Positions 1 to 64,000 of a DNA stretch of 64,000 nt are shown here, one piece after another. How positions within the stretch are numbered: the first letter of the stretch is position 1; each line of letters begins with the position of its first letter. The stretch is from Allostreptomyces psammosilenae. Lineage in GTDB: Bacteria > Actinomycetota > Actinomycetes > Streptomycetales > Streptomycetaceae. Location: NCBI RefSeq assembly GCF_013407765.1, contig NZ_JACBZD010000002.1:1002001-1066000 (forward strand), written 5' to 3'. A program made the translations under genes and the position numbers. Under the pieces are notes generated by a model, which had not been told where the DNA came from, did no database searches, and saw only the letters and a program-made list of their open reading frames with translations.

Positions 1-350
1 CCGCCACCATCGTGAACGGCGACCCCAGCCTGCCGGAGCTGCAGGGCGCCGTCGCGCTGGTCGCGGCCAACGCCTTCGTCCTCTTCTTCGCCTTCTCCTG
101 GGGCCCCGGCGTGTGGGTGCTGCTCGGCGAGATCTTCCCCAACCGGGTGCGCGCCGCCGCCCTGGCCGTGGCCGCCGCCGCCCAGTGGATCGCCAACTGG
201 GTGATCACCACCGCCTTCCCGTCCATGGCGGACTGGAGCCTGAGCGGCTCCTATCTGGTGTTCACCCTGTTCGCCGGCCTGTCGATCATCTTCGTCGCCC
301 GGTTCGTCACCGAGACCAAGGGACGCACCCTGGAGTCGATGGAGGGCTGA
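1..350 (+). CDS. MFS sugar porter, C-terminal fragment
   Basis: This is the 3' end of a gene that begins before the window; the reading frame is open from base 3. The visible ~115 residues carry the EIFPNRVRAAALAV segment and the terminal TETKGRTLE motif. Both are typical of the last loop and tail of the sugar porter branch of the major facilitator superfamily, which are proton-coupled monosaccharide or polyol symporters in the cytoplasmic membrane. At least two hydrophobic helices (near VALVAANAFVLFFAFSW and YLVFTLFAGLSIIFVARF) precede the tail. The substrate cannot be read from this fragment. A strong terminator hairpin follows 23 bases after the stop. Confidence 0.9.
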   Translation, partial: ATIVNGDPSLPELQGAVALVAANAFVLFFAFSWGPGVWVLLGEIFPNRVRAAALAVAAAAQWIANWVITTAFPSMADWSLSGSYLVFTLFAGLSIIFVARFVTETKGRTLESMEG

Positions 351-373
351 GCAGCCCACCCGCCGACCCGGAT

Positions 374-423
374 GTGACGAAGGGGCCCCTACCTCCCGCG
401 GGAGGCAGGGGCCCCTTCGTCAC
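374..423. terminator. Long perfect hairpin between convergent genes
   Basis: The 17-base arms GTGACGAAGGGGCCCCT (374-390) and its exact complement (407-423) enclose a second self-complementary core, CCTCCCGCGGGAGG. The element sits between the stop of the plus-strand transporter and the stop of the minus-strand hydrolase, so it probably terminates both transcripts. Confidence 0.85.
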
Positions 424-481
424 ACCGTTCTCCGTGGCGTTCCGGCCCGGCCCGGCCTGGGCCGGAACGCCACGGGGGACG

Positions 482-1384
482 TCAGGCGCCCGAGGTCCGC
501 TGCTCCGCGGAGGCGTGCGACGCCCGCACCGGCGACTGCGTGGCGCAGCCGCCCCCGCCCAGCCGCGTGGTCCGGCCGGTGCGCGCGTCCTGGTACGGCG
601 CCAGCTCCGGCTGCTTGGGACGCACCAGGTCACCGGAGGACACCCCGCGCAGCCGGCGGCCCACCCACGGCAGCAGGTGCTCCCGGGTCCAGTGCACGTT
701 CTCCCGCAGCGCCGCCACCCGGGGCACCGGCGGCAGCAGCGGCCACGGCTCCCGCGGGTCCCCGTCCACCGGGATGCCGATCGCCTGCGCGGCCAGCAGC
801 GCCACCCGGCGGTGGCCCTCGGAGGACAGGTGCAGCCGGTCCGCGCTCCAGGCCCGCCGGTCCGAGAGCGTGCGCAGCGCCCACAGGTCCACCACCGGGC
901 AGTCGTACCGGTCCGCGATGGCCCGGACGTGACCGTTGTAGGTGGCGACCTTGCCGCGCAGCCGGCGCAGTACCGGCGTCTCGCGGGTGTCGAAGCCGGT
1001 GAAGACCAGCACGGTGCTCCCCGCCTCGGTCATCCGCCGCACGGCGTCCGCGTACCGGGCGGCGACCTCGTCGGGGTCGCTGCCGGGGCGGATGATGTCG
1101 TTGCCGCCGGCCGAGAAGGAGACCAGGTCGGGGGCGAACGCGAGCGCCTGCGGCACCTGCTCGGAGACGATCCGGTCGAGCAGCCGGCCGCGCACGGCGA
1201 GGTTGGCGTACCGGAGTTCGGGGTGTGCCGATGCGATCATCCCGGCGAGCCGGTCGGCCCAGCCGTACCAGCCCCCGGCGGGGCCGGGATCGTTGAGACC
1301 CTCGGTGAAGCTGTCCCCCAGGGCCATGAACGTGCGTATACCGCGATTCTTCAGATGATTGGCTGACACCACCGCATCATGCAT
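482..1384 (-). CDS. SGNH/GDSL-family hydrolase
   Basis: A 300-residue single-domain esterase/lipase of the SGNH fold. Visible blocks are GDSFTEG near residues 23-29 (nucleophile Ser), NLAVRG (block II), SAGGND (block III Asn) and DRLHLSSEGH (block V Asp and His), so the catalytic set is complete. No signal peptide or membrane helix is seen, which suggests a cytoplasmic enzyme. The family cleaves acyl or acetyl esters; the substrate here is unknown. The start is uncertain: ATG at 1384 is the longest choice, while ATG at 1327 (MALGDSFTEG) would put the motif at the N terminus as in many homologues, and neither has a clear Shine-Dalgarno. The last ~70 residues are basic and low in complexity. 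Confidence 0.85.
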   Translation of the reverse strand: MHDAVVSANHLKNRGIRTFMALGDSFTEGLNDPGPAGGWYGWADRLAGMIASAHPELRYANLAVRGRLLDRIVSEQVPQALAFAPDLVSFSAGGNDIIRPGSDPDEVAARYADAVRRMTEAGSTVLVFTGFDTRETPVLRRLRGKVATYNGHVRAIADRYDCPVVDLWALRTLSDRRAWSADRLHLSSEGHRRVALLAAQAIGIPVDGDPREPWPLLPPVPRVAALRENVHWTREHLLPWVGRRLRGVSSGDLVRPKQPELAPYQDARTGRTTRLGGGGCATQSPVRASHASAEQRTSGA

Positions 1385-1712
1385 CTCAGGGTGCCGGCTA
1401 CGCGACCGTAAGTATTCACGTTTGCGGCATTCATCCGTAAAAGTCCTGGGATGGCGATGCGCATCACACCGGCGTTCCGGCGGTTTCGACGCGCTCCGTA
1501 GTGGCCCGGGGGGACGTCCGGCTGGCGCCGGAGAGCGCGGCGGCGGCTAGCGGGGGAGAGCGCGGTGGGGAGGAGAACGGTCATGCGTTCGCTCGATCGG
1601 GGGAAGCCGACCCGGTTCCCGCCCCTGGAGCGCCGCGGGTGGGTTGCATGGTGGGCGAGTCCCTGCCGTACGGCGTGTGCCGTAGCCGTGCGCGCACGTC
1701 GAAGGAGTGCAG
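1385..1712. other. Divergent intergenic region
   Basis: About 330 bases lie between the starts of the minus-strand hydrolase and the plus-strand Pro-rich gene. The part near 1400-1450 is clearly less GC-rich than its surroundings and is the likely promoter zone for the hydrolase. A GAAGGAG Shine-Dalgarno at 1701-1707 belongs to the rightward gene. No other element is recognised. Confidence 0.4.
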
Positions 1713-3023
1713 ATGCCCGTCACCGCGGACCCCCGTGACCTCCGCGACACCCGTGACGTCCGGGCCGGCGGGCGTGCCAGGCACGCGGCGTCGGCCGTCG
1801 ACTGGAACGCGCGGCCGGCCTCCTCCTGGCAGGGGCCGGTGCTGCCCGAGGAGCCGGAGCGGCCGGGCGGCGGAACGTTTCGGCGCGACCGGTCGGCCGT
1901 CGTGCCGCCGCCCCGCAGGCCGCCGGGCGGGTCGCCGGGTGGGTCGGCCGGAGAGGCCACCGGCGCGTCGGCGGAGGCGGCGACGCGGGCCGGGCGGACC
2001 GGGCCGGTCGGGCATCCCGGGCCGGCCGGGGAGCCGGTGGGCGCGGGCGCGCCCGGCGTCGCGGTGCGCTGGCTGGGCGAGAAGCTCGACGTGGCGCCGC
2101 CCGCCGGGGCGGCCGGCCCGACCACCACCGAACCGGCGCCGCTCCCGCCGTTCCCGCCGGCCGGCCGAGGGCCGCGGGAGGGGCGGTGGCCGGCGGCGGG
2201 CCCGGCGGCCGGCCCGGTCGCCGGCGAGCCCTCGGCGCTGGCCGAGCGCATCCACCGGGTGGTGGCCGAGGTCCGCGCGGCCGAGGAGGCGGAGTCGCCG
2301 ACCCGCCCGGCGCCCGGCTTCCACTACGTGGACTACGAGGACCTCGACGGCACCCTGGTCCTGCCGGTGATCCGCCCGGTCCCACGCCACCCGCACCCCC
2401 CGCACGGCCGCCCCCAGGACCACGTGGGCCGCGCCGGACGCACCGAGCAGCCGGGCCGCCACCAGCAGGCAGGACGGCCACAGCATGCGGGCCGGCCCCA
2501 GCCGCCGGACCGGCCCGAGCACGCGGGGCGATTCGGGCATCCGGGGCACGTCGAGCAACCGGGTGGTTCCGGGCACGTCCGGCCCACCGGGCGCCCGGAC
2601 GTCGCCCCGGGGCGTCCGGCCGGCCCCGTGCCATCGGGGAGCGGGGGCGCTTCGGCGTTCCCGGCGTTCCCGGCTTTCCCGGGGGCTCCGGTGGCCGGCG
2701 CCCGAGGCGCCCGGCCTGCGCCGCGCACCCCCTGTCCGGGCACCCCCCGCCGGCCGGAGCCCACCGCGTCGCGCACACCCCCCATCGCGTCGGTGCCGCC
2801 GCTGTTCGCCCCGCCCACCCCGCCCGTGCCGCCCGCCGTCCCCGCTGAGTCGGCCGAGCACCCGCCGCCGCCCGCCGCCGACCGGCCGCACGGCCCGCGG
2901 CACGCTCGTCGGGACGGCGCGCCCCGGGGGACGGCCAGGGGCGCCAGGGGACGCGGCCGGCACGCCAAGCCCCGGCTGCCGCTGCTCGGGCGTGTCCTGC
3001 TGCGCGCGGCCTCCGGCGGCTGA
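1713..3023 (+). CDS. Pro/Gly/Arg-rich hypothetical protein
   Basis: No known domain is recognised. ATG at 1713 is preferred over GTG at 1707 because the GAAGGAG ribosome site at 1701-1707 would overlap the latter. The ~436-residue product is mostly low-complexity Pro/Gly/Arg/Ala sequence. A more ordinary patch (IHRVVAEVRAAEEAESP, then FHYVDYEDLDGTLVLP) near residues 180-225 looks like a short conserved core, and the C terminus is basic and ends in LPLLGRVLLRAASGG. The middle has imperfect repeats of His/Gly/Arg-Pro type. Codon third positions are mainly G/C on this strand. The overlapping minus-strand frame is long only because both strands are GC-rich. It converges with the esterase gene downstream. 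Confidence 0.55.
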   Translation: MPVTADPRDLRDTRDVRAGGRARHAASAVDWNARPASSWQGPVLPEEPERPGGGTFRRDRSAVVPPPRRPPGGSPGGSAGEATGASAEAATRAGRTGPVGHPGPAGEPVGAGAPGVAVRWLGEKLDVAPPAGAAGPTTTEPAPLPPFPPAGRGPREGRWPAAGPAAGPVAGEPSALAERIHRVVAEVRAAEEAESPTRPAPGFHYVDYEDLDGTLVLPVIRPVPRHPHPPHGRPQDHVGRAGRTEQPGRHQQAGRPQHAGRPQPPDRPEHAGRFGHPGHVEQPGGSGHVRPTGRPDVAPGRPAGPVPSGSGGASAFPAFPAFPGAPVAGARGARPAPRTPCPGTPRRPEPTASRTPPIASVPPLFAPPTPPVPPAVPAESAEHPPPPAADRPHGPRHARRDGAPRGTARGARGRGRHAKPRLPLLGRVLLRAASGG

Positions 3024-3040
3024 CCCTCGGCGCCGCGGAA

Positions 3041-3068
3041 CGCCCCGCGCCTCAGCCGGCGCGGGGCG
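3041..3068. terminator. Hairpin between convergent genes
   Basis: The perfect 11-base arms CGCCCCGCGCC (3041-3051) and GGCGCGGGGCG (3058-3068) flank a 6-base loop. The right arm overlaps the last codons of the minus-strand esterase. It probably acts in both directions. Confidence 0.6.
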
Positions 3069-4554
3069 CGGCGTCCGCCGGGTCCGCCGGGCGCGCCGCG
3101 TCACCGGCGCCGAGCAACTCCACCAGCCCGTCGGTCAGACCGCCGCGCCAGCAGGCGTAGTCGTGGCCCCCGTTGTACTCGGTGAGGGTGACTCGACGGC
3201 CCGCCGCCTCCAGCACCCGGCGCAGCCGGCGGTTCGGCGGCAGCAGCTGCCACTCCAGCCGGCCGACCCGCAGGTGGAAGCGCACCCGGCCGGCCGCCCC
3301 GCCGGCCCCGGACGCCTCGGCGAAGCGCTCCGTCAACCACTCGCCCGAACCCGCGTCCGGCTCCGCCTCCCGCCGGCCGGCCTCGCGCTCGCCGGTCTCC
3401 CACGGGCCCGTCTCCCGCTGGCCCGTCCCGCGCGGACCGGCCTGCGGAGCCGGGGGACGGAACCACAGCGAGGCGGACTGCGCCAGCACGTTGCCGAACC
3501 GCTCCGGCGCGCGCAACGCCGCGAAGAGCGCCGCCAGCCCGCCGAAGCTCTCCCCGGCGACCACCGTGGCCGCCGGATCCGAGGTCGCCCCGAGGTGCCG
3601 CTCGGCCCAGGGCAGCAGCTCCCGGTGGAGGAAGTCGGTGAAGGACGCGTCGCACCCGTAGTCCCGCGCACGGGTCCCGACGTCCACCGAGTCCGGCAGC
3701 AGCGCGAGCAGTGGCGGCAGCCGCCGCTCGGCGACCAGGTTGTCCAGCAGCGTGGCCACGGACAGCCGAGGCCCCCACATCTCACCGTCCAGCAGGACCA
3801 GCACCGGCAGCCGCGCACCCGCCGCCACCGCCCCGGCCGGCGGCGTGTACGCCCACACCCGGCGCCGCTCGCCCAGGGCGTCGCTGTCCACCGCGTGCTC
3901 GGTGAGCAGCCCGGCCGGCACACCCGGGCGCCGTCGCCACTCGCCCAGCGCGGGGGCCGCCGGCAGCTCCGCCACGCTCACCCCCGGCCCGCCCCACCGG
4001 GAGGGCAGCCGCCGCGGGTTGAGCGGATCCGGGACCGCGTGCCGCAGCAGCGCGCGGGCGCGCCGTGGATCCAGGCCGGCCGGTGGCTCGGGCAGCGGCG
4101 TGCGGTGGTCGTCCACCAGCAGGTGGTACGAGCCCCGCCAGTCGCCGTCCAGCAGGAAGCTCCGGAACCACACGTCCGTCCCGGCCAGCCGGCGCATGGC
4201 GGCGTTCTCCACCAGACGCGGATCCGACAGCCGGTTGACCAGCACCGCCACCCCGCGGGTCCGGGTCTCGGCGGCCCCCGTCCGGGCGTCGGCCGCCGCC
4301 GGGTCGCGGTCCCGCCACAGGAACGTCACCGCATAGCGGCCCACCCCCCGGCCCTCGCCGGGCGCGGCCACAGGCTCGACCAGTGGCCCGCCGCCGGCCG
4401 CCGCCTCCGACCAGAACCGCGCCAGGGCCCCGCCGTCGCCGGCCGCCACCTCGGCCGCCAGCCGCTCCAGGCGCGGGCTCGTCGCCGAGGCCACCGGCTC
4501 CGGGCGCGGCACGTGCGGCGCCGCCGACCTGCCGTCGGACCCCACCACCGCCAT
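3052..4554 (-). CDS. Enterochelin-esterase-like alpha/beta hydrolase (Fes family)
   Basis: A ~500-residue protein with an N-terminal Fes-type domain (the region with VTFLWRDRD and DVWFRSFLLDGDWRGSYH) followed by an esterase D/Fes catalytic domain. The nucleophile elbow is GESFGG and the catalytic His is in YNGGHDYACW. Fes enzymes hydrolyse ferric trilactone siderophores in the cytoplasm and release the iron. An insert rich in Gly/Arg/Glu between the nucleophile and the His is unusual and probably disordered. ATG at 4554 has a GGAG four bases upstream; GTG at 4557 is an alternative. An iron-box-like palindrome 50 bases upstream supports a role in iron release and iron-dependent repression. Confidence 0.85.
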   Translation of the reverse strand: MAVVGSDGRSAAPHVPRPEPVASATSPRLERLAAEVAAGDGGALARFWSEAAAGGGPLVEPVAAPGEGRGVGRYAVTFLWRDRDPAAADARTGAAETRTRGVAVLVNRLSDPRLVENAAMRRLAGTDVWFRSFLLDGDWRGSYHLLVDDHRTPLPEPPAGLDPRRARALLRHAVPDPLNPRRLPSRWGGPGVSVAELPAAPALGEWRRRPGVPAGLLTEHAVDSDALGERRRVWAYTPPAGAVAAGARLPVLVLLDGEMWGPRLSVATLLDNLVAERRLPPLLALLPDSVDVGTRARDYGCDASFTDFLHRELLPWAERHLGATSDPAATVVAGESFGGLAALFAALRAPERFGNVLAQSASLWFRPPAPQAGPRGTGQRETGPWETGEREAGRREAEPDAGSGEWLTERFAEASGAGGAAGRVRFHLRVGRLEWQLLPPNRRLRRVLEAAGRRVTLTEYNGGHDYACWRGGLTDGLVELLGAGDAARPADPADAAPRAG

Positions 4555-4603
4555 CACGCTCCACCCGCCGATCCCTGCGACGCCCGGTCAGCACCCGAGG
4601 CTG

Positions 4604-4622
4604 CGAGGTAAGGCTACCCTTC
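4604..4622. promoter_or_regulatory. Iron box (DtxR/IdeR/DmdR-type operator)
   Basis: CGAGGTAAGGCTACCCTTC matches the 19-base DtxR-family consensus TTAGGTTAGGCTAACCTAA at about 14 positions, including the central AGGT-AGGCTA core. It lies ~50 bases upstream of the Fes-like gene, where an iron-loaded repressor could block transcription. Confidence 0.65.
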
Positions 4623-4912
4623 TTCGCCTGCCGGCCGATCGGCGACCGCCGGCGCCGCTCCCGGCGACTCCGGGGGGCTCCCGCCGTTCCCGGGGACGCT
4701 CCCGACGCCGCGTCACGGCCGCGCCGTCACCGCGTCGCGCCCACCCGGAGCCCCGGCCGGTGAGTACGGTGATCCCGTGCCGGCCCTCCACCCGGCACGG
4801 CCGCCGTTCGGCCCGCCCCGCCCATGCCGCCCGTCCGGCACCGCCGGACCCGCGCCGCCCGACCGCGCCGTCCGGCCCACACCGTCCCCGAACCCCGTCC
4901 CCCGGAGCCGCC

Positions 4913-5365
4913 ATGAGCACCGTCCCCGCCCGGATCAGCCTGGTCACCCTCGGCGTCGCGGACCTGCGCCGCGCCACCGACTTCTACCGCGCCCTGGGCT
5001 GGCGGCCGTCCTCGGCCTCCGTCGAGGGAGAGGTCACCTTCTTCCACACCGCCGGCGGAATCCTCGCCCTCTACGGCCGGGACGCCCTCGCCGCCGACAG
5101 CGGCCGGGAGGCCACCGGCCCGCACCCCGGTCCCGCGCCCTTCCCCGGCATCGTCCTCGCCCTCAACCTCGGCAGCCGCGCCGAGGTCGACGACGCCGTG
5201 GCGGCCTTCGTGGCCGCCGGCGGCACCGTGCTGCGCCCGGCCACCGCCGCGGACTGGGGCGGCTACCTCGCCTACGTCGCCGACCTGGACGGACACACCT
5301 GGGAGCTCGCCCACAACCCGGCCTGGCCGCTCGACGAGGCCGGCCTGCCCCGCCTCCCCGACTGA
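4913..5365 (+). CDS. VOC (glyoxalase/bleomycin resistance) family protein
   Basis: A 150-residue protein made of two beta-alpha-beta-beta-beta modules. The first is ISLVTLGVADLRRATDFYRALGW and the second is centred on AYVADLDGHTWELAHNP. The DxDGH-WE pattern at the end of the second module is the usual metal/ligand edge of the fold. Family members act as glyoxalases, isomerases, dioxygenases or drug-binding proteins; the role here cannot be told. ATG at 4913 has GGAG seven bases upstream and starts directly at the domain, so longer upstream extensions are rejected. It converges with the phosphotransferase gene. Confidence 0.85.
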   Translation: MSTVPARISLVTLGVADLRRATDFYRALGWRPSSASVEGEVTFFHTAGGILALYGRDALAADSGREATGPHPGPAPFPGIVLALNLGSRAEVDDAVAAFVAAGGTVLRPATAADWGGYLAYVADLDGHTWELAHNPAWPLDEAGLPRLPD

Positions 5366-5432
5366 CCCCCGCCCGCCCGACTGACCATCGGCTGCCCGAC
5401 CGACCCCCGCCTGCCCGGCGGCCGGCGATCCG

Positions 5433-6248
5433 TCAGCTCAGCAGCGCCTCCACGAACCCGTCACGGTGGGTCGCCAGCCAGGCCTGCATGCGGTCCCAGC
5501 GCTCCCATCCGCCGTTCGCCGCCATCGCCCGCAGGTACACCGGGTCGCCGTCGGCCACCCGCCGGGCGACGAAGGCCCGACCGGCCTCGGTGGCCTGCTC
5601 GATGACGCCGGGCAGTTCGGCCCGTTCCCGGGTGGAGAGGCCGTAGCCGTCGGCGAGGATCCGCAGCCGGCTCGGCGCGTCCAGTCCGTCGGGGTAGGCG
5701 AGCGCGGCGGACGTCGGGTCGAGCATGGGCACCCAGTAGCGGGCGGTCATCGCGACGTCCCAGATCGGGCGGCCCGGTGCCGCCAGGTCGAAGTCGATCA
5801 GGGCGGCGGCGCGGCCGTCGCGGAAGACGACGTTCTCCGGGCACACGTCGTTGTGGCACAGCACCGTCCCTCCCTCCGGGTCGGCCAGCTCCCGGGGCCA
5901 GTCCACGGAGGCGTCGACCGGAACGGCGGCGCCCGCCTCGTGCAGCCGCCGCAGCAGGGCCCCCACCGACTCCAGGGCGGCCGTGGTCAGCGCCCAGGCG
6001 GGGAACGGTGGCAGGGCCACCTCGCCGGGGAGGAAGGTCAGGTGCTCGCGGCCGTCGTCGGTGAGACGGACCGGCGTCGGGGCCGCGTCGAAGCCCCGCC
6101 GGCGGAGCGCGGTGAGATGGGCGTGCAGGGCCGGCGCGTTCCGCGGCGCCGGACGATCGACCAGCCCGCCCCGGCGGAAGACCGCGCCGGCGTTGGCCAT
6201 GCCCCCGGACAGCACCTCGCCGTCCGCCTCCCCGCCCCGTGTCGTCAT
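5433..6248 (-). CDS. APH-family phosphotransferase
   Basis: A 271-residue kinase-like protein with the Brenner motif CHNDVCPENVVF (catalytic Asp) and the metal-binding IDFDLAAPG. These mark the aminoglycoside/choline/homoserine kinase-like superfamily, which transfers phosphate from ATP to small hydroxyl substrates. Cys replaces the usual first residue of the LxHxDxxxxN pattern, which is tolerated in many environmental homologues. The N-terminal Gly-rich loop is weak. The substrate is unknown; resistance cannot be claimed. ATG at 6248 is used; a Met 16 codons later (6200) is also possible. Confidence 0.8.
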   Translation of the reverse strand: MTTRGGEADGEVLSGGMANAGAVFRRGGLVDRPAPRNAPALHAHLTALRRRGFDAAPTPVRLTDDGREHLTFLPGEVALPPFPAWALTTAALESVGALLRRLHEAGAAVPVDASVDWPRELADPEGGTVLCHNDVCPENVVFRDGRAAALIDFDLAAPGRPIWDVAMTARYWVPMLDPTSAALAYPDGLDAPSRLRILADGYGLSTRERAELPGVIEQATEAGRAFVARRVADGDPVYLRAMAANGGWERWDRMQAWLATHRDGFVEALLS

Positions 6249-6513
6249 GCCCCCACGCTACCGCCGGCCCCTTGCCGATCGGCCGGGCCGGGCCGACGGA
6301 CCTGGCTGGAGCCGGCCGGGCCGGACCGGGTGGACAGCACTGTGGCGCGGTGGCCATGGGCCGCCGCGCCACGGGCGTGGTGTTCCGTGCGTTGGGGAGG
6401 GGTGTCGCCTACCGCGGGAGTCCGGGTCGCGGGAGTCCGTGCCGTGGGAGACCGGCCGGGTCAGGTGGTGCCGACCCTCCGGGCCGGGATCGTCCCCACC
6501 GGGGGCGGGATGG

Positions 6514-7206
6514 TCACCCGCTCACCGTGATGTTGGAGCTCCCGCTGCTCTGGTAGCCCTCGGTCGCCATGATCATGTAGTAGCTGAAGCTGCCCAGCGG
6601 CATGCCGTAGCGGGACCACGCGTCGAAGTGGTTGCCGGTGGTGATGCTCCCGCCCGTCCGCCGCTGCTGCCGGACGCTCCAGTACTGGTTGAACGTGCGG
6701 GTGCCCTCGACGGAGGGGGCGTTGTACCGCGTCGTCTGGTAGACGTCGTACGTGCCGCCGTCGCTGGTGACCGTGCCCTTGTACGTCCCCGTGGGCCGGT
6801 AGGTGCCCCAGTTGTCCACGATGTAGTACTCCACGAGCGGGTTCGAGGTCCACCCGTAGAGGCACAGGTATCCGTTGCCGGAGGGGCTGAAGCTGCCGGA
6901 GTAGCGCACGGTCCGGCGTCCGCCGTTGCTCCATCCCTTGCCGCAGACGAAGTTCCCGGTGTTGCGCCACGAGGTGCTGTACTGGCCGCCCGACCCCATG
7001 GTCATGGAGACGGTGCCGGGAGCGTCGGTCCAGAACGAGTAGTAGAAGCCGTTGTGGTTGCCCGTCTGGTTCGAGGTGACGGTCTGGGCGTGGGCGGTGC
7101 CGGTCGTGGGCAGCAGCAGACCGGTGGTGACCAGCGCCAGGGCGCCGGTGCGGCCGACGAACCTCCGGCGGCTCATCGGGTCGGCGGGGGCGTCGTCCTC
7201 GTACAT
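6514..7206 (-). CDS. Endo-1,4-beta-xylanase, glycoside hydrolase family 11
   Basis: A 230-residue secreted enzyme that cuts internal beta-1,4 bonds of xylan. A twin-arginine signal (SRRRF at 12-16, a hydrophobic stretch, then AHA near 38-40) precedes the GH11 jelly-roll. The nucleophile is Glu126 in PLVEYY and the acid/base is Glu216 in MATEGYQ. PSVEGT and the TFNQYWSVR strand are also diagnostic. The protein ends right after the catalytic domain, so no carbohydrate-binding module is present. The ATG at 7206 has a strong GAGGAGG site four bases upstream, which excludes the longer open frame. Related Streptomyces xylanases are exported folded by Tat and induced by xylan. Confidence 0.95.
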
Positions 7207-7717
7207 GCTTCCTCCTCGTGAAGGCTGGCGGGGGCCAGACAGCGTGATACGGCGGGGCCGTCCGGGGCCGGGTCGCCAGCGGCCGCGCGCCGACGGCGGC
7301 GTCGCGCGGCCGCTGGCGACATGCGCATGACAACGCACCGCTGGGTGGCGCCAGTGCCCCGGACCGACAGTGGCTCAGGTCTGTCGATGCCGACAGTGTT
7401 GGTCTGGGCTGTCGGGGTGTCAATAGTTTCGGTAACGTTCGGAAGAGCGGTCATCGCGTCGCCGGACTCCTTGACGGGGCATTAAAGCTGGTCATGATGG
7501 TGTCGTGTCGATACGGTGCGGGGGCGGCTGACTGGGGCGATGGTTCCGAGAGCGCTATCAGGGATGACGGTGTAGAAAGTTTCGGAAGGAGCCTCGGGCG
7601 ATCCGCGGCCGGGGGTGACGCCGCCGTGACCGGCCCCGTGGCCGGTTCCGTCCGGGCGGACGGCCCGCTCCGGAGGTACCGTGAACGCCCGGGGCATGGC
7701 GGACGGAGGCGGAAGCG
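7207..7717. promoter_or_regulatory. Divergent xylanase / lipoate ligase promoter region
   Basis: These 510 bases separate two divergent starts. Seen on reading are a CTGTCG-ATGC-CGACAG inverted repeat (7381-7396), direct repeats of CCGACAGTG nearby, and two sites that resemble the CGAAA-TTTCG-type palindromes I recall in front of Streptomyces xylanase genes. One of these is ATAGTTTCGGTAACG near 7424-7438 and the other is GAAAGTTTCG near 7575-7584. Which gene each controls is inferred only from position. Confidence 0.4.
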
Positions 7718-8782
7718 GTGCACGGCGAGTACAAGGTGCCCGGCGGCAAACTGGTCGTGGTCGACCTCGACGCCGACGCCGGCGTGCTGCGGAACGTGCG
7801 GGTCGGCGGCGACTTCTTCCTGGAACCGGACGAGGCGCTCACCGCCATCGACGCCGCACTGGAAGGGGCCCCCGCCGACACCGATGCCGAAGGCCTGGCC
7901 GCCCGCGTCGAGACGGCCCTCCCACCCGGCACGGTGATGTACGGACTCACCGCCGAGGGCGTCGCCGTCGCGGTCCGCCGCGCCCTCGCCCAGGCCACGG
8001 ACTGGACCGACTACGACTGGCAGCTCGTGCACACCGGGCCGCAGTCCCCGGCACTCCACATGGCCCTGGACGAGGTGCTCACCGCCGAGGTCGCCGCCGG
8101 CCGCCGCCCGCCCACGCTGCGGGTGTGGGAATGGGCGTCCCCCGCCGTGATCATCGGCAGTTTCCAGTCCCTGGCCAACGAGGTCGACCAGGTGGGCGCG
8201 GAACGCCACGGCGTCACCGTGGTACGCCGGATCTCCGGCGGCGGGGCCATGTTCGTGGAGCCGGACAGCACCATCACCTACTCACTGTCCGTCCCCGACG
8301 CCCTGGTCAAGGGGCTGTCCTTCGCCGACAGCTACGCCTACCTCGACGACTGGGTGCTCGCCGCCCTGGGCGACATGGGAATCCGCGCCTGGTACCAGCC
8401 CCTCAACGACATCGCCACCGAGGCCGGCAAGGTCGCGGGCGCCGCCCAGAAACGGATGCTCGGCCCCGGGGGAAAGCCCGGAGCCGTCCTCCACCACGTG
8501 ACCATGGCCTATGACATCGACGCCGACAAAATGCTCGAAGTGCTGCGCATCGGAAAGGAGAAGATCTCCGACAAGGGCATCAGGAGCGCCGGAAAACGCG
8601 TCGACGCGCTGCGCCGGCAGACCGGCCTGCCCCGCGAAGCCGTCATCGACCGCATGGTCGGCTCCTTCCGCGACCGGTACGGCCTGAGCACCGGCCGGAT
8701 CACCGACGAGGAGATGGCGAGGGCCCGCGAACTGGCCGCCACCAAGTTCAGCTCCATGGAATGGCTCACCCGAGTGCCCTGA
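7718..8782 (+). CDS. Lipoate-protein ligase family protein
   Basis: A 354-residue biotin/lipoate A/B ligase-fold protein. Residues ~1-90 resemble the small domain usually found at the C terminus of LplA (YKVPGGKLVVVDL), placed here at the front. The catalytic domain follows, with RRISGGGAMF (substrate-binding loop) and NDIATEAGKVAGAAQKR (the Lys that binds lipoyl-AMP). It would attach lipoate, or transfer octanoate, to E2 subunits or GcvH in the cytoplasm. GTG at 7718 follows a GGAGGCGGAAG site. The swapped domain order is, to my knowledge, shared by other Streptomyces homologues. No biosynthetic partner gene is adjacent. Confidence 0.85.
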   Translation: MHGEYKVPGGKLVVVDLDADAGVLRNVRVGGDFFLEPDEALTAIDAALEGAPADTDAEGLAARVETALPPGTVMYGLTAEGVAVAVRRALAQATDWTDYDWQLVHTGPQSPALHMALDEVLTAEVAAGRRPPTLRVWEWASPAVIIGSFQSLANEVDQVGAERHGVTVVRRISGGGAMFVEPDSTITYSLSVPDALVKGLSFADSYAYLDDWVLAALGDMGIRAWYQPLNDIATEAGKVAGAAQKRMLGPGGKPGAVLHHVTMAYDIDADKMLEVLRIGKEKISDKGIRSAGKRVDALRRQTGLPREAVIDRMVGSFRDRYGLSTGRITDEEMARARELAATKFSSMEWLTRVP

Positions 8783-8852
8783 CGGCCGCGGCGCCCCGCA
8801 CACGCACGCACGAGGCCCCACGCGGCCGCCACGGCCACCTCCCCGGACGGAC

Positions 8853-11800
8853 CTACGGCGCGAACCGGTCCATCGCCCGGCGGATCCGCTTCTCCGACAC
8901 CGGATACGCCGTCCCGAGACCCTGCGCGAAGAAACTCACCCGCAGCTCCTCGATCATCCAGCGGATCTCCCGCACCTCCGGCTCCTCCCGCCGCGCCGGC
9001 GGCAGGCTCTCCAGCAGCCGCTGGTACTCCTCGCGCACCTGCGCCACCTCACGGGTGCGCTCCAGGTCCCGCCCGGGCGACTCCGGCAGCTTCACCAGCC
9101 GCCGCTCCACCCCGCGCAGGTACCGCAGCACGTCCGGCAGCCGCCGCCAGCCCGTCGCCGTCACGAACCCCGGGAAGACCAGCTCCGCCACCTGCGCCCG
9201 GGCGTCCGCCAACGACGGCAGCAGCGCCGGCGACCGCACCGAGCGCAACTGCTGCTCCACCACGTGCCAGGCCGCCAGGATGCGGTGCGTCTTCACCACC
9301 GTGTCCAGCACCACGTCCGCCAGGTCCGCGCGCACCCGGTCGTACAGCGCCCGGAAGCCCTCCGCGTCCCACGCCGGACCACCGGCGTCCGCCATCAGCC
9401 GGTCCACCGCGGCGCTCACACAGTCGTCCAGCAGCGCCGCCACGCTGCCGTGCGGACTGCGCCCCAGCGCCAGCTTGTCCCGGTTCGACAACCGGTCCTG
9501 CACGTACTTCAGCGGCGAGGCGCAGTTCAGCAGCAGCAGCCGGCGCGTCCCCCGCCACATCGCCTCCCGCTGCTCCGCCTCGGTGGCGAACGAGCGCACC
9601 GCGACGCTGTCCCCCTCGTCGACCAGGGCCGGGAACGCCCGCACGGCGTGCGCCCCACGGCGCTGCTCGAAGGTCCGCGGCAGCGTGCCCAGGGTCCACT
9701 CGCGCAGGCCCTCCCGCTCGAAGCCGCCGGCCGCGGCCGCCGCCGAGATCTCCTCCCGGGTCCGACCCCGCAGCCGCCGCTTCAGCTCCTCCAGGTCCTT
9801 GCCCTCGCCCAGACGACGCCCGTTCGGCCCCTCCACGCGGAACGTCATCCGCAGGTGGTCCGGGACACGCTCCCACTCCCACGCCTCACGCGGCACCGCC
9901 ACCCCGCGCAGCCGGCGCAACTCCCGGCCCAGCACGTCCAGCAGCGGCTCCCGGCCCACCTCGTCGGACCCGCGCAGCCGCTGCAACACCGCCCGGGCGT
10001 GGTCCGGCGCCGGCGCGAAGTTCCGGCGCACCTGCTTGGGCAGCGACTTGATCAGCGCCGTGACCAGCTCCTCGCGCAGACCCGGGATCTGCCACTCGAA
10101 GCCCTCCGGCGACACCTGGTTGAGCACCGGCAGCGGCACGTGCACCGTCACGCCGTCGGCGTCCGCGCCCGGCTCGAACTGGTAGGTCAGCCGCAGCCGC
10201 AGATCGCCCTGCACCCACTCGTCCGGGTAGTCCCGCTCGCTGACGTCCCCGGCACGCTCGCTGACCAACATCGACGCGGAGAAGTTCAGCAGCTCCGGAC
10301 GGCTGCGGCGCTCCTTCTTCCACCACGCGTCGAAGTGCGCGCCGGAGACCACCTCCGCCGGGATGCGGCTGTCGTAGAAGGCGAACAGCGTCTCGTCGTC
10401 CACCAGGATGTCGCGCCGCCGCGCGCGGCGCTCCAGGTCCTCGACCTCCTCCAGCAGCTCCCGGTTCTCCTTGAAGAACCGGTGGTGGGTGCGCCAGTCC
10501 CCCTCCACCAGGGCGTGCCGGATGAACAGCTCCCGGCTCAGCTCCGGATCGGTGCGGCCGTAGTTGACCTTCCGGCCCGCCACGATCGGCACCCCGTAGA
10601 GCGTCACCCGCTCGAAGGCCAGCACCGCAGCCTGCTTCTGCTCCCAGTGCGGCTCGCTGTAGGTGCGCTTCACCAGGTGCCCGGCGAGCGCCTCCGCCCA
10701 CTCCGGCTCGATCTTGGCCGCGATCCGACCCCACAGCCGGGACGTCTCCACCAGCTCCGCCGCCATCACCCACCGCGGCGGCTTCTTGAACAGACCCGAC
10801 CCCGGGAAGACCGCGAAGCGCGCGCCGCGCGCCCCCAGGTACTCCTGCTTCTCCGGATCCCGCAGGCCGATGTGCGACAGCAGCCCGGCCAGCAGCGACA
10901 TGTGCAGCCGGTCCGCGTCCACCTGGGCGTCCCCGCCCTCACCGGCACCGTCCCCGGTGGGCGCCGGGCCCGTCCCCCCGTCGACCACCGGGTCGTCCAC
11001 CGACTGCGCCGGGACCTGCCCCCCGCCCTGGCCGCCGCCCCGGGGACGCCGCCGCGGCTCGTCCTGCGGCACCGCGATCCCCAGCGAGGCCGCCATCTGC
11101 CGCAGCTGCCCCACGATGTCCTGCCACTCGCGGACCCGCAGGTAGTTCAGGAACTCCGCCTTGCACAGCCGGCGGAACGCCGAGGAGGACAGCTCCCGCT
11201 GCTTCGCGCGCAGGTACCGCCACAGGTTCAAGTACGCCAGGAAGTCCGAGGTCTCGTCCGCGAACCGGGCGTGCTTCTCCGCCGCCGCCTGCTGCTTGTC
11301 CGCCGGACGCTCCCGCGGATCCTGGATCGACAGCGCGGCCGCCACCACGATCGCCTCGGACACGCACCCGTTGCGGTCCGCCTCCAGCACCATCCGGGCC
11401 AGCCGCGGATCCACCGGGAGCTGCGCCAGCTTGCGGCCCAGCGGCGTCAGCCGCCGCCCCTCGCCGCGCCCGGCCCGGCCCGCCCCCTCGCGGCCCTCGT
11501 CCTCCCGGTTCGGGCCGCCGTCGCCGCCGCGACCGCGCGCGCCCTCCACCTCCAGGGCGCCCAACTCCTCCAGCAGCTGAACGCCGTCCCGGATGTTGCG
11601 GCGGTCCGGGGGATCGATGAACGGGAACGCCGCCAGATCGCCCAGGCCCAGCGAGGTCATCTGCAGGATCACCGAGGCCAGGTTGGTCCGCAGGATCTCC
11701 GCGTCGGTGAACTCGGGGCGGGAGAGGAAGTCCTCCTCCGAGTACAGGCGTATGCAGATGCCGTCGGAGGTGCGCCCGCACCGGCCCTTGCGCTGGTTCG

Positions 11801-13001
11801 CCGACGCCTGCGAGATCGGCTCGATCGGCAGCCGCTGCACCTTGGTGCGGTGGCTGTACCGGGAGATCCGGGCCGTGCCCGGGTCCACCACGTACTTGAT
11901 GCCCGGCACCGTGAGCGAGGTCTCGGCCACGTTGGTCGCCAGCACCACCCGCCGGCCGGTGTGCGGCTGGAACACCCGGTGCTGCTCCGCCACCGACAGC
12001 CGCGCGTACAGCGGCAGGATCTCGGTGTCGCGCAGGTTGCGGCGGCCCAGCGCGTCCGCCGCGTCCCGGATCTCCCGCTCGCCGCTGAGGAACACCAGGA
12101 TGTCGCCCGGGCCCTCCGCGATCAGCTCGTCCACCGCGTCGCAGATGCCCTGCACCTGGTCCCGGCCGCCCTCGTCGCCCTCCTCGGCGTCGTCGGCGTC
12201 CTCCACCAGGGGCCGGTAGCGCACCTCCACCGGGTACGTCCGGCCGGACACCTCGATCACCGGGGCGTCGTCGAAGTGCCGGGAGAACCGCCCGGGATCG
12301 ATCGTCGCCGAGGTGATGACCACCTTCAGCTCCGGGCGGCGCGGCAGCAGCTGTTTCAGGTAGCCCAGGATGAAGTCGATGTTGAGGCTGCGCTCGTGCG
12401 CCTCGTCGATGATCAGCGTGTCGTACTGGCTGAGCATGCGGTCCCGCTGGATCTCGGCCAGCAGGATGCCGTCCGTCATGACCTTCACCAGGGTGTCGTC
12501 GCCCACCTTGTCGGTGAACCGCACCTTCCAGCCGACCGCCGCGCCGAGCGGCGTCCCCAGCTCCTCGGCGACCCGCTCCGCCACCGTGCGCGCGGCCAGC
12601 CGGCGCGGCTGGGTGTGGCCGACCATCCCGCGCACGCCCCGGCCCAGCTCCAGGCAGATCTTCGGCAGCTGGGTCGTCTTGCCGGAACCCGTCTCGCCGG
12701 CCACGATCACCACCTGGTGATCACGGATCGCCGCCAGGATCTCGTCCCGGCGCGCGCTGACCGGCAGCGCCTCCGGATAGCGGATGGTCGGGACGGCGGC
12801 GCGCCGCCGCGCCACCCGGCGTTCGGCGGTCTCGACCTCGGCGGCGATCTGCTCCAACGCGACCCGACGGGTCTCGGCGTCGCCACCCGCCCGGCGGAGG
12901 CCGTCGATGCGGCGCCGCAGGCGGCGTTCGTCGCGGAGGGTGAGTTCGGGCAGGCGGGCCCGCAGGTCGGCGAGCGGAGAAGTCACTGGCGGCGTTCCCA
13001 T
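8853..13001 (-). CDS. hrpA: ATP-dependent RNA helicase HrpA
   Basis: A ~1,382-residue DEAH-box helicase. Walker A GETGSGKTTQ is at about 102-111, followed by DEAH in IIDEAHERSLN, the SAT motif in VITSATIDP and motif VI in QRKGRCGRTSDG. After these come the helicase-associated, OB and long C-terminal HrpA domains (DUF3418-type, with LLLLNCASPLKYVQDRLSN). HrpA remodels mRNA-ribosome complexes in other bacteria. The frame stays open through the upstream tRNA gene, so the true start is lower: ATG at 13001 (MGTPPVTSP) or GTG at 12986. Two Gly/Arg-rich acidic inserts interrupt the middle. The gene lies downstream of tRNA-Arg on the same strand, separated by a terminator hairpin. Confidence 0.95.
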   Translation of the reverse strand: MGTPPVTSPLADLRARLPELTLRDERRLRRRIDGLRRAGGDAETRRVALEQIAAEVETAERRVARRRAAVPTIRYPEALPVSARRDEILAAIRDHQVVIVAGETGSGKTTQLPKICLELGRGVRGMVGHTQPRRLAARTVAERVAEELGTPLGAAVGWKVRFTDKVGDDTLVKVMTDGILLAEIQRDRMLSQYDTLIIDEAHERSLNIDFILGYLKQLLPRRPELKVVITSATIDPGRFSRHFDDAPVIEVSGRTYPVEVRYRPLVEDADDAEEGDEGGRDQVQGICDAVDELIAEGPGDILVFLSGEREIRDAADALGRRNLRDTEILPLYARLSVAEQHRVFQPHTGRRVVLATNVAETSLTVPGIKYVVDPGTARISRYSHRTKVQRLPIEPISQASANQRKGRCGRTSDGICIRLYSEEDFLSRPEFTDAEILRTNLASVILQMTSLGLGDLAAFPFIDPPDRRNIRDGVQLLEELGALEVEGARGRGGDGGPNREDEGREGAGRAGRGEGRRLTPLGRKLAQLPVDPRLARMVLEADRNGCVSEAIVVAAALSIQDPRERPADKQQAAAEKHARFADETSDFLAYLNLWRYLRAKQRELSSSAFRRLCKAEFLNYLRVREWQDIVGQLRQMAASLGIAVPQDEPRRRPRGGGQGGGQVPAQSVDDPVVDGGTGPAPTGDGAGEGGDAQVDADRLHMSLLAGLLSHIGLRDPEKQEYLGARGARFAVFPGSGLFKKPPRWVMAAELVETSRLWGRIAAKIEPEWAEALAGHLVKRTYSEPHWEQKQAAVLAFERVTLYGVPIVAGRKVNYGRTDPELSRELFIRHALVEGDWRTHHRFFKENRELLEEVEDLERRARRRDILVDDETLFAFYDSRIPAEVVSGAHFDAWWKKERRSRPELLNFSASMLVSERAGDVSERDYPDEWVQGDLRLRLTYQFEPGADADGVTVHVPLPVLNQVSPEGFEWQIPGLREELVTALIKSLPKQVRRNFAPAPDHARAVLQRLRGSDEVGREPLLDVLGRELRRLRGVAVPREAWEWERVPDHLRMTFRVEGPNGRRLGEGKDLEELKRRLRGRTREEISAAAAAGGFEREGLREWTLGTLPRTFEQRRGAHAVRAFPALVDEGDSVAVRSFATEAEQREAMWRGTRRLLLLNCASPLKYVQDRLSNRDKLALGRSPHGSVAALLDDCVSAAVDRLMADAGGPAWDAEGFRALYDRVRADLADVVLDTVVKTHRILAAWHVVEQQLRSVRSPALLPSLADARAQVAELVFPGFVTATGWRRLPDVLRYLRGVERRLVKLPESPGRDLERTREVAQVREEYQRLLESLPPARREEPEVREIRWMIEELRVSFFAQGLGTAYPVSEKRIRRAMDRFAP

Positions 13002-13255
13002 ACGGTTGCAAGGATAAGCGGCCCACGGGCGGGCAGCCGGCCGCGCGCCAGGGGCGCCGGGCCACAGGCCAGCATGCCCGCTCCGCGCGCCCGCGCTCGA
13101 ATCCTTATTCCGTCCCTCCCCCGGACGCGCCGTCCGAACGGCCCCGTCGGCCCCGCCCCGCCCCCGAACGGCCCCACCCGCCCTGCGCCCGGGGCCCTTC
13201 CCCGGCACCCTCCCCGACAGCCCCTTTCGGCCGTTCTCAGCCCCGGCAGCACGAA

Positions 13256-13291
13256 GGCCCCGGCCCAGGAGTAGGCTCCTGGGCCGGGGCC
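13256..13291 (-). terminator. Perfect hairpin after tRNA-Arg
   Basis: The 16-base arms GGCCCCGGCCCAGGAG (13256-13271) and its exact complement (13276-13291) flank a 4-base loop. It begins 7 bases beyond the 3' end of the tRNA on the minus strand and ends before the hrpA start, so it most likely ends the tRNA transcript. Confidence 0.85.
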
Positions 13292-13297
13292 CGACCG

Positions 13298-13370
13298 CGC
13301 CCCCGGCAGGACTCGAACCTGCGACCAAGTGCTTAGAAGGCACCTGCTCTATCCACTGAGCTACGGGGGC
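13298..13370 (-). tRNA. tRNA-Arg (anticodon UCU)
   Basis: On the minus strand the sequence folds into a full cloverleaf. The acceptor is GCCCCCG paired with CGGGGGC, the D arm lies in GCTCAGTGGATAGAGC, the anticodon loop CTTCTAA sits in a GGTGC/GCACT stem, and the T arm is GCAGG-TTCGAGT-CCTGC. The anticodon UCU reads AGA, a rare codon in such a GC-rich genome. Discriminator base is G. CCA is not encoded. Confidence 0.95.
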
Positions 13371-14141
13371 TCGCCGACGGCCTGTGGCGGCCTGTTCGTG
13401 CCACGTGCGTTCCGGTGCGCCCCGGTCGTGGGCCAGCCTCCCCCGTACGGTGTCCATGCACCAGGATAGGGGGGCCGGTGCCCGGCTCCCGTGATCATCA
13501 CCCGGACCGCCAGGACGGTGCCCCGACCGGTGCCGGTTGAGCTCCGTGCGGTGCCGTGGCCGGCCGAGCGGTGCGCCGTCCAGTAGGTCGCCATGATGAT
13601 GACAGTTCACCGGCGACTGGCACATGGACGGACCGGTGGCAGACGGGTGTTAGTTGTGGACTCGTTACGGCCCGGCCCCCGACCCGTTATGCGGTGAACC
13701 GTCCGAGGTAGGCATGGTGTCGGAGAGTGTCCGGATCGGCCGGATCCGGTAGGCATCCGCGAGATCGCCGCGCCCTTCCCCCGCCTCCCGCTCGCACGTC
13801 CCGAACCCGCTCGGACGCTGACCGGGGCGGGCGGCCGGTCGGCTGGCTAGCCCCCGGGTGTGGCCGGGCCAGGCCGGGGTCGGCAGGGGGCGCGTGAACG
13901 TTCCCAGGGTTCGCGCTGGGCCATCCGGGTGGTGGAGACGCCGATCGGTTCGGAAGTCGCGGGGGTTGTGTGCCACGGTGCCGACAGGCGCGGACGGAGT
14001 TATCCACAGGCTGGAGAAGGGGACTTCCGCCGGTACGGGGATAAAGGGAATCCTTGGCCGTGGAGAGATCCAGCCGGCTGAACAACCAGTGGTGACGGGC
14101 AGTCCTTCGGCGATGCCCGGGTAGATACGGGGAAGGCATTG
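13371..14141. other. Intergenic region with a DnaA-box-like 9-mer
   Basis: About 770 bases lie between tRNA-Arg and the SSB paralogue. It must contain the promoters of both genes. A single TTATCCACA at 14000-14008 equals the classic DnaA box, but no cluster of boxes is seen. No convincing open frame is present; those that exist have poor codon use and no ribosome site. Confidence 0.4.
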
Positions 14142-14555
14142 GTGTTCGACACTTATACGACAGTACTAGGAAACGTGGCCACGCCGCCGAAGTCGTTCGT
14201 CGTGCCCAGCGGGGCGTCCATGGTGACGTTCCGGCTGGCTTCCACGCCGCGAAAGTACGACAAGGAAAAGGGTGGGTGGAAGGACTGCCCCTCCAGTTTC
14301 TACACGGTGGTGGCGTGGAAGATGTTGGGGGAGAACATCGCCGGCTCGGTGAGCGTGGGGGACCCGCTCATGGTGATGGGCAGACTCCGGGTGCGGGAGT
14401 GGGAGGGGGACAAACAGCGCCACACGGTCGCGGAGATCGAGGCCATCTCGGTGGGACACGACCTGTCCCGCGGGACCTCGGCGTTCCGCAGGGTCGTCCG
14501 CCCCCACGCCGATCCGCTGCCCCCGGACACGGTGACGCTCACGCGCACCCGCTGA
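14142..14555 (+). CDS. Single-stranded DNA-binding protein paralogue (SsbB-like)
   Basis: A 137-residue OB-fold protein. TTVLGNVATPPKSF is the first strand, FRLASTPRKYD and SFYTVVAWKMLGENIAGSV are the DNA-binding core, and GDPLMVMGRLRVREWEGD is the tetramer-interface region. It ends in GHDLSRGTSAFRRV with a short basic tail and lacks the acidic DDDLPF-type tip of the replicative SSB. This matches the second Streptomyces SSB (SsbB), which I recall as acting in chromosome segregation during sporulation; whether this is its true orthologue is not established. GTG at 14142 is chosen because GGAAGG at 14131-14136 is well spaced; a TTG one codon earlier is possible. Confidence 0.88.
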   Translation: MFDTYTTVLGNVATPPKSFVVPSGASMVTFRLASTPRKYDKEKGGWKDCPSSFYTVVAWKMLGENIAGSVSVGDPLMVMGRLRVREWEGDKQRHTVAEIEAISVGHDLSRGTSAFRRVVRPHADPLPPDTVTLTRTR

Positions 14556-15890
14556 TCCCCCGGGGGCCTCCCCCTCCCCCCAGGGAGCCACCGCTCCCTC
14601 CCGCCCCTGGGCCAACGCTCCCACGGGCGGAAGTCCAGCGCCACCACGGGCCCCGGCGCTGGAGGCCGACCGGGTCACCACCGCCTCACCCGGAGGCGGC
14701 CACCCGGTCGGCCGGCCCGGCGCGGCCGAACGAGCGCCAGATCGCACGCCGAGGCGTCGCCACAGGGGAGCAGCGGGGGAGTCCGGACAGTCAAGCGGCC
14801 ACCCGGGACCGGACAACCGGGTGGCCTTCCGAGGAGAGGAAAGAAAGGAGGAAGGGAGCCAAGCCATGAGGCAGGCGCCGGGACGCGGTCAACTCCGCGA
14901 TCCCGCCGGGTGTGAGAGTTCGCGCCCGGCACCGTCTGCGGCTTGCTCCCCACCTCCCCCTCCAGGACGAACTCGGGGGAGGAGCGCGAACCCGGGCAGG
15001 CCACGAGCCAGTCAGCGGTGTGTGGCGCCTGGGGAAGCACACGAGCGCGGACCAGCCAGCGGCGTGGCCCGGGCCCTGAGGGGATGAGGGCAGAGCTGAG
15101 GGGGAGAGGGCAGCGAAGAGCCCTCGGCGCAGGCATGAGGAACAGGGCAGAGGCTGGGGGAGTGGTGGAGCGGTGGAGCGGAGGAGGAACGGAGAAGGGA
15201 ACAGGCAAAGCAAGTGGCGGGGAAGGGTTCCTGGAGTGACAGGAGAAGGGGTGGGTGGCTGCTGAAGGGGGCCCGGCGGGGAGGAGGGCGGGTTCCGGGG
15301 TTGAGTGGATGAGGGGAGGCCGGCGCAGGGGGAGGGGTAGGGGAAAGCGAGGGTGGGAGAGAGAAAACGGGGGCGCGGCGGGGATGTGGGCTGGGTAAGC
15401 GGGCATGGGCGGGGGCGGGCGGGGTGGGAATTGAGGGGCGGGGAAAAGGGGGAGGGGGAGGGGCGGGCAAGCCCGGGCCCGATGTGGGGAAGAAGTGTCA
15501 TGGGCATGCTTGTAAGGCGGCGGTGGCAGGTATGTGCATACGAGAGACGGGGATTTCGCCAGGTCAAGCTGGCGGGGGCGGGCAGGGGGTGCCATGAGGG
15601 CCTGGGGGAGGCGGCGCTGACGATTCCTGGAGGGCCAGGAGGAAGCTGGGCGTGGGAAGACGGGGGTGCCGGCGGGAGATCTAGTGGGAAGCCGTAGCCG
15701 GCAGGGCAGGTGGGAAGCTCGGAGGCAACCGGGCGCGAAGCTGCCGAGGCAGTCGGGAAACCGCGAGGCGGAGGGCGGGGCACTACCGCGCGCGTGGTGT
15801 GGCCGGATCGCCGCACCAAGCCGCCGCCCACCGTGCACGGTGAGGCCTGCTGGGTGTGGCGGGCCCGGAGCAGGGCGGGCGCGGCGCTCT
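14556..15890. other. 1.3-kb gene-free, strongly purine-rich convergent region
   Basis: This stretch lies between the ends of the SSB paralogue and the response regulator. Close to the SSB stop is a GGGAG-ccacc-GCTCCC hairpin (about 14582-14598) that may terminate transcription. From ~14830 to ~15790 the plus strand is dominated by G and A, with many G3-G5 runs. Open frames on either strand have translations with no domain, no proper codon bias and no ribosome sites, so I call none. GC content and codon signal are unlike every neighbour. Confidence 0.6.
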
Positions 15891-16523
15891 TCAGCGGTCG
15901 ACGAAGCCCGACTCGTAGGCGATGATCACGGCCTGCGTGCGATCCCGGGCGCCGAGCTTCGACAGCACGTTGCCCAGATGGGTCTTCACCGTCTCGGTCC
16001 CGACGCCCAGTTCGTCGGCGATCTCGGCGTTCGTCAGCCCCTTGGCCACCAGGCGCAGCACTCCCGCCTCCCGCTCCGTCAAGCGCGGCAGCGCCCGCCC
16101 CCCGCCGCCGTGGCGCGTCGCCAGGTCGCGGATGGCCGTGGGGAACAGCAGGGAGTCGCCGGCGGCCACCACACGGATCGCCTGCACCATCTGCTCGGCC
16201 CGCGCCCGCTTCAGCAGGAAGCCGGAGGCCCCCACCCGCAGCGCCTCGTAGACGTACTCGTCGTTCTCGAACGTGGTGACCACCAGGACCTTCGGGGGCG
16301 CCTCCGGCACCGCCGCCAGCAGTTCCCGCGTCGCCGCGATCCCGTCCATCCGCGGCATGCGCACGTCCATCAGCACCACGTCCGGCGCCGTTTCGCGCAC
16401 CAGGGGAACGACCTCGCCGCCGTCGGCCGCCTCGCCCACCACCGTCAGGTCCGGCTCGGCGTCGATCACGGCGCGTAGCCCGGCCCGGATCAGCGCCTCG
16501 TCGTCGACCACCAGCACCTTCAC
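15891..16523 (-). CDS. NarL/LuxR-family response regulator
   Basis: A 210-residue two-domain regulator. The receiver has the acidic pair Asp7-Asp8, phospho-acceptor Asp53 (VVLMDVRMPRMDG) and the conserved Lys in GFLLKRA. The C-terminal LuxR helix-turn-helix is LTEREAGVLRLVAKGLTNAE followed by TVKTHLGNVLSKL. The GTG start at 16523 overlaps the stop of the kinase gene (GTGA), so the pair is translationally coupled and is a cognate system. Its target is unknown, as no ABC exporter or other typical output gene is adjacent. The frame is open far upstream, but that extension is a shadow of the kinase gene. Confidence 0.93.
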   Translation of the reverse strand: MKVLVVDDEALIRAGLRAVIDAEPDLTVVGEAADGGEVVPLVRETAPDVVLMDVRMPRMDGIAATRELLAAVPEAPPKVLVVTTFENDEYVYEALRVGASGFLLKRARAEQMVQAIRVVAAGDSLLFPTAIRDLATRHGGGGRALPRLTEREAGVLRLVAKGLTNAEIADELGVGTETVKTHLGNVLSKLGARDRTQAVIIAYESGFVDR

Positions 16524-17767
16524 CACGGCAACCTCACCTTCAGCACCCACGCCCCGTCCATCTCTCCCGCTTCCATCTCTCCCCGAAGTACCTCCACGCG
16601 CTCCCGCATCCCCATCAACCCCCGGCCTCCCGCGCGCCCCCTGCCGGGGGTTCGTGGCGCCGCGGGCAGTTCGTTGGTGATCTCCAGTTCCACGGCGCGC
16701 TCGCGCACCCGCAGCCCCACGCGTACCGGCACCTCCCCGGCGTGCCGCAGCGCGTTGGTCACGCCCTCCTGGACGATGCGGTAGGCCTCCCGGGACACGG
16801 CCGCCGGCACGGTCCCCGGCGGGCCGTCGACCACGAGTTCCACCCGCTGTCCGCCCGTTCCGGCCCGCTCCACCAGCGCGGGCAGGTCCCCCAGCGCGGG
16901 CTGCCGCGCGACCCCGTCCGGGCGTTCCTCGCGCAGCAGTCCCAGCACGTGGTCCAGTTCCTCCAGGGCGCTGCGCGCGCACTCCTCCACCGAGGTCAGC
17001 GCGGTGCGGGCGAACTCCGTGTCGGTGTCCAGCAGGCGGGCGGCGGCTCCCGCCTGGACGGTGATCACGCTCAGCGCGTGGCCGACCGAGTCGTGTAGCT
17101 CCCGCGCCAGGCGGTTGCGCTCGGCGAGCCGGCGGCTCCGTGCCTCGGCCTGCGCCAGCCGCTCCGCCGGCGACGGGCCGAGGAGCGCGGGGCCGAGTCG
17201 GGCGAGCGCCGCCGCCGCGCCCCTGATGGCGAGGGCCAGCAGCGCGAGGACGGCCGGTCCGGCCGGCAGGGCCCAGGCGGCGGCCCAGCCGGACGGCAGC
17301 GCGGTGGTGGCCCCCGCCGTGGCGGTCTGCTGCTCCACGAACGGCAGCGTCATGATCCAGAGGGCGAACGGCACCAGGGCCAGCGTGAGGCCGCCGGCGA
17401 TCCCGCCCACGGCCAGGTGCGCGGTGAACCACGCGGCGGTGCGCCGTCTGCGGTCCCACGACGGCCGCTCCCGTGGCTCGTCGGCCGGGTCGGGCAGCGC
17501 GACGCCCAGCAGTTCCCGGGCCGCCGTGGTCTCCACCCGGCGGACCGGCAGGACCAGCCCGCTCGCCGCCACCACGGGGAGCACGGCGAGGAAGACGCGC
17601 GGGTCCGTCACGGCGCCGTACCCGTCGGTCGCCCGTCCCGCGCCGACGAGTTCCGCGACGAGCGCCCCCAGCAGCATGTAGGGCATCAGCAGCGCGCCGC
17701 CGAGCAGCAGGTGCACCCATCCGCGCCACAGCGCGCGGGCCGGGGGCGCGGGGGAACGGGGCGTCAT
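16520..17767 (-). CDS. Sensor histidine kinase (HisKA_3 type)
   Basis: A 415-residue membrane kinase partnered with the response regulator. Four hydrophobic stretches lie near residues 18-40, 58-75, 115-140 and 165-185, followed by the dimerisation helix with phospho-acceptor His225 in RELHDSVGHALSV. The ATPase domain has the N box EGVTNALRHA and the G box GRGLMGMRER. The arrangement is that of NarL-partner kinases that sense through the membrane helices. ATG at 17767 begins just before the first helix; upstream in-frame Met codons at 17827 and 17779 lack support. The 3' end overlaps the regulator by four bases. Confidence 0.9.
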   Translation of the reverse strand: MTPRSPAPPARALWRGWVHLLLGGALLMPYMLLGALVAELVGAGRATDGYGAVTDPRVFLAVLPVVAASGLVLPVRRVETTAARELLGVALPDPADEPRERPSWDRRRRTAAWFTAHLAVGGIAGGLTLALVPFALWIMTLPFVEQQTATAGATTALPSGWAAAWALPAGPAVLALLALAIRGAAAALARLGPALLGPSPAERLAQAEARSRRLAERNRLARELHDSVGHALSVITVQAGAAARLLDTDTEFARTALTSVEECARSALEELDHVLGLLREERPDGVARQPALGDLPALVERAGTGGQRVELVVDGPPGTVPAAVSREAYRIVQEGVTNALRHAGEVPVRVGLRVRERAVELEITNELPAAPRTPGRGRAGGRGLMGMRERVEVLRGEMEAGEMDGAWVLKVRLPW

Positions 17768-18551
17768 GGGGCCGACCATAGCGAGGGCCGCAATCGGGCT
17801 CGGCGGCGCTCGGGATTCGGCGGGCAAAGGGCCGGACGGGGAGCCGGGGCGGGTGTTCGGCGGCCGGTGTTCTGTACCAGGTGCGTAACAGAATTGCCGT
17901 GCGGCGCGGTGTTAATGACGGGTGTTCGGGGCGTCGGGGCGGTGAATGGGGTGCGTCACCGCTGGGTGACCGGCGGGTGTGGCGGCAAGTCGTCGGAGGG
18001 GCGCCCCGCGCGTTGGGTAGTCGGCGGAGTGCTTCCGGCGGCTCGTCAGGGCGCCGCGTGGCGGCGGTTTGGGGCGGGACGGCCGAACGGGCGAGAGGCG
18101 TGGCGTACGAGGGACAGAGTGGGAGTGGGGGGTTGGTGAGCAGTGTGGGACGGGAGAGGATGACGTGGCAGGTGGTCACGTCTGTGCTGGCAGTGGCGCG
18201 CGCTGATGTCCGTTTAGGGTGATAAAGGGGGCGTTAGGTGGCTGTAGTGACTATCGCGCCCATATGGCGCAAGTGAGGCAATTGCTCATTAGATAAGATT
18301 TGGATCGGTTGTTTGCCCTTCTGGTTCGTCTGATGTCTCTTCTCGTCGAGCCGTTTCATTGATCTGTCGACTATCGGGACGTTTTCTCACCCGGCAGAAC
18401 CAATCGACCGATCATCCGTTATGGTGGCCTCCGCGCAGTCGCTTGCTGCGTCTCAAGCTCCCCGTACGGTTTCCCGTGGCAGGACGGGAGCTCCCATCTT
18501 TCTGGCCTTAGCAGGGCGTGCTACCTTCCGCCCTGCAACGGAGGGGAATCT
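17768..18551. promoter_or_regulatory. Long divergent promoter region with an AT-rich core
   Basis: About 780 bases separate the kinase and the surface-protein gene. Bases ~18225-18420 are markedly less GC-rich than anything nearby. An inverted repeat GCGCC-CATAT-GGCGC lies at 18256-18270. TACCTT near 18521 fits a Streptomyces -10 (TAnnnT) and GGAGGGG at ~18540 is the ribosome site of the surface protein. No credible gene is seen here. Confidence 0.45.
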
Positions 18552-20048
18552 ATGTTGCACGTTCGAAGGCGAGTCAATCGCCTTTGCGCCGCCACCGTCG
18601 TGGCGGCTGTCGCCACGGCGGGCCCCCTCGCAGGGGCCGCGCAGGCGGACGAGACCCCGGACGCTCGTCTCGAGCCGGGCATGGTCAGCTTCGCTGACAT
18701 CGACTACACCATCGGTGGCCAGGGGCCCGACACGATCGGTGCCGGCCTGTTCAAGATGACCATGCTCTCGGACCAGTCCACGATCTACACCTACTGCATC
18801 GACTTCCTCACCGAGACCCAGAACGAGGCCGAGTACGACGAGGTCGGCTGGGACGAGAGCTCGCTGGCGGGCAACGGGGACGCCGGCAAGATCATGTGGA
18901 TCCTGCAGAACGGCTACGTCGGTCTGGAGGACTCCCTCGCCGGCCTGGCCGACAAGGCCGGTGTCGAGGAGCTCAACGACAAGGAGGCCGCCGCCGCCAC
19001 CCAGGCCGCCATCTGGCACTTCTCCGACAAGGTGGAGCTCACCGGCGCCCCCGACGAGGGCTCGGTCCAGGGCGCCGACATCGAGGCCCTGTACCAGTAC
19101 CTGGTGGACAACGCGCAGGACATCGCGGAGCCGCCGGCCTCCATCGACCTGTCCGCGGACCAGTTCTCCGGCAAGGCCGGCGAGCGGGTCGGCCCGATCA
19201 CCGCCAGCGGCAACTTCGACAGCGCCGAGGTCGTCCTGGGCGAGGCCCCCGAGGGCGTCACCCTGGTGGACGCGAACGGGCAGCCGGTCAGCAGCGTCGC
19301 CCCGGGTCAGGAGTTCTTCGTCCAGATCCCCGAGGACGTCGAGGCCGGCAGCGCCGAGCTGAGCGTCTCCGCCGCCACCACCATCCCGGTGGGCCGCGCC
19401 TTCGTCGGCCACAAGGACGACAAGCGCAGCCAGACCCAGATCCTCGCCCGGAGCGAGAACACCGAGGCGAGCGACTCCGCCACCGTGGTGTGGGAGCCCG
19501 AGGCGCACACCGGCCCGATCCCGGCGTTCAACACCACCGAGAAGTGCGTCGACGGCGGCGTCGAGGTGGTCGTCAGCAACGAGGGCGACGAGGACTACAC
19601 CTTCACCCTGGGCGGCACGGAGTACACCACCGCGCCCGGCGAGTCCACCACCGTCCTGGTCCCGGTCGAGGAGGGCGCCGAGTACTCCATCGTGATCACC
19701 GACGAGTCCGGTGAGCGCCTGGTGGCCGAGGGCATCCTGGAGTGCGAGGTCGAGTCGACCGTCGGTGGCTCCACTGGTGGTTCGGACGACGGCGGCGCCA
19801 CCGCCAGCCCCAGCCCGTCCAACTCCCCGAGCCCGGCCTCGGCCGGCGGCTCCACCGGTGACGGCTCCACCGGCGAGGGCACCGACGGCGGCTCCAGCAG
19901 CAGCACCACCACCGGCGGCCCCGGCCTCGCCGAGACCGGCGGCAGCAGCGCCACCCCGATGATCGCCGGCGTGGCCGCGGCCCTGGTCCTGGTCGGCGGC
20001 GGCGTGGTGTTCTTCCTCCGCCGGCGCGGCAGCTCCGCCGCCGAGTGA
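18552..20048 (+). CDS. Cys-Gln thioester-forming surface protein with LAETG sorting signal
   Basis: A 498-residue exported, wall-anchored protein. A signal peptide spans ~1-32 (basic start, hydrophobic core, AQA). A thioester (TQXA) domain follows, with Cys82 in TYCIDF and Gln151 in AATQAAIW, the two residues that cross-link in such domains. Further on are Ig-like beta domains around 190-400 and a Ser/Gly/Thr/Pro linker. The tail has LAETG at 459-463, a hydrophobic helix and RRRG, as expected for a class E sortase substrate. Thioester domains in Gram-positive pili and adhesins can bond covalently to surface ligands. The start ATG has GGAGGGG eight bases upstream, and a strong terminator follows. 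No sortase gene is adjacent. Confidence 0.92.
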   Translation: MLHVRRRVNRLCAATVVAAVATAGPLAGAAQADETPDARLEPGMVSFADIDYTIGGQGPDTIGAGLFKMTMLSDQSTIYTYCIDFLTETQNEAEYDEVGWDESSLAGNGDAGKIMWILQNGYVGLEDSLAGLADKAGVEELNDKEAAAATQAAIWHFSDKVELTGAPDEGSVQGADIEALYQYLVDNAQDIAEPPASIDLSADQFSGKAGERVGPITASGNFDSAEVVLGEAPEGVTLVDANGQPVSSVAPGQEFFVQIPEDVEAGSAELSVSAATTIPVGRAFVGHKDDKRSQTQILARSENTEASDSATVVWEPEAHTGPIPAFNTTEKCVDGGVEVVVSNEGDEDYTFTLGGTEYTTAPGESTTVLVPVEEGAEYSIVITDESGERLVAEGILECEVESTVGGSTGGSDDGGATASPSPSNSPSPASAGGSTGDGSTGEGTDGGSSSSTTTGGPGLAETGGSSATPMIAGVAAALVLVGGGVVFFLRRRGSSAAE

Positions 20049-20155
20049 ACCGCCCCACCCGGTAGGCGACGGGTGACCCCGGCGCCGTGACCCCCGCCCG
20101 CCCGCCCCGACCGGACCAACGGCCCGGTCGGGGCGGCGGCGGGGCGGCGACAGGG

Positions 20156-20193
20156 CGAAGGCCCGGAATCCCCCCAGGGATTCCGGGCCTTCG
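20156..20193 (+). terminator. Terminator of the surface-protein gene
   Basis: The perfect 16-base arms CGAAGGCCCGGAATCC (20156-20171) and its complement (20178-20193) flank a 6-base loop, ~107 bases after the stop and before ettA. Confidence 0.85.
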
Positions 20194-20300
20194 CGCGTTC
20201 CGCCTCACCGCCCGATCCGGCGGCGTGTGACCCGGGCCCCGGCAGTGCGGCAAGATGGAGGCTCCCTGACCTAGCTGACAACGACGCCGGACGGTTCCTC

Positions 20301-21965
20301 TTGGCTGAGTACATCTACACCATGCGCAAGGCGCGCAAGGCGCACGGCGACAAGGTGATCCTCGACGACGTGTCGCTCAACTTCCTCCCCGGAGCGAAGA
20401 TCGGCGTCGTCGGCCCCAACGGCGCGGGCAAGTCCACCGTGCTGAAGATCATGGCCGGCCTCGAGCAGCCCTCCAACGGCGACGCCTTCCTCGCCCCCGG
20501 CTACACGGTCGGCATCCTGCTCCAGGAGCCGCCGCTCGACGAGTCCCGCACCGTCCTGGAGAACGTCCAGGACGGCGTGAAGGAGACCAAGGCCAAGCTC
20601 GATCGCTTCAACGAGATCGCCGAGGCGATGGCCACCGACTACTCCGACGCCCTGCTGGAGGAGATGGGCAAGCTCCAGGAGCAGCTCGACCACGCCAACG
20701 CCTGGGACCTGGACTCCCAGCTGGAGCAGGCCATGGACGCGCTGGGCTGCCCGCCCGGCGACTGGCCGGTGACCAACCTCTCCGGTGGCGAGAAGCGCCG
20801 CGTCGCGCTCTGCAAGCTGCTGCTGGAGGCGCCCGACCTGCTGCTCCTCGACGAGCCCACCAACCACCTGGACGCCGAGTCCGTCCAGTGGCTGGAGCAG
20901 CACCTGGAGAAGTACGCCGGCACCGTCGTCGCCGTCACCCACGACCGCTACTTCCTGGACAACGTCGCCCAGTGGATCGCCGAGGTCGACCGCGGCCGCG
21001 TGCACGGCTACGAGGGCAACTACTCCACCTACCTGGAGACCAAGGCCGCCCGTCTGAAGGTCGAGGGCCAGAAGGACGCCAAGCGGCAGAAGCGGCTCAA
21101 GGAAGAGCTGGAGTGGGTCCGCTCCAACGCCAAGGGCCGCCAGGCCAAGTCCAAGGCCCGTCTGGCCCGCTACGAGGAGATGGCGGCCGAGGCGGACAAG
21201 ATGCGGAAGCTGGACTTCGAGGAGATCCAGATCCCGCCGGGCCCGCGCCTGGGCAACGTCGTCGTCGAGGTCAACGACCTGCGCAAGGCGTTCGGCGACA
21301 AGCAGCTCATCGACGGGCTGAGCTTCAGCCTGCCGCGCAACGGCATCGTCGGCGTGATCGGCCCGAACGGCGCCGGCAAGACGACCCTGTTCAAGATGCT
21401 GATCGGCCAGGAGACCCCGGACACCGGCGAGATCAAGGTCGGCGAGACCGTCCGCATCTCCTACGTCGACCAGACCCGCGCCAACATCGACCCCGACAAG
21501 ACGCTGTGGCAGGTCGTCTCCGACGGCCTGGACTACATCAACGTCGGCCAGGTCGAGATGCCCTCGCGCGCCTACGTCTCCGCGTTCGGCTTCAAGGGCC
21601 CGGACCAGCAGAAGCCGGCCGGCATCCTCTCCGGCGGCGAGCGCAACCGGCTCAACCTCGCCCTGACCCTGAAGCAGGGCGGCAACCTGCTGCTGCTGGA
21701 CGAGCCGACCAACGACCTCGACGTCGAGACGCTCTCCTCCCTGGAGAACGCCCTGCTGGACTTCCCCGGCTGCGCCGTGGTCGTCTCCCACGACCGCTGG
21801 TTCCTCGACCGCGTGGCGACGCACATCCTCGCCTACGAGGGCGACTCCAAGTGGTTCTGGTTCGAGGGCAACTTCGAGTCCTACGAGAAGAACAAGATCG
21901 AGCGGCTCGGCCCGGACGCGGCCCGTCCGCACCGCGCCACCTACAAGAAGCTCAAGCGCGACTGA
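20301..21965 (+). CDS. ettA: Energy-dependent translational throttle protein EttA (ABC-F)
   Basis: A 554-residue soluble ABC-F ATPase with two nucleotide-binding domains and no membrane helix. Walker A motifs GPNGAGKS (near 39-46) and GPNGAGKT (near 354-361) each pair with a signature (LSGGEKRR and LSGGERNR) and Walker B (LLLDEPTNHLD and LLLDEPTNDLD). A charged linker of ~80 residues lies between. EttA binds the ribosomal E site and gates the first elongation cycle according to ATP/ADP. The start is TTG at 20301 with no good Shine-Dalgarno, which is odd for such a conserved gene, but MAEYIYTMRKARKAHGDK aligns with the family start as I recall it. Confidence 0.95.
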   Translation: MAEYIYTMRKARKAHGDKVILDDVSLNFLPGAKIGVVGPNGAGKSTVLKIMAGLEQPSNGDAFLAPGYTVGILLQEPPLDESRTVLENVQDGVKETKAKLDRFNEIAEAMATDYSDALLEEMGKLQEQLDHANAWDLDSQLEQAMDALGCPPGDWPVTNLSGGEKRRVALCKLLLEAPDLLLLDEPTNHLDAESVQWLEQHLEKYAGTVVAVTHDRYFLDNVAQWIAEVDRGRVHGYEGNYSTYLETKAARLKVEGQKDAKRQKRLKEELEWVRSNAKGRQAKSKARLARYEEMAAEADKMRKLDFEEIQIPPGPRLGNVVVEVNDLRKAFGDKQLIDGLSFSLPRNGIVGVIGPNGAGKTTLFKMLIGQETPDTGEIKVGETVRISYVDQTRANIDPDKTLWQVVSDGLDYINVGQVEMPSRAYVSAFGFKGPDQQKPAGILSGGERNRLNLALTLKQGGNLLLLDEPTNDLDVETLSSLENALLDFPGCAVVVSHDRWFLDRVATHILAYEGDSKWFWFEGNFESYEKNKIERLGPDAARPHRATYKKLKRD

Positions 21966-22007
21966 CCTGGTCCCCGCCCACCTCACCGGCGCGGTGGGGA
22001 GGGGACG

Positions 22008-22043
22008 ACCGTGGTCCCGGCGGCAGTCCGCCGGGACCACGGT
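22008..22043 (+). terminator. Terminator of ettA
   Basis: The perfect 16-base arms ACCGTGGTCCCGGCGG (22008-22023) and its complement (22028-22043) flank a 4-base loop, 42 bases after the ettA stop. Confidence 0.85.
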
Positions 22044-22124
22044 GCGTAGGGTCGTCCTGCCCGATCGGGACCGCACCGGTCGCGATCACACCCACCACCG
22101 TCGTCGAGGGGAAACCGCGCCACG

Positions 22125-22610
22125 ATGTCCCGCCACGTCTACGCCTGCCCGATCCGCTGGTCCGACATGGACGCCTTCCAGCACGTGAACAACGTGGTCT
22201 ACCTCCGCTACCTGGAGGAGGCGCGGGTCGACTTCATGTTCACCCTGGCGTCCCGGGAGGGGGCCAAGGGGCTGGCCTCCGGCATCGTGGTCGCCCGGCA
22301 CGAGATCGACTACCTGCGGCCGCTGGTGCACCGCCCCGAGCCGGTCACCATCGAGACCTGGATCACCCGGCTGGGCAACGCCTCGATGAGCCTGGCCTAC
22401 GAGATCAAGGACGGCGACCTGGTGTACGCCCGCGCCAGCTCGGTCCTGGTGCCCTACGACCTCACCGAGGGCCGCCCGCGCCGGCTCAGCGAGGAGGAGC
22501 GGGCCTTCCTGCGCGGCTTCATGTCGCCCGAGCCCGAGCCCGAGCCGGAGCGGGAACCGGAACCGGGGGCCGCCGCGGTGCCGGCCACGCGCGGCGGGGA
22601 CGGCGCATGA
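22125..22610 (+). CDS. Acyl-CoA thioesterase (4HBT hot-dog fold)
   Basis: A 161-residue hot-dog thioesterase. The 4HBT signature is RWSDMDAFQHVNNVVYLRYLEEAR, with the Asp, His and Asn of the active-site loop present, and VARHEIDYLRPL forms the following strand. It would hydrolyse acyl-CoA to acid and CoA in the cytoplasm; chain-length preference is unknown. The last ~30 residues are a Glu-Pro tail with no fold. Its stop overlaps the next gene's start (ATGA), indicating an operon of two. Confidence 0.9.
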   Translation: MSRHVYACPIRWSDMDAFQHVNNVVYLRYLEEARVDFMFTLASREGAKGLASGIVVARHEIDYLRPLVHRPEPVTIETWITRLGNASMSLAYEIKDGDLVYARASSVLVPYDLTEGRPRRLSEEERAFLRGFMSPEPEPEPEREPEPGAAAVPATRGGDGA

Positions 22611-23464
22611 CGCGGGTGCTGCGCCTGGCGGATCCGGCCGAGGCCGCGGGCCTCGCGGCCTACCTGGGGCGCCTGGTGCGCTGGGACCGCGCCGCCGCCG
22701 TGCGGCTGCGCGCCGCCGACGGCGTGCTCGCGCTCTTCGGCAACACGCCGTTCGGCGTGCTCGCGGTGCGCGCCGCGACCCTGGCCCCGGGCGCGGGCGA
22801 ACTGGACACCACGGTCTCCGCCGGCGAACTGCTGCACGCCCTCCCGCTGGACGAGCCCGCCGCGGGGGCGGGCGCCGCCACGGCGTCCGAGGGCACGGCC
22901 GGCGCCGTGGGAACCGCCGCGTCGGCTCAGGCCCCGGAGCTGGCGGTGCCCCGGCAGGTCACCGGGGCGTCCTGGGCGGGCGTGCTGCCGCCCCGGTCGG
23001 GCTGGCGCGAACTGGCCGTCCTGCCGCTGCCCGAGCTGCGGGCCGAGGTGGCCCGCGGCGTCGCCGACTTCCGGGCCCGCACCGAGGCCCTGGCCGAGGG
23101 GCAGCGCACCCGCGCCGTGCTGGACCGGGTGGGGGAGGAGATCTGGTCGCGGACCGTGGCCGTCGCCGCACGACCGCCCGGCGCGGCCGCTCCCGGCGCG
23201 AACGGCACCCCCGCCCCGGAGGGCTTCCCGCTGCGGCTCGCCCACGCCGCGCAGGCGCTCGGCTTCCTCGGACCGGCGGCTCCCGGTGTTCCCGCCCCCG
23301 GCACCGGCCGGGACGGGGCACCCGCCGGCGGCACGGGGTGGACGGGGCCGTCGCCGGCCGTCGTGCTGCTGGGGGCCGGAAGCTGGCTCCGGCTGCGCAC
23401 CCCGCACGGCTCCACCGTGCTCCGCCGGGCCTCCCACGGCCTGGGCCTGTTCCCGGTCCGCTGA
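22607..23464 (+). CDS. Hypothetical protein coupled to the thioesterase
   Basis: A 285-residue Ala/Gly-rich protein without a recognised domain. The N terminus (VLRLADPAEAAGLAAYLGRL) and a central stretch (WAGVLPPRSGWRELAVLPLP) look structured, separated by low-complexity linkers. The C-terminal part from SPAVVLLGAGSW to STVLRRASHGLGLFPV forms predicted strands. There is no signal peptide or membrane helix. ATG at 22607 overlaps the thioesterase stop by four bases, so the two are made together. I recall this pair as common in Streptomyces, but the function is unknown. Confidence 0.7.
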   Translation: MTRVLRLADPAEAAGLAAYLGRLVRWDRAAAVRLRAADGVLALFGNTPFGVLAVRAATLAPGAGELDTTVSAGELLHALPLDEPAAGAGAATASEGTAGAVGTAASAQAPELAVPRQVTGASWAGVLPPRSGWRELAVLPLPELRAEVARGVADFRARTEALAEGQRTRAVLDRVGEEIWSRTVAVAARPPGAAAPGANGTPAPEGFPLRLAHAAQALGFLGPAAPGVPAPGTGRDGAPAGGTGWTGPSPAVVLLGAGSWLRLRTPHGSTVLRRASHGLGLFPVR

Positions 23465-23574
23465 CCCGCGCCGGTCCCGCTGGCTCGTCCGCGGGATCCG
23501 GACCGCCGGCGCTTGAACCTCCCCCAGGGGGGAGGTCCTACGGTGCCGCGGACGGACCCCACCGAGGAGGAGCC

Positions 23575-24453
23575 ATGGGACAGCCGGCACGACCGGGACA
23601 GCCGGGAGAGATGGAACAGCCGGGACAGGCGGGACAGTCGGCACAGCGGGAGACGCCGGGACGGCCGGGGCACCCCGGGCGGCCGGACGGCGCCCGGCTG
23701 GCCACCGGCCTCCGGGAGCAGACGGCCGTCCTCGCCGAGGCCGTCCGGGACGCCGACCCGGCGCTGCCGGTGCCGACCTGCCCGGAGTGGACCCTCACCG
23801 ACCTCGTCGCCCACGTCGGCCGGGCCCACCGCTGGGCCGCGACCCTGGTGGAGCGGCGGGCCGCCGAGCCGCTGCCGTTCGAGGCGGTGCCGGACAGGGA
23901 ACCGCCGGTGGAGACCGGCCGGTGGCCCGACTGGCTGTGCGAGGGAGCCGAGGCGCTGCTGGCGGCGGTGCGGGACGCCGGGCCGGGCGTCGCCGTGTGG
24001 ACGTTCACCGGCCCGGCACACCCCGGCTTCTGGGTGCGCCGGATGCTGCACGACACGGCCGTCCACACCGCCGACGCCGCCCTCACCACCGGCCGGGCCT
24101 ACGGGATTCCCGCGGACCTGGCGGCGGACGGCGTGGACGAGGCGCTGGGCTTCGCCTCGGAGCCCTGGGCGCTGGCGGCCAAGCCGGAGCTGGCCGAACT
24201 GCGCGGCCACGGCGAGCGGATGCTGCTGAGCGCCCGCGACGTCGCCCCGGACGGCGGCTGGCTGATCACCCGCACCCCGGACGGGGTGGTGTGGGAGCGC
24301 GGCGGCGGTGAGGCGGACGTGGTGCTGCGCGGCACGGCGGAGCAGGTGCTGCTGGTGCTCACCCGCCGGTTGCCCGCGGACGATCCGCGCCTGGAGGTCA
24401 CCGGCCGGACGGCGCTGCTGGAGTACTGGCTGGAGCGCACCGCCTTCCAGTGA
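23575..24453 (+). CDS. Maleylpyruvate isomerase family (mycothiol-dependent) protein
   Basis: A 292-residue protein of the DinB-like/MDMPI family. The N-terminal helical bundle has PTCPEWTLTDLVAHVGRAHRW and WVRRMLHDTAVHTADAAL, which supply the His residues of the metal site. The C-terminal domain ends in GTAEQVLLVLTRRLP. Such proteins use mycothiol in isomerase or transferase reactions; the substrate is unknown. The first ~35 residues are Gln/Gly/Pro-rich and probably disordered. ATG at 23575 follows GAGGAGGAGCC. It converges with pucR. Confidence 0.85.
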   Translation: MGQPARPGQPGEMEQPGQAGQSAQRETPGRPGHPGRPDGARLATGLREQTAVLAEAVRDADPALPVPTCPEWTLTDLVAHVGRAHRWAATLVERRAAEPLPFEAVPDREPPVETGRWPDWLCEGAEALLAAVRDAGPGVAVWTFTGPAHPGFWVRRMLHDTAVHTADAALTTGRAYGIPADLAADGVDEALGFASEPWALAAKPELAELRGHGERMLLSARDVAPDGGWLITRTPDGVVWERGGGEADVVLRGTAEQVLLVLTRRLPADDPRLEVTGRTALLEYWLERTAFQ

Positions 24454-24520
24454 GGTGCGGCGCGGGGCCGGTGGTGCCGGTGAGAGCTGGTGGGGCTGTG
24501 GGGGCCGGTCCGTCGGCGGC

Positions 24521-26479
24521 TCACCGCATCCGGAGCGCCAGGAAGAAGTCCACCTTGTCCTCCAGCCGGGCCAGGTCCCGTCCGGTGAGGCGTTCGATCC
24601 GGGAGACCCGGTAGCGCAGGGTGTTCACGTGCACGTGCAGCCGGGCGGCGGTGCGGGTCCAGGAGCCGTCGCAGTCGAGGAAGGCCGCCAGGGTGGGCAG
24701 CAGCTCGGAGCGGTGCTGGGCGTCGTAGCGCTCCAACGGCTCAACCAGGCTCCGGCGGAAGCTGCGCCGCACCTCCTCGGAGGCCCCGGGGAGCAGCAGC
24801 ACGTGGGAGGCCAGTTCGTCGTGGCCGGCGACGCAGACCCGGCCGGGCCGGGTCGCCGCGACCCGCCTGGCGTAGCGGGCCTCCTCCAGCGCCCCGCGCA
24901 GCGCCTCGACGTCCACGACGGCGCCGCTCACGCCGGCGATCAGCCGGCCGGTGGCGCCCAGGGCGTTCTCCAGTGGGCGCAGCCGCTCCTCCAGCGCGCC
25001 GGCGTCCAGCGCGCCGGTGTCCCGCGCGTCGTCCGGCGCGGCCTCGGCGGGGGTGTCGGATCCGCCGGGGAGGGGCACCAGGGCCAGGCACTCGCCGCCC
25101 CCGGACACGGTGAGCGGCGGGGCCGTCGCCGCCGAGGGGGACGGCGTGCCGGGGCCCGTCGGGGCGCCCGGGGCAGTGGGGGCGTCCGTGGTCGTGCCGG
25201 CGGTGGCGCCCGCCGGCACGGCCGACCGGGTGGCGGCGTGCGGCGCCGGTGGGGCGGGTGGGGTGGCGGTGCCGACCAGAACCGGGCCGGGGAGGTCGGC
25301 CAGGGCGTCCTCCAGCAGGTCCCGGAGGGCGTCCGCGGAGGGGGCGGGGAAGCCGGTGGCCTGCGCCGTGGCGGATATCACCAGCCACGGCGTGCCGCCG
25401 GCGGCCGGGTGGCCGATCCGTGCGCCGGAGGCGGCGACGCGCACGGCGAGTTCGGCCGGGTCCGCGTCGGCGGCGAGCAGGGTGACCACCTGGCGGGCCA
25501 GCCGGCGGCGCGGGAGCCGGTGCTCCTCCCGCCGGGCGCGTTCCGCGGCGGCCAGTTCGGCGACGCCGCCGACCAGGCGGACGCGCTGCTCGGACCACTC
25601 GGCGGGATCGCCCTCGACGGCGAGGAACCAGTCGCCGGTGAGCCGCCAGTCGGGTCGGCCGGCGCGTCCCGGCCGGGGGCGTGGGCGGCCGCCCGGCCGG
25701 GAGGGGTCGGGCAGGATTCCGGGGTCGGGGAGGTTCCTGGGGTTGGGCAGGTTCCCGGGGGCGGGGACCGGCACCAGCGCGTAGCTACGGCCGTGACTGC
25801 GGGCCGGGTGGGGGGCCGGCCGGCCGGAGTACTCGGCGTCCAGGTAGGCCCGGGCCAGGCGCACGCCGGTCGGTCCGCGGCGGGACACCACGGGGGTGCC
25901 GGGCGCCTCCGCCGGGTGCACTCCAGCCACCGGTTCGGGGGCCTGGTCGCCGGGGCCGGCGACGCACAGCCCGGTGGCGGTGAGCACCCAGCAGCGCAGG
26001 TCGAGGTCGGCGGCGAGCAGCCGGAGCACGGCGGCCACCCCACCGCCGAACGGGGCCGACAGCAGCATGCGGTGCCGCTCGACGACGGCGGCGAGGTCGG
26101 CGGCGCGCTCCGCCGACGTCCGCCGGATGACGAACTCCGACACGCTGGCGAACGCCACCGCCTCGGGCACGGTCAGCAGCGGCAGCCGGTGCCGGCGGCA
26201 GGCGTCCACCAGGTCCTGCGGCGGCGGGCCGACCTCGGCCTCCCCAGCGGCCAGCGCGGCGACCCCGCACTCGGCGAGGATGCGCACGAACTCCTCGGAG
26301 TCCTCCGGGGCGCTGTGCCAGCGCAGCCCGCTGAGCACCAGTTCGCCGCCGCGGAGGTAGCGGCCGGGGTTGCGCAGGTCGGTGACCATGACGGAGCGCA
26401 CCGCCCGGTCCAGTTCCTCCGCCCCGACGACCAGCCGCAGCTGCAGCGCCGGCTCCTCCAGCAGGGCCGCGAGCCGCAT
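24521..26479 (-). CDS. pucR: PucR-family transcriptional regulator
   Basis: A 652-residue regulator. The N-terminal PucR ligand domain (RLAALLEEPALQLRLVVGAEELDRAVR and LRNPGRYLRGGELVLSGLRW) occupies roughly residues 1-125. A GGDEF-like middle region is interrupted by long Pro/Gly/Thr inserts. The C-terminal HTH_30 reads LAAFLDCDGSWTRTAARLHV and NTLRYRVSRIERLTGR. PucR activates purine catabolism in Bacillus. Here it is divergent from the xanthine dehydrogenase genes, a strong sign that it controls them. ATG at 26479 has AAGGAGG well placed. It is longer than the usual ~500-550 residues because of the inserts. Confidence 0.9.
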   Translation of the reverse strand: MRLAALLEEPALQLRLVVGAEELDRAVRSVMVTDLRNPGRYLRGGELVLSGLRWHSAPEDSEEFVRILAECGVAALAAGEAEVGPPPQDLVDACRRHRLPLLTVPEAVAFASVSEFVIRRTSAERAADLAAVVERHRMLLSAPFGGGVAAVLRLLAADLDLRCWVLTATGLCVAGPGDQAPEPVAGVHPAEAPGTPVVSRRGPTGVRLARAYLDAEYSGRPAPHPARSHGRSYALVPVPAPGNLPNPRNLPDPGILPDPSRPGGRPRPRPGRAGRPDWRLTGDWFLAVEGDPAEWSEQRVRLVGGVAELAAAERARREEHRLPRRRLARQVVTLLAADADPAELAVRVAASGARIGHPAAGGTPWLVISATAQATGFPAPSADALRDLLEDALADLPGPVLVGTATPPAPPAPHAATRSAVPAGATAGTTTDAPTAPGAPTGPGTPSPSAATAPPLTVSGGGECLALVPLPGGSDTPAEAAPDDARDTGALDAGALEERLRPLENALGATGRLIAGVSGAVVDVEALRGALEEARYARRVAATRPGRVCVAGHDELASHVLLLPGASEEVRRSFRRSLVEPLERYDAQHRSELLPTLAAFLDCDGSWTRTAARLHVHVNTLRYRVSRIERLTGRDLARLEDKVDFFLALRMR

Positions 26480-26880
26480 CCGGACCTCCTTCCGTCCCGG
26501 GGGGACACACCGGGAAGACGCCGGGGACGGGCCGACCCTACCTCCGGCTCGGACGTCCGCACGAAGGCGCGGTGGCCCCGTTCCCGCGCGTTCACACGGT
26601 CGTCACGGCGCCGTCGCCCATCGAGCGCCTGTTCGGCGCACCGTTTCGTAGGAACCGACAACGCGCCGGAGGGTGGCCCTGCGGCGATTCGTCGGTTCAC
26701 CGCATGTGCCGCGGCCCGACGGGTCGCTTTACTGAGTGTGACGGCAGCCGCCCGGGCCCCACCGCCCGCCGGCGCACCGCGGCACGCGGACCCGCTCGTA
26801 CGAAGGCACGACGGACGGACGCGCGGCGCACCCGCGGTCCACGGACACGATCCCGCGAGGACAAGGAGGGCGCACCCCGC
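26480..26880. promoter_or_regulatory. Divergent pucR / xanthine dehydrogenase promoter region
   Basis: The 400 bases between the two starts carry a spaced inverted repeat, GAACCGAC (26652-26659) and GTCGGTTC (26691-26698), and an imperfect GTTTC-gta-GGAAC element at ~26643-26655. Either could bind PucR. AAGGAGGG at ~26864 serves the rightward gene. Confidence 0.4.
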
Positions 26881-27759
26881 ATGGACTTCCTGCGGCCGGC
26901 CACCTGGGAGGAGGCGCTCGCCGCCAAGGCCGAGCACCCCGCGGCGCTCCCGATCGCCGGCGGAACGGACGTGATGGTCGAGCTCAACTTCGACCGGCGC
27001 CGCCCCGAGGCGCTGCTCGACCTGGGGCGGATCGCCGAGCTGCGCGAGTGGGAGACCACCGACGACGGCGTGCGGCTGGGGGCGGCCGTCCCCTACGCGC
27101 GGATCGTCCGGGAGCTGCGCGGGGCGCTGCCCGCGCTGGCGCTGGCCGCGCACACGGTCGGCTCGCCGCAGATCCGCAACCGCGGCACCGTCGGCGGCAA
27201 CCTGGGCGCGGCCTCGCCCGCCGGCGACTCGCATCCGGCGCTGCTGGCGGCGGGCGCCGAGGTCGAGGTGGCCTCCGTGCGCGGGGTGCGCCGCATCCCC
27301 ATCGACGACTTCTACACCGGCGTGAAGCGGAACGCGCTGGCGCCGGACGAGCTCATCGCCGCGGTGCACGTCGCCCGGGCCGACGGGCCGCAGCAGTTCT
27401 CCAAGGTGGGGACCCGCAACGCGATGGTGATCGCGGTCTGCGCGTTCTCGGTGGCGCTGCACCCGCGCACCCGCACGGTGCGCACCGGCATCGGGTCGGC
27501 GGCGCCGACGCCGGTGCGGGCCCGGGAGGCGGAGGAGTTCCTCGCCGGCGCCCTGGAAGAGGCCGGCCTGTGGGAGGGGCGCGGGGCGCTGCCGCCGGAG
27601 GTGGCGGCCCGCTTCGCCGAGCTGGTGCCGCGGGCGGCGAGCCCGATCGACGACGTGCGGGGCAGCGCGGCCTACCGGCGGCGGGCCCTCGCCGTGATGG
27701 CCCGCCGCACCGTGGGCTGGACCTGGGACGAGTACCGGAGGACCGATCGATGCGCGTGA
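26881..27759 (+). CDS. Xanthine dehydrogenase, FAD-binding subunit
   Basis: A 292-residue CO dehydrogenase/xanthine dehydrogenase medium subunit. The FAD-binding loops are PIAGGTDVMVELN (near residues 22-34) and RNRGTVGGNLGAASPAGDSH (near 100-118), and the C-terminal domain carries the CAFSVALHP strand. It passes electrons from the [2Fe-2S] subunit to NAD+ during oxidation of hypoxanthine/xanthine to urate. It is first in an operon with the iron-sulfur and molybdenum subunits; its 3' end overlaps the next gene by ten bases. Confidence 0.92.
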   Translation: MDFLRPATWEEALAAKAEHPAALPIAGGTDVMVELNFDRRRPEALLDLGRIAELREWETTDDGVRLGAAVPYARIVRELRGALPALALAAHTVGSPQIRNRGTVGGNLGAASPAGDSHPALLAAGAEVEVASVRGVRRIPIDDFYTGVKRNALAPDELIAAVHVARADGPQQFSKVGTRNAMVIAVCAFSVALHPRTRTVRTGIGSAAPTPVRAREAEEFLAGALEEAGLWEGRGALPPEVAARFAELVPRAASPIDDVRGSAAYRRRALAVMARRTVGWTWDEYRRTDRCA

Positions 27760-28280
27760 GCTTCACCGTCAACGGTCGTCGGCTCGAGGCCGACGACGTG
27801 TGGGAGGGCGAGAGCCTGCTGTACGTGCTGCGCGAGCGGCTGGGCCTGCCGGGCGCGAAGAACGCCTGCGAGCAGGGCGAGTGCGGCTCCTGCACGGTGC
27901 GCCTGGACGGCGTCCCGGTGTGCGCCTGCCTGGTCGCCGCGGGGCAGGCGCAGGACCGCGCGGTGGAGACGGTGGAGGGGCTGGGGACGGCGTCCGGGCT
28001 GTCGCCGGTGCAGCGGGCCTTCGTCGACGCGGGCGCGGTGCAGTGCGGCTTCTGCACGCCCGGTCTGCTGGTGGCGGTGGACGAACTGCTGGAGCGCGTC
28101 CCGCGGCCGTCGGACGCGGACGTGCGCGAGGCGCTCTCGGGCAACCTGTGCCGCTGCACCGGCTACGAGAAGATCCTGGAGGCGGTGCGCCTGGCCGCCG
28201 GCGGCCCGGACGCGCCGGGTGCTGCGGCGGGGCCGGCGGCCGGCGAGGCCGGGGGCGCCCCCGCGGGAGAGGCGGGCTGA
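27750..28280 (+). CDS. Xanthine dehydrogenase, [2Fe-2S] subunit
   Basis: A 176-residue protein with the plant-type ferredoxin motif CEQGECGSC plus the distal Cys pair (VPVCAC), then the second cluster motifs QCGFCTPG and NLCRCTGY. It carries two [2Fe-2S] clusters and links the molybdenum centre to FAD. The last ~30 residues are an Ala/Gly tail beyond the normal family end. The start overlaps the FAD subunit gene; the large subunit begins six bases after its stop. Confidence 0.93.
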   Translation: MRVSFTVNGRRLEADDVWEGESLLYVLRERLGLPGAKNACEQGECGSCTVRLDGVPVCACLVAAGQAQDRAVETVEGLGTASGLSPVQRAFVDAGAVQCGFCTPGLLVAVDELLERVPRPSDADVREALSGNLCRCTGYEKILEAVRLAAGGPDAPGAAAGPAAGEAGGAPAGEAG

Positions 28281-28285
28281 GCGGC

Positions 28286-30697
28286 ATGGCGGTGACGCGT
28301 ACCCCGAGCCGGATCACCACCGGCGTGGCCGGCGGCATCGGCACCTCCGCGCCGCGCCCGGACGGCGCCCTGAAGGTGACCGGCGAGTTCGCCTACTCCT
28401 CCGACCTGTGGGCCGAGGACATGCTGTGGGGCTTCACCCTGCGCAGCCCGCACGCCCACGCCGAGATCCGCTCCATCGACACCACTGGGGCGCTGCGGGT
28501 GCCGGGCGTGCACGCGGTGCTCACCCACGAGGACCTGCCCGCCAAGACGCACTACGGCCTGGAGATCGCGGACCAGCCGGTGCTGGCCATCGGACGGGTG
28601 CGGTTCCACGGCGAGCCGGTGGCCCTGGTGGCCGCGGACCACCCGGAGACGGCCCGGCGGGCCGCGGAGCGCATCCGGGTGGAGTACGTGGAGCTGGAAC
28701 CGATCGTCGACGAGGCGACCGCCACGGCCCCCGACGCGGCGGTGCTCCACCCGGGGCGCACGGACCGGCACTCCCGGCACGTCCCCCACCCGAACATCGT
28801 CCACCGGCAGCCGATCCGGCGCGGCGACGTCGCCGCGGCCCGCGCCGCGGCCGACGTGGTGGTGCGCGGCGACTACGAGGTGGGCATGCAGGACCAGGCG
28901 TTCCTCGGGCCCGAGTCCGGCCTCGCGGTGCCGGCCGAGGACGGCGGCGTGGACCTGTACATCGCCACCCAGTGGCTGCACGTGGACCGCGACCAGCTCG
29001 CGCCGGTGCTGGGCCTGCCGCCGGAGAAGGTGCGCCTGACGCTGTCCGGCGTGGGCGGGGCGTTCGGCGCCCGCGAGGACCTCTCGATGCAGGCGCACGC
29101 CTGCCTGCTGGCGCTGCGCACCGGCCGCCCGGTGAAGATCGTCTACTCCCGCGAGGAGTCGTTCTTCGGCCATGTGCACCGGCACCCGGCGAAGCTCAGC
29201 TACGAGCACGGGGCGACCCGGGACGGCCGTCTGCTCTACGTCGCGGCGCGGATCGTGCTGGACGGCGGGGCCTACGCCTCCAGCACGCCGGCCGTGGTGG
29301 GCAACGCGGCGTCGCTCGGCGTCGGGCCGTACGAGGTGGACAACGTGGAGGTGGAGGCGGTCGGCCTCTACACCAACAACCCGCCGTGCGGGGCCATGCG
29401 CGGCTTCGGCGCGGTGCAGGCCTGCTTCGCGTACGAGTCCCAGATGGACAGGCTGGCCGCGGAGCTGGGGATGGATCCGGTGGAGCTGCGGCGGCGCAAC
29501 GCCGTCTCGCAGGGGTCGGTGATGCCCACCGGGCAGGTGATCGACGCCCCGGCCCCGGTGGCCGAGTTGCTGCGCCGGGTCAAGGAGATGCCGCTGCCGC
29601 CGGAGCGCCCCTGGCTGCCCGGGGCGGTGGTGGGCGACGGCGGCCCGGACGGCGGCGCCGGGGCGGTGGACGTCCGGGCGCTGCCCGGCGGCCTGTCCAA
29701 CACCACCCACGGCGAGGGCGTGGTGCGCGGCGTCGGCTACGCCGTGGGGATAAAGAACGTCGGCTTCTCGGAGGGGTTCGACGACTACTCCACGGCACGG
29801 GTCCGCCTGGAGATGATCGGCGGGGAGCCGGTCGCCATGGTGCACACCGCGATGGCGGAGGTGGGCCAGGGCGGCGTCACGGTGCACGGGCAGATCGTCC
29901 GCACCGAGCTGGGCGTGGAGCGGGTGACGATCCACCCGGCGGACACCCGGGTCGGTTCGGCCGGCTCCACCTCCGCCTCCCGGCAGACCTACATGACCGG
30001 CGGCGCGGTCAAGCTCGCCTGCGAGGCGGTGCGCGCGGAGGTGCTGCGGCTGGGCCGGGAGCGGCTCGGGGGCACCTCGCCGCTGTGGGGGACCGACGAC
30101 ACCGGGCTGTTCCTGGAGGGTGGGAAGGTGGTCACCGCCGAGGGCAGGCCGCTGGCGTCGCTGGCGGAGGTGCTGGGCTCGGACGCGATCGACCTGACCC
30201 GGGAGCACCACCACCGCCGGACCGAGCCGTTCGACCTGCGCACCGGGCAGGGCTTCGGGCACGTGCAGTACTCCTTCTGCGCGCACCGCGCGGTGGTGGA
30301 GGTGGACACCGAGCTGGGGCTGGTGAAGGTGGTGGAGATGGCGGCCGCCCAGGACGTGGGGCGGGCGCTGAACCCGAAGTCGGTCGAGGGGCAGATCCAC
30401 GGCGGCACGGCGCAGGGCCTGGGCCTGGCCGTGATGGAGGAGATCCTGGTCTCCGACGAGGGCCGGGTGCGCAACCCGTCCTTCACCGACTACCTCATCC
30501 CGACCTTCCTGGACATGCCGCCGATGCGGGTGGAGATCCTGGAACTGGCCGATCCGCACGCGCCGTACGGGCTGCGCGGGGTCGGCGAGGCGCCGACGCT
30601 CTCCTCCACGCCCGCGGTGGTGGCGGCGATCCGGGCCGCGACGGGGCGGGCGCTCACCCGGGTACCGGTCCGCCCGGAGCACATCCTCGGACTGTGA
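28286..30697 (+). CDS. Xanthine dehydrogenase, molybdopterin-binding subunit
   Basis: An 803-residue large subunit of the xanthine oxidase family. The N-terminal hammerhead domain (ALKVTGEFAYSSDL to VHAVLTHEDLP) precedes the molybdopterin domains. GGAFGAREDLS, GAMRGFGAVQ, the MAEVGQGGVTVHGQI loop and the C-terminal GLRGVGEAPTLSSTPAVVAA carry cofactor-binding and catalytic residues, including the Glu in GVGEAP. Together with the two small subunits it oxidises hypoxanthine/xanthine to urate; other purines or aldehydes cannot be excluded. An insert near residues 440-470 (Gly/Asp-rich) is not typical. XdhC follows, consistent with sulfurated Mo cofactor. Confidence 0.92.
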   Translation: MAVTRTPSRITTGVAGGIGTSAPRPDGALKVTGEFAYSSDLWAEDMLWGFTLRSPHAHAEIRSIDTTGALRVPGVHAVLTHEDLPAKTHYGLEIADQPVLAIGRVRFHGEPVALVAADHPETARRAAERIRVEYVELEPIVDEATATAPDAAVLHPGRTDRHSRHVPHPNIVHRQPIRRGDVAAARAAADVVVRGDYEVGMQDQAFLGPESGLAVPAEDGGVDLYIATQWLHVDRDQLAPVLGLPPEKVRLTLSGVGGAFGAREDLSMQAHACLLALRTGRPVKIVYSREESFFGHVHRHPAKLSYEHGATRDGRLLYVAARIVLDGGAYASSTPAVVGNAASLGVGPYEVDNVEVEAVGLYTNNPPCGAMRGFGAVQACFAYESQMDRLAAELGMDPVELRRRNAVSQGSVMPTGQVIDAPAPVAELLRRVKEMPLPPERPWLPGAVVGDGGPDGGAGAVDVRALPGGLSNTTHGEGVVRGVGYAVGIKNVGFSEGFDDYSTARVRLEMIGGEPVAMVHTAMAEVGQGGVTVHGQIVRTELGVERVTIHPADTRVGSAGSTSASRQTYMTGGAVKLACEAVRAEVLRLGRERLGGTSPLWGTDDTGLFLEGGKVVTAEGRPLASLAEVLGSDAIDLTREHHHRRTEPFDLRTGQGFGHVQYSFCAHRAVVEVDTELGLVKVVEMAAAQDVGRALNPKSVEGQIHGGTAQGLGLAVMEEILVSDEGRVRNPSFTDYLIPTFLDMPPMRVEILELADPHAPYGLRGVGEAPTLSSTPAVVAAIRAATGRALTRVPVRPEHILGL

Positions 30698-30740
30698 GGG
30701 GCGCCCGCCGCGCCGCTCGATCGACGAAGGAGGCCCGCTC

Positions 30741-32084
30741 GTGCTCGACATCGCCCGTGACCTGGTCCACTGGTGGGACCGGGGCCGTCCCTTCGCGGTG
30801 GCCACGGTGGTCGGCACCTCCGGGAGCGCGCCACGGGATCCGGGGGCGGCGCTGGCGGTGCACCAGGACGGCACGGCCATCGGTTCGGTCTCCGGTGGCT
30901 GTGTGGAGGGCGCCGTGTACGAGCTGTGCCGGGAGGCGATGGACACCGGCCGCCCGGCGCGCGCCCGGTTCGGTTTCAGCGACGAGGACGCCTTCGCCGT
31001 GGGGCTGAGCTGCGGCGGCGTCATCGAGGTCTTCGTCCAGCCGGTCCGGCCGGAGCCCTCCGTGGACGGCGGGGCGGCCGGGGAGGTGGGGGAGGCCGCG
31101 CCGGTGCTGCGGGCGTGGGCCGGTCAGGTGGCGGCCGGCCGGCCCGCCGCCCTGGCCCGGGTGGTGGACGGCCCCGCGGCGCTGCTGGGCCGGGCCCTGC
31201 TGCTCCGTCCGGCCACCGGCCCGGGGCCCACGGACGACCCGGAGCCCCCGGCGCCCTCGGCAGCGGTCACGGAGGGCGCGGAGGCGTCCTGGGGGGCCTT
31301 CCGGGTGACCGGCACCCTCGGTTCGCCGGTGCTGGACCGGGCGGCGGCCGGGCACGCCGCCGCCCTGCTGGACCGGGGCGGGGCCGACACCGCGCGGATC
31401 CCGCTGCCGCCGGACGTGGCGTCCGACGGCGGCGCGGGGCCGGCCGCCGAGGGGGATTCGCCGGAGTGCGGCCCCACCCTCACCCTGCTGGTGGAGACAG
31501 CCGTGCCGGCCCCCCGCATGCTGGTCTACGGCGCCGTCGACTTCGCCGCCGCCATGGTGCGCGCCGGGCGGCTGCTCGGCTTCGCGGTGACGGTGTGCGA
31601 CGCCCGGCCGGTCTTCGCCACCCGCGCCCGCTTCCCGGAGGCCGACGAGGTGGTGGTCGACTGGCCGCACCGCCACCTCGCCGCCCTCGCCGACCGGCCG
31701 GGGGCGTTGGACGGCCGCACCGCCGTGGTGGTGCTCACCCACGACGCCAAGTTCGACGTCCCGCTGCTGGAGACGGCGCTGCGCCTGCCGGTCGGCTACG
31801 TCGGCGCGATGGGCTCCCGCCGCACGCACGGCCAGCGTGTGGCGGCCCTGCGCGAGGCCGGGCTGTCCCCGGCCGAGCTCGACCGGCTGCGCTCGCCCAT
31901 CGGGCTGGACCTGGGCGCCCGCACCCCGGAGGAGACCGCCGTGGCCATCGCCGCCGAGATCGTCGCCGACCGGCGCGGCGGCAGCGGCCGGCCGCTCAGC
32001 GCCACCGACGGCCCCATCCACCCCGACCCACCCCGCCCGCACCGCCGCCCCGCGGCGGCCCTCGAGGTCAGGAGTCCCGCATGA
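30741..32084 (+). CDS. xdhC: XdhC family molybdenum-cofactor insertion protein
   Basis: A 447-residue XdhC/CoxI protein. The N-terminal domain has FAVATVVGTSGSAPRDPGAA and SVSGGCVEGAVYE, and the C-terminal Rossmann-like domain has RMLVYGAVDFAAAMVR and GYVGAMGSRRTH. It receives, helps sulfurate and inserts the Mo cofactor into xanthine dehydrogenase. The two domains are separated by a ~90-residue Pro/Ala-rich linker. GTG at 30741 has GAAGGAGG seven bases upstream. The stop overlaps the next start (ATGA). Confidence 0.92.
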   Translation: MLDIARDLVHWWDRGRPFAVATVVGTSGSAPRDPGAALAVHQDGTAIGSVSGGCVEGAVYELCREAMDTGRPARARFGFSDEDAFAVGLSCGGVIEVFVQPVRPEPSVDGGAAGEVGEAAPVLRAWAGQVAAGRPAALARVVDGPAALLGRALLLRPATGPGPTDDPEPPAPSAAVTEGAEASWGAFRVTGTLGSPVLDRAAAGHAAALLDRGGADTARIPLPPDVASDGGAGPAAEGDSPECGPTLTLLVETAVPAPRMLVYGAVDFAAAMVRAGRLLGFAVTVCDARPVFATRARFPEADEVVVDWPHRHLAALADRPGALDGRTAVVVLTHDAKFDVPLLETALRLPVGYVGAMGSRRTHGQRVAALREAGLSPAELDRLRSPIGLDLGARTPEETAVAIAAEIVADRRGGSGRPLSATDGPIHPDPPRPHRRPAAALEVRSPA

Positions 32085-33460
32085 ACAGCCCGCAGGCCCC
32101 GCTGGGGCGGATCGTCATCGAGAACTGCGCCGTGGCGACGGTCGACGCCCGGGGCACCGAGTACGCCCGGGGCCACGTGGTGGTGGCCGGCAACCGCGTC
32201 GAGGCGGTCGGCGACGGCCCGGCGCCGCGCGACCTGCCCGGGGTGACGCGGCGGATCGACGCCGAGGGGCACCTGCTCACCCCGGGCCTGGTCAACACCC
32301 ACCACCACTTCTACCAGTGGATCACCCGGGGCCTGGCCCAGAACTCCAACCTCTTCGACTGGCTCGTCGCGCTGTACCCCACGTGGGCCCGGATCGACGC
32401 CGAGCTCACCCACGCCGCCGCGCGCGGTTCGCTGGCCGCGCTCGCGCTGTCCGGATGCACCACCGCCTCCGACCACCACTACGTCTTCCCCCGGGACGGC
32501 GGGGACTGCCTGGGCGCCGAGATCGAGGCGGCGGCCGAACTCGGCGTCCGGTTCACCGCCTGCCGGGGGTCGATGGACCTGGGGCGCTCCCGTGGCGGGC
32601 TGCCCCCGGACTTCGCGGTGGAGTCCACCGAGGACGCCCTGCTCGCCACGGAGGAGGCGATCGACCGCTGGCACGACGCCTCGCCGGACTCGATGCTGCG
32701 GGTGGCCGTCGCCCCCTGCTCCCCCTTCTCGGTCACCACCGACCTGCTCAAGGAGGCCGCGGTGCTGGCCCGCCGCAAGGGCGTGCGGCTGCACACCCAC
32801 GGCTCGGAGACCGTGGAGGAGGAACGTTTCTGCATCGAGCGGTTCGGCCTGGGGCCCACCGACTACCTGGAGTCGACCGGCTGGCTGGGCGAGGACGTGT
32901 GGATGGCGCACTGCGTCCACATGTCCGACTCCGACATCGCCGCGTTCGCCCGCACCGGCACGGGGGTGGCCCACTGCCCCTCCTCCAACGCGCGGCTGGC
33001 CGCCGGCACCGCCCGGGTCCCGGCCATGCTGGCGGCGGGCGTCCCGGTCGGCCTGGGCGTGGACGGCGCGGCCTCCAACGAATCGGGGGAACTGGGCACC
33101 GAACTGCGCAACGCGGTGCTGGTGGCGCGGCTCGGCGCCGGCCCGGAGGCGCTGACCGTGCGGCAGGCGCTGCGGCTCGGCACCATGGGCGGCGCCCGGG
33201 TGCTCGGCCGGGACCGGGAACTGGGCTCCATCGAACCCGGCAAGCTCGCCGACCTGGTGCTGTGGAAGGTGGACGGCCTGCTGCACGCCAGCATCGCCGA
33301 CCCGGTCGCGGCACTGGTGCTCGGCGCGGCGGCGCCGATCACCCTGTCGCTGGTGAACGGCCGGCCGGTGGTGGAGGACGGCCACCTGGTCACCGCGGAC
33401 GAGAGCGCCATCGCCGCCCACACCCGTTCCGCCGCCCGACGGCTCGCCGAGCGCGGGTAG
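32081..33460 (+). CDS. 8-oxoguanine/guanine deaminase-like amidohydrolase
   Basis: A 459-residue amidohydrolase of the AtzA/TrzN/8-oxoguanine deaminase group. The metal site reads NTHHHFYQW (HxH), HTHGSETVEEE, WMAHCVHMSD and GLGVDGAASNES (catalytic Asp). Close relatives deaminate 8-oxoguanine, isocytosine or guanine. In this operon, conversion of a guanine derivative to a xanthine or urate compound would feed xanthine dehydrogenase and uricase directly. It is coupled to xdhC by a four-base overlap. Substrate identity is inferred from context. Confidence 0.85.
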   Translation: MNSPQAPLGRIVIENCAVATVDARGTEYARGHVVVAGNRVEAVGDGPAPRDLPGVTRRIDAEGHLLTPGLVNTHHHFYQWITRGLAQNSNLFDWLVALYPTWARIDAELTHAAARGSLAALALSGCTTASDHHYVFPRDGGDCLGAEIEAAAELGVRFTACRGSMDLGRSRGGLPPDFAVESTEDALLATEEAIDRWHDASPDSMLRVAVAPCSPFSVTTDLLKEAAVLARRKGVRLHTHGSETVEEERFCIERFGLGPTDYLESTGWLGEDVWMAHCVHMSDSDIAAFARTGTGVAHCPSSNARLAAGTARVPAMLAAGVPVGLGVDGAASNESGELGTELRNAVLVARLGAGPEALTVRQALRLGTMGGARVLGRDRELGSIEPGKLADLVLWKVDGLLHASIADPVAALVLGAAAPITLSLVNGRPVVEDGHLVTADESAIAAHTRSAARRLAERG

Positions 33461-33629
33461 GGCGCGGCGGGGCGGGCGCGGCGCGGCACGGCACGGGGCG
33501 CGGCGGGGCCGGTGGTGGGAACCGTGTAAGGAATTGCCGATAAGAATTACATGAGAATCCCGGGTAAACGGACCCGGATATTCACCGTCCCCTTGGTCGG
33601 GGCCGAAAAGGGCGGGTACTTTCGCAGGT

Positions 33630-34796
33630 GTGAACGCCACGCCTTCCTCCTCCGCCGAGCCGCCCGGCCAGCCGGAACCGCGCGATCGACCACCGGTCCC
33701 CGACGCCGAGGCCAAGGCCGCGCCGCCCGCTCCCGAGCCGTGGGCCGCCCCCGCCGCTCCGGCGGGCCCCCCGGCGCCCGCGGGTGCTCCGGCCCCCGTC
33801 GGGGCCGCGGCGCCGGGCTGGGGCCCGCCGCCGACCGGTTACGCCCCGCCCTTCCCACCGCCCGCGGGGCCCGCCCCGACCGGCCAGTGGGGCCAGGCCG
33901 GCGCGGCCACCGGCGCCTGGCCGCCCGGGTACGCCGGTCACCCGCTGCCGGCCGGACGGCCCCGCCGACGCTGGCCGCTGATCGTGGCGCTGGCGACCGC
34001 CGGCGTCGTCGTGGTGGCCGGCGCGGTGGGCCTCGGGCAGGTCCTCGGCGACCAGGACACCGCCGCCGGTCCCGTCCCGCCGGCCTCCGGCGGCGCCCAG
34101 GCCGGACCGGACGGCGAGGGCGAGCAGCCGTGGCCCCAGGACGGCCAGGACGGCGCCGGCCCCAGGGGAGGCGGCGAGGAGGCCGATCCGGAGGACGGTG
34201 GCAGCGCCGACGGCGGCGCGCAGGGCGAGGACGCGCAGGGCATGGGGCAGCCCACCCCCGAGCAGTCCACCGGCGCGCCGGACGGCAGCTCGACCATCAC
34301 CGACGAGGTGAGCGGCTTCGCGGTGCCGCTGCCGGAGGGGTGGACGGGGTCCACCTCCTCGGACGGCTACGCCTCGATGTCCACCGGCAGCTACGAGTGC
34401 GAGCTGTCCGAGGACGGCTGCGTGCGCGCGCTGGTGTACACCGGGGCCACCTCGGCGCCGGATCCCGAGGCGGCGGCGGAGACCGTGATGCCGGAGTTCG
34501 TCGCCTCCTCGATGGGGGAGAGCGACCCGGAGTACACCGAGGAGCGGGCCGAGCGGGTGGAGGTGCTGGGGCAGGAGGGGTACCTGCTGCGCTGGTACGT
34601 CACCCCGGAGACGGGGACGCCGGGCTGGTCCCAGGTGGTGGCGTTCCCCGCGGTGGCCGGCGGCGCGGTGGTGGACGGCGTCTACAGCGTCGTGCTCTTC
34701 GGCTTCGACGACAGCGCGGAGGCCCCGGATCCGGCCCTGATGGACGAGATCCTCCAGGGGATCAGCCCCACGGGGACCGCCGAGAACGCGGTGTGA
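33630..34796 (+). CDS. Pro-rich single-pass membrane protein, unknown function
   Basis: A 388-residue protein. Residues ~1-110 are Pro/Ala/Gly-rich and cytoplasmic, a single helix (WPLIVALATAGVVVVAGAVG) lies near 115-135, then an acidic Gly/Asp linker leads to an extracellular domain from ~230 (VSGFAVPLPEGW onward) that ends near FGFDDSAEAPDPALMDEIL. The layout is that of many Streptomyces cell-envelope proteins. GTG at 33630 follows CGCAGG. A convergent hairpin follows the stop. It is not obviously part of purine catabolism. Confidence 0.7.
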   Translation: MNATPSSSAEPPGQPEPRDRPPVPDAEAKAAPPAPEPWAAPAAPAGPPAPAGAPAPVGAAAPGWGPPPTGYAPPFPPPAGPAPTGQWGQAGAATGAWPPGYAGHPLPAGRPRRRWPLIVALATAGVVVVAGAVGLGQVLGDQDTAAGPVPPASGGAQAGPDGEGEQPWPQDGQDGAGPRGGGEEADPEDGGSADGGAQGEDAQGMGQPTPEQSTGAPDGSSTITDEVSGFAVPLPEGWTGSTSSDGYASMSTGSYECELSEDGCVRALVYTGATSAPDPEAAAETVMPEFVASSMGESDPEYTEERAERVEVLGQEGYLLRWYVTPETGTPGWSQVVAFPAVAGGAVVDGVYSVVLFGFDDSAEAPDPALMDEILQGISPTGTAENAV

Positions 34797-34807
34797 CGTT
34801 CCCTCCT

Positions 34808-35443
34808 TCAGGGCCGGGCCGCCCGGCCCTGGAGGGCGCGGAGGTCCTCGACCGTGTCGATGTCCGTGGGCTCCGCGATCCGCCCGCACTCGACGAGGCG
34901 CAGTTCGTCCTCGTGGGCGCGCAGCAGGTCGCGCGCGCCGCGGTCTCCGGTGGCCAGGGTGGCGGCCTCGGCCCACCAGCGGCGCCCCAGCAGCACGGGG
35001 TGACCGCGCCGCCCGGCGTAGCCGGCCGCCGCCAGGTCGGCGCCGTCGGCGTGGGCGGCGAGCAGCCGGGCCACGGCGGCCGCGGTGACGCCGGGGGTGT
35101 CCACCAGGGTCACCAGCGCGGCGGCGGGGCCGTCGGGGAGCGAGGCGAGCCCGGCCCGGAGCGAGGACGCCATGCCGGTCGGCCAGTCGGGGTTCACCAC
35201 GAGCCGGCAGCCGGGCAGCCGGGCCTGGGTCCGGATCCGCTCGGCCTCCGCCCCGACCACCACGTGCACCGGGGCGCAGCCGCCGTCGCGCAGGACGGCG
35301 GCTGCGCGCTCGACGAGGAGCTCGCCCTGGTACTCGACGAGCGCCTTCGGCCGGCCGAACCGCCGTCCGGCGCCGGCGGCGAGGAGCACTCCGGCCACCG
35401 GTGGGGTAGGCGGGTCCGCCGCGGAGGGCTGGGGCTGGTGCAT
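34808..35443 (-). CDS. MocA-like molybdenum cofactor nucleotidyltransferase
   Basis: A 211-residue MobA/MocA-fold protein. The nucleotide loop LLAAGAGRRFGRPKAL is near residues 20-35, VNPDWPTGMASSLRAGL follows, and the metal site is LVTLVDTPGV. MocA cytidylylates molybdopterin for xanthine dehydrogenase-type enzymes, which fits a xanthine dehydrogenase cluster. It was probably the last gene of an allantoinase-allantoicase transcript before an insertion sequence entered the ten-base gap. Its promoter supply is now uncertain, since the element sits 10 bases upstream of the ATG. Confidence 0.85.
   Translation of the reverse strand: MHQPQPSAADPPTPPVAGVLLAAGAGRRFGRPKALVEYQGELLVERAAAVLRDGGCAPVHVVVGAEAERIRTQARLPGCRLVVNPDWPTGMASSLRAGLASLPDGPAAALVTLVDTPGVTAAAVARLLAAHADGADLAAAGYAGRRGHPVLLGRRWWAEAATLATGDRGARDLLRAHEDELRLVECGRIAEPTDIDTVEDLRALQGRAARP
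34809..34831. terminator. Hairpin between convergent genes
   Basis: CAGGGCCGGGC (34809-34819) pairs with GCCCGGCCCTG (34821-34831). It overlaps the last codons of the minus-strand MocA-like gene and lies 13 bases after the plus-strand stop, so it may serve both. Confidence 0.5.
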
Positions 35444-35453
35444 GGCGACCAGG

Positions 35454-35457
35454 CTAG
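35454..35457. repeat. CTAG direct repeat flanking the insertion sequence, left copy
   Basis: CTAG occurs immediately outside both inverted repeats and is the likely target duplication. Because CTAG is itself palindromic, it could instead be part of longer inverted ends. Confidence 0.6.
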
Positions 35458-35475
35458 ATGATTGAGTCCGATGTT
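35458..35475. repeat. IS left inverted repeat
   Basis: ATGATTGAGTCCGATGTT is the exact complement of the right end at 36415-36432. Confidence 0.9.
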
Positions 35476-35476
35476 C

Positions 35477-36370
35477 TCAGTGGTCGTAGGCGATCAGTGA
35501 GCGTTTGACTGGGGCGTTGGTGTTCCAGTTGTGCCAGATCGCGGCGGCGAGGGCGAGGAGTCGTTGGGCGGTGCGGGCGAACACCCCTTGGGGTGTTCGC
35601 CCGCCGTGTTGCTCGAGGCTGAGCTGGCCTTTGAGGGTGTCGAAGACGGCCTCGATCCACTGGCGGGAGCGGGCGAGCCTGCCGTGGCGGGCTGGTTCGT
35701 CCTTGCGGTCCGGGCGAACGAGGTGGATGCCGAGCCGGTCGGTGAGGAACGCCTCGAACTCCCGCCCGGCGAAGCCCTTGTCCGCGAGGATGACCTGGCC
35801 GGCTCGCACGAGGTGGTGGTCGCGTTCGAGCAGTGCGGTCATCACTTCCCGCTCACCGATCCCGGGGGTGGCCAGGCACCAGGTGACGGGCATGCCTTCG
35901 GCGGTGGTGACGAGGTAGAGGCGTAGGCCCCAGAAGTAGCGGGAGTGGGAGCGGCAGTAGCCGTAGCCGGCCCATCCGGCCAGTTGGGAGCGTCTGACGG
36001 TCTCGCGTGAGGCGGCGCATGGGAGGGGTGTGGAGTCGATCAGCCGTAGGTTGTCCTCCCATGTGGGCACGGTGCGGGCCAGTGCCTCGATCACCTGGGA
36101 GATCAAAGGTCCGGCCGTGTTGAGGCGCTTGGTGTAGCCGGACTGCTGGGGCAGGTAGCGGAACAGGTGCCGCAGGCGGGCGTGGGCGAAGCGGAGCCAG
36201 TGGCGGGTCGAGGGGAAGCCGAGCAGGGCCTGTGCGACGGCCAGGCACAGCAGTTCCGCGTCCGAGAGTTTCGGGGGTCGCCCGATCCGGCGACGCGGGG
36301 CTGTTGGGGCCACGTGGTCGTCGATGAACACGTACAGTGCTGCCAGAAGGGCGTCTAGGTTTGTCGTCAC
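35477..36370 (-). CDS. IS982-family transposase
   Basis: A 297-residue DDE transposase. The N terminus MTTNLDALLAALYVFIDDH is typical of Streptomyces IS982 copies. DDE residues are the Asp in LIDSTPLPC, the Asp in VILADKGFAGREFE and the Glu in WIEAVFDTLKGQLSLEQHGG. There is no frameshift, so the protein should be active. The start is GTG at 36370. The CTAG target resembles the IS5 group, but the protein fits IS982 better from memory; a database comparison would settle the family. Confidence 0.88.
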   Translation of the reverse strand: MTTNLDALLAALYVFIDDHVAPTAPRRRIGRPPKLSDAELLCLAVAQALLGFPSTRHWLRFAHARLRHLFRYLPQQSGYTKRLNTAGPLISQVIEALARTVPTWEDNLRLIDSTPLPCAASRETVRRSQLAGWAGYGYCRSHSRYFWGLRLYLVTTAEGMPVTWCLATPGIGEREVMTALLERDHHLVRAGQVILADKGFAGREFEAFLTDRLGIHLVRPDRKDEPARHGRLARSRQWIEAVFDTLKGQLSLEQHGGRTPQGVFARTAQRLLALAAAIWHNWNTNAPVKRSLIAYDH

Positions 36371-36414
36371 ACACGAACCAACGGACGCCCTTCGTCATGG
36401 TCGCGGCCAGCCCA

Positions 36415-36432
36415 AACATCGGACTCAATCAT
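36415..36432. repeat. IS right inverted repeat
   Basis: AACATCGGACTCAATCAT, the perfect complement of the left end. Confidence 0.9.
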
Positions 36433-36436
36433 CTAG
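36433..36436. repeat. CTAG direct repeat, right copy
   Basis: This copy supplies the TAG stop codon (36435-36433 on the minus strand) of allantoicase. Confidence 0.6.
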
Positions 36437-37695
36437 GCGTCGGCGGCGCGGGGCGTGGCGGCGGCGCGGGGCGTGGCGGCGGCGCGGGGCGTGGCGGCGG
36501 CAGCGGGTGTGGCGGTGGCGCCGGGTGTGGCGGTGGTGGGGTCCGCCGGGCGTGGTGCGGCGTGGGTGGCCTGCCAGCGGTCCGCCAGGGCCTGCCGGCC
36601 GGTCGCCGTGAGCCGGCCGAACAGCCGCAGCCGGGACAGCCCGCCGTCCGGGAACACCTCGACGCGCACGTGGGTGGCCGGGCGGGCCTTCTCCAGCCGC
36701 AGCCGGTGCCGGGTGTCCGGCTGGAGCGGGGTGCGGGGCAGCAGCTCGAACCAGGCGGCGGGGTCGGCCGGGTCGGTGGCGCCGGTGTCGCAGCCGAGCA
36801 GGGCCACCCAGCCGGCGGCGTTGCCCTTGAGGTAGCTGGTGTCGATCTCGACGGCGTCGATCTCGCCGTGGGCGGCGAGCCGGAGCAGCACCCAGTCGTG
36901 GCCGAGGTCGCGGCGGCGGCGGGTCTCCCAGGCGTCGTGCATGGCGCGCGGCCGGTCGGGCCGGATCAGGTTGGTGGGCGGGGAGTAGAAGCGGTCCGAG
37001 GCGTCCTCGACGGCGCCGCCGTTCTCCAGCGCGGCCAGGTCCACGGTGCCCAGGGCGTCCAGCCAGCCGGGGTCGGGCACGACCTCGCCGTGCACGCGCA
37101 GTCGGGCCACGCCGCCGTCGGGGAAGACGCGCAGCCGCAGGTGGGTCCAGCGCCGCGGGTCCTCGACGGCGAAGCCGTTGGCGGCGTGCCCGAACAGCGG
37201 CGAGCGGGACACCAGTTCGGTCCAGGCGACGTCGTCGGAGAGCAGCCGTTCGGGGCCGGGGTGGCCGTCGACGGCAGCCGCCTCGATGCTGGCGCTGGCC
37301 GGGTAGTTGCCGCGGAAGTGCGCCGTGTCCACGACGACGCCGTGCACCACCCCCGGCGCGCCGAGCCGGATCAGGGCCCAGTCGTGGTCGTCGGCGGCGG
37401 GGTGCGGCGTCCGTGGGCCGGTGCCGCGGCGGCGGCGGGTCTCCCAGCCGTCCATGATCTTGCCCTTGTGGCCGAAGGCCTCCGGGTCGAAGACGGCGGG
37501 CGTGGGGATGAGCAGGTTCTCGCGTTCGGCGAAGAACTCGTCGTTGGCGGCGATCACGCCGGCGCCCAGGCGGCGGTCCGCCAGGTCCGGCAGGGAGGTG
37601 AAGGGCAGGTCGGTGGCGTCGCGGTAGTCGGCGTAGGGGTCGCCGCCCGCGTAGGGGCGGGCGTCCCGGGCTCGGGGGTCGGGCGCTGCGGTCAA
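36433..37695 (-). CDS. alc: Allantoicase
   Basis: A 420-residue protein with two tandem allantoicase repeats. Repeat 1 has NDEFFAERENLL and KIMDGWETRRRR; repeat 2 has DRFYSPPTNLIRP and AMHDAWETRRRR. Each ends in a strand pair with RVFPDGG. The enzyme hydrolyses allantoate to ureidoglycolate and urea. The C-terminal ~45 residues are an Ala/Thr/Pro/Arg tail with three exact ATPRAA repeats, outside the fold. The TAG stop lies in the CTAG that flanks the insertion sequence. ATG at 37695 is downstream of allantoinase on the same strand, with a ~93-base gap. Confidence 0.93.
   Translation of the reverse strand: MTAAPDPRARDARPYAGGDPYADYRDATDLPFTSLPDLADRRLGAGVIAANDEFFAERENLLIPTPAVFDPEAFGHKGKIMDGWETRRRRGTGPRTPHPAADDHDWALIRLGAPGVVHGVVVDTAHFRGNYPASASIEAAAVDGHPGPERLLSDDVAWTELVSRSPLFGHAANGFAVEDPRRWTHLRLRVFPDGGVARLRVHGEVVPDPGWLDALGTVDLAALENGGAVEDASDRFYSPPTNLIRPDRPRAMHDAWETRRRRDLGHDWVLLRLAAHGEIDAVEIDTSYLKGNAAGWVALLGCDTGATDPADPAAWFELLPRTPLQPDTRHRLRLEKARPATHVRVEVFPDGGLSRLRLFGRLTATGRQALADRWQATHAAPRPADPTTATPGATATPAAAATPRAAATPRAAATPRAADA
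36445..36498. repeat. Three perfect 18-bp tandem repeats in the allantoicase tail
   Basis: The unit GGCGCGGGGCGTGGCGGC occurs three times without change (36445-36462, 36463-36480, 36481-36498), with degenerate copies just beyond. On the coding strand it encodes ATPRAA repeats. Confidence 0.9.
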
Positions 37696-37788
37696 ACCGT
37701 GCTCCTGGGGGGCGCGAAGGGCGAGGGGGTGAGGGGGCGCCGGGTGCGGGCGGGGGCGGGCGGCGAACCGGAGGGGGCGTTGACGCGT

Positions 37789-39123
37789 TCAGTCCCCGCG
37801 GCGCAGCAGGCGGCCGCGCGGCCGGCCGGCGACGTCGACCGGGGCGCCGCGCAGCCAGGTGGTGACCACCCGGCCGGTCAGGGTCCGGCCGGCGTAGGGG
37901 GTGAGCGGGTTGCGGTGGTGCAGCAGGGCCGGGTCGACGGTGAAGGTGTCCTCCGGGTCGAGGGCGACCAGGTCGGCGTCCCTGCCGGGGGCGATGGCGC
38001 CCTTGCGGTCGAGGCCGACGAGCGCGGCGGGCCCGGCGGACATCCAGCGCGCCAGGTCGTCGAGGGTGGCGCCGCGGCGGCGGCCCTCCGTCCACACGGC
38101 CGGCAGGCCGAGCTGGAGCGAGGCGATGCCGCCCCAGGCCTCGGCGAAGTCACCGGTGTGCAGTCGCTTGAGCTCCACCGTGGAGGGGGAGTGGTCGGAG
38201 ACCACGGCGGCGAAGGCGCCGTCGGCGAGCCCCTTCCACAGCAGGTCGCGGTTGGCGTCCTCGCGGATGGGCGGGCAGCACTTGAAGGCGGTGGCGCCGT
38301 CCGCGACGTCCTCGGCGCTCAGGCACAGGTAGTGCGGGCAGGTCTCGGCGGTGGCGTGGAGCCCGTCGGCGCGCGCCGCGGCGAGCAGCGGCAGCACCCG
38401 GGCGGAGGAGACGTGCAGCACGTGCACCCGGGCGCCGGTGGCGCGGGCGGTGTCCAGCAGCAGGGCGACGGCGGCGGACTCGGCGTCCTCGGGGCGGGAG
38501 GCGAGGAAGTCCCGGTAGCGGCGGCCGGGCACGGCCGGCGCCGCGTCGAGGACGTCGGGCGACTCGGCGTGGACGATCGACAGCGCGCCGAGGCGGGCGA
38601 TCTCGGTGAGCGCCTCGCGCAGCGCCGGCCCGTCGAGGTGCGGGAACTCGTCGACGCCGGAGGGGGCGAGGAAGGACTTGAAGCCGAAGACGCCCTCCGC
38701 GTGCAGGGCGGCGAGGTCCGCGGTGTTGCCGGGGACGGCGCCGCCCCAGAAGCCGACGTCCACGTGCACGTTGCCCTCGGCGGCCCGCCGCTTGGCGGAC
38801 AGTCCGGCCGCCGTGGTGGTGGGCGGGATGGAGTTCAGCGGCATGTCCACGATGGTGGTGACGCCGCCGGCCGCGGCGGCCCGGGTGGCGGAGGCGAAGC
38901 CCTCCCACTCGGTGCGGCCCGGTTCGTTGACGTGGACGTGGGTGTCGACCAGGCCGGGCAGCAGGGCGAGGTCGCCGAGGTCGCGCACGGGCCGGCCGGG
39001 TTCGGCGGAGCCGTGCGGCAGGACGGCGGTGATGGTCTCGCCGGTGACGACGACGTCCGCCGGCCGGGTGCCGTCCGGGGTGACGGTGCGACGGGAGCGG
39101 AGGACGAATGACGACGAGGACAT
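37789..39123 (-). CDS. allB: Allantoinase
   Basis: A 444-residue cyclic amidohydrolase. Metal-binding residues are in [19 protein letters not shown] (HxH), the carboxylated-Lys segment [38 protein letters not shown] and VVSDHSPST. It opens the hydantoin ring of allantoin to give allantoate. ATG at 39123 ([13 protein letters not shown]) starts directly at the domain; the much longer open frame upstream is not coding. An operator-like palindrome ~325 bases upstream resembles those of the malate synthase and IclR genes. Confidence 0.95.
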
Positions 39124-39524
39124 CTGCGCGACTCCCGAGGTGGCTGCTGACGGACGGCTGGGGCGGCTGACCGGACCGCTGGCGGGTGGGGCCTGCGGGA
39201 CTGCTGACGGGACGAGTGAAACAGGCGGCGGCGCCGTGGCGGTGGTGCGGCGCCGGTGACGGGGCGCCACGGCACCGGTGGCGCGCCGACGGACGGGCGC
39301 CGGTCCGGCCTGGGGACGGGCGGGGGTGCGGCCCGGCGCTCGACGGTGAGCGGCGGCGGAACGGGCGGGGCGGCCCGGGGCCCGCGCGCGGGGCGTCCGC
39401 CACCGCGCCGGGGGCCGGTTGGAGCGGACCGGCCGACCGGAAGTCGCTTTCCGCATCATGGAGCCTATGGAGCGCGGCGGCGGACGTCAACGGCGCCCCG
39501 GCGGGCACGCCCTAGACTGCCGGC
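39124..39524. promoter_or_regulatory. Divergent allantoinase promoter region
   Basis: The 400-base gap contains CTTTCCGCATCATGGAGCC at 39447-39465, preceded by an inverted CGGAAG (39438-39443). The minus strand reads GATGCGGAAA, identical to the core in front of malate synthase. TAGGCT on the minus strand nearby (39471-39466) fits a -10. No other gene is seen. Confidence 0.5.
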
Positions 39525-39824
39525 GTGCGCCTGAGGCTGGAGTTCACCACGGAGCCCTTCGACCTGGAGGGGCTGCCGCCGCACGCGCGGGCCACCCGCG
39601 AGGTCCTGGCGGCGGCCCCGCTGGACACGGTGGACGTGGGCCCGTTCGGCAACACCGTGGAGGGCGCCGCGGAGCAGGTCCTGGCCGTGCTCGACCAGGT
39701 GTGCCGGCGTGCCCTGGAGGCGGGGGCGAGCCGGGTGTCGCTGCAGCTGAGCACGGTGGACGCGGCTCCGGAGGCGCCCGCCCCGGGCGGTGGCGGCGCC
39801 GCGGACGGGCGGGGCGGCCGGTGA
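39525..39824 (+). CDS. Thiamine-binding-like (MTH1187/YkoF family) small protein
   Basis: A 99-residue protein whose pattern matches the MTH1187/UPF0045 ferredoxin-like fold: strand LRLEFTTEPFDL, helix AREVLAAA, strand VDVGPFGNTVEG, helix AAEQVLAVLDQVCRRALEAG, strand ASRVSLQLSTVD. The GT-EG and GA-RVS positions are characteristic. Such proteins bind thiamine, its pyrimidine moiety or similar small heterocycles. GTG at 39525 has only a weak ribosome site. The stop overlaps the next gene (GTGA), so a ligand-binding role for the regulator is possible. The last 20 residues are Gly-rich. Confidence 0.6.
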   Translation: MRLRLEFTTEPFDLEGLPPHARATREVLAAAPLDTVDVGPFGNTVEGAAEQVLAVLDQVCRRALEAGASRVSLQLSTVDAAPEAPAPGGGGAADGRGGR

Positions 39825-40189
39825 CCGGCGCCGACGGCGCGCGGGAGCACCCGCTGACCCGGGCGGTGCGCCCGCTGCTGGACGCCGTCGGGGGCCGTGC
39901 CCTGGATCCGGCGGAGGCCGCCGACGGCGACGTGGTGCTGAGCTGGGAGGGCGAACCGGTGCTCGCCGTGCGGCTGCCCCACCTGGCCGGCGCCCTGGAC
40001 CGGCTGCTGGCCGAACTGGCCCGGGAGTACGGGACGCCGCTGGCCGAACTCGACCGGCGGCGCAAGCAGGAGGTCGTGCAGCTCCTGGAGCGGCGCGGGG
40101 CCTTCGAGATGCGGCACGGGGTGGAGACCGTCGCGGCGGCGCTGGGCGTCAGCCGCTTCACCGTCTACAACTACCTGAACCGGGCCTGA
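39821..40189 (+). CDS. Small helix-turn-helix regulator (HTH_22/Fis-like)
   Basis: A 122-residue protein. The first half (VRPLLDAVGGRALDPAEAAD then VVLSWEGEPVLAVRLP) forms a small alpha/beta region. The C terminus reads RRRKQEVVQLLERRGAFEMR and VETVAAALGVSRFTVYNYLN, the helix-turn-helix found at the end of YheO-like regulators. It is coupled to the thiamine-binding-like gene and lies immediately upstream of the uraD-uricase promoter, which has a perfect palindrome over its -35. It is therefore a candidate for controlling that promoter. Confidence 0.7.
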   Translation: MTGADGAREHPLTRAVRPLLDAVGGRALDPAEAADGDVVLSWEGEPVLAVRLPHLAGALDRLLAELAREYGTPLAELDRRRKQEVVQLLERRGAFEMRHGVETVAAALGVSRFTVYNYLNRA

Positions 40190-40274
40190 GGCGAGGGCCG
40201 GGCCTGGGGTCCGGGGGCCGGTAGGCCGAGGCCGGGCGGCCTGACGGTGCGTGGGAGGGGCGACCCGCCGAACT

Positions 40275-40315
40275 TCAACAAATTGTTGACCTTCGCGGGT
40301 GGGCGGTTCTACCGT
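40275..40315 (+). promoter_or_regulatory. Promoter with overlapping palindromic operator for the uraDH-uricase genes
   Basis: TCAACAA-A-TTGTTGA (40275-40289) is a perfect 7-base inverted repeat around one base. Its right arm runs into TTGACC (40286-40291), a good -35, with TACCGT (40310-40315) as -10 at 18-base spacing. A protein on the palindrome would block RNA polymerase. Confidence 0.55.
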
Positions 40316-40446
40316 CTCGATGACGCCGTTCGGCCCGCGCGACCGCGGGCGAGACGTCGCGCACCGCTTCCGCCGCCTCCGCGTCCGACGACGCCCGTGG
40401 AGCGCCCCCGCCGCGCCGAGCGGCGCCCTTCCCGCAGGAGGTCCAG

Positions 40447-41367
40447 GTGACCGACCCCTCCCCGCCCACCGCACCGGCCCAGGTCGCGCGCCTCGACCGG
40501 CTGGCCGAGCCCGAACTGCGCGCGCTGCTCGCCGAGGTCTGCGCCGCCCGCTCCTGGGCGGACGCCCTCCTGGCCGCCCGCCCCTTCGGCACCGCCGCGG
40601 CGCTGCTGGCGGCGTCCGACGCCGCCACCGCCGCACTGGACGACCATGGTCTGGCGGAGGCCATGGCCGCGCACGCCAGGATCGGCGCGCCGCGCGAGGG
40701 TGACGCCCGGTCGGCCCGTGAGCAGTCCGGCGTCCGGGGGGCCGATCCCGGCGTGCTGGAGGCGCTGCGGGAGGCGGGGCGCGCCTACGAGGAGCGGTTC
40801 GGCCACATCTTCCTGATCTGCGCCTCCGGTCTGCCCGCCGCCACCATGCTGGACCGGCTGCGCGAACGGCTCGGGAACGACGCGGCCACCGAACGCCGCG
40901 TCGCGCTGGAGGAACTCGCCAAGATCAACCGGCTCCGCCTGGAACGGCTGCTCACCGAGCCGGCGGCGGTGGTCCGGCAACCGGCGGCCGGGCGGCCGGA
41001 CGAGACGCCGACCGAGCCGCCGACGGTGTCCACCCACGTGCTGGACACCGCCCTCGGGCGGCCCGCCGAGGGCGTACCGGTCGAGCTGGCCGCCGCACGG
41101 GACGACGCCTGCGCCGGCGAGGTGGCCTGGACCGTCCTGGGCGCCTCCGCCACCGACGCCGACGGGCGCTGCCGGGACCTCCCGGTGCCCCCGCCCGGCA
41201 CCACGGCGGTCCGGCTGCGGTTCGCCACCGCCAGCCACCACCACCGCACCGCCGACCGCACGTTCTTCCCCGAGGTCAGCGTCGCCTTCGCGGTCGAACC
41301 GGGACAGCACTACCACGTCCCGCTGCTGCTCAACCCGTACGGCTATTCCGTGTACCGAGGGAGCTGA
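40447..41367 (+). CDS. Bifunctional OHCU decarboxylase / 5-hydroxyisourate hydrolase (UraD-UraH fusion)
   Basis: A 306-residue fusion. Residues ~15-170 are the OHCU decarboxylase, with AHARIG (catalytic His76), SAREQSG and FGHIFLICASG. Residues ~193-306 are the transthyretin-like HIU hydrolase, beginning with STHVLDTALGRPAEGVPV and ending in the signature YSVYRGS. It converts 5-hydroxyisourate to OHCU and then to (S)-allantoin, just after urate oxidase in the pathway. A ~20-residue Pro/Glu linker joins the parts. GTG at 40447 follows GGAGGTCCAG. Uricase starts eight bases after its stop. The domain order equals the plant allantoin synthase (TTL). Confidence 0.92.
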   Translation: MTDPSPPTAPAQVARLDRLAEPELRALLAEVCAARSWADALLAARPFGTAAALLAASDAATAALDDHGLAEAMAAHARIGAPREGDARSAREQSGVRGADPGVLEALREAGRAYEERFGHIFLICASGLPAATMLDRLRERLGNDAATERRVALEELAKINRLRLERLLTEPAAVVRQPAAGRPDETPTEPPTVSTHVLDTALGRPAEGVPVELAAARDDACAGEVAWTVLGASATDADGRCRDLPVPPPGTTAVRLRFATASHHHRTADRTFFPEVSVAFAVEPGQHYHVPLLLNPYGYSVYRGS

Positions 41368-41374
41368 CCCGACG

Positions 41375-42268
41375 TTGACCACCGTTCTCGGACAGAACCA
41401 GTACGGCAAGGCCGAGGTCCGCCTGGTGCGGGTGGTGCGGGACACCCCGCGCCACTCCATCAGGGACCTCAACGTGTCCATAGCCCTCTCCGGCGAGCTG
41501 GAGGCCACCCACCTGACCGGCTCCAACGCCCAGGTGCTGCCGACCGACACCGCGAAGAACACCGTCTACGCCTTCGCCCGGGACAGGGGCGTCGGCGAGC
41601 CGGAGGACTTCGCCATCGAGCTGGCCGGGCACTTCGTCACCAGCCAGCCGACCATCCACCGCGCGCGGGTCCGGGTGGAGGAGTACCTCTGGGACCGCAT
41701 CGAGGTCACCGGAGCCGCGGCGGACGCCCCCGCGCACTCGTTCGTGCGTTCCGGCACCGAGGTCCGCACCTGCGAGATCCTCTTCGACGGCACCGCCCAC
41801 CAGGCGGTCTCCGGCCTGAAGGAGCTGACCGTCCTCAACTCCACCGGTTCGGAGTTCCACGGCTTCGTCGAGGACCGCTACACCACGCTGCGGCCGGCCA
41901 CCGACCGCATCCTGGCCACCCGCGTGGACGCCCGCTGGCGGCACGCCTGGACCGGTGGCGACGACCGGCCCGACTTCGCCGCCTCCTACGCCGCCGCCCA
42001 GCGCCACCTGCTGGAGGCGTTCGCCACCACCCACAGCCTCTCCCTCCAGCAGACGCTGTACGCGATGGGGCGGTCCGTGATCAGAAACCTGCCGGGGGTC
42101 GACGAGATCCGGCTGTCGCTGCCGAACAAGCACCACTTCCTGGTGGACCTGGAGCCCTTCGGCCTGGAGAACCCGGGCGAGGTCTTCCACGCCGCCGACC
42201 GGCCCTACGGCCTGATCGAGGGCACCGTGCTGCGCGAGGGCGCGGCGCAGCTGCTGCCGACGGACTGA
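41375..42268 (+). CDS. Urate oxidase (uricase)
   Basis: A 297-residue cofactor-independent oxidase made of two T-fold halves. QNQYGKAEVRLVRV starts the first; VLPTDTAKNTVYAFAR carries the catalytic Thr and Lys region; STGSEFHGFVEDRYTTL is the second urate-binding loop; and LPNKHHFLVDLEPFGLENPGEVF closes the active site. It oxidises urate to 5-hydroxyisourate with O2, handing it to the fusion enzyme upstream. The start is TTG at 41375, eight bases after the previous stop. A bidirectional terminator follows. Confidence 0.95.
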   Translation: MTTVLGQNQYGKAEVRLVRVVRDTPRHSIRDLNVSIALSGELEATHLTGSNAQVLPTDTAKNTVYAFARDRGVGEPEDFAIELAGHFVTSQPTIHRARVRVEEYLWDRIEVTGAAADAPAHSFVRSGTEVRTCEILFDGTAHQAVSGLKELTVLNSTGSEFHGFVEDRYTTLRPATDRILATRVDARWRHAWTGGDDRPDFAASYAAAQRHLLEAFATTHSLSLQQTLYAMGRSVIRNLPGVDEIRLSLPNKHHFLVDLEPFGLENPGEVFHAADRPYGLIEGTVLREGAAQLLPTD

Positions 42269-42298
42269 CGGACTGACTGGCTGACTGACTGGCTGACG
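42259..42298. repeat. Short TGAC-type tandem repeat after uricase
   Basis: Several degenerate copies of GACTGACTGG / CTGACTGG run from the uricase stop region into the intergenic space. It probably arose by slippage. No function is evident. Confidence 0.6.
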
Positions 42299-42326
42299 CC
42301 GCCCCGCCCCGGGGAACGGCCGAACG

Positions 42327-42364
42327 GCGAACGGCCCCCGCCCGGGTGGGCGGGGGCCGTTCGC
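42327..42364. terminator. Bidirectional terminator between uricase and the conservon
   Basis: Perfect 17-base arms GCGAACGGCCCCCGCCC (42327-42343) and its complement (42348-42364) with a 4-base loop lie between convergent stops. Confidence 0.88.
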
Positions 42365-42386
42365 GCGCGGGTGTCCGCGCGGTGCC

Positions 42387-43031
42387 TCAGAAGCGGGCGC
42401 CGGCGGGGGCGGGGGTGATCGGCTGACCGGCACCCCCGGCCTCGGCCATCACCTTGCGCACCAGCGCCACCAGCACGTCCCGGCTGGAGGCGCGGTCCCG
42501 GGCGTCGCACAGCAGCAGCGGGACGTCCGGGTCCAGGTCGAGCGCGGCGCGCAGTTCCTCGGCGCCGCGCTGGCGACGGTTCTGGAAGCAGTTGACCGCG
42601 ACCAGGAACGGGATTCCGCGCCGTTCGAAGAAGTCGATGCTGGCGAAGCCGGCGTCCAGGCGTCCGGTGTCCACCAGCACCACCGCGCCCAGGGCGCCGA
42701 GCGCCAGCTCGTCCCACATGAACCAGAACCGGTGCTGCCCCGGCGTGCCGAAGAGGTAGAGCACCACGTCCTCGCGGATGGTGATCCGGCCGAAGTCCAT
42801 GGCGACCGTGGTGGTCTCCTTGGTCTCGATGCCGGTCAGGTCGTCCACCCCGACGCCGGCCGCGGTCAGCGTCTCCTCGGTGACCAGCGGCTCCACCTCA
42901 CTGACCGAGCCGATCAGGGTCGTCTTGCCGGCACCGAAGCCACCGGCGATCAGGATCTTGACGGCCGTGTGAGCGGCCGGGGCGACCCCTCCCGCCCTCC
43001 GGACGCCGCCGTCAGAGCCTCTGGAGTCCAT
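42387..43031 (-). CDS. Conservon small GTPase (CvnD-like)
   Basis: A 214-residue ATP/GTP-binding protein. The P-loop GGFGAGKTT is at residues 30-38, LFGTPGQHRFWFMWDEL is G3, and VAVNCFQ sits at the NKxD position, altered as in other conservon GTPases. In the conservon this protein works at the membrane with the kinase, roadblock and DUF742 partners, like a eukaryotic-type G-protein switch. ATG at 43031 overlaps the DUF742 gene by 20 bases. The first ~20 residues are extra. No cytochrome P450 follows, unlike some conservons. Confidence 0.9.
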   Translation of the reverse strand: MDSRGSDGGVRRAGGVAPAAHTAVKILIAGGFGAGKTTLIGSVSEVEPLVTEETLTAAGVGVDDLTGIETKETTTVAMDFGRITIREDVVLYLFGTPGQHRFWFMWDELALGALGAVVLVDTGRLDAGFASIDFFERRGIPFLVAVNCFQNRRQRGAEELRAALDLDPDVPLLLCDARDRASSRDVLVALVRKVMAEAGGAGQPITPAPAGARF

Positions 43032-43677
43032 TGATCACCGCCTGGAGTAGGGACACATCGGGTCTGCGAGCGACGCTGACCGGTGCCCGGGCCGTGATCA
43101 GGCCGGCGTCCAGCAGGTCGCTGAGCAGGATCTTGGTGGCGCTCACCGGGAGGTTCACGGTGGCGGCCACCTCCGCCACCGCGCGGGGCCAGCGGCACAT
43201 CTCCACGATGGAGGCCTGCTCCGGCGGGAGTCCGGCGGAGCTGCCGCCCTCCACGGTGGCGATCAGAGTGATCAGGGTGAAGGAGTTGTCGCGGGTGGGC
43301 GCGGTGCGGCCACCGGTGATGGCGTACGTGCGGATCAGCGGTCCGGCCTCGTCGTCGAACCAGGCGTCGTCGTCCTCCGCGGTGGCGTCGGCCGGCTGCG
43401 CGCCGCCGTAGGGCAGCGGGCCGGCCCCGGCGTAGCCGCCACCCGGGACGCCCCCGGGCACGGCCGGCGCGCCGGGGGCGTCGAAGCCCCCGGTGGGGTA
43501 GCCCTGCGGCCCTAAGCCGATGCGTTCCGGCCCCCGCGCCCCGTAGCCGGCGGCGCCGTAGCCGGTGTCGCCGTACCCGGCGTCAGCGCCGAAGCCCCCG
43601 TCGTACCCGTTCCCCCCCGAACCCGTCCCGCCGCCGTCGGACGGCGGGACGGCCCGGTCCTCGCCGGGCGTGCTCAT
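43012..43677 (-). CDS. Conservon DUF742 protein (CvnC-like)
   Basis: A 221-residue protein. The N-terminal ~110 residues are a Gly/Tyr/Pro-rich tail with repeats such as GYGDTGYGAAGYG. The C-terminal DUF742 domain reads LIRTYAITGGRTAPT, then PEQASIVEMCRW and VSATKILLSDLLDAGLI, a winged-helix-like region, and ends in LLQAVINGLQRL. The long Gly/Tyr tail is unusual for the family. The ATG overlaps the roadblock stop by four bases. Confidence 0.9.
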   Translation of the reverse strand: MSTPGEDRAVPPSDGGGTGSGGNGYDGGFGADAGYGDTGYGAAGYGARGPERIGLGPQGYPTGGFDAPGAPAVPGGVPGGGYAGAGPLPYGGAQPADATAEDDDAWFDDEAGPLIRTYAITGGRTAPTRDNSFTLITLIATVEGGSSAGLPPEQASIVEMCRWPRAVAEVAATVNLPVSATKILLSDLLDAGLITARAPVSVARRPDVSLLQAVINGLQRL

Positions 43678-44099
43678 CTGTGCCCCGGCGTGCGGGGAGC
43701 GGCGCTGAGGTACACGCCGACCTGCCGGATCAGCAGGTTCATCTCGTAGGCCACGAGCCCCATGTCCACCTGCTCGTTCGCGAGCACGGCCAGGCGGGCC
43801 CCGTCGCCCGCCGTGGTGACGAAGAGGTACAGCCGGTCGAGTTCGACGACGGTCTGCCGGACGGCGCCCCCGTCGAAGCGCCGTCCAGCCCCCTGGGCGA
43901 GGGACTGCAGCCCGGAGGCGATCGCGCACAGGTGCTCGGCGTCGTCCCGGCTCAGCCCGTTCGAGGCGGCCACCGGAAGGCCGTCCTCGGAGAGCACGAC
44001 GGCGTGCCGGGTGTCCGGGATCCGGCCCAGCAGGTCGTCCAGCAACCAGGACAGGTCCGCTGTCGCGGCGCCAGGGCTGGTGGCGGTGTTCTCGGTCAT
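43674..44099 (-). CDS. Conservon roadblock/LC7 protein (CvnB-like)
   Basis: A 141-residue roadblock-fold protein (DLSWLLDDLLGRIPDTRHAV to MNLLIRQVGVYL). Such proteins act as GTPase-activating or scaffold partners of the small GTPase. ATG at 44099 shares one base with the kinase stop (TGATG), showing coupling; GTG at 44102 is the alternative. Confidence 0.92.
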   Translation of the reverse strand: MTENTATSPGAATADLSWLLDDLLGRIPDTRHAVVLSEDGLPVAASNGLSRDDAEHLCAIASGLQSLAQGAGRRFDGGAVRQTVVELDRLYLFVTTAGDGARLAVLANEQVDMGLVAYEMNLLIRQVGVYLSAAPRTPGHR

Positions 44100-46708
44100 C
44101 ACTCATCCCTCGTGGGCGGCTCGGGGAGGCGGGCGTCGCGAGCCCGCCGGGACTGCTGCTGGAAGGCGGCCATGGAGCTGCGGGCGCGGTCCGGCGAGCG
44201 GTCGACGGTGGGCTCGTCGCCCTGTCCCCCTTCGGCACGCCCGCCCGCGCCGGCGTCCTTGCCGCCGGCGGAGGAGCCGACGGGCGGATCCTCGCGCAGA
44301 CCGGCGGCCAGGCTGCGCTGGCGCACCCGGCGCGGCAGTTCCTCGGGGTCGATGCCCGGTGGCGCGGCCGGAGGGACGGCGGGCGGGGCGTCGGCGCGGT
44401 CGCGCTCCGCCTCGCGCCGTTCGGCCCGGTGCCGGGGCCCCACGGACCCCGTGTCCCTGTGGTCCATGCTCCTGCGCGAACCCTCCTGGTGGTCTCCGTT
44501 CCCGCGGTCGTGGCGGGCGCTGCCGTCCGCCTCGCCGTCGGCACCGGGCAGCACGTGGACGGCGGCCATCGTCCCCCGCTCCCGGCGGCGCCTGGCCAGC
44601 CGGGGACCGGGGACGGGGGCGGACTCGGGCCCGGTGGCGACGGCGCCACCGCCCGGGGCTCCCGCGCCCACCCCGGTCAGCACCGGTTCGGCGTGGGAGT
44701 GCTGCGGCTGCGGCTCCGCCGGGGCCGCGGGCCGGCCGGCCCCCGCTCCCGCCGGCGCCTGCGCGTTGCTCTCCAGCAGCGACGGCGGCAGCAGCACGAT
44801 GGCCCGGGTGCCGCCGTACGCCGAGCGGCGCAGCGTGACGTTGATGCCGTGCCGGGCCGCCAGCCGGGAGACGACGAACAGGCCGATGCGCGGGTCGTCG
44901 TCCAGGGCGAGCAGGTCGAACTCCGGCGGGCTGGCGAGCAGCGCGTTGGCCGCGTCGTACGCCTCCCGGGGCATGCCCAGGCCGCGGTCCTCGATCTCGA
45001 TGACCACGCCGTGCGGGATCGTCTCGGCGTTCACCGTGACCCGGGTGTCGGCGGGCGAGAACACCGTGGCGTTCTCCACCAGCTCGGCGATCAGGTGGAT
45101 GGTGTCACCCACCGCGGGGCCGGCCAGCCGCGCGGTGCTGGCGTCACCGACGTTCACCCGCGCGTAGTGCTCGGTCTCCGCCACCGCGCTGCGGAGCACG
45201 TCGACCACCGGCACCGGGCGGCGCCAGCGCCGCCGCGGCAGCACGCCGCCGAGCACCGCGAGGCTCTCGGTGTTGCGGCGCATGCGCGTGGTCAGGTGGT
45301 CCACCGCGTACAGCTCGGCCAGGTAGGCAGGGTCCTCGTGGCGGCGCTGCGCCTCGTCCAGCATGCTCAGCTGGCGGTGCAGCAGGGCCTGCATGCGGTG
45401 CGCGATGTTCACGAACACGCCCGTGGTGCCGTCGCGGAGCCGGGCGAGCTGCACGGCGGTCTCCACGGCGGTGTGCTGGGCGCTGTTGAAGGCGGCGGCG
45501 ACCCGGCCGAGCTCGTCGGTGGACGTGGGCAGCTCCGCGGTGGCGGCCTCGACGTCCACCTGCTCGCCGCGGCGCAGCCGGGAGACCACGTCGGGCAGCC
45601 GCTCCTCGGCCAGTTCGACGGTCGCGCGGCGCAGCGTGTCCAGCCGGTTCATCAGCGAGCGGCTGATGCGCAGCGAGAGCAGCACGGAGATCACCACGGC
45701 CACCAGGCCGAGCGCGGTCAGCAGGGCGGTGGACAGCAGCGTGGACTGCACGCCGTCGTCACCGGTGCGGACCAGGCTCGCGAGCCGGTCGCGGTTGAGG
45801 TCGGCCAGCTGGGGCCCGACGGTGGCGATGGCGTCGCGCCACTCGTCCGCCTCGGACGGCAGCGGGGTGGCGCGGTCCCCGGAGATGCCGCGGGCGAGGA
45901 CGGCGTCCTCGGTGGCCTCGATGGCCTGCCACTCGGGGCTGCCGGTGATCGCCGCGAAGGCCTCCCGCTCGCCACCGGTCAGCATGGGCTCGATCTCGAT
46001 GGCGTGCAGGTGGCGCCGGACGCCGACGTTCTCGATGAACTCCTGGTGCACCCGGGCGTCGATCCGGCCGCTGGAGATCACCGCGTCCTCGCGGGAGAGC
46101 AGCTCGGTGGCGCGGAACAGGGCGACCATGGAGCGGCCGCCCTCCGCGACCTCGGGCGCGCTGTCGAGGTTGGTGAGCTCCTGGAACAGGTGGATCTGGT
46201 GGTCGATGACCCGGTTGACGTACGCCGCGGCGGCGGGCCCGGACTCGGAGCTGCGCTCGTCGATCAGGGCGCGCTGCGCGGACATCTCGGCCAGGTCGTC
46301 GAGGACGGTTCGGGTGTCCTCCACGACCCTGGAGTTGCTGCTGTTCAGCGCCTCCTCGGAGGCGGCGCGGAAGCTGTCCACCGCGGCGTCGGTGCGGCCG
46401 CGCTGTTCCTCCAGCGCGGTGCGGGCGTCGGCGGTCCCCTCGGAGAGCCAGGCGCCGGACAGCCGCCGCTCCTCCTGGAGCTGCCCCATCAGCTCGTAGG
46501 TGGTCAGGCCGGCGTCCTCGGCGATGCCCGCGGCGTCGTTGAGGTCCATCGCGTCGTTGTACGCGTCGCTCGCGTTCGGCAGCCAGATGGCCAGCAGCGC
46601 GAGGAACGGGACGAGCACGAGGAGGAGGAGTGAGGTGCGTAGCGAGCTGCGGCGCTGGACGTTGTCCGGGCTGCTCGACGCGGTGGGTCTGCGTAACAGG
46701 CGTCTCAT
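44099..46708 (-). CDS. Conservon sensor kinase with nitrate/nitrite-sensing-like domain (CvnA-like)
   Basis: An 869-residue membrane protein. TM1 is near 25-43 (LLLLVLVPFLALLAIWL); the extracellular helical domain with QLQEERRLSGAWL is the NIT sensor type; TM2 follows near residues 320-345, then HAMP. A helical region holds NIAHRMQALLHRQLSMLDEA in place of a normal phospho-His box, and the ATPase domain has ELVENATVFSPADTRV and DRGLGMPREAYD. The C-terminal ~200 residues are disordered and charged. ATG at 46708 has AGGAAG closely upstream and opens just before the first helix. It heads the four-gene conservon. Confidence 0.92.
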   Translation of the reverse strand: MRRLLRRPTASSSPDNVQRRSSLRTSLLLLVLVPFLALLAIWLPNASDAYNDAMDLNDAAGIAEDAGLTTYELMGQLQEERRLSGAWLSEGTADARTALEEQRGRTDAAVDSFRAASEEALNSSNSRVVEDTRTVLDDLAEMSAQRALIDERSSESGPAAAAYVNRVIDHQIHLFQELTNLDSAPEVAEGGRSMVALFRATELLSREDAVISSGRIDARVHQEFIENVGVRRHLHAIEIEPMLTGGEREAFAAITGSPEWQAIEATEDAVLARGISGDRATPLPSEADEWRDAIATVGPQLADLNRDRLASLVRTGDDGVQSTLLSTALLTALGLVAVVISVLLSLRISRSLMNRLDTLRRATVELAEERLPDVVSRLRRGEQVDVEAATAELPTSTDELGRVAAAFNSAQHTAVETAVQLARLRDGTTGVFVNIAHRMQALLHRQLSMLDEAQRRHEDPAYLAELYAVDHLTTRMRRNTESLAVLGGVLPRRRWRRPVPVVDVLRSAVAETEHYARVNVGDASTARLAGPAVGDTIHLIAELVENATVFSPADTRVTVNAETIPHGVVIEIEDRGLGMPREAYDAANALLASPPEFDLLALDDDPRIGLFVVSRLAARHGINVTLRRSAYGGTRAIVLLPPSLLESNAQAPAGAGAGRPAAPAEPQPQHSHAEPVLTGVGAGAPGGGAVATGPESAPVPGPRLARRRRERGTMAAVHVLPGADGEADGSARHDRGNGDHQEGSRRSMDHRDTGSVGPRHRAERREAERDRADAPPAVPPAAPPGIDPEELPRRVRQRSLAAGLREDPPVGSSAGGKDAGAGGRAEGGQGDEPTVDRSPDRARSSMAAFQQQSRRARDARLPEPPTRDE

Positions 46709-46892
46709 TGTCTTCCTGGAGCCGGGCGGGCGAGAGGCGACACGCGCGTGCGGTAGAAGCACCGGCCGGTTCACCGCGCGGTGAGCATAGCAGCGCCCCA
46801 TGACCGAAATGTTGCGCGAAGTGACCGTAATGATCAGGTAGATGATGATCCGTCATGAAGGCCGGAGGCGATTTTTCGGCCCTGTGTGCGAA

Positions 46893-46940
46893 AGCCCGCC
46901 GTCCCGCCACCCCGGGTGGGGGGAGGCGGGACGGCGGGCT
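46893..46940 (-). terminator. Terminator of the L,D-transpeptidase gene
   Basis: Perfect 16-base arms AGCCCGCCGTCCCGCC (46893-46908) and its complement (46925-46940), with an inner C/G-rich stem, lie 23 bases after the minus-strand stop. Confidence 0.85.
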
Positions 46941-46962
46941 CGGGACCCGCGTGGGGCGCCGG

Positions 46963-48297
46963 TCAGTGCAGGGCGCTGCCCTCGACCCACTCGGACCAGG
47001 ACATGTTCCAGCCGTTGAAGCCGTTGTCCGGGGCGACCGTCTCCTCGTCGGAGTTGACCACGTTGACCACGTCGCCGGTGATGGTGTTGTCGAAGAACCA
47101 GGCGGCGTCCGTGGAGTCGTCGTCCCCGCCCTTGACGTCGGCCAGGCCGATGCAGCCGTGGCTGGTGTTGGCGGTGCCGAACGCCGACTCGGGCGTCCAG
47201 TAGTTGCCGTGCAGGAAGGTGCCGGAGCTGGTCAGCCGGATGGCGTGCGGCACGTCGGCGATGTCGTACTCGCCGTCGAAGCCGACGGTGTCGCCGTTCA
47301 TCCGGGTCTCCTCCAGCTTCTCGGAGACCACCAGGGCGCCGCTCCAGGTGGCGTTGTCGTCCGCGCCGGTGGAGACCGGGATGGTGCGGATCACCTCGCC
47401 GTCCCGCTCCACCGTCATGGTGTGCGCGGCCGCGTCGACCGTGCTGATCTGCTCCCGCCCGATCCGGAAGGTGACGTCCTTGGACTGGGTGCCGTAGACC
47501 CCCGGGGCGCCCTCGACGTCCCGCAGCCGGAGGCTGAGCGAGACCGTGGACCCCGCCTCCCAGTACTCCTCCGGTCGCAGGTCCAGGCGGGTGTCGCTGA
47601 ACCAGTGGCCGACGACCTCCTGCCCGGAGGAGGTGCTGACCGTGATCCCCCGCTCCACGCCGGCCTTGTCCTCGTCGCTGATCGGGTGGTCGAAGTTGAT
47701 CGAGACCGGCATGCCGACGCCGACGGTGGTGCCGTCCTCCGGCGTGAAGTAGCCGATGAAGGTCTCCTCCGGCGCCGTGGTGGTGAAGCTGGCGGTGCTG
47801 GTCGAGGAGCGGCCGTCCTCACCGGTCGCGGTGGCGGTCACGGTGTACTCGGTGTCCATCCACAGGCGGTCCTCCGCCGAGGTGGTGGAGGTCCAGCCGC
47901 TGCCGTCGGGGCGCAGCGTCCCGTCGACCTCGCTGCCCTCCGGGTCGGTCACCACGACCTTCGTCAGCTCGCCGCGCTCCACGGTGACCTCCACCGGCCG
48001 GTCCACCGGGACGCCGGTGGCGCCGTCGCCCGGGGCGAAGGTCACCACGGCCCCGGAGGGGGTGGGGGAGGAGGTGGGCTCGTCGGCCGGGCGCTCCTGC
48101 GCCGAGGAGGTCCCGGAGGCGCCGGCCGCCGCCGCACCGCCCGCACCGCCCGCTCCGCCTCCGGAGCAGGCGGTGAGCGTCAGCAGCACTCCGGTCAGCA
48201 GGGCCAGCACGGCGGCGGTGCGGCGGGGGTGGGCCCGTCTGGGCCGCTGGCCGCCCTCGCCGTCGTACCGCTGGCGCTCGCCGGTCGTCCGATTCAC
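46963..48297 (-). CDS. L,D-transpeptidase lipoprotein (YkuD domain)
   Basis: A 444-residue envelope enzyme. The lipobox LTAC ends at Cys44, so it is a lipoprotein. Two Ig-like domains (about 90-190 and 190-290) precede the YkuD domain, with FLHGNYWTPESAFGTANTSH and the catalytic HGCIGL. It forms 3-3 cross-links in peptidoglycan or attaches proteins to it; the domain order matches mycobacterial LdtMt2-type enzymes. GTG at 48297 is chosen over the longer frame because AGGAG lies eight bases upstream and the signal peptide then begins normally. Confidence 0.93.
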   Translation of the reverse strand: MNRTTGERQRYDGEGGQRPRRAHPRRTAAVLALLTGVLLTLTACSGGGAGGAGGAAAAGASGTSSAQERPADEPTSSPTPSGAVVTFAPGDGATGVPVDRPVEVTVERGELTKVVVTDPEGSEVDGTLRPDGSGWTSTTSAEDRLWMDTEYTVTATATGEDGRSSTSTASFTTTAPEETFIGYFTPEDGTTVGVGMPVSINFDHPISDEDKAGVERGITVSTSSGQEVVGHWFSDTRLDLRPEEYWEAGSTVSLSLRLRDVEGAPGVYGTQSKDVTFRIGREQISTVDAAAHTMTVERDGEVIRTIPVSTGADDNATWSGALVVSEKLEETRMNGDTVGFDGEYDIADVPHAIRLTSSGTFLHGNYWTPESAFGTANTSHGCIGLADVKGGDDDSTDAAWFFDNTITGDVVNVVNSDEETVAPDNGFNGWNMSWSEWVEGSALH

Positions 48298-48522
48298 CCG
48301 CTCGTCTCCTTCTCCGTCGGCCGGTGGCGCGGCGGTGCGGCACCTCGGTGACCGCCGTGCGGCGCACCGGACGCTGGCCGCGCCCGTTCGGGGCACGTTT
48401 TCCGAGTGTCGCCCGGAGAGCGGCGGACAACCAGGCAGAAGCGGCGAATTCGGACAATCGATCTATGAGATGGGCCACGCCCGGCACGGAGCGTACCGAA
48501 ATGTTGACTCGTGGTGGCCGCC

Positions 48523-48557
48523 GGCGGGCGCCGCGCCGGTGCGGCGCCACGCCCGCC
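48523..48557 (-). terminator. Probable terminator of malate synthase
   Basis: GGCGGGCG...CGCC pairs imperfectly with GGCG...CGCCCGCC across 48523-48557, just past the minus-strand stop at 48569. Confidence 0.4.
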
Positions 48558-48568
48558 GCGGGCGCCGG

Positions 48569-50233
48569 TCAGTCCAGCAGCCGGTAGGCCGGCAGGGTGA
48601 GGAAGTCGGTGAACTCCTCGTCCAGTGCCACCTGGAGGAAGAGGTCGCGGGCGGTCTCCCAGCGACCGGCGGCGAACGCCTCCTCGCCCAGTTCGGCGCG
48701 GAGCCCGTCGAGCTCCTCGGCGGCGAGCGAGCGCACCAGCTCCTCGGTGGCCTTGGCGCCGGTGTCCCGCAGCACCACCCCGTTGTGGATCCACTGCCAG
48801 ATCTGCGACCGGGAGATCTCCGCGGTCGCGGCGTCCTCCATCAGATTGAAGATCGCCACCGCGCCGGAGCCGCGCAGCCACGCCTCGATGTAGCGGATGC
48901 CCACCGCGACGGCGTTCCGCAGGCCCTCCTGGGTGGTCGGCGCGTCGGCCGAGGCGACGTCCAGCAGCTGGGCGGCGGTCACCTCGACGTCCTCCCGGAG
49001 CCGGTCCACCTGGTTGTACCGGCCGCCGGCGGCCGGGTCGCCGAGGACGGCGTCGAAGCACTCCCTGGCCACCGGGACGAGGTCCGGGTGGGCCACCCAG
49101 GAGCCGTCGAAGCCGTCCCGGGCCTCGCGCTCCTTGTCGGCCCGCACCTTCTCCAGCGCCCGGGCGTTGACCTCCGGATCCCGGCGGGAGGGGATGAACG
49201 CGGCCATGCCGCCGATCGCCTGGGCGCCGTGCCGGTGGCAGGTGCGCACCAGCAGCTCGGTGTAGGCCCGCATGAACGGCGCGGTCATGGTGACCGCGTT
49301 GCGGTCGGGCAGCACGAACCGGGCCCCGGCGTCCCGGAAGTTCTTCACGATGGAGAACAGGTAGTCCCAGCGGCCGGCGTTCAGGCCGGAGGCGTGCTCG
49401 CGCAGCTCGTAGAGGATCTCCTCCATCTCGAACGCCGCCGTGATGGTCTCGATCAGCACGGTGGCGCGCACCGTGCCGTGCGGCAGCCCGACGTGGCGCT
49501 GGGCGAAGGTGAACACCTCGTTCCACAGCCGGGCTTCCAGGTGGCTCTCCAGCTTGGGGAGGTAGAAGTAGGGGCCGGCGCCGCGCTCCACCAGCCGGCG
49601 CGCGTTGTGGAAGAAGTACAGCCCGAAGTCGAACAGCGCCCCGGGGATCGGTGCGCCGTCCACCTGCAGGTGGCGCTCGTCCAGGTGCCAGCCGCGCGGG
49701 CGGGCCACCACCACGGCCAGCTCGGCGTCCGGCTTCAGCCGGTACTCCTTGCCCTCGGGGGTGGTGAAGTCGATGCGGCGGGTGTAGGCGTCGATCAGGT
49801 TGATCTGTCCGCCGACCGCGTTGGCCCAGGTGGGCGCCGAGGCGTCCTCGAAGTCGGCCAGCCACACCCGGGCACCGGAGTTGAGGGCGTTGACCGTCAT
49901 CTTCCGGTCGGTCGGGCCGGTGATCTCCACCCGGCGGTCCCGCAGCGCGTCCGGGATCGGGGCGACCTTCCAGTCGCCGCCACGGATCGCGGCGGTCTCC
50001 GGCAGGAAGTCCAGGGTTCCGGTGCGGGCGATCTCGGCGCGGCGTTCCCGGCGGCGGGCCAGCAACTCGTCGCGGCGCGGCGTGAAGGCGCGGTGCAGCT
50101 CCGCGAGGAAGGCCAGCGCCTCGGGCGTCAGCACCTCCTCGGCGCGCTCCACCTGGCCGGCGGTCAGGGTGACTCCGGGGACGGCCGTCTCCACGGGCGC
50201 CGAGGGGGCGGTGGAGGAGGGGAAGGACGACAT
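48569..50233 (-). CDS. aceB: Malate synthase A
   Basis: A 554-residue TIM-barrel enzyme joining glyoxylate and acetyl-CoA to malate. Family segments are [57 protein letters not shown] (with metal-binding Glu), [12 protein letters not shown] and [13 protein letters not shown] (with catalytic Asp just before, in [10 protein letters not shown]). Glyoxylate from allantoin breakdown is the likely substrate here. ATG at 50233 has AAGGAG nine bases upstream. Promoter and operator-like elements lie ~200 bases upstream, with a malic-enzyme relic between. Confidence 0.95.
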
Positions 50234-50295
50234 GGTGGAAGGCTCCTTCGACGCGGTGCCGGCCCCGCGCGGGCGGCCGGCACGGCACGGTTGGT

Positions 50296-50403
50296 TCAGT
50301 CGCTGCGGCCGGTGGCGACCACCGCGGCGTGCTCCCCGGCGACCGCCGGGTGGACCTCCGGATCCGGGTTGGCCGGGGCGAACACGATGGCGTCGTCCGC
50401 CAT
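50296..50403 (-). pseudogene. Malic enzyme relic in the malate synthase leader
   Basis: A 35-codon open frame from ATG at 50403 to TGA at 50296 reads [20 protein letters not shown] followed by [15 protein letters not shown]. This is the diagnostic NAD-domain segment of malic enzymes (xIVFAxANPDPE...ATGRSD). In full enzymes the segment continues with FPNQxNN; here it stops at once. It is either a decayed gene fragment or a retained leader peptide. It has no clear ribosome site. Confidence 0.75.
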
Positions 50404-50429
50404 GAGGGATCGGTAAATCCGTGGAATGG

Positions 50430-50458
50430 AGGCTAGTTTCTACGATGCGGAAACTCAA
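50430..50458 (-). promoter_or_regulatory. Malate synthase promoter with IclR-type operator
   Basis: On the minus strand TTGAGT (50458-50453) and TAGCCT (50435-50430) are spaced by 17 bases. The spacer and its edges contain AGTTTC-n9-GAAACT (50435-50455). The half GATGCGGAAA recurs in front of allantoinase. Confidence 0.65.
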
Positions 50459-50631
50459 GGTGCGACGGGCCGCCTGTCCGTATCCTGCTGTCCCCACGCG
50501 CACCGGCCAGGGGCACGTGGCTGCCGCCCGCCCGCCACCGCCTGGTCCGGGGCCCGCCCGGTGCGACGCCGGTGGGGCGCGACACCCGCACGGGCCCCGG
50601 CACGACGACACTCCACGGGGGACACCACCAG

Positions 50632-52275
50632 ATGAACCCGCTCGCCGACGACGACCCGCGCCGGATCGGCCCCTACCGGATCGTGGCCCGTCTCGGCTCG
50701 GGCGGCATGGGCCGCGTGTACCTCGGGCGCAGCCCCGGCGGCCGGAACGTCGCCGTCAAGGTCGTCCGCCCCGACCTCGCGGAGGACGAGGACTTCCGGA
50801 CGCGCTTCCGCCGCGAGGTGGCCGACGCCCGGCGGGTCGGCGGGGAGTGGACCGCCCCCGTCCTCGACGCCGACACCGAGGGGGAGCGGCCCTGGCTCGC
50901 CACCCGGTACGTGCCCGGGCCCTCGCTCAGCCAGGCGGTCCGCCACGCCGGGCCGTTCCCCGAGCGCTCGGTGCGCCTGCTCGGCGCCGGACTCGCCGAG
51001 GCGCTGCGCGCCGTGCACGGGGCCGGCCTGGTGCACCGCGACCTCAAGCCGTCCAACGTGCTGCTGGACGTGGACCGCCCCCGGCTCATCGACTTCGGCA
51101 TCTCCCGGGCCGCCGACGCCAGCGTGCTCACCCGGACCGGGCTGCCGCTGGGCTCGCCCGGCTACATGTCGCCCGAGCAGATCAACAACCAGCGGGACCT
51201 GCCGGTGGGGCCGCCCAGCGACGTCTTCTCCCTCGGCGCCGTGCTGGTGCACGCCGCCACCGGCGTCGGCGCGTTCGGCCAGGGGCCGCCGGAGGTCCTG
51301 CTGGTCCGGGCGATCACCGACCAGCCGCGGCTGGACGACGTCTCCGAGGCGCTGCGCCCGCTGGTCCGCCGCTGCCTGACCAAGGAGCCGGCGGACCGCC
51401 CCACCGTGGAGGAACTGCTCGACGCCCTGCCGCCGCGCGGGGAGGGCGTGCGGACCCTCACCCGCGGCGGCTGGCTGCCGCCGGCCGTCGCCGAGATGAT
51501 CAGCCGGCGGGCGGCGGAGATCCTGGACTTCGAGGCCGCCGACGAACCCCCCGCACCCTCCGCACCTCCCGCACCCCTCGTACCTCCCGCACCTCCCGTA
51601 CTTTCCGCACCTCCTGCCCCTTCCGGACCGCCCGTGCCTCCGCCGCCGCCGGTCCGGAACGCGGAAGGCGGCACCGCGCCCTCCAGCCGGCCGGACGGCG
51701 GCCACCCGCCCACCATCGGCGCGGCCACCGCGCCGGCGCCGGCACCGACGCGCCCGGGCACGCGCCGACGACGCTGGACACCGGTCGCCGTCGCCGCCGC
51801 GGCGGCCCTGGCGGCCGGCCTGGCCGGCGCCCGGTTCCTCGGCGACGGCGGGCAACGGGGCGGGGACGCCGACCCCACCCCGACGCCGACCGCCGAGCGG
51901 GTCAGCGGGGAGCGGCTGCCGGAGGAGTACGTCGGCACCTGGACCGGAACCGTGCAGTCCGACCTCGGGGTGCGCGGCGAGGTCACCATGACCATCCGGG
52001 AGGGCGCCGTCGGGGATGTCGTCTACGAGGCCGGCAACCGCGCCTCCTACCTGGGCGTGGACCTGGACCTGGTCTGCGCGGGGGTGGGGACGCTCGTCGA
52101 GGTCGAGGAGGGCTCGGTGGTCGTGGAGGGCACCGAGCTCACCGCCGGCACCGCGGACTTCTGCGTCGTGGGGGAGCGGGTCCGGCTCAGCGCGCGCGAG
52201 GACGGCACGCTGCGCTACGAATCCCTCTCCGACGCCGCCGGCACCCCCGAGGGAACCCTCACCCGCCAGCGGTGA
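50632..52275 (+). CDS. Membrane Ser/Thr protein kinase
   Basis: A 547-residue Hanks-type kinase. The catalytic domain occupies ~1-275: [13 protein letters not shown], Lys in [20 protein letters not shown] and the activation loop to GYMSPEQ. A Pro/Ala linker follows (~310-375), then one membrane helix ([18 protein letters not shown]), and an extracellular domain from ~425 ([18 protein letters not shown]) made of beta strands with two Cys (CAGVG, FCVVG). The outer domain may sense an envelope signal. ATG at 50632 is at the domain edge. It is divergent from malate synthase and probably unrelated to it in function. Confidence 0.92.
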
Positions 52276-52321
52276 CCGCGCGGCGGGTACGGGCCTGCCG
52301 GACGGGCGTGCGGGCCGGACG

Positions 52322-53125
52322 TCAGCCGGCCTCGGGCTCCGCCGCGGCGGCCGGCGCCAGGCTCGCCGACAACGCCGCGGCGGTCTCCTGCAGCGCCGGC
52401 ACGATCCGGGCCACCGCGTCGTCCGTCACCCGCCCCGCCGGGCCGGAGACCGAGATGGCCGCGGGCGTCGGGGAGTGCGGGACCACCACGGCCAGACAGC
52501 GCACCCCGACCTCCTGCTCGTTGTCGTCCACCGCGTAGCCCCGACCGCGGATGCGCGCCAGCTCCTCCCGGAACGACTCCGGGTCGGTGATCGTGTACGG
52601 GGTGGCGGGGGGCATCCCGGTGCGCGCGATGATCGCGTCGGCCTCCTCGACCGGGAGCTGGGCCAGCAGGGCCTTGCCCACCCCGGTCGAGTGCGGCAGC
52701 ACCCGCCGCCCGACCTCGGTGAACATCCGCATCGAATGCCGCTGGGACGCCACCTGCGCGACGTACACCACCGCGTCCCCGTCCAGCATCGCCATGTTGG
52801 CCGTCTCGCCGGTCACCTCGACCAGATGGGCCAGGTGCGCCTGTGCCCAGCGGCCGAGCAGGCGCTCGGCCTGCTCGCCCAGGCGGATCAGCCGGGGGCC
52901 GAGCGCGTACCGCCGGTTGGGCTGCTGGCGGACGTAGCCGGTCGCCACCAGGGTGCGCACGATGCGGTGGATCGTCGGCAGCGGGAGACCGGTCGAGGCG
53001 GCGACCTCGCTCAGGCCCACCTCACCGCCGGCGTCGGCCATCCGCTCCAGGATCTCGAACGCGCGCTCCAGCGACTGAACGCCCCCCGCCGAGCTCCTGG
53101 CCTTGTCGTTGCTGCCCTGCGGCAC
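52322..53125 (-). CDS. allR: IclR-family regulator (AllR-like)
   Basis: A 267-residue repressor. The winged helix (SLERAFEILERMADAGGEVG, then AASTGLPLPTIHRIVRTL) is at ~17-75. The IclR ligand domain follows, with RMFTEVGRRVLPHSTGVGKA and the conserved Cys in EVGVRCLAVVVPH. I recall an AllR regulator near malate synthase and allantoin genes in S. coelicolor that responds to allantoin-pathway intermediates; the link here rests on context. GTG at 53125 follows GGAAGG. Upstream half-sites suggest autoregulation. Confidence 0.88.
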   Translation of the reverse strand: MPQGSNDKARSSAGGVQSLERAFEILERMADAGGEVGLSEVAASTGLPLPTIHRIVRTLVATGYVRQQPNRRYALGPRLIRLGEQAERLLGRWAQAHLAHLVEVTGETANMAMLDGDAVVYVAQVASQRHSMRMFTEVGRRVLPHSTGVGKALLAQLPVEEADAIIARTGMPPATPYTITDPESFREELARIRGRGYAVDDNEQEVGVRCLAVVVPHSPTPAAISVSGPAGRVTDDAVARIVPALQETAAALSASLAPAAAAEPEAG

Positions 53126-53171
53126 CTCGCGTCCGTCCTTCCGGTGCGGCCTGCCCTGCCCTGCCCGTCCG

Positions 53172-53199
53172 CGGAAGCTTACCTTCCGACTGGCGGAAG
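53172..53199. promoter_or_regulatory. Triple half-site operator of the IclR gene
   Basis: CGGAAG-n5-CTTCCG-n5-CGGAAG (53172-53177, 53183-53188, 53194-53199), with exact arms and equal spacing, lies 47 bases upstream of the allR start. It resembles the sites at allantoinase and malate synthase. Confidence 0.6.
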
Positions 53200-53243
53200 A
53201 CTCCGTCCACGAAGGACGCCGGGCCGCGGCACCCGCCGGGGCG

Positions 53244-53651
53244 TCAGCCCTCCTGGGTGTTGATCAGCGTGGCCGCCGCGTAGGTGAGGTACTTCCACAG
53301 CTGGGCCTCCAGCTCCTCCGGGAGCTCCAGCTCGTCCACGCCGGCCCGCATGCAGCGCAGCCAGGCGTCGTGCGCCGCCCGGTCCACCCGGAATGGCATG
53401 TGCCGCATGCGCAGCCGCGGGTGCCCCCGCCGGTCACTGTAGGTACGCGGACCGCCCCAGTACTGCATCAGGAACAGTGCGAGCCGCTCCTCGGCCGGCC
53501 CGAGGTCCTCCTCGGGGTACATCGGGCGCAGGATCGGGTCCGCCGCCACCTCCTGGTAGAAGCGGTGCACCAGGCGGCGGAACGTCTCCTCGCCGCCGAC
53601 GGCCTCGTAGAAGGTGACGCTGCTCGGGGTCCCCACCGGAATCTCGTTCAC
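53244..53651 (-). CDS. Truncated haemoglobin, group II (GlbO-like)
   Basis: A 135-residue 2-on-2 globin. FYEAVGGEETFRRLVHRFYQ forms the first helices, PMYPEEDLGPAEERLALFLM leads into QYWGGPRTYSDRRGHPRLRM, and proximal His84 is in RMRHMPF. Group II globins bind O2 or NO and handle oxidative or nitrosative stress. GTG at 53651 matches the family start (NEIP...TFYE), though GGAGG lies unusually close. It is the last minus-strand gene after the FHA gene, ~90 bases away, and could be co-transcribed. Confidence 0.93.
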   Translation of the reverse strand: MNEIPVGTPSSVTFYEAVGGEETFRRLVHRFYQEVAADPILRPMYPEEDLGPAEERLALFLMQYWGGPRTYSDRRGHPRLRMRHMPFRVDRAAHDAWLRCMRAGVDELELPEELEAQLWKYLTYAAATLINTQEG

Positions 53652-53739
53652 CCCTCCATGCTGCCACCCCGCCGGGGTGGCCCCGACGGGCGCGGCGCGG
53701 GGACACCGCGCCGCGCCCGTCCGGGGCCGCGCCGGGGAC

Positions 53740-56421
53740 TCAGCCCCGGTGCAGGGTGATCGTGGTCCAGGCGCCCACGTGCACCCGGTCGCCCGGCCGC
53801 AGCGGGAACGGCTGGTGTGACGGGAGCGACTCCACGGCACCGTTGATCGTGGTGCCGTTGGTCGACTCCAGGTCCACCACCGCCCAACTCCCGTCCGCCT
53901 GGAGCACGAGCGTCGCGTGCACGTGCGAGACCCCGGGGTCGGCCGGCGCCTCGGCCAGGTCGATCTCCGGACGCTCGCCCCGGCTGGCGCTGTACCTGCC
54001 GATCCGCACCTGCCGGCCGGTGAGCGGGATTCGCCGCTCCGGGCAGTAGGGCGGGAAGAACAGGCCCTGCGCCTCCGGGCCGCTGCGCGCCAGCACCGCC
54101 TGGAAGTAGTCCCAGTCGGCGTTGATCACCGCGGTCCACTGCGCCTGCTGCGGCGGACCCTGCTCCGGCCCACCCGGGCCGCCGGGGCCGGGCATCGGAC
54201 CCGGACCACCCGGGCCTCCGGGACCACCCGGGCCTCCCGGACCGGCGCCCGGCTGACCGGGGCCGGGGAGGCCGGGGCCTCCGGGTCCGTCGAAGCGCGG
54301 ACCGCCGGGGCCGCCGGGACCTCCGGGACCTCCGGGCGGGCCGTAGGGCTCGGGACCACCCTGCGGGAACGGCTGCTCGGGTCCACCGGGACCGCCCGGG
54401 CCACCGGGACCGCCGAAGCGCGGGCCACCAGGCCCGTTCGGGCCCGGCCCACCGGGGCCGGGGCCGTCACCTCGGAACGACTCCCGCACGCCGGGCGCCC
54501 CGGGGCCACCGGGGCCCGCCGGGTTCCGCTCGTCGCGGAACATCGGCGGCGGCCCGTCGCCACGGGGACCCTCCGGACCGGGGCCGTCGAAGCGCGGACC
54601 GTCCGGACGCGGCGGACCGTCGAACCGCGGCCCCTCCGAGCGGAAGGGGTCGCCCCGGAAGTCGCCACCCGGGCCGTCCGGGCCCGGTCCACCAGGTCCG
54701 CCGGGTCCACCGGGACCGCCGAAGCGCGGACCGTCCGGGCGCTCGGCCTCCGGCCCGGGCGGCGGTCCGTCCGGGCGGAAGTCACCGCGCGGTCCGTCCG
54801 GCCCGGGGCCGTCGAAACGAGGTCCGTCCGGGCGCGGCGGCCCGTCGAAGCGGGGCCCGCCGGGCACCGGAGGTCCGTCGGGGCCCGGTCCGCCGAAGCG
54901 GGGGCCGTCGGGGCCGGGGCCGTCGAAACGGGGTCCCTCCGGTCCGGGGCCGTCGAAGCGCGGGCCGCCGGGGGCGGGGCCGTCGAAACGGGGTCCCTCC
55001 GGTCCGGGGCCGTCGAAGCGCGGGCCGCCGGGGGCGGGAGGGCCGTCAGGGCCGGGTCCGCCGAAGCGGGGCCCGTCCGGGCGCGGCGGGCCGTCGAAGC
55101 GGGGGCCGCCAGGGCCGCCGGGCGCACCGGGGCCGCCCGGTCCGTTCGGGCCGGGGGCTTCGCGGTCGTCGCGGAACATCGGCGGGGGGCCGTCGGGGCC
55201 CGGTCCGCCGAAGCGGGGGCCGTCGGGGCCGGGGCCGTCGAAGCGCGGTCCCTCCGGTCCGGGGCCGTCGAAGCGCGGACCGTCCGGGCGCGGCGGCCCG
55301 TCGAAGCGGGGGCCGCCCGGTGCGGGGGGGCCGTCGGGGCCGGGTCCGCCGAAGCGGGGCCCGTCGGGGCCGGGCCCGTCGAAACGGGGACCGCCGGGCG
55401 CACCGGGGCCGCCCGGTCCGTTCGGGCCGGGGGCTTCGCGGTCGTTACGGAACATCGGCGGGGGGCCGTCGGGGCCCGGTCCGCCGAAGCGGGGGCCGTC
55501 GGGGCCGGGGCCGTCGAAGCGCGGTCCCTCCGGTCCGGGGCCGTCGAATCGGGGCCCGCCGGGTGCGGGGGGTCCGTCGGGGCCGGGCCCGCCGAAGCGG
55601 GGGCCGTCGGGGCCGGGGCCGTCGAAACGGGGTCCCTCCGGTCCGGGGCCGTCGAAGCGCGGGCCGTCCGGGCGCGGACCGGGACCCGACGGGCCGTTCG
55701 GCCCACCAGGCCCACCAGGCCCACCGGAGCGGCCGGGAGCCGGGGCGGGCTCGCGGGTCCATCCGGGCGGGAAGTCCATGCCGCGTCCGCCCGGCGGGGC
55801 GGGCGGGGGCGGCGGCGGAGCGGAGTCCCCGCCACCGACCCGCTCGAAGTTGCCCGGCCGGCCGCCGCTCGGCGGACCGTCGGGGCCGTCGAAACGCGGA
55901 CCGCCCGGCTCCGGACCGGGGCCACCGGGGCCGCCCGGACCGCCGCCGGGCAGGCCGGGGCGCCCCGCCGGCTCGAAGAAGGAACGGGAGGTCTCCCCGG
56001 TCGGCTGACGGGGCCCCGGCGCGGGCGGCGGCGCGTTCCACGGCCCGTCACCACCCGGCGGCGGCGGGAACGCGCCCGGCCCGCCCGGGCCACCAGGCCG
56101 CGGCGCGCCGGCTCCCGGCCCGCCGGGGCCCTGCGGGTCGTGCCGCATGCCGGTGGCGAAGTCGTAGCGGCACTCCTCGCAGAAACGGTCGCTCTGCGGG
56201 GTGTGGCAGACGGGGCAGTTCTGGATGTACGCCGTCGACTCAGGATCACCGGAAGGCGAACGCGGTGGCGGCGGTGGCATCGGCGGGTTACCGCCACCGG
56301 GGTAGCCCTGGGGGCCGAAGCGCTGGTCCGCGCCCCGGCCCTGGTCCCCGGCGATCGGTATGCCGCAGACCGAGCAGATGTCGTCGGTCGCCGAGTGGTG
56401 TCCGGCGCCACATCGCGGCAT
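53740..56421 (-). CDS. FHA-domain protein with zinc ribbons and long Gly-Pro repeats
   Basis: An 893-residue protein. The N terminus has a Cys-rich segment (CGAGHHSATDDICSVCG) and a zinc ribbon (CPVCHTPQSDRFCEECRYDF). About 600 residues of repeats follow, built from RFDGPGPEGP, RFDGPGPDGP and RFGGPGPDGPP units. The C-terminal FHA domain (RQVRIGRYSASRG, VSHVHATL, ESTNGTTING) spans the last ~110 residues. FHA domains bind phospho-Thr peptides. With PknG-like kinase and PP2C genes upstream, this is the likely phospho-reader, comparable in position to GarA/OdhI. The repeats resemble no folded domain. ATG at 56421. Confidence 0.9.
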   Translation of the reverse strand: MPRCGAGHHSATDDICSVCGIPIAGDQGRGADQRFGPQGYPGGGNPPMPPPPPRSPSGDPESTAYIQNCPVCHTPQSDRFCEECRYDFATGMRHDPQGPGGPGAGAPRPGGPGGPGAFPPPPGGDGPWNAPPPAPGPRQPTGETSRSFFEPAGRPGLPGGGPGGPGGPGPEPGGPRFDGPDGPPSGGRPGNFERVGGGDSAPPPPPPAPPGGRGMDFPPGWTREPAPAPGRSGGPGGPGGPNGPSGPGPRPDGPRFDGPGPEGPRFDGPGPDGPRFGGPGPDGPPAPGGPRFDGPGPEGPRFDGPGPDGPRFGGPGPDGPPPMFRNDREAPGPNGPGGPGAPGGPRFDGPGPDGPRFGGPGPDGPPAPGGPRFDGPPRPDGPRFDGPGPEGPRFDGPGPDGPRFGGPGPDGPPPMFRDDREAPGPNGPGGPGAPGGPGGPRFDGPPRPDGPRFGGPGPDGPPAPGGPRFDGPGPEGPRFDGPAPGGPRFDGPGPEGPRFDGPGPDGPRFGGPGPDGPPVPGGPRFDGPPRPDGPRFDGPGPDGPRGDFRPDGPPPGPEAERPDGPRFGGPGGPGGPGGPGPDGPGGDFRGDPFRSEGPRFDGPPRPDGPRFDGPGPEGPRGDGPPPMFRDERNPAGPGGPGAPGVRESFRGDGPGPGGPGPNGPGGPRFGGPGGPGGPGGPEQPFPQGGPEPYGPPGGPGGPGGPGGPRFDGPGGPGLPGPGQPGAGPGGPGGPGGPGGPGPMPGPGGPGGPEQGPPQQAQWTAVINADWDYFQAVLARSGPEAQGLFFPPYCPERRIPLTGRQVRIGRYSASRGERPEIDLAEAPADPGVSHVHATLVLQADGSWAVVDLESTNGTTINGAVESLPSHQPFPLRPGDRVHVGAWTTITLHRG
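54270..55690. repeat. Tandem repeats within the FHA gene
   Basis: Near-identical 30-60-base units encode the FDGPG(P)xGPR motif. Some larger blocks of well over 100 bases, containing REAPGPNGPGGPGAPGGP, are duplicated. The units are G-rich on the plus strand and may vary in number between strains or be misassembled. Confidence 0.85.
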
Positions 56422-56636
56422 TGGTCAGCCTCCTAGACCCTTCAACTGGCGAGCAGTGCGCTTCGTCCGTTATCCGGAGCGGTCACCCGCTCCGGGAGTT
56501 CCGGCCCGCGGAGCACACACAGGCCACGGGCCAGACCTTAACGTCCTTCCGGGAGGGAGTGAGAGCGCGCTGCCACACAACCTCGTGTCGGACCCCGCCG
56601 GGGACGGACCCGTCGGCACCGGCGTGTCGCTCGCCG

Positions 56637-58007
56637 TCACCGCGGCCCCCGGCCGGCTCCGGGCCCGGAGTGCGGCCGGCGGTGCACGGTCCTGGTCGAC
56701 GCCACGTCAAGGGTCATGTCGTCCTCCCGGGAGACGTCCGTGCGCAGCCGCACCGTGCCGTTCGCCGGGTCGATGATCTCCACGACCTTGTCCAGCAGCA
56801 GCTTCTTCTCGGTGTTGCCGGCCGCGTGGACCAGCTGCACGGCCCGCCCGAGCTTCGCGGTGGCCTCCTCGAAGTCCCCGTTCCCCTTGGCCTGGATGCC
56901 CTGCTGGATCGCCTCGGCGATCTCCGCCTCCCCGGTGTAACGCACCACCTGGGAGTTCATCCGGGTGGACAGCTCCAGGTCGTCCGTCCACACCGCGCGC
57001 ACCAGGCCGCGGGTGAGCACCTGCGGCGAACCGTCCGGTCCGGCTGTGACCAGGCTCACCCGCGCCGCGGCGAGTTCGTCGTTCACTCCCTGCGCCGGCA
57101 CCTGCACGCAGATGTGGTAGTCCCGCTCCTCGTCACCCCACGACCCCGTCGGGTAGTCGCCGTTGCGCGGGTCCACGTCGATCCGCCGGTCGGTCAGGTC
57201 CTCGATGGTGGGCGCGACCTGCTTGACGTACACCAGCCGGGCGAACTTCGGCGTCCACACCCGCAGGTAGACGTCCGGCACCTCCTTGGCCATGGTGCGC
57301 GCCATGACCTCCTCGAAGTCCGCCTGGAGACCGGCCGGGTCGGCGACGATGTCCACGCTGCCCAGCAGCGCCCCCGCGACGCGGCGCAGCTCGGACACCT
57401 CCCAGTCGGTGCCGATGCCGCGGCAGTCGCAGGTGAACCAGCCCTGACACTCCTCCAGGGTGGCCTGCAGCGTCGCGGGATCCTCGTGCTCGTTCTTGCC
57501 GTCGGTGAGCAGGATCGCGTGGCGGACCGCGCTGCCGTACGGCGTCAGCAGTTGCTTGGCCAGCTTCAGCCAGGTGCCGATGGCGGTGCCGCCGTCGGCG
57601 TGCAGGCGGCGCAGCGCGTGCTTGGCGGCGGCGCGGGTGTGCTCGTCGGCCACGGCCATCCGGCCGGAGCCGGGGTAGATCTCCCGCGCCTCGTGGGTGC
57701 CGGCCACCACGGCGAAGGCGACGCCGTCGCGCACGGTGTCGATCGCCGCGGCGGTGGCCTGCCGGGCGGCCTGCAGCTTGGTCGCCGGGTAGTTCATGGA
57801 ACCCGAGCAGTCGATCATGATGACCACGGCGCCGGGCGGGGTGTCGGAGGGGGACCGTCCGTGGCGGGCCTCGTTGCCGGTGCCCTCCGCCGAGACGGTC
57901 ACCACGGCGTGCACCTCGGTGCCGCCCTCGGGGAGGAACTCGTTCTGGTAGACCGACAGCCGGAACCGCGGGTCGCCGTTTCCAGCGCCGCCGGAAGGCG
58001 TGCTCAT
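56637..58007 (-). CDS. von Willebrand factor A domain protein
   Basis: A 456-residue protein. The metal site is IDCSGSMNYP (Asp66, Ser68, Ser70) with the distal Thr in GGTAIGTW and Asp in LLTDGKNEHED, so the MIDAS is complete. C-terminal strands and a helical segment (EIAEAIQQGIQAKGNGDFEE) follow. There is no signal peptide, so it is cytoplasmic. ATG at 58007 is chosen because GGAG lies seven bases upstream; ATG at 58019 is the longer option. It lies between the PP2C and FHA genes and probably scaffolds their complex. Confidence 0.9.
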   Translation of the reverse strand: MSTPSGGAGNGDPRFRLSVYQNEFLPEGGTEVHAVVTVSAEGTGNEARHGRSPSDTPPGAVVIMIDCSGSMNYPATKLQAARQATAAAIDTVRDGVAFAVVAGTHEAREIYPGSGRMAVADEHTRAAAKHALRRLHADGGTAIGTWLKLAKQLLTPYGSAVRHAILLTDGKNEHEDPATLQATLEECQGWFTCDCRGIGTDWEVSELRRVAGALLGSVDIVADPAGLQADFEEVMARTMAKEVPDVYLRVWTPKFARLVYVKQVAPTIEDLTDRRIDVDPRNGDYPTGSWGDEERDYHICVQVPAQGVNDELAAARVSLVTAGPDGSPQVLTRGLVRAVWTDDLELSTRMNSQVVRYTGEAEIAEAIQQGIQAKGNGDFEEATAKLGRAVQLVHAAGNTEKKLLLDKVVEIIDPANGTVRLRTDVSREDDMTLDVASTRTVHRRPHSGPGAGRGPR

Positions 58008-58215
58008 GGGGCGCTCCATTTCGTATCTCGGGCACGTCGCCGACGTGCTGTCTCACTGGCCTGGACGAGTCGTCACCGGGCCGGTGTCGGCCCGTCGACG
58101 CGGCGGTACTGGTGGTGGGGGAGTGGCGGTGGGGGTACGGGAGGGGTCGACGGCGGATGGCGGGCGGGTGGACGGACGGGAGTCGTCGGGGGCGGGGAGG
58201 GTGGCCGGGGCGTGG

Positions 58216-59589
58216 TCAGGACGCGGTGGCGGTGCCCGGCGGCGCCATGGGCAGGACGGCCACCGTGATGTTGTCGTGGCCGCCGCCGTCCAGCGCCGCG
58301 GCGACCAGGTCGCGCGCCGCGCCCAGCGGATCGGACGCCGGCCGGGACGGGAGCCGGCCGGCCAGGTCCCGCGGGTCCTCCAGGTGGTTCCACAGTCCGT
58401 CACTGCACAGCAGCAGCGTCCCCGGGCAGTCCGGATCCAGCCGGGCGAACCGCGCCTGGCTGCCCTCCGCGTCCGCGCCCAGCCATCCGGTGATGGCGTG
58501 CGCCCGGGGGTCCCGCCGCGCCTCCTCCTCGGAGAGCAGCCCGGCGGCCACCATGTCGGCGGCCCAGGAGTCGTCCTCGGTGAGGCGTTCCGGGGTGCCG
58601 GCGACCGCGCCCGCCGGCACCGGGCGGTCGGGCAGCCAGTAGGCGCGGCTGTCCCCCAGCCACCCCACCCAGGCCCGGTGGCCGCGGACCACCGCGGCCA
58701 CCCAGGTGCAGGCCGGCGCACCGAGCTGGCGCCGGTGCGACGTGCGCGCCGTCCGCCCCTGCGGGCCGGGCACCCCGGGGTCGTCCAGGGCGCCCACGGC
58801 CGCCGCGGCGGCCTCGGCGGCGGCCCGCAGCGCGGCCTGGTCGTCGTCCCCCCGCTCCAGCAGCCGCCGGGCGGCCTCCAGGGAGGCCACGCAGGCCGCC
58901 TCGGAGGCCTCGTCGGCGCGGTTGGCGGAGGCGACCCCGTCGCAGACGACCGCCACGGTGACGGTCTCCCCGTCCGGCAGGGGGAGGGTGAGCAGGGCGA
59001 GGTAGTCCTCGTTGCGGCGCCGGCGCAGCCCCCGGTCGGAGATGCCGGCTCCCCCGGGCTGACGCCGCTCCATGTGGTCGCGGGGGCGGGGCTGGGCGTG
59101 GCCGCACTCCTCGCAGTACTCGTCGGTGAACACCTGGGCGGCGCCGCAGTTGACGCACACCCCGGCCTGCCCGCCCTGCCCGGCCTGCCCGCCCTGCCCG
59201 GCCTGTCCGGCCCGCCCGTCCGGCGCCTGCTCGGCGGTGGCCCCGGCCCCTCCGGCCGGTGCCTGCCCGGCGGGCGCCTGCCCGGCCGGGAGCGGCCCCG
59301 CGGAGCGTGCCGGGCGGTGCGGCTCGGTCCCGGGGCGCCCCGCCGCCGGCCGGTTCCGCCGGGCCGGCGGCGTGCGGCGGCCCAGCACCAGGGTGGGCGG
59401 GGAGTCCGGGACCTCCGAGCCGCCGGGGTGTCCGCTCTCCCGCCCGGGCGCGGTCCCGGCCTCCGGCGCGTCGGGGTCGGCGGACAGGGTGCGGCGGCGC
59501 AGGTCCACGCCGCACTGCTCGCAGTAGCGGTCGTCGGCGCCGGAGACGGTGCCGCACCGGGGGCAGGTGGTCCTCGTCGCCACGGTCAC
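58216..59589 (-). CDS. PP2C-type Ser/Thr phosphatase with zinc ribbons
   Basis: A 457-residue protein. Two zinc ribbons (CPRCGTVSGADDRYCEQCG near 9-27 and CVNCGAAQVFTDEYCEECG near 147-165) are joined by a Pro/Gly/Ala linker. The PP2C domain follows, with GISDRGLRRRRNEDYLALL, AVVCDGVASAN, VGWLGDSRAYWL, LLCSDGLWNHL and GGHDNITVAVL, giving all metal-binding Asp residues. It would reverse phosphorylation by the adjacent kinase. GTG at 59589 overlaps the kinase stop by four bases. The frame runs on upstream through the kinase gene, but that part is a shadow. Confidence 0.93.
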   Translation of the reverse strand: MTVATRTTCPRCGTVSGADDRYCEQCGVDLRRRTLSADPDAPEAGTAPGRESGHPGGSEVPDSPPTLVLGRRTPPARRNRPAAGRPGTEPHRPARSAGPLPAGQAPAGQAPAGGAGATAEQAPDGRAGQAGQGGQAGQGGQAGVCVNCGAAQVFTDEYCEECGHAQPRPRDHMERRQPGGAGISDRGLRRRRNEDYLALLTLPLPDGETVTVAVVCDGVASANRADEASEAACVASLEAARRLLERGDDDQAALRAAAEAAAAAVGALDDPGVPGPQGRTARTSHRRQLGAPACTWVAAVVRGHRAWVGWLGDSRAYWLPDRPVPAGAVAGTPERLTEDDSWAADMVAAGLLSEEEARRDPRAHAITGWLGADAEGSQARFARLDPDCPGTLLLCSDGLWNHLEDPRDLAGRLPSRPASDPLGAARDLVAAALDGGGHDNITVAVLPMAPPGTATAS

Positions 59590-62264
59590 GTCCACGTCCT
59601 CGGGCGCACTCGGTTGGCCTGGTCCACCAGGGCGATGCGCAGTCGACGGTCCTCGGTGCGCCGGGCCATCTCCCGCAGGGACCTCTCCAGCCCCAGGCGG
59701 ATGCCGTGGTCGGTGCACTCGTACCCAAGGATGTCCTCGACGGCCCCGGCGGTTCCCGCCGCCGGCGCCCCGTTCGCCCGCCCCGTGGCGGTGACCCAGT
59801 CCAGGGCCGAGTGCAGCACCTCCAGCCGCAGCTGGTGGCGGCGGGTGTCGTCCAGGGTGCGGTCGCCGAGGCCGACCAGCTCCTGGGCGGAGGCCAGCAG
59901 GTCCGAGCGCAGCGACTCCTCCGCCGTCCGTCCGTGCAGCCGGGCCCGGATCGCGGCGACCCGGGCGGGCACGTAGCTGTTGGACGTCGCCGGCACCTGC
60001 TCCAGGGCCTCCACCGCGCCGGCCCGGTCCCCGGAGGCCAGCAGCACCCGGGCCAGGCCGAAGCCGGCGCTCACCCAGCTGCGGTCGGTCGTCCACACCA
60101 GCCGGTAGTACTGCGCGGCGTTGTCGTACTCGCCGAGGAGTTCGGAGCAGGCGGCCAGCGCCAGCTTGGGCGCGGCCTCGCCGGGGAACGCGTCGTAGAG
60201 CGCGTCGAACGACTCGGCGGCCGGTTCGGGGTTGCCGGAGGCCAGCTGGAGGACGCCGCGGAACCACACCACCCGCCAGTCCTCGGCGGAGTCCCGGCCC
60301 AGCGCGGCGAGCTGGTCCAGCTCCGCCCCCGCCCCGGCGTACTCGCCGAGCTCCAGCAGCGCGTGCAGCCGGCGCAGCCGCACCTCCACGGACTCCACCG
60401 GGGCCGCCTCGAGCCGCTTCAGCGTCTCGCCGGCGTCCGGCGCCATCAGCGAGGCGAGGAAGGCCGCGGCCGGGTCGCCGGCGTCCACCCGGGGCAGCGG
60501 CAGGGCCAGCGCGGTCGCCCGCGGGTCCAGACGGCGCACGGCCGTCGCCCCGGCCGGTGGGGCGTCGCCGCCGTCCAGCACCGGGCGGGGCTCCACCAGC
60601 TCGGTGTCCGCGACGGTGCGCTCGTGACCGAAGAGCGTGGACAGCGCGGGCCTGGGCTCCCCGGTCTGCAGCGCCCGTATCTCCCGCAGCACCCCGGTGA
60701 GCTGGTCGGCCATCTCCTCCGCGGAGGCGAAGCGGCGGCGCGGATCGGGGTCGGTGGCCCGCAGCAGCAGCCGGTGGAACGACTCGTACCGGGCGAAGAC
60801 CTCCGCCTCCTCCGGGCTCGGCAGCACGTGCCGACGCTCCCTGGCGAAGCCGGGGAACCTGCAGCTGAGGACGGCCATCATCCGGGCGACGGTGTACAGG
60901 TCGGAGGCGACGCTGGGCTCGTGCCCCTCCTCCAGCTCCGGCGCCTGGTAGCCGGGGGTGCCGAAGACGTCGGTGCCCTCGCCCTCCGGGCCCACCTTCC
61001 ACACCGCGCCGAGGTCGATCAGCTTGAGGGTGTCCTCGGACTGGATGATGTTGTCCGGCTTCAGGTCGCAGTAGATCAGCCCCTGGCTGTGCAGGTAGCC
61101 GAGGGCGCTCAGCGACTCCAGGGCGTAGGCGATCACCTGCTCGACCGGCAGCGGCGCGCCGGCGCCGTGCTGCCGCCGGTGCTCCTCGGCGATCTGCCGC
61201 ACGGACCGGCCGCCGACGTACGACATGACGATGTAGCCGTCGAGCAGCCCGGTGATCGGGTCCGGGTGCTCGACGAAGTTGAACACCTCGACGATGTTCG
61301 GGTGCGAGGCGGAGACCAGGTACTGGCGCTCCAGGCGGGCGGCCCGCATGGCGTCCTCGTCGCCGTTGTTCAGCAGGCCCTTGAGGACGACGAAGGTCTC
61401 CAGCTTGTGGTCCCAGGCCAGGTAGATCCAGCCCATGCCGCCGTGCGCCAGGCAGCCGCGCACCTCGTACTGGTCGCGGACCATGTCCCCGGGGTGCAGC
61501 TTGGGGGAGAAGGAGTAGCGGGTGCCGCAGTTGGTGCAGTAGCCCTCGGAGCGGCCGGACTGCCCGTCCCGGCTCCGGCCGACCGGCCGACCGCACTCGT
61601 GGTTGCTGCAGAACCGCTTGCGCTCGGGCACCTCCGGGTCGCTGAGCACCACGCTCATCGGGTCGACCCGCGGCACGCTCGGCACCGTCACCAGCCCGGC
61701 GCCGAGCCGGCCGCGCTGCTTGCTGACGGTGCCGGTGCGGGTGATCACCGACACCGAACCGCCGGAGCGTCCCGAGACGGTGCGCCCCGAGCCGGTGCGG
61801 CTGGACAGCCTGCCCGAGCCGGACCCGAGGGTGCCGTCCCCCGACCCGGTGCCGGTGCCGGTGGTGCCGCCGGCGCCGGAGGACGGCCCGGTGCCGGCGG
61901 CGGGCGCGGCCAGGCCGCACTCGTCGCAGAAACCGTCCTGCATGGTGCCGGAGCAGCCCGCGCGCGGACAGGGCGAGCCGTCGGGGAGGGAGGGGCGCTC
62001 CGGGATGCCGGTGCCGGCGGCACCGGTGGACGTCGCCGTCCCGGTGCCGCGGGCGGCCGTGCCGGCCCCGGCGCCCGTACCCGTCGCCGTGCCCGTCGTT
62101 CCGCCCGCCGCCGTGGAGCCCGCCGTCGTGGAGGCCGTCGTGGAGGCCGTCCCGCCGGTCGCCGCGGTGCCCGAGCCGGAGCCCCCCAGCGGCGCGCGGC
62201 CGCACTCGTCGCAGAAACCGTCCTCGATCGTGCCCGAGCAGCCCGGTCGATCACACGCCGTCAT
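59586..62264 (-). CDS. PknG-like Ser/Thr kinase with zinc ribbons and TPRs
   Basis: An 892-residue soluble kinase. Two small zinc motifs (Cys4-Cys21 and Cys99-Cys116, both GFCDECG type) are separated by a Gly/Thr linker; a rubredoxin-like pair is at Cys219-Cys246 (FCSNHEC and YCTNCG). The kinase domain runs ~266-530 with Lys295 (FVVLKG), Asp400 in IYCDLKPDN replacing HRD, and DLG instead of DFG, both as in mycobacterial PknG. TPR-like helices fill the C terminus. PknG phosphorylates GarA and tunes glutamate/2-oxoglutarate metabolism. ATG at 62264 starts at the first zinc motif. Confidence 0.95.
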   Translation of the reverse strand: MTACDRPGCSGTIEDGFCDECGRAPLGGSGSGTAATGGTASTTASTTAGSTAAGGTTGTATGTGAGAGTAARGTGTATSTGAAGTGIPERPSLPDGSPCPRAGCSGTMQDGFCDECGLAAPAAGTGPSSGAGGTTGTGTGSGDGTLGSGSGRLSSRTGSGRTVSGRSGGSVSVITRTGTVSKQRGRLGAGLVTVPSVPRVDPMSVVLSDPEVPERKRFCSNHECGRPVGRSRDGQSGRSEGYCTNCGTRYSFSPKLHPGDMVRDQYEVRGCLAHGGMGWIYLAWDHKLETFVVLKGLLNNGDEDAMRAARLERQYLVSASHPNIVEVFNFVEHPDPITGLLDGYIVMSYVGGRSVRQIAEEHRRQHGAGAPLPVEQVIAYALESLSALGYLHSQGLIYCDLKPDNIIQSEDTLKLIDLGAVWKVGPEGEGTDVFGTPGYQAPELEEGHEPSVASDLYTVARMMAVLSCRFPGFARERRHVLPSPEEAEVFARYESFHRLLLRATDPDPRRRFASAEEMADQLTGVLREIRALQTGEPRPALSTLFGHERTVADTELVEPRPVLDGGDAPPAGATAVRRLDPRATALALPLPRVDAGDPAAAFLASLMAPDAGETLKRLEAAPVESVEVRLRRLHALLELGEYAGAGAELDQLAALGRDSAEDWRVVWFRGVLQLASGNPEPAAESFDALYDAFPGEAAPKLALAACSELLGEYDNAAQYYRLVWTTDRSWVSAGFGLARVLLASGDRAGAVEALEQVPATSNSYVPARVAAIRARLHGRTAEESLRSDLLASAQELVGLGDRTLDDTRRHQLRLEVLHSALDWVTATGRANGAPAAGTAGAVEDILGYECTDHGIRLGLERSLREMARRTEDRRLRIALVDQANRVRPRTWT

Positions 62265-62343
62265 CTCAGCCGTTCCCGTCCCACTCGCCCCACCGCCGGC
62301 ACGACCGCCGGCGCCGCCACCGTCTCCACCGTCACCGTCACCG

Positions 62344-63753
62344 TCACCGCGGCCGCGCCAGCGCCTGCTGGTACCGCATCACCGCGGCCTCCGCCGCCCG
62401 CAGGTCGCAGGGGGCGGTCCACAGCAGTTGCCGCGCGTGGTCGTAGCGCTCGATCAGCTCACGGTCCTCCACCCGCCCCTGACGCGCCGCCTTGGCGCGG
62501 TACGCCTGGAGCAGCCCGCGCAGCTCCGCCCGCGCCGCCAGCGGGGCGCGCACCTCGGCCAGCGCCGCCCGGGCCCGCTCCAGCTCCCAGGCCGCCTCCC
62601 GCTCCACGTCCTCCAGGAGCGGCTCCAGATCGGTCCACCGGCCGGCCCGGCGCAGCCGGTCCGCCGCCGCCAGCCGCTCGTGCAGGAACGTCGACGGGCG
62701 GGGCAGCGCGGGCACGTCGGCCGCGGCGATCTTCGCCAGCACCTCGGCCCGCAGCGCCTGGGCGCTGGCGAGCGTGCCGTTCGCCTCGGCCACCGTGGCG
62801 ACCACCCGCCGCAGCCGGTCCTCCGCCTCCTCGCGCAGCAGGAGCAGGCTCTGCACGTCGCCGCGCACCTCGTCCACGGCCCGCGCCAGCTGGTCGAAGC
62901 GGGTGGTGTCGACGCGGCCGTGGGCCTCGCGCGGGTGGGCGGCGCGCCGCTCTCCGGGAACCGGGCCGAACCCGCCGGTCACCGCCCGCGCCCCGGTCGC
63001 CGCACCGTTCGCCGCCCCGTTCACCGTGCCGTTCGCCGCCTCCGGGGCGGTGCGCGGCAGCCAGAACGCCAGCGGGTCGCGCAGCACGGCGGCGCGCAGC
63101 CCCTCCAGGTCGGCGCGGATCGCCGCCAGCACCTCCCGGGGGAAGGCGTCCTCCGCCTCCGGCACCTGGTCCACCGGGGCGGACCAGCCGGCGGCGGGCG
63201 GGTCGGTGGCGCGGGCCGCCTGCGCTAGCGCCTCCACCCGGGTCAGCTCGGCCAGCAGCAGGTCGACCCGCGGCGGGAGGTCCGACCAGACCGCGTCCAC
63301 CGCGGCGACCAGGTCGGCCGCCTCCGTGTACCAGCCGCGCATGCGGTCCACGGTCTCCGCGAGGGTGAGGTCCTCGGTGGGGCGCTCCGGGCCGGTCAGC
63401 GTCCGCAGTTGTACCGGGTAGGTGATGCCGCTGAAGGACACCGACGGCCCGGTCAGCAGCTCGGTCAGCTCGGCCAGCTCGGCCGGTCCGGGCCGGCCCC
63501 GCCGCTGGCGCACCTGGTTGGCCGCCCGGATCGTCTCCCGGTAGGCGTCGAAGTACTGCCACAGCAGGTCCCAGTGGGCGCGGACCTGCTGCCAGCGCTC
63601 CTGGGTGGCGCCGCTCAGCCGGGCACCCTCCAGCAGGCGACGGCCCGGGTGCTGGTCCAGCGCGAGCAGCGAGGACTCCACGGCGTCCAGCTCACCGGTT
63701 AGCCGCTCCAGCGCCTCGTCCACCTCGTCCCGGCTCAGTACAGCTCCGGACAC
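62344..63753 (-). CDS. Coiled-coil protein in the GlnX position
   Basis: A 469-residue largely helical protein. Long heptad-like helices occur at 8-85 (ALERLTGELDAVESSLLALD), 150-230 and 275-460. No membrane helix and no signal peptide is visible. It sits between the GlnH-like and PknG-like genes, where mycobacteria carry the membrane protein GlnX. It may relay or scaffold kinase control, but that is inference. GTG at 63753 is chosen because AAGGAGG lies eight bases upstream; GTG at 63762 would overlap the ribosome site. An Asn/Gly/Ala linker splits the protein near residue 250. Confidence 0.75.
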   Translation of the reverse strand: MSGAVLSRDEVDEALERLTGELDAVESSLLALDQHPGRRLLEGARLSGATQERWQQVRAHWDLLWQYFDAYRETIRAANQVRQRRGRPGPAELAELTELLTGPSVSFSGITYPVQLRTLTGPERPTEDLTLAETVDRMRGWYTEAADLVAAVDAVWSDLPPRVDLLLAELTRVEALAQAARATDPPAAGWSAPVDQVPEAEDAFPREVLAAIRADLEGLRAAVLRDPLAFWLPRTAPEAANGTVNGAANGAATGARAVTGGFGPVPGERRAAHPREAHGRVDTTRFDQLARAVDEVRGDVQSLLLLREEAEDRLRRVVATVAEANGTLASAQALRAEVLAKIAAADVPALPRPSTFLHERLAAADRLRRAGRWTDLEPLLEDVEREAAWELERARAALAEVRAPLAARAELRGLLQAYRAKAARQGRVEDRELIERYDHARQLLWTAPCDLRAAEAAVMRYQQALARPR

Positions 63754-63819
63754 GCATCCCACCTCCTTTCGCGCCCGCGCCCTCTCGCGGCCGGCGTCCG
63801 TCCGTCTGGTTGCCGCGGG

Positions 63820-64000
63820 TCAGTCGTGCCACAGCGGGGCCGGCGGCGGCTCGGCGGGCCCCATGTGCTCCGCCAGCCAGAAGTCGTAGCTGGCCCGCCA
63901 GCTCTCCCCGGGCTCCGTGCTGTCGCTGGCGAACCACCGCTCCAGCACACCGTTGACCACGCGCAGCAGCGCCTGGTCGTCCCGGTCCACCACCACCCCG
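63820..64000 (-). CDS. Glutamate/glutamine-binding lipoprotein, C-terminal end (GlnH-like)
   Basis: Only the last ~60 residues are in the window. They read VVVDRDDQALLRVVNGVLER and ESWRASYDFWLAEHMG, the closing helices of family 3 solute-binding proteins. In mycobacteria the equivalent GlnH binds Asp/Glu/Gln outside the cell and signals to PknG. The call rests on these helices and the gene order. Confidence 0.75.
   Translation of the reverse strand, partial: GVVVDRDDQALLRVVNGVLERWFASDSTEPGESWRASYDFWLAEHMGPAEPPPAPLWHD

What the first reader, a model, noticed from the sequence alone, without database searches (positions are those of the whole stretch)
50296..50403. Malic enzyme relic or leader peptide between the promoter and malate synthase
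The 35-codon frame contains the malic-enzyme NAD-domain signature ([11 protein letters not shown] and ATGRSD). It stops exactly where the full enzyme would continue with FPNQ. It starts ~20-25 bases after the predicted transcription start of aceB. Decayed fragments rarely keep an ATG, a clean frame and a stop, so it may have been kept as a translated leader that affects aceB expression.
Basis: partly seen in the sequence, partly recalled or inferred. Interest (0 to 1): 0.65.

Follow-up and report, generated by a model that had tools for sequence, protein, structure and literature searches.

The report
Malic enzyme remnant before malate synthase
A short leftover of a deleted malic enzyme gene sits between the promoter and the malate synthase gene of a Streptomyces-like bacterium; a few relatives still have the whole gene in that place, and nothing found here suggests that the leftover still does a job.

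Summary
On the minus strand (50296-50403) lies a 35-codon frame, [35 protein letters not shown]-stop, an internal piece of malic enzyme, between the promoter and malate synthase aceB (same strand, ATG at 50233). It is best explained as a deletion remnant. Two family members (genus g2) carry a full-length malic enzyme there, behind the same promoter element and directly before aceB; a more distant actinomycete has the same gene order. The leader-peptide idea gets no support: a poor Shine-Dalgarno match (-3.3 kcal/mol, against -8.8 for aceB and -10.4/-9.7 for intact malic genes), no second genome with the peptide among those examined, ordinary leader RNA folding, and Pro where all 33 compared enzymes have Leu or Met. 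ATG and open frame are inherited and survive simulated drift in 91-70% of runs at 2.5-10% substitution. The genome has two other full-length malic enzyme frames, neither of this subgroup. Selection on the peptide could not be tested: the genus holds one genome.

The parts
50296..50403 (-). malic enzyme remnant: 35 codons plus TGA, internal piece matching residues 351-385 of the 462-aa enzyme of G001 (NAD-binding domain)
50434..50458 (-). promoter element TTGAGTTTCCGCATCGTAGAAACTA, conserved upstream of aceB in the family; -35 and -10 assigned by eye
   Evidence: exact match to the family pattern, only match in the window; 219 of 224 family genomes/records
48569..50233 (-). aceB, malate synthase A, 554 aa
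   Evidence: Pfam MS_N, MS_TIM-barrel and MS_C on its first 544 residues
50243..50249 (-). Shine-Dalgarno site of aceB (GAAGGAG)
   Evidence: (duplex -8.8 kcal/mol), position
50234..50295 (-). spacer between the remnant's stop and the aceB ATG; no convincing malic enzyme similarity left

Best explanation
An ancestor had promoter - malic enzyme (ACT-type, aceB-linked subgroup) - aceB in a row on one strand. In this lineage the malic gene was lost by deletions that removed the end of its leader with its Shine-Dalgarno site and about 350 codons on one side, and about 77 codons on the other. That left 35 codons between the old promoter and aceB, and aceB is now read from that promoter as in nearly all the rest of the family. 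The remnant most likely acts only as part of the 5' untranslated leader and is drifting. Shown: homology, location, full gene in place in relatives, shared promoter element, poor Shine-Dalgarno match. Inferred: ancestral state, number, order and recency of the deletions, transcription from this promoter, lack of function.
For: Full malic enzyme between the conserved promoter element and aceB in G001 and G028, same strand (46 and 195 nt between its stop and the aceB ATG), and in G053 of another family in the class (promoter match there with 3 mismatches). The element (up to 3 mismatches) lies within 600 bp upstream of aceB in 219 of 224 family genomes/records, and in 0 of 277 base-shuffled upstreams, one shuffle each; of the 5 without it, G001 and G028 have it ahead of the malic gene, 1528 and 1670 nt from aceB, and G011, G024 and G141 have none in the 2 kb held. 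In 4 of 264 sources (184 genomes + 80 named records) there is malic enzyme similarity upstream of aceB: G001, G028, G053 full, G000 remnant (258 of 264 with at least 1400 bp upstream). The element ends 59 and 64 nt before the malic ATG in G001 and G028 but 30 nt before the remnant's ATG. Gly23 of the remnant occurs in 3 of 4 operon-type rows and 0 of 29 others (one search read). G000 has no match of this subgroup at E 1e-195 (11 of 20 candidates scored); its two full-length enzymes belong to other clades. In five genomes of genus g57 a close match of the subgroup lies 0.04-1.8 kb downstream of aceB, convergent (coordinates).
Against: 35 residues cannot place the remnant in the malic enzyme tree: the best placement is at the base of the ACT-type enzymes, the operon clade is allowed (AU 0.52), the own paralogues are disfavoured but not rejected (AU 0.061 and 0.077), and a place beside G001 or G028 alone is weakly rejected (0.04). 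By raw DNA identity the closest sequence is a standard-type enzyme (L033, 93 of 105) ahead of the operon type (89, 88 and 85; L027 85). All 18 columns invariant in 33 enzymes are kept, which would also fit selection on the peptide. In the aceB tree G000 is not sister to g2, so either several independent losses or a transfer is needed. The gene before aceB is rare (3 of 264), so the ancestral state is not certain. Other members of the subgroup are not beside aceB: G216 has it about 27 kb away, G267 far away, and G194, G229 and G256 have no listed aceB match; G010 has it without aceB.
Confidence: 0.86

Rival explanations
1. The remnant was kept as a short translated leader that tunes aceB, by attenuation, re-initiation or protection of the 5' mRNA.
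For: Clean ATG-to-stop frame at a suitable distance from the inferred transcription start; 18 of 18 invariant residues kept.
Against: Poor Shine-Dalgarno match: -3.3 kcal/mol, reached by 12% of 2000 shuffles, against -8.8 for aceB and -10.4/-9.7 for the intact malic genes. Leader fold z -0.43. No other of 264 sources has it. Complete ATG or GTG ORFs of 35 codons or more occur in 11 of 219 family aceB leaders, G000 being one of the 11. Pro10 replaces Leu/Met. ATG plus open frame survive simulated drift in 91%, 84% and 70% of runs at 2.5, 5 and 10% substitution.
Confidence: 0.07
2. The deletions joined the malic gene's own start region and own stop codon in frame around 35 internal codons, so that translation of the first cistron was kept and polarity on aceB avoided.
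For: Similarity fades right at the ATG and right after the last codon before TGA; the full genes of G001 and G028 end with TGA before aceB.
Against: The start has a poor Shine-Dalgarno match, so little translation is expected; the ATG is equally explained as the native internal Met, present in 33 of 33 enzymes; the spacer after the TGA aligned convincingly to none of the 8 malic genes tried.
Confidence: 0.1
3. A fragment of one of the genome's other malic enzymes was copied into the aceB leader by illegitimate recombination.
For: Two other malic enzymes exist in the genome, at 77% identity; phylogenetic placement does not exclude them.
Against: It would have to land by chance between the same promoter and gene, in the same orientation, where relatives hold the full gene. 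DNA identity to the own paralogues is 89 and 80 of 105, no better than to enzymes of other genomes.
Confidence: 0.04

Closest known systems
Bacterial gene remnant (pseudogene fragment) left by deletion
   Same: Non-functional piece of an enzyme gene, full gene at the same place in relatives, paralogues elsewhere in the genome
   Different: Short and tidy: 35 codons with an inherited ATG and a stop right at the junction
ACT-type malic enzyme next to malate synthase (G001, G028, G053; in five genomes of g57 downstream and convergent)
   Same: Same protein segment, and in G001 and G028 the same place between promoter element and aceB
   Different: In this genome about 427 of 462 codons are gone
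Leader peptides of attenuated operons (recalled as a class, no call)
   Same: Short ORF near the inferred transcription start, before the structural gene
   Different: Poor ribosome-binding site, no unusual RNA structure, found in no other examined relative

Membership tests
Deletion remnant of the malic enzyme - aceB unit | Significant similarity to part of malic enzyme | tested here: met
   E 6e-15
Deletion remnant of the malic enzyme - aceB unit | Full-length gene at the same place and orientation in relatives | tested here: met
   G001, G028, also G053; rare (3 of 264)
Deletion remnant of the malic enzyme - aceB unit | Promoter upstream of remnant matches promoter upstream of the full gene | tested here: met
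Deletion remnant of the malic enzyme - aceB unit | Remnant groups with the operon-type malic enzymes | tested here: inconclusive
   allowed (AU 0.52), not resolved; Gly23 shared
Functional malic enzyme | Malic N-terminal and NAD-binding domains | tested here: not met
   no Pfam match for the 35 aa at E 0.1; both domains in the G001 protein
Regulatory leader peptide | Ribosome-binding site | tested here: not met
   -3.3 kcal/mol; initiation without Shine-Dalgarno pairing is not excluded
Regulatory leader peptide | Conserved across relatives | tested here: not met
   in G000 alone; no other genome of the genus is held
Regulatory leader peptide | Alternative RNA structure or regulatory codons coupled to the downstream gene | tested here: inconclusive
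   z -0.43 for the leader; alternative structures not modelled
Regulatory leader peptide | Translated, with an effect on aceB | not testable with these tools
   needs ribosome profiling or reporters

The most novel reading that the evidence does not exclude
A deleted first cistron left a minimal ORF that is still translated and has become a leader that sets aceB expression or keeps the mRNA free of polarity: a gene remnant turned into a regulatory leader.
Probability: 0.06. Interest if true: 0.55.

Novelty: new member of a known kind. Interest (0 to 1): 0.22.

Why it matters
It is a clear case of a gene caught in a late stage of loss, with the full gene still in place in relatives, and it shows that a tidy ATG-to-stop frame is not evidence of a kept peptide when the fragment is young. 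As a side result, a subgroup of ACT-type malic enzymes lies beside malate synthase in several distant actinomycetes, which hints at a linked role in growth on acetate or glyoxylate (inference).

Tried and rejected
dN/dS of the remnant across relatives: impossible, the genus holds one genome. Placing the remnant in the malic enzyme tree: unresolved with 35 residues (the first try, failed on a thread setting). Extending the similarity beyond the ORF edges, against 8 malic genes: the immediate flanks match 1-5 of 15 bases upstream and 6-8 of 15 downstream; of 16 local comparisons with 500 shuffles each the lowest P were 0.020 and 0.024 (uncorrected), both for the spacer and both near or past the 3' end of the malic gene rather than next to the break. 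RNA structure of the leader: nothing unusual. A first promoter comparison looked for strings that I had guessed and found none of them; the real sequences were then read from its output. Papers: six searches listed no paper whose title or abstract start describes a malic enzyme remnant or leader before aceB; I saw listings and starts of abstracts only and read no paper.

Counts and dropped rows: one search covers the sources in which aceB was found (184 genomes, 80 named records); L238 (G047) was dropped because aceB did not align in its stretch; G142 and G060 have only 267 and 167 bp upstream. Of the 145 family genomes with an aceB match, at least G098 and G156 were not fetched. Named records and G genomes overlap in part (for example SCUT-3), so 224 and 264 are not all independent. 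One search listed one more short-frame match among 60 relatives, G052:C2:25706 (E 0.009, 54% identity, 48-aa frame), which I did not follow, and its list was cut. The trees used 43, 45 and 33 chosen rows; without an outgroup G000 fell on the same side of the midpoint as g2, which the rooted tree explains as a grade. Membership of the g57, g45 and G216 enzymes in the operon-type subgroup rests on E-value alone, not on a tree.

Full report
What is there. On the minus strand, 50296-50403 reads [35 protein letters not shown] and a TGA. aceB (malate synthase; three Pfam malate synthase domains) follows on the same strand with its ATG at 50233. The peptide matches residues 351-385 of a 462-aa malic enzyme. 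On its own it gives no Pfam hit, while the full protein has the malic N-terminal and NAD-binding domains. In 33 malic enzymes compared, position 1 is always Met and 18 columns never vary; the remnant keeps those 18, but has Pro at position 10, where 28 have Leu and 5 Met. Similarity fades at the ATG on one side and after the last codon on the other.

Where it came from. I compared the region upstream of aceB in 184 genomes and 80 named records (fetched; 258 of the 264 with at least 1400 bp upstream). Three have a full-length malic enzyme directly upstream of aceB on the same strand: G001 and G028, two of the three genomes of family genus g2 (the third, G017, has no aceB match at E 1e-100), and G053, of another family in the class. 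This genome has the remnant. No other row has malic enzyme similarity there at E 0.05. The malic gene ends 46 nt (G001) and 195 nt (G028) before the aceB ATG.

The promoter ties it together. A 25-nt element, TTGA-N2-TTCC-N9-AAACTA, lies within 600 bp upstream of aceB in 219 of 224 family genomes and records when 3 mismatches are allowed, and in 0 of 277 base-shuffled upstreams. In this genome it is at 50434-50458, just before the remnant. In G001 and G028 it lies before the malic enzyme, 1528 and 1670 nt from aceB; G053 has a weak version (3 mismatches) before its malic gene. The other three family rows without it, G011, G024 and G141, show none in 2 kb. The order is thus promoter - malic enzyme - aceB in g2, promoter - remnant - aceB here, and promoter - aceB in nearly all the rest.

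Phylogeny. In an aceB tree of 45 chosen rows with 12 outgroup rows, g2 branches off first within the family, then S. novaecaesareae (weak, 89/41), then this genome, which groups with the 29 other family rows at 100/97, those 29 together at 99/95. That fits a malic enzyme present at the base of the family and lost more than once; a later gain or transfer cannot be excluded. The operon-type malic enzymes form their own clade (L066, L067, L010, L027; 100/98), apart from the standard ACT-type enzyme found elsewhere in the family's genomes, to which this genome's L002 belongs; its L003 is of a third, shorter type. Only 3 of 150 family genomes have the operon-type subgroup at E 1e-195 (G001, G010, G028), and G000 is not among them. 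In five genomes of genus g57 the closest match of the subgroup lies 0.04-1.8 kb downstream of aceB, convergent. Others do not: G216 about 27 kb away, four genomes of g45 not beside aceB, G010 without aceB.

What does not fit neatly. The remnant alone cannot be placed: its best position is at the base of the ACT-type enzymes, the operon clade is allowed (AU 0.52), the two own paralogues are disfavoured but not rejected (AU 0.061, 0.077), and a place beside G001 or G028 alone is weakly rejected (0.04). The closest DNA is a standard-type enzyme (93 of 105 bases) rather than the operon type (89 and 88 in g2, 85 in L010 and L027). Gly23, however, is found in 3 of the 4 operon-type rows and in none of the 29 others. 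The case rests on place, orientation and promoter more than on the 35 residues.

Is it a leader peptide? The start has a poor Shine-Dalgarno match: duplex energy -3.3 kcal/mol (12% of 2000 shuffles reach it), against -8.8 for aceB and -10.4 and -9.7 for the intact malic genes. The promoter element ends 59 and 64 nt before the malic ATG in g2 but 30 nt before the remnant's ATG, so the deletion probably took the site away. The leader RNA folds no better than shuffles (z -0.43). Eleven of 219 family aceB leaders contain a complete ATG or GTG ORF of at least 35 codons, this genome being one of the eleven. In a simulation of neutral drift at the window's 75% G+C, ATG and open frame survive together in 91% of runs at 2.5% substitution, 84% at 5% and 70% at 10%. 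With one break in about 19 constrained codons the remnant looks young (my estimate: a few percent of change, if neutral), so a clean frame is expected. That the stop comes at the very first codon after the break is a small coincidence (stop codons make up about 1.2% of random triplets at this composition) that drift does not explain; the malic gene's own TGA is one possible source.

Mechanism, as I read it. One deletion joined the promoter-proximal leader to the internal Met codon; another joined the Asp codon to a TGA, either the malic gene's own stop or a chance one. aceB keeps its promoter and its own ribosome-binding site. Steps shown: homology, full gene in place in relatives, shared promoter element, poor Shine-Dalgarno match. 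Steps inferred: ancestral state, number and order of deletions, transcription start, absence of function.

Verdict. A real but ordinary deletion remnant; the leader-peptide reading is possible (about 6-7%) but has no positive support.

Noticed in passing
window 50434-50458 (-): A 25-nt promoter element with a palindromic core (GTTTCCGCATCGTAGAAAC here) is conserved upstream of aceB in 219 of 224 Streptomycetaceae rows; an IclR-type regulator gene lies nearby at 52322-53125 (-) and could be its regulator (guess).
   Followed up: partly
G209:C91, G226:C1, G241:C404, G276:C66, G286:C1: A close match of the aceB-linked malic enzyme subgroup lies 0.04-1.8 kb downstream of aceB, convergent, in five genomes of one genus, which suggests a functional link.
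   Followed up: partly
G010:C144:9771-11144 (L010, L071): A family genome with the operon-type malic enzyme, no aceB match at E 1e-100 and no promoter element in the 11 kb around the gene.
   Followed up: partly
window 50256-50283: A perfect 9-bp inverted repeat (GTGCCGGCC..GGCCGGCAC) lies between the remnant's stop and the aceB ribosome-binding site; it forms a stem in the predicted leader fold.
   Followed up: partly
window 53740-56421 (-): Long ORF with many Gly-Pro-rich repeats (GPRFDGPGPDGP...) and a non-repetitive C-terminal part that looks like an FHA domain by eye; no search was made.
   Followed up: no
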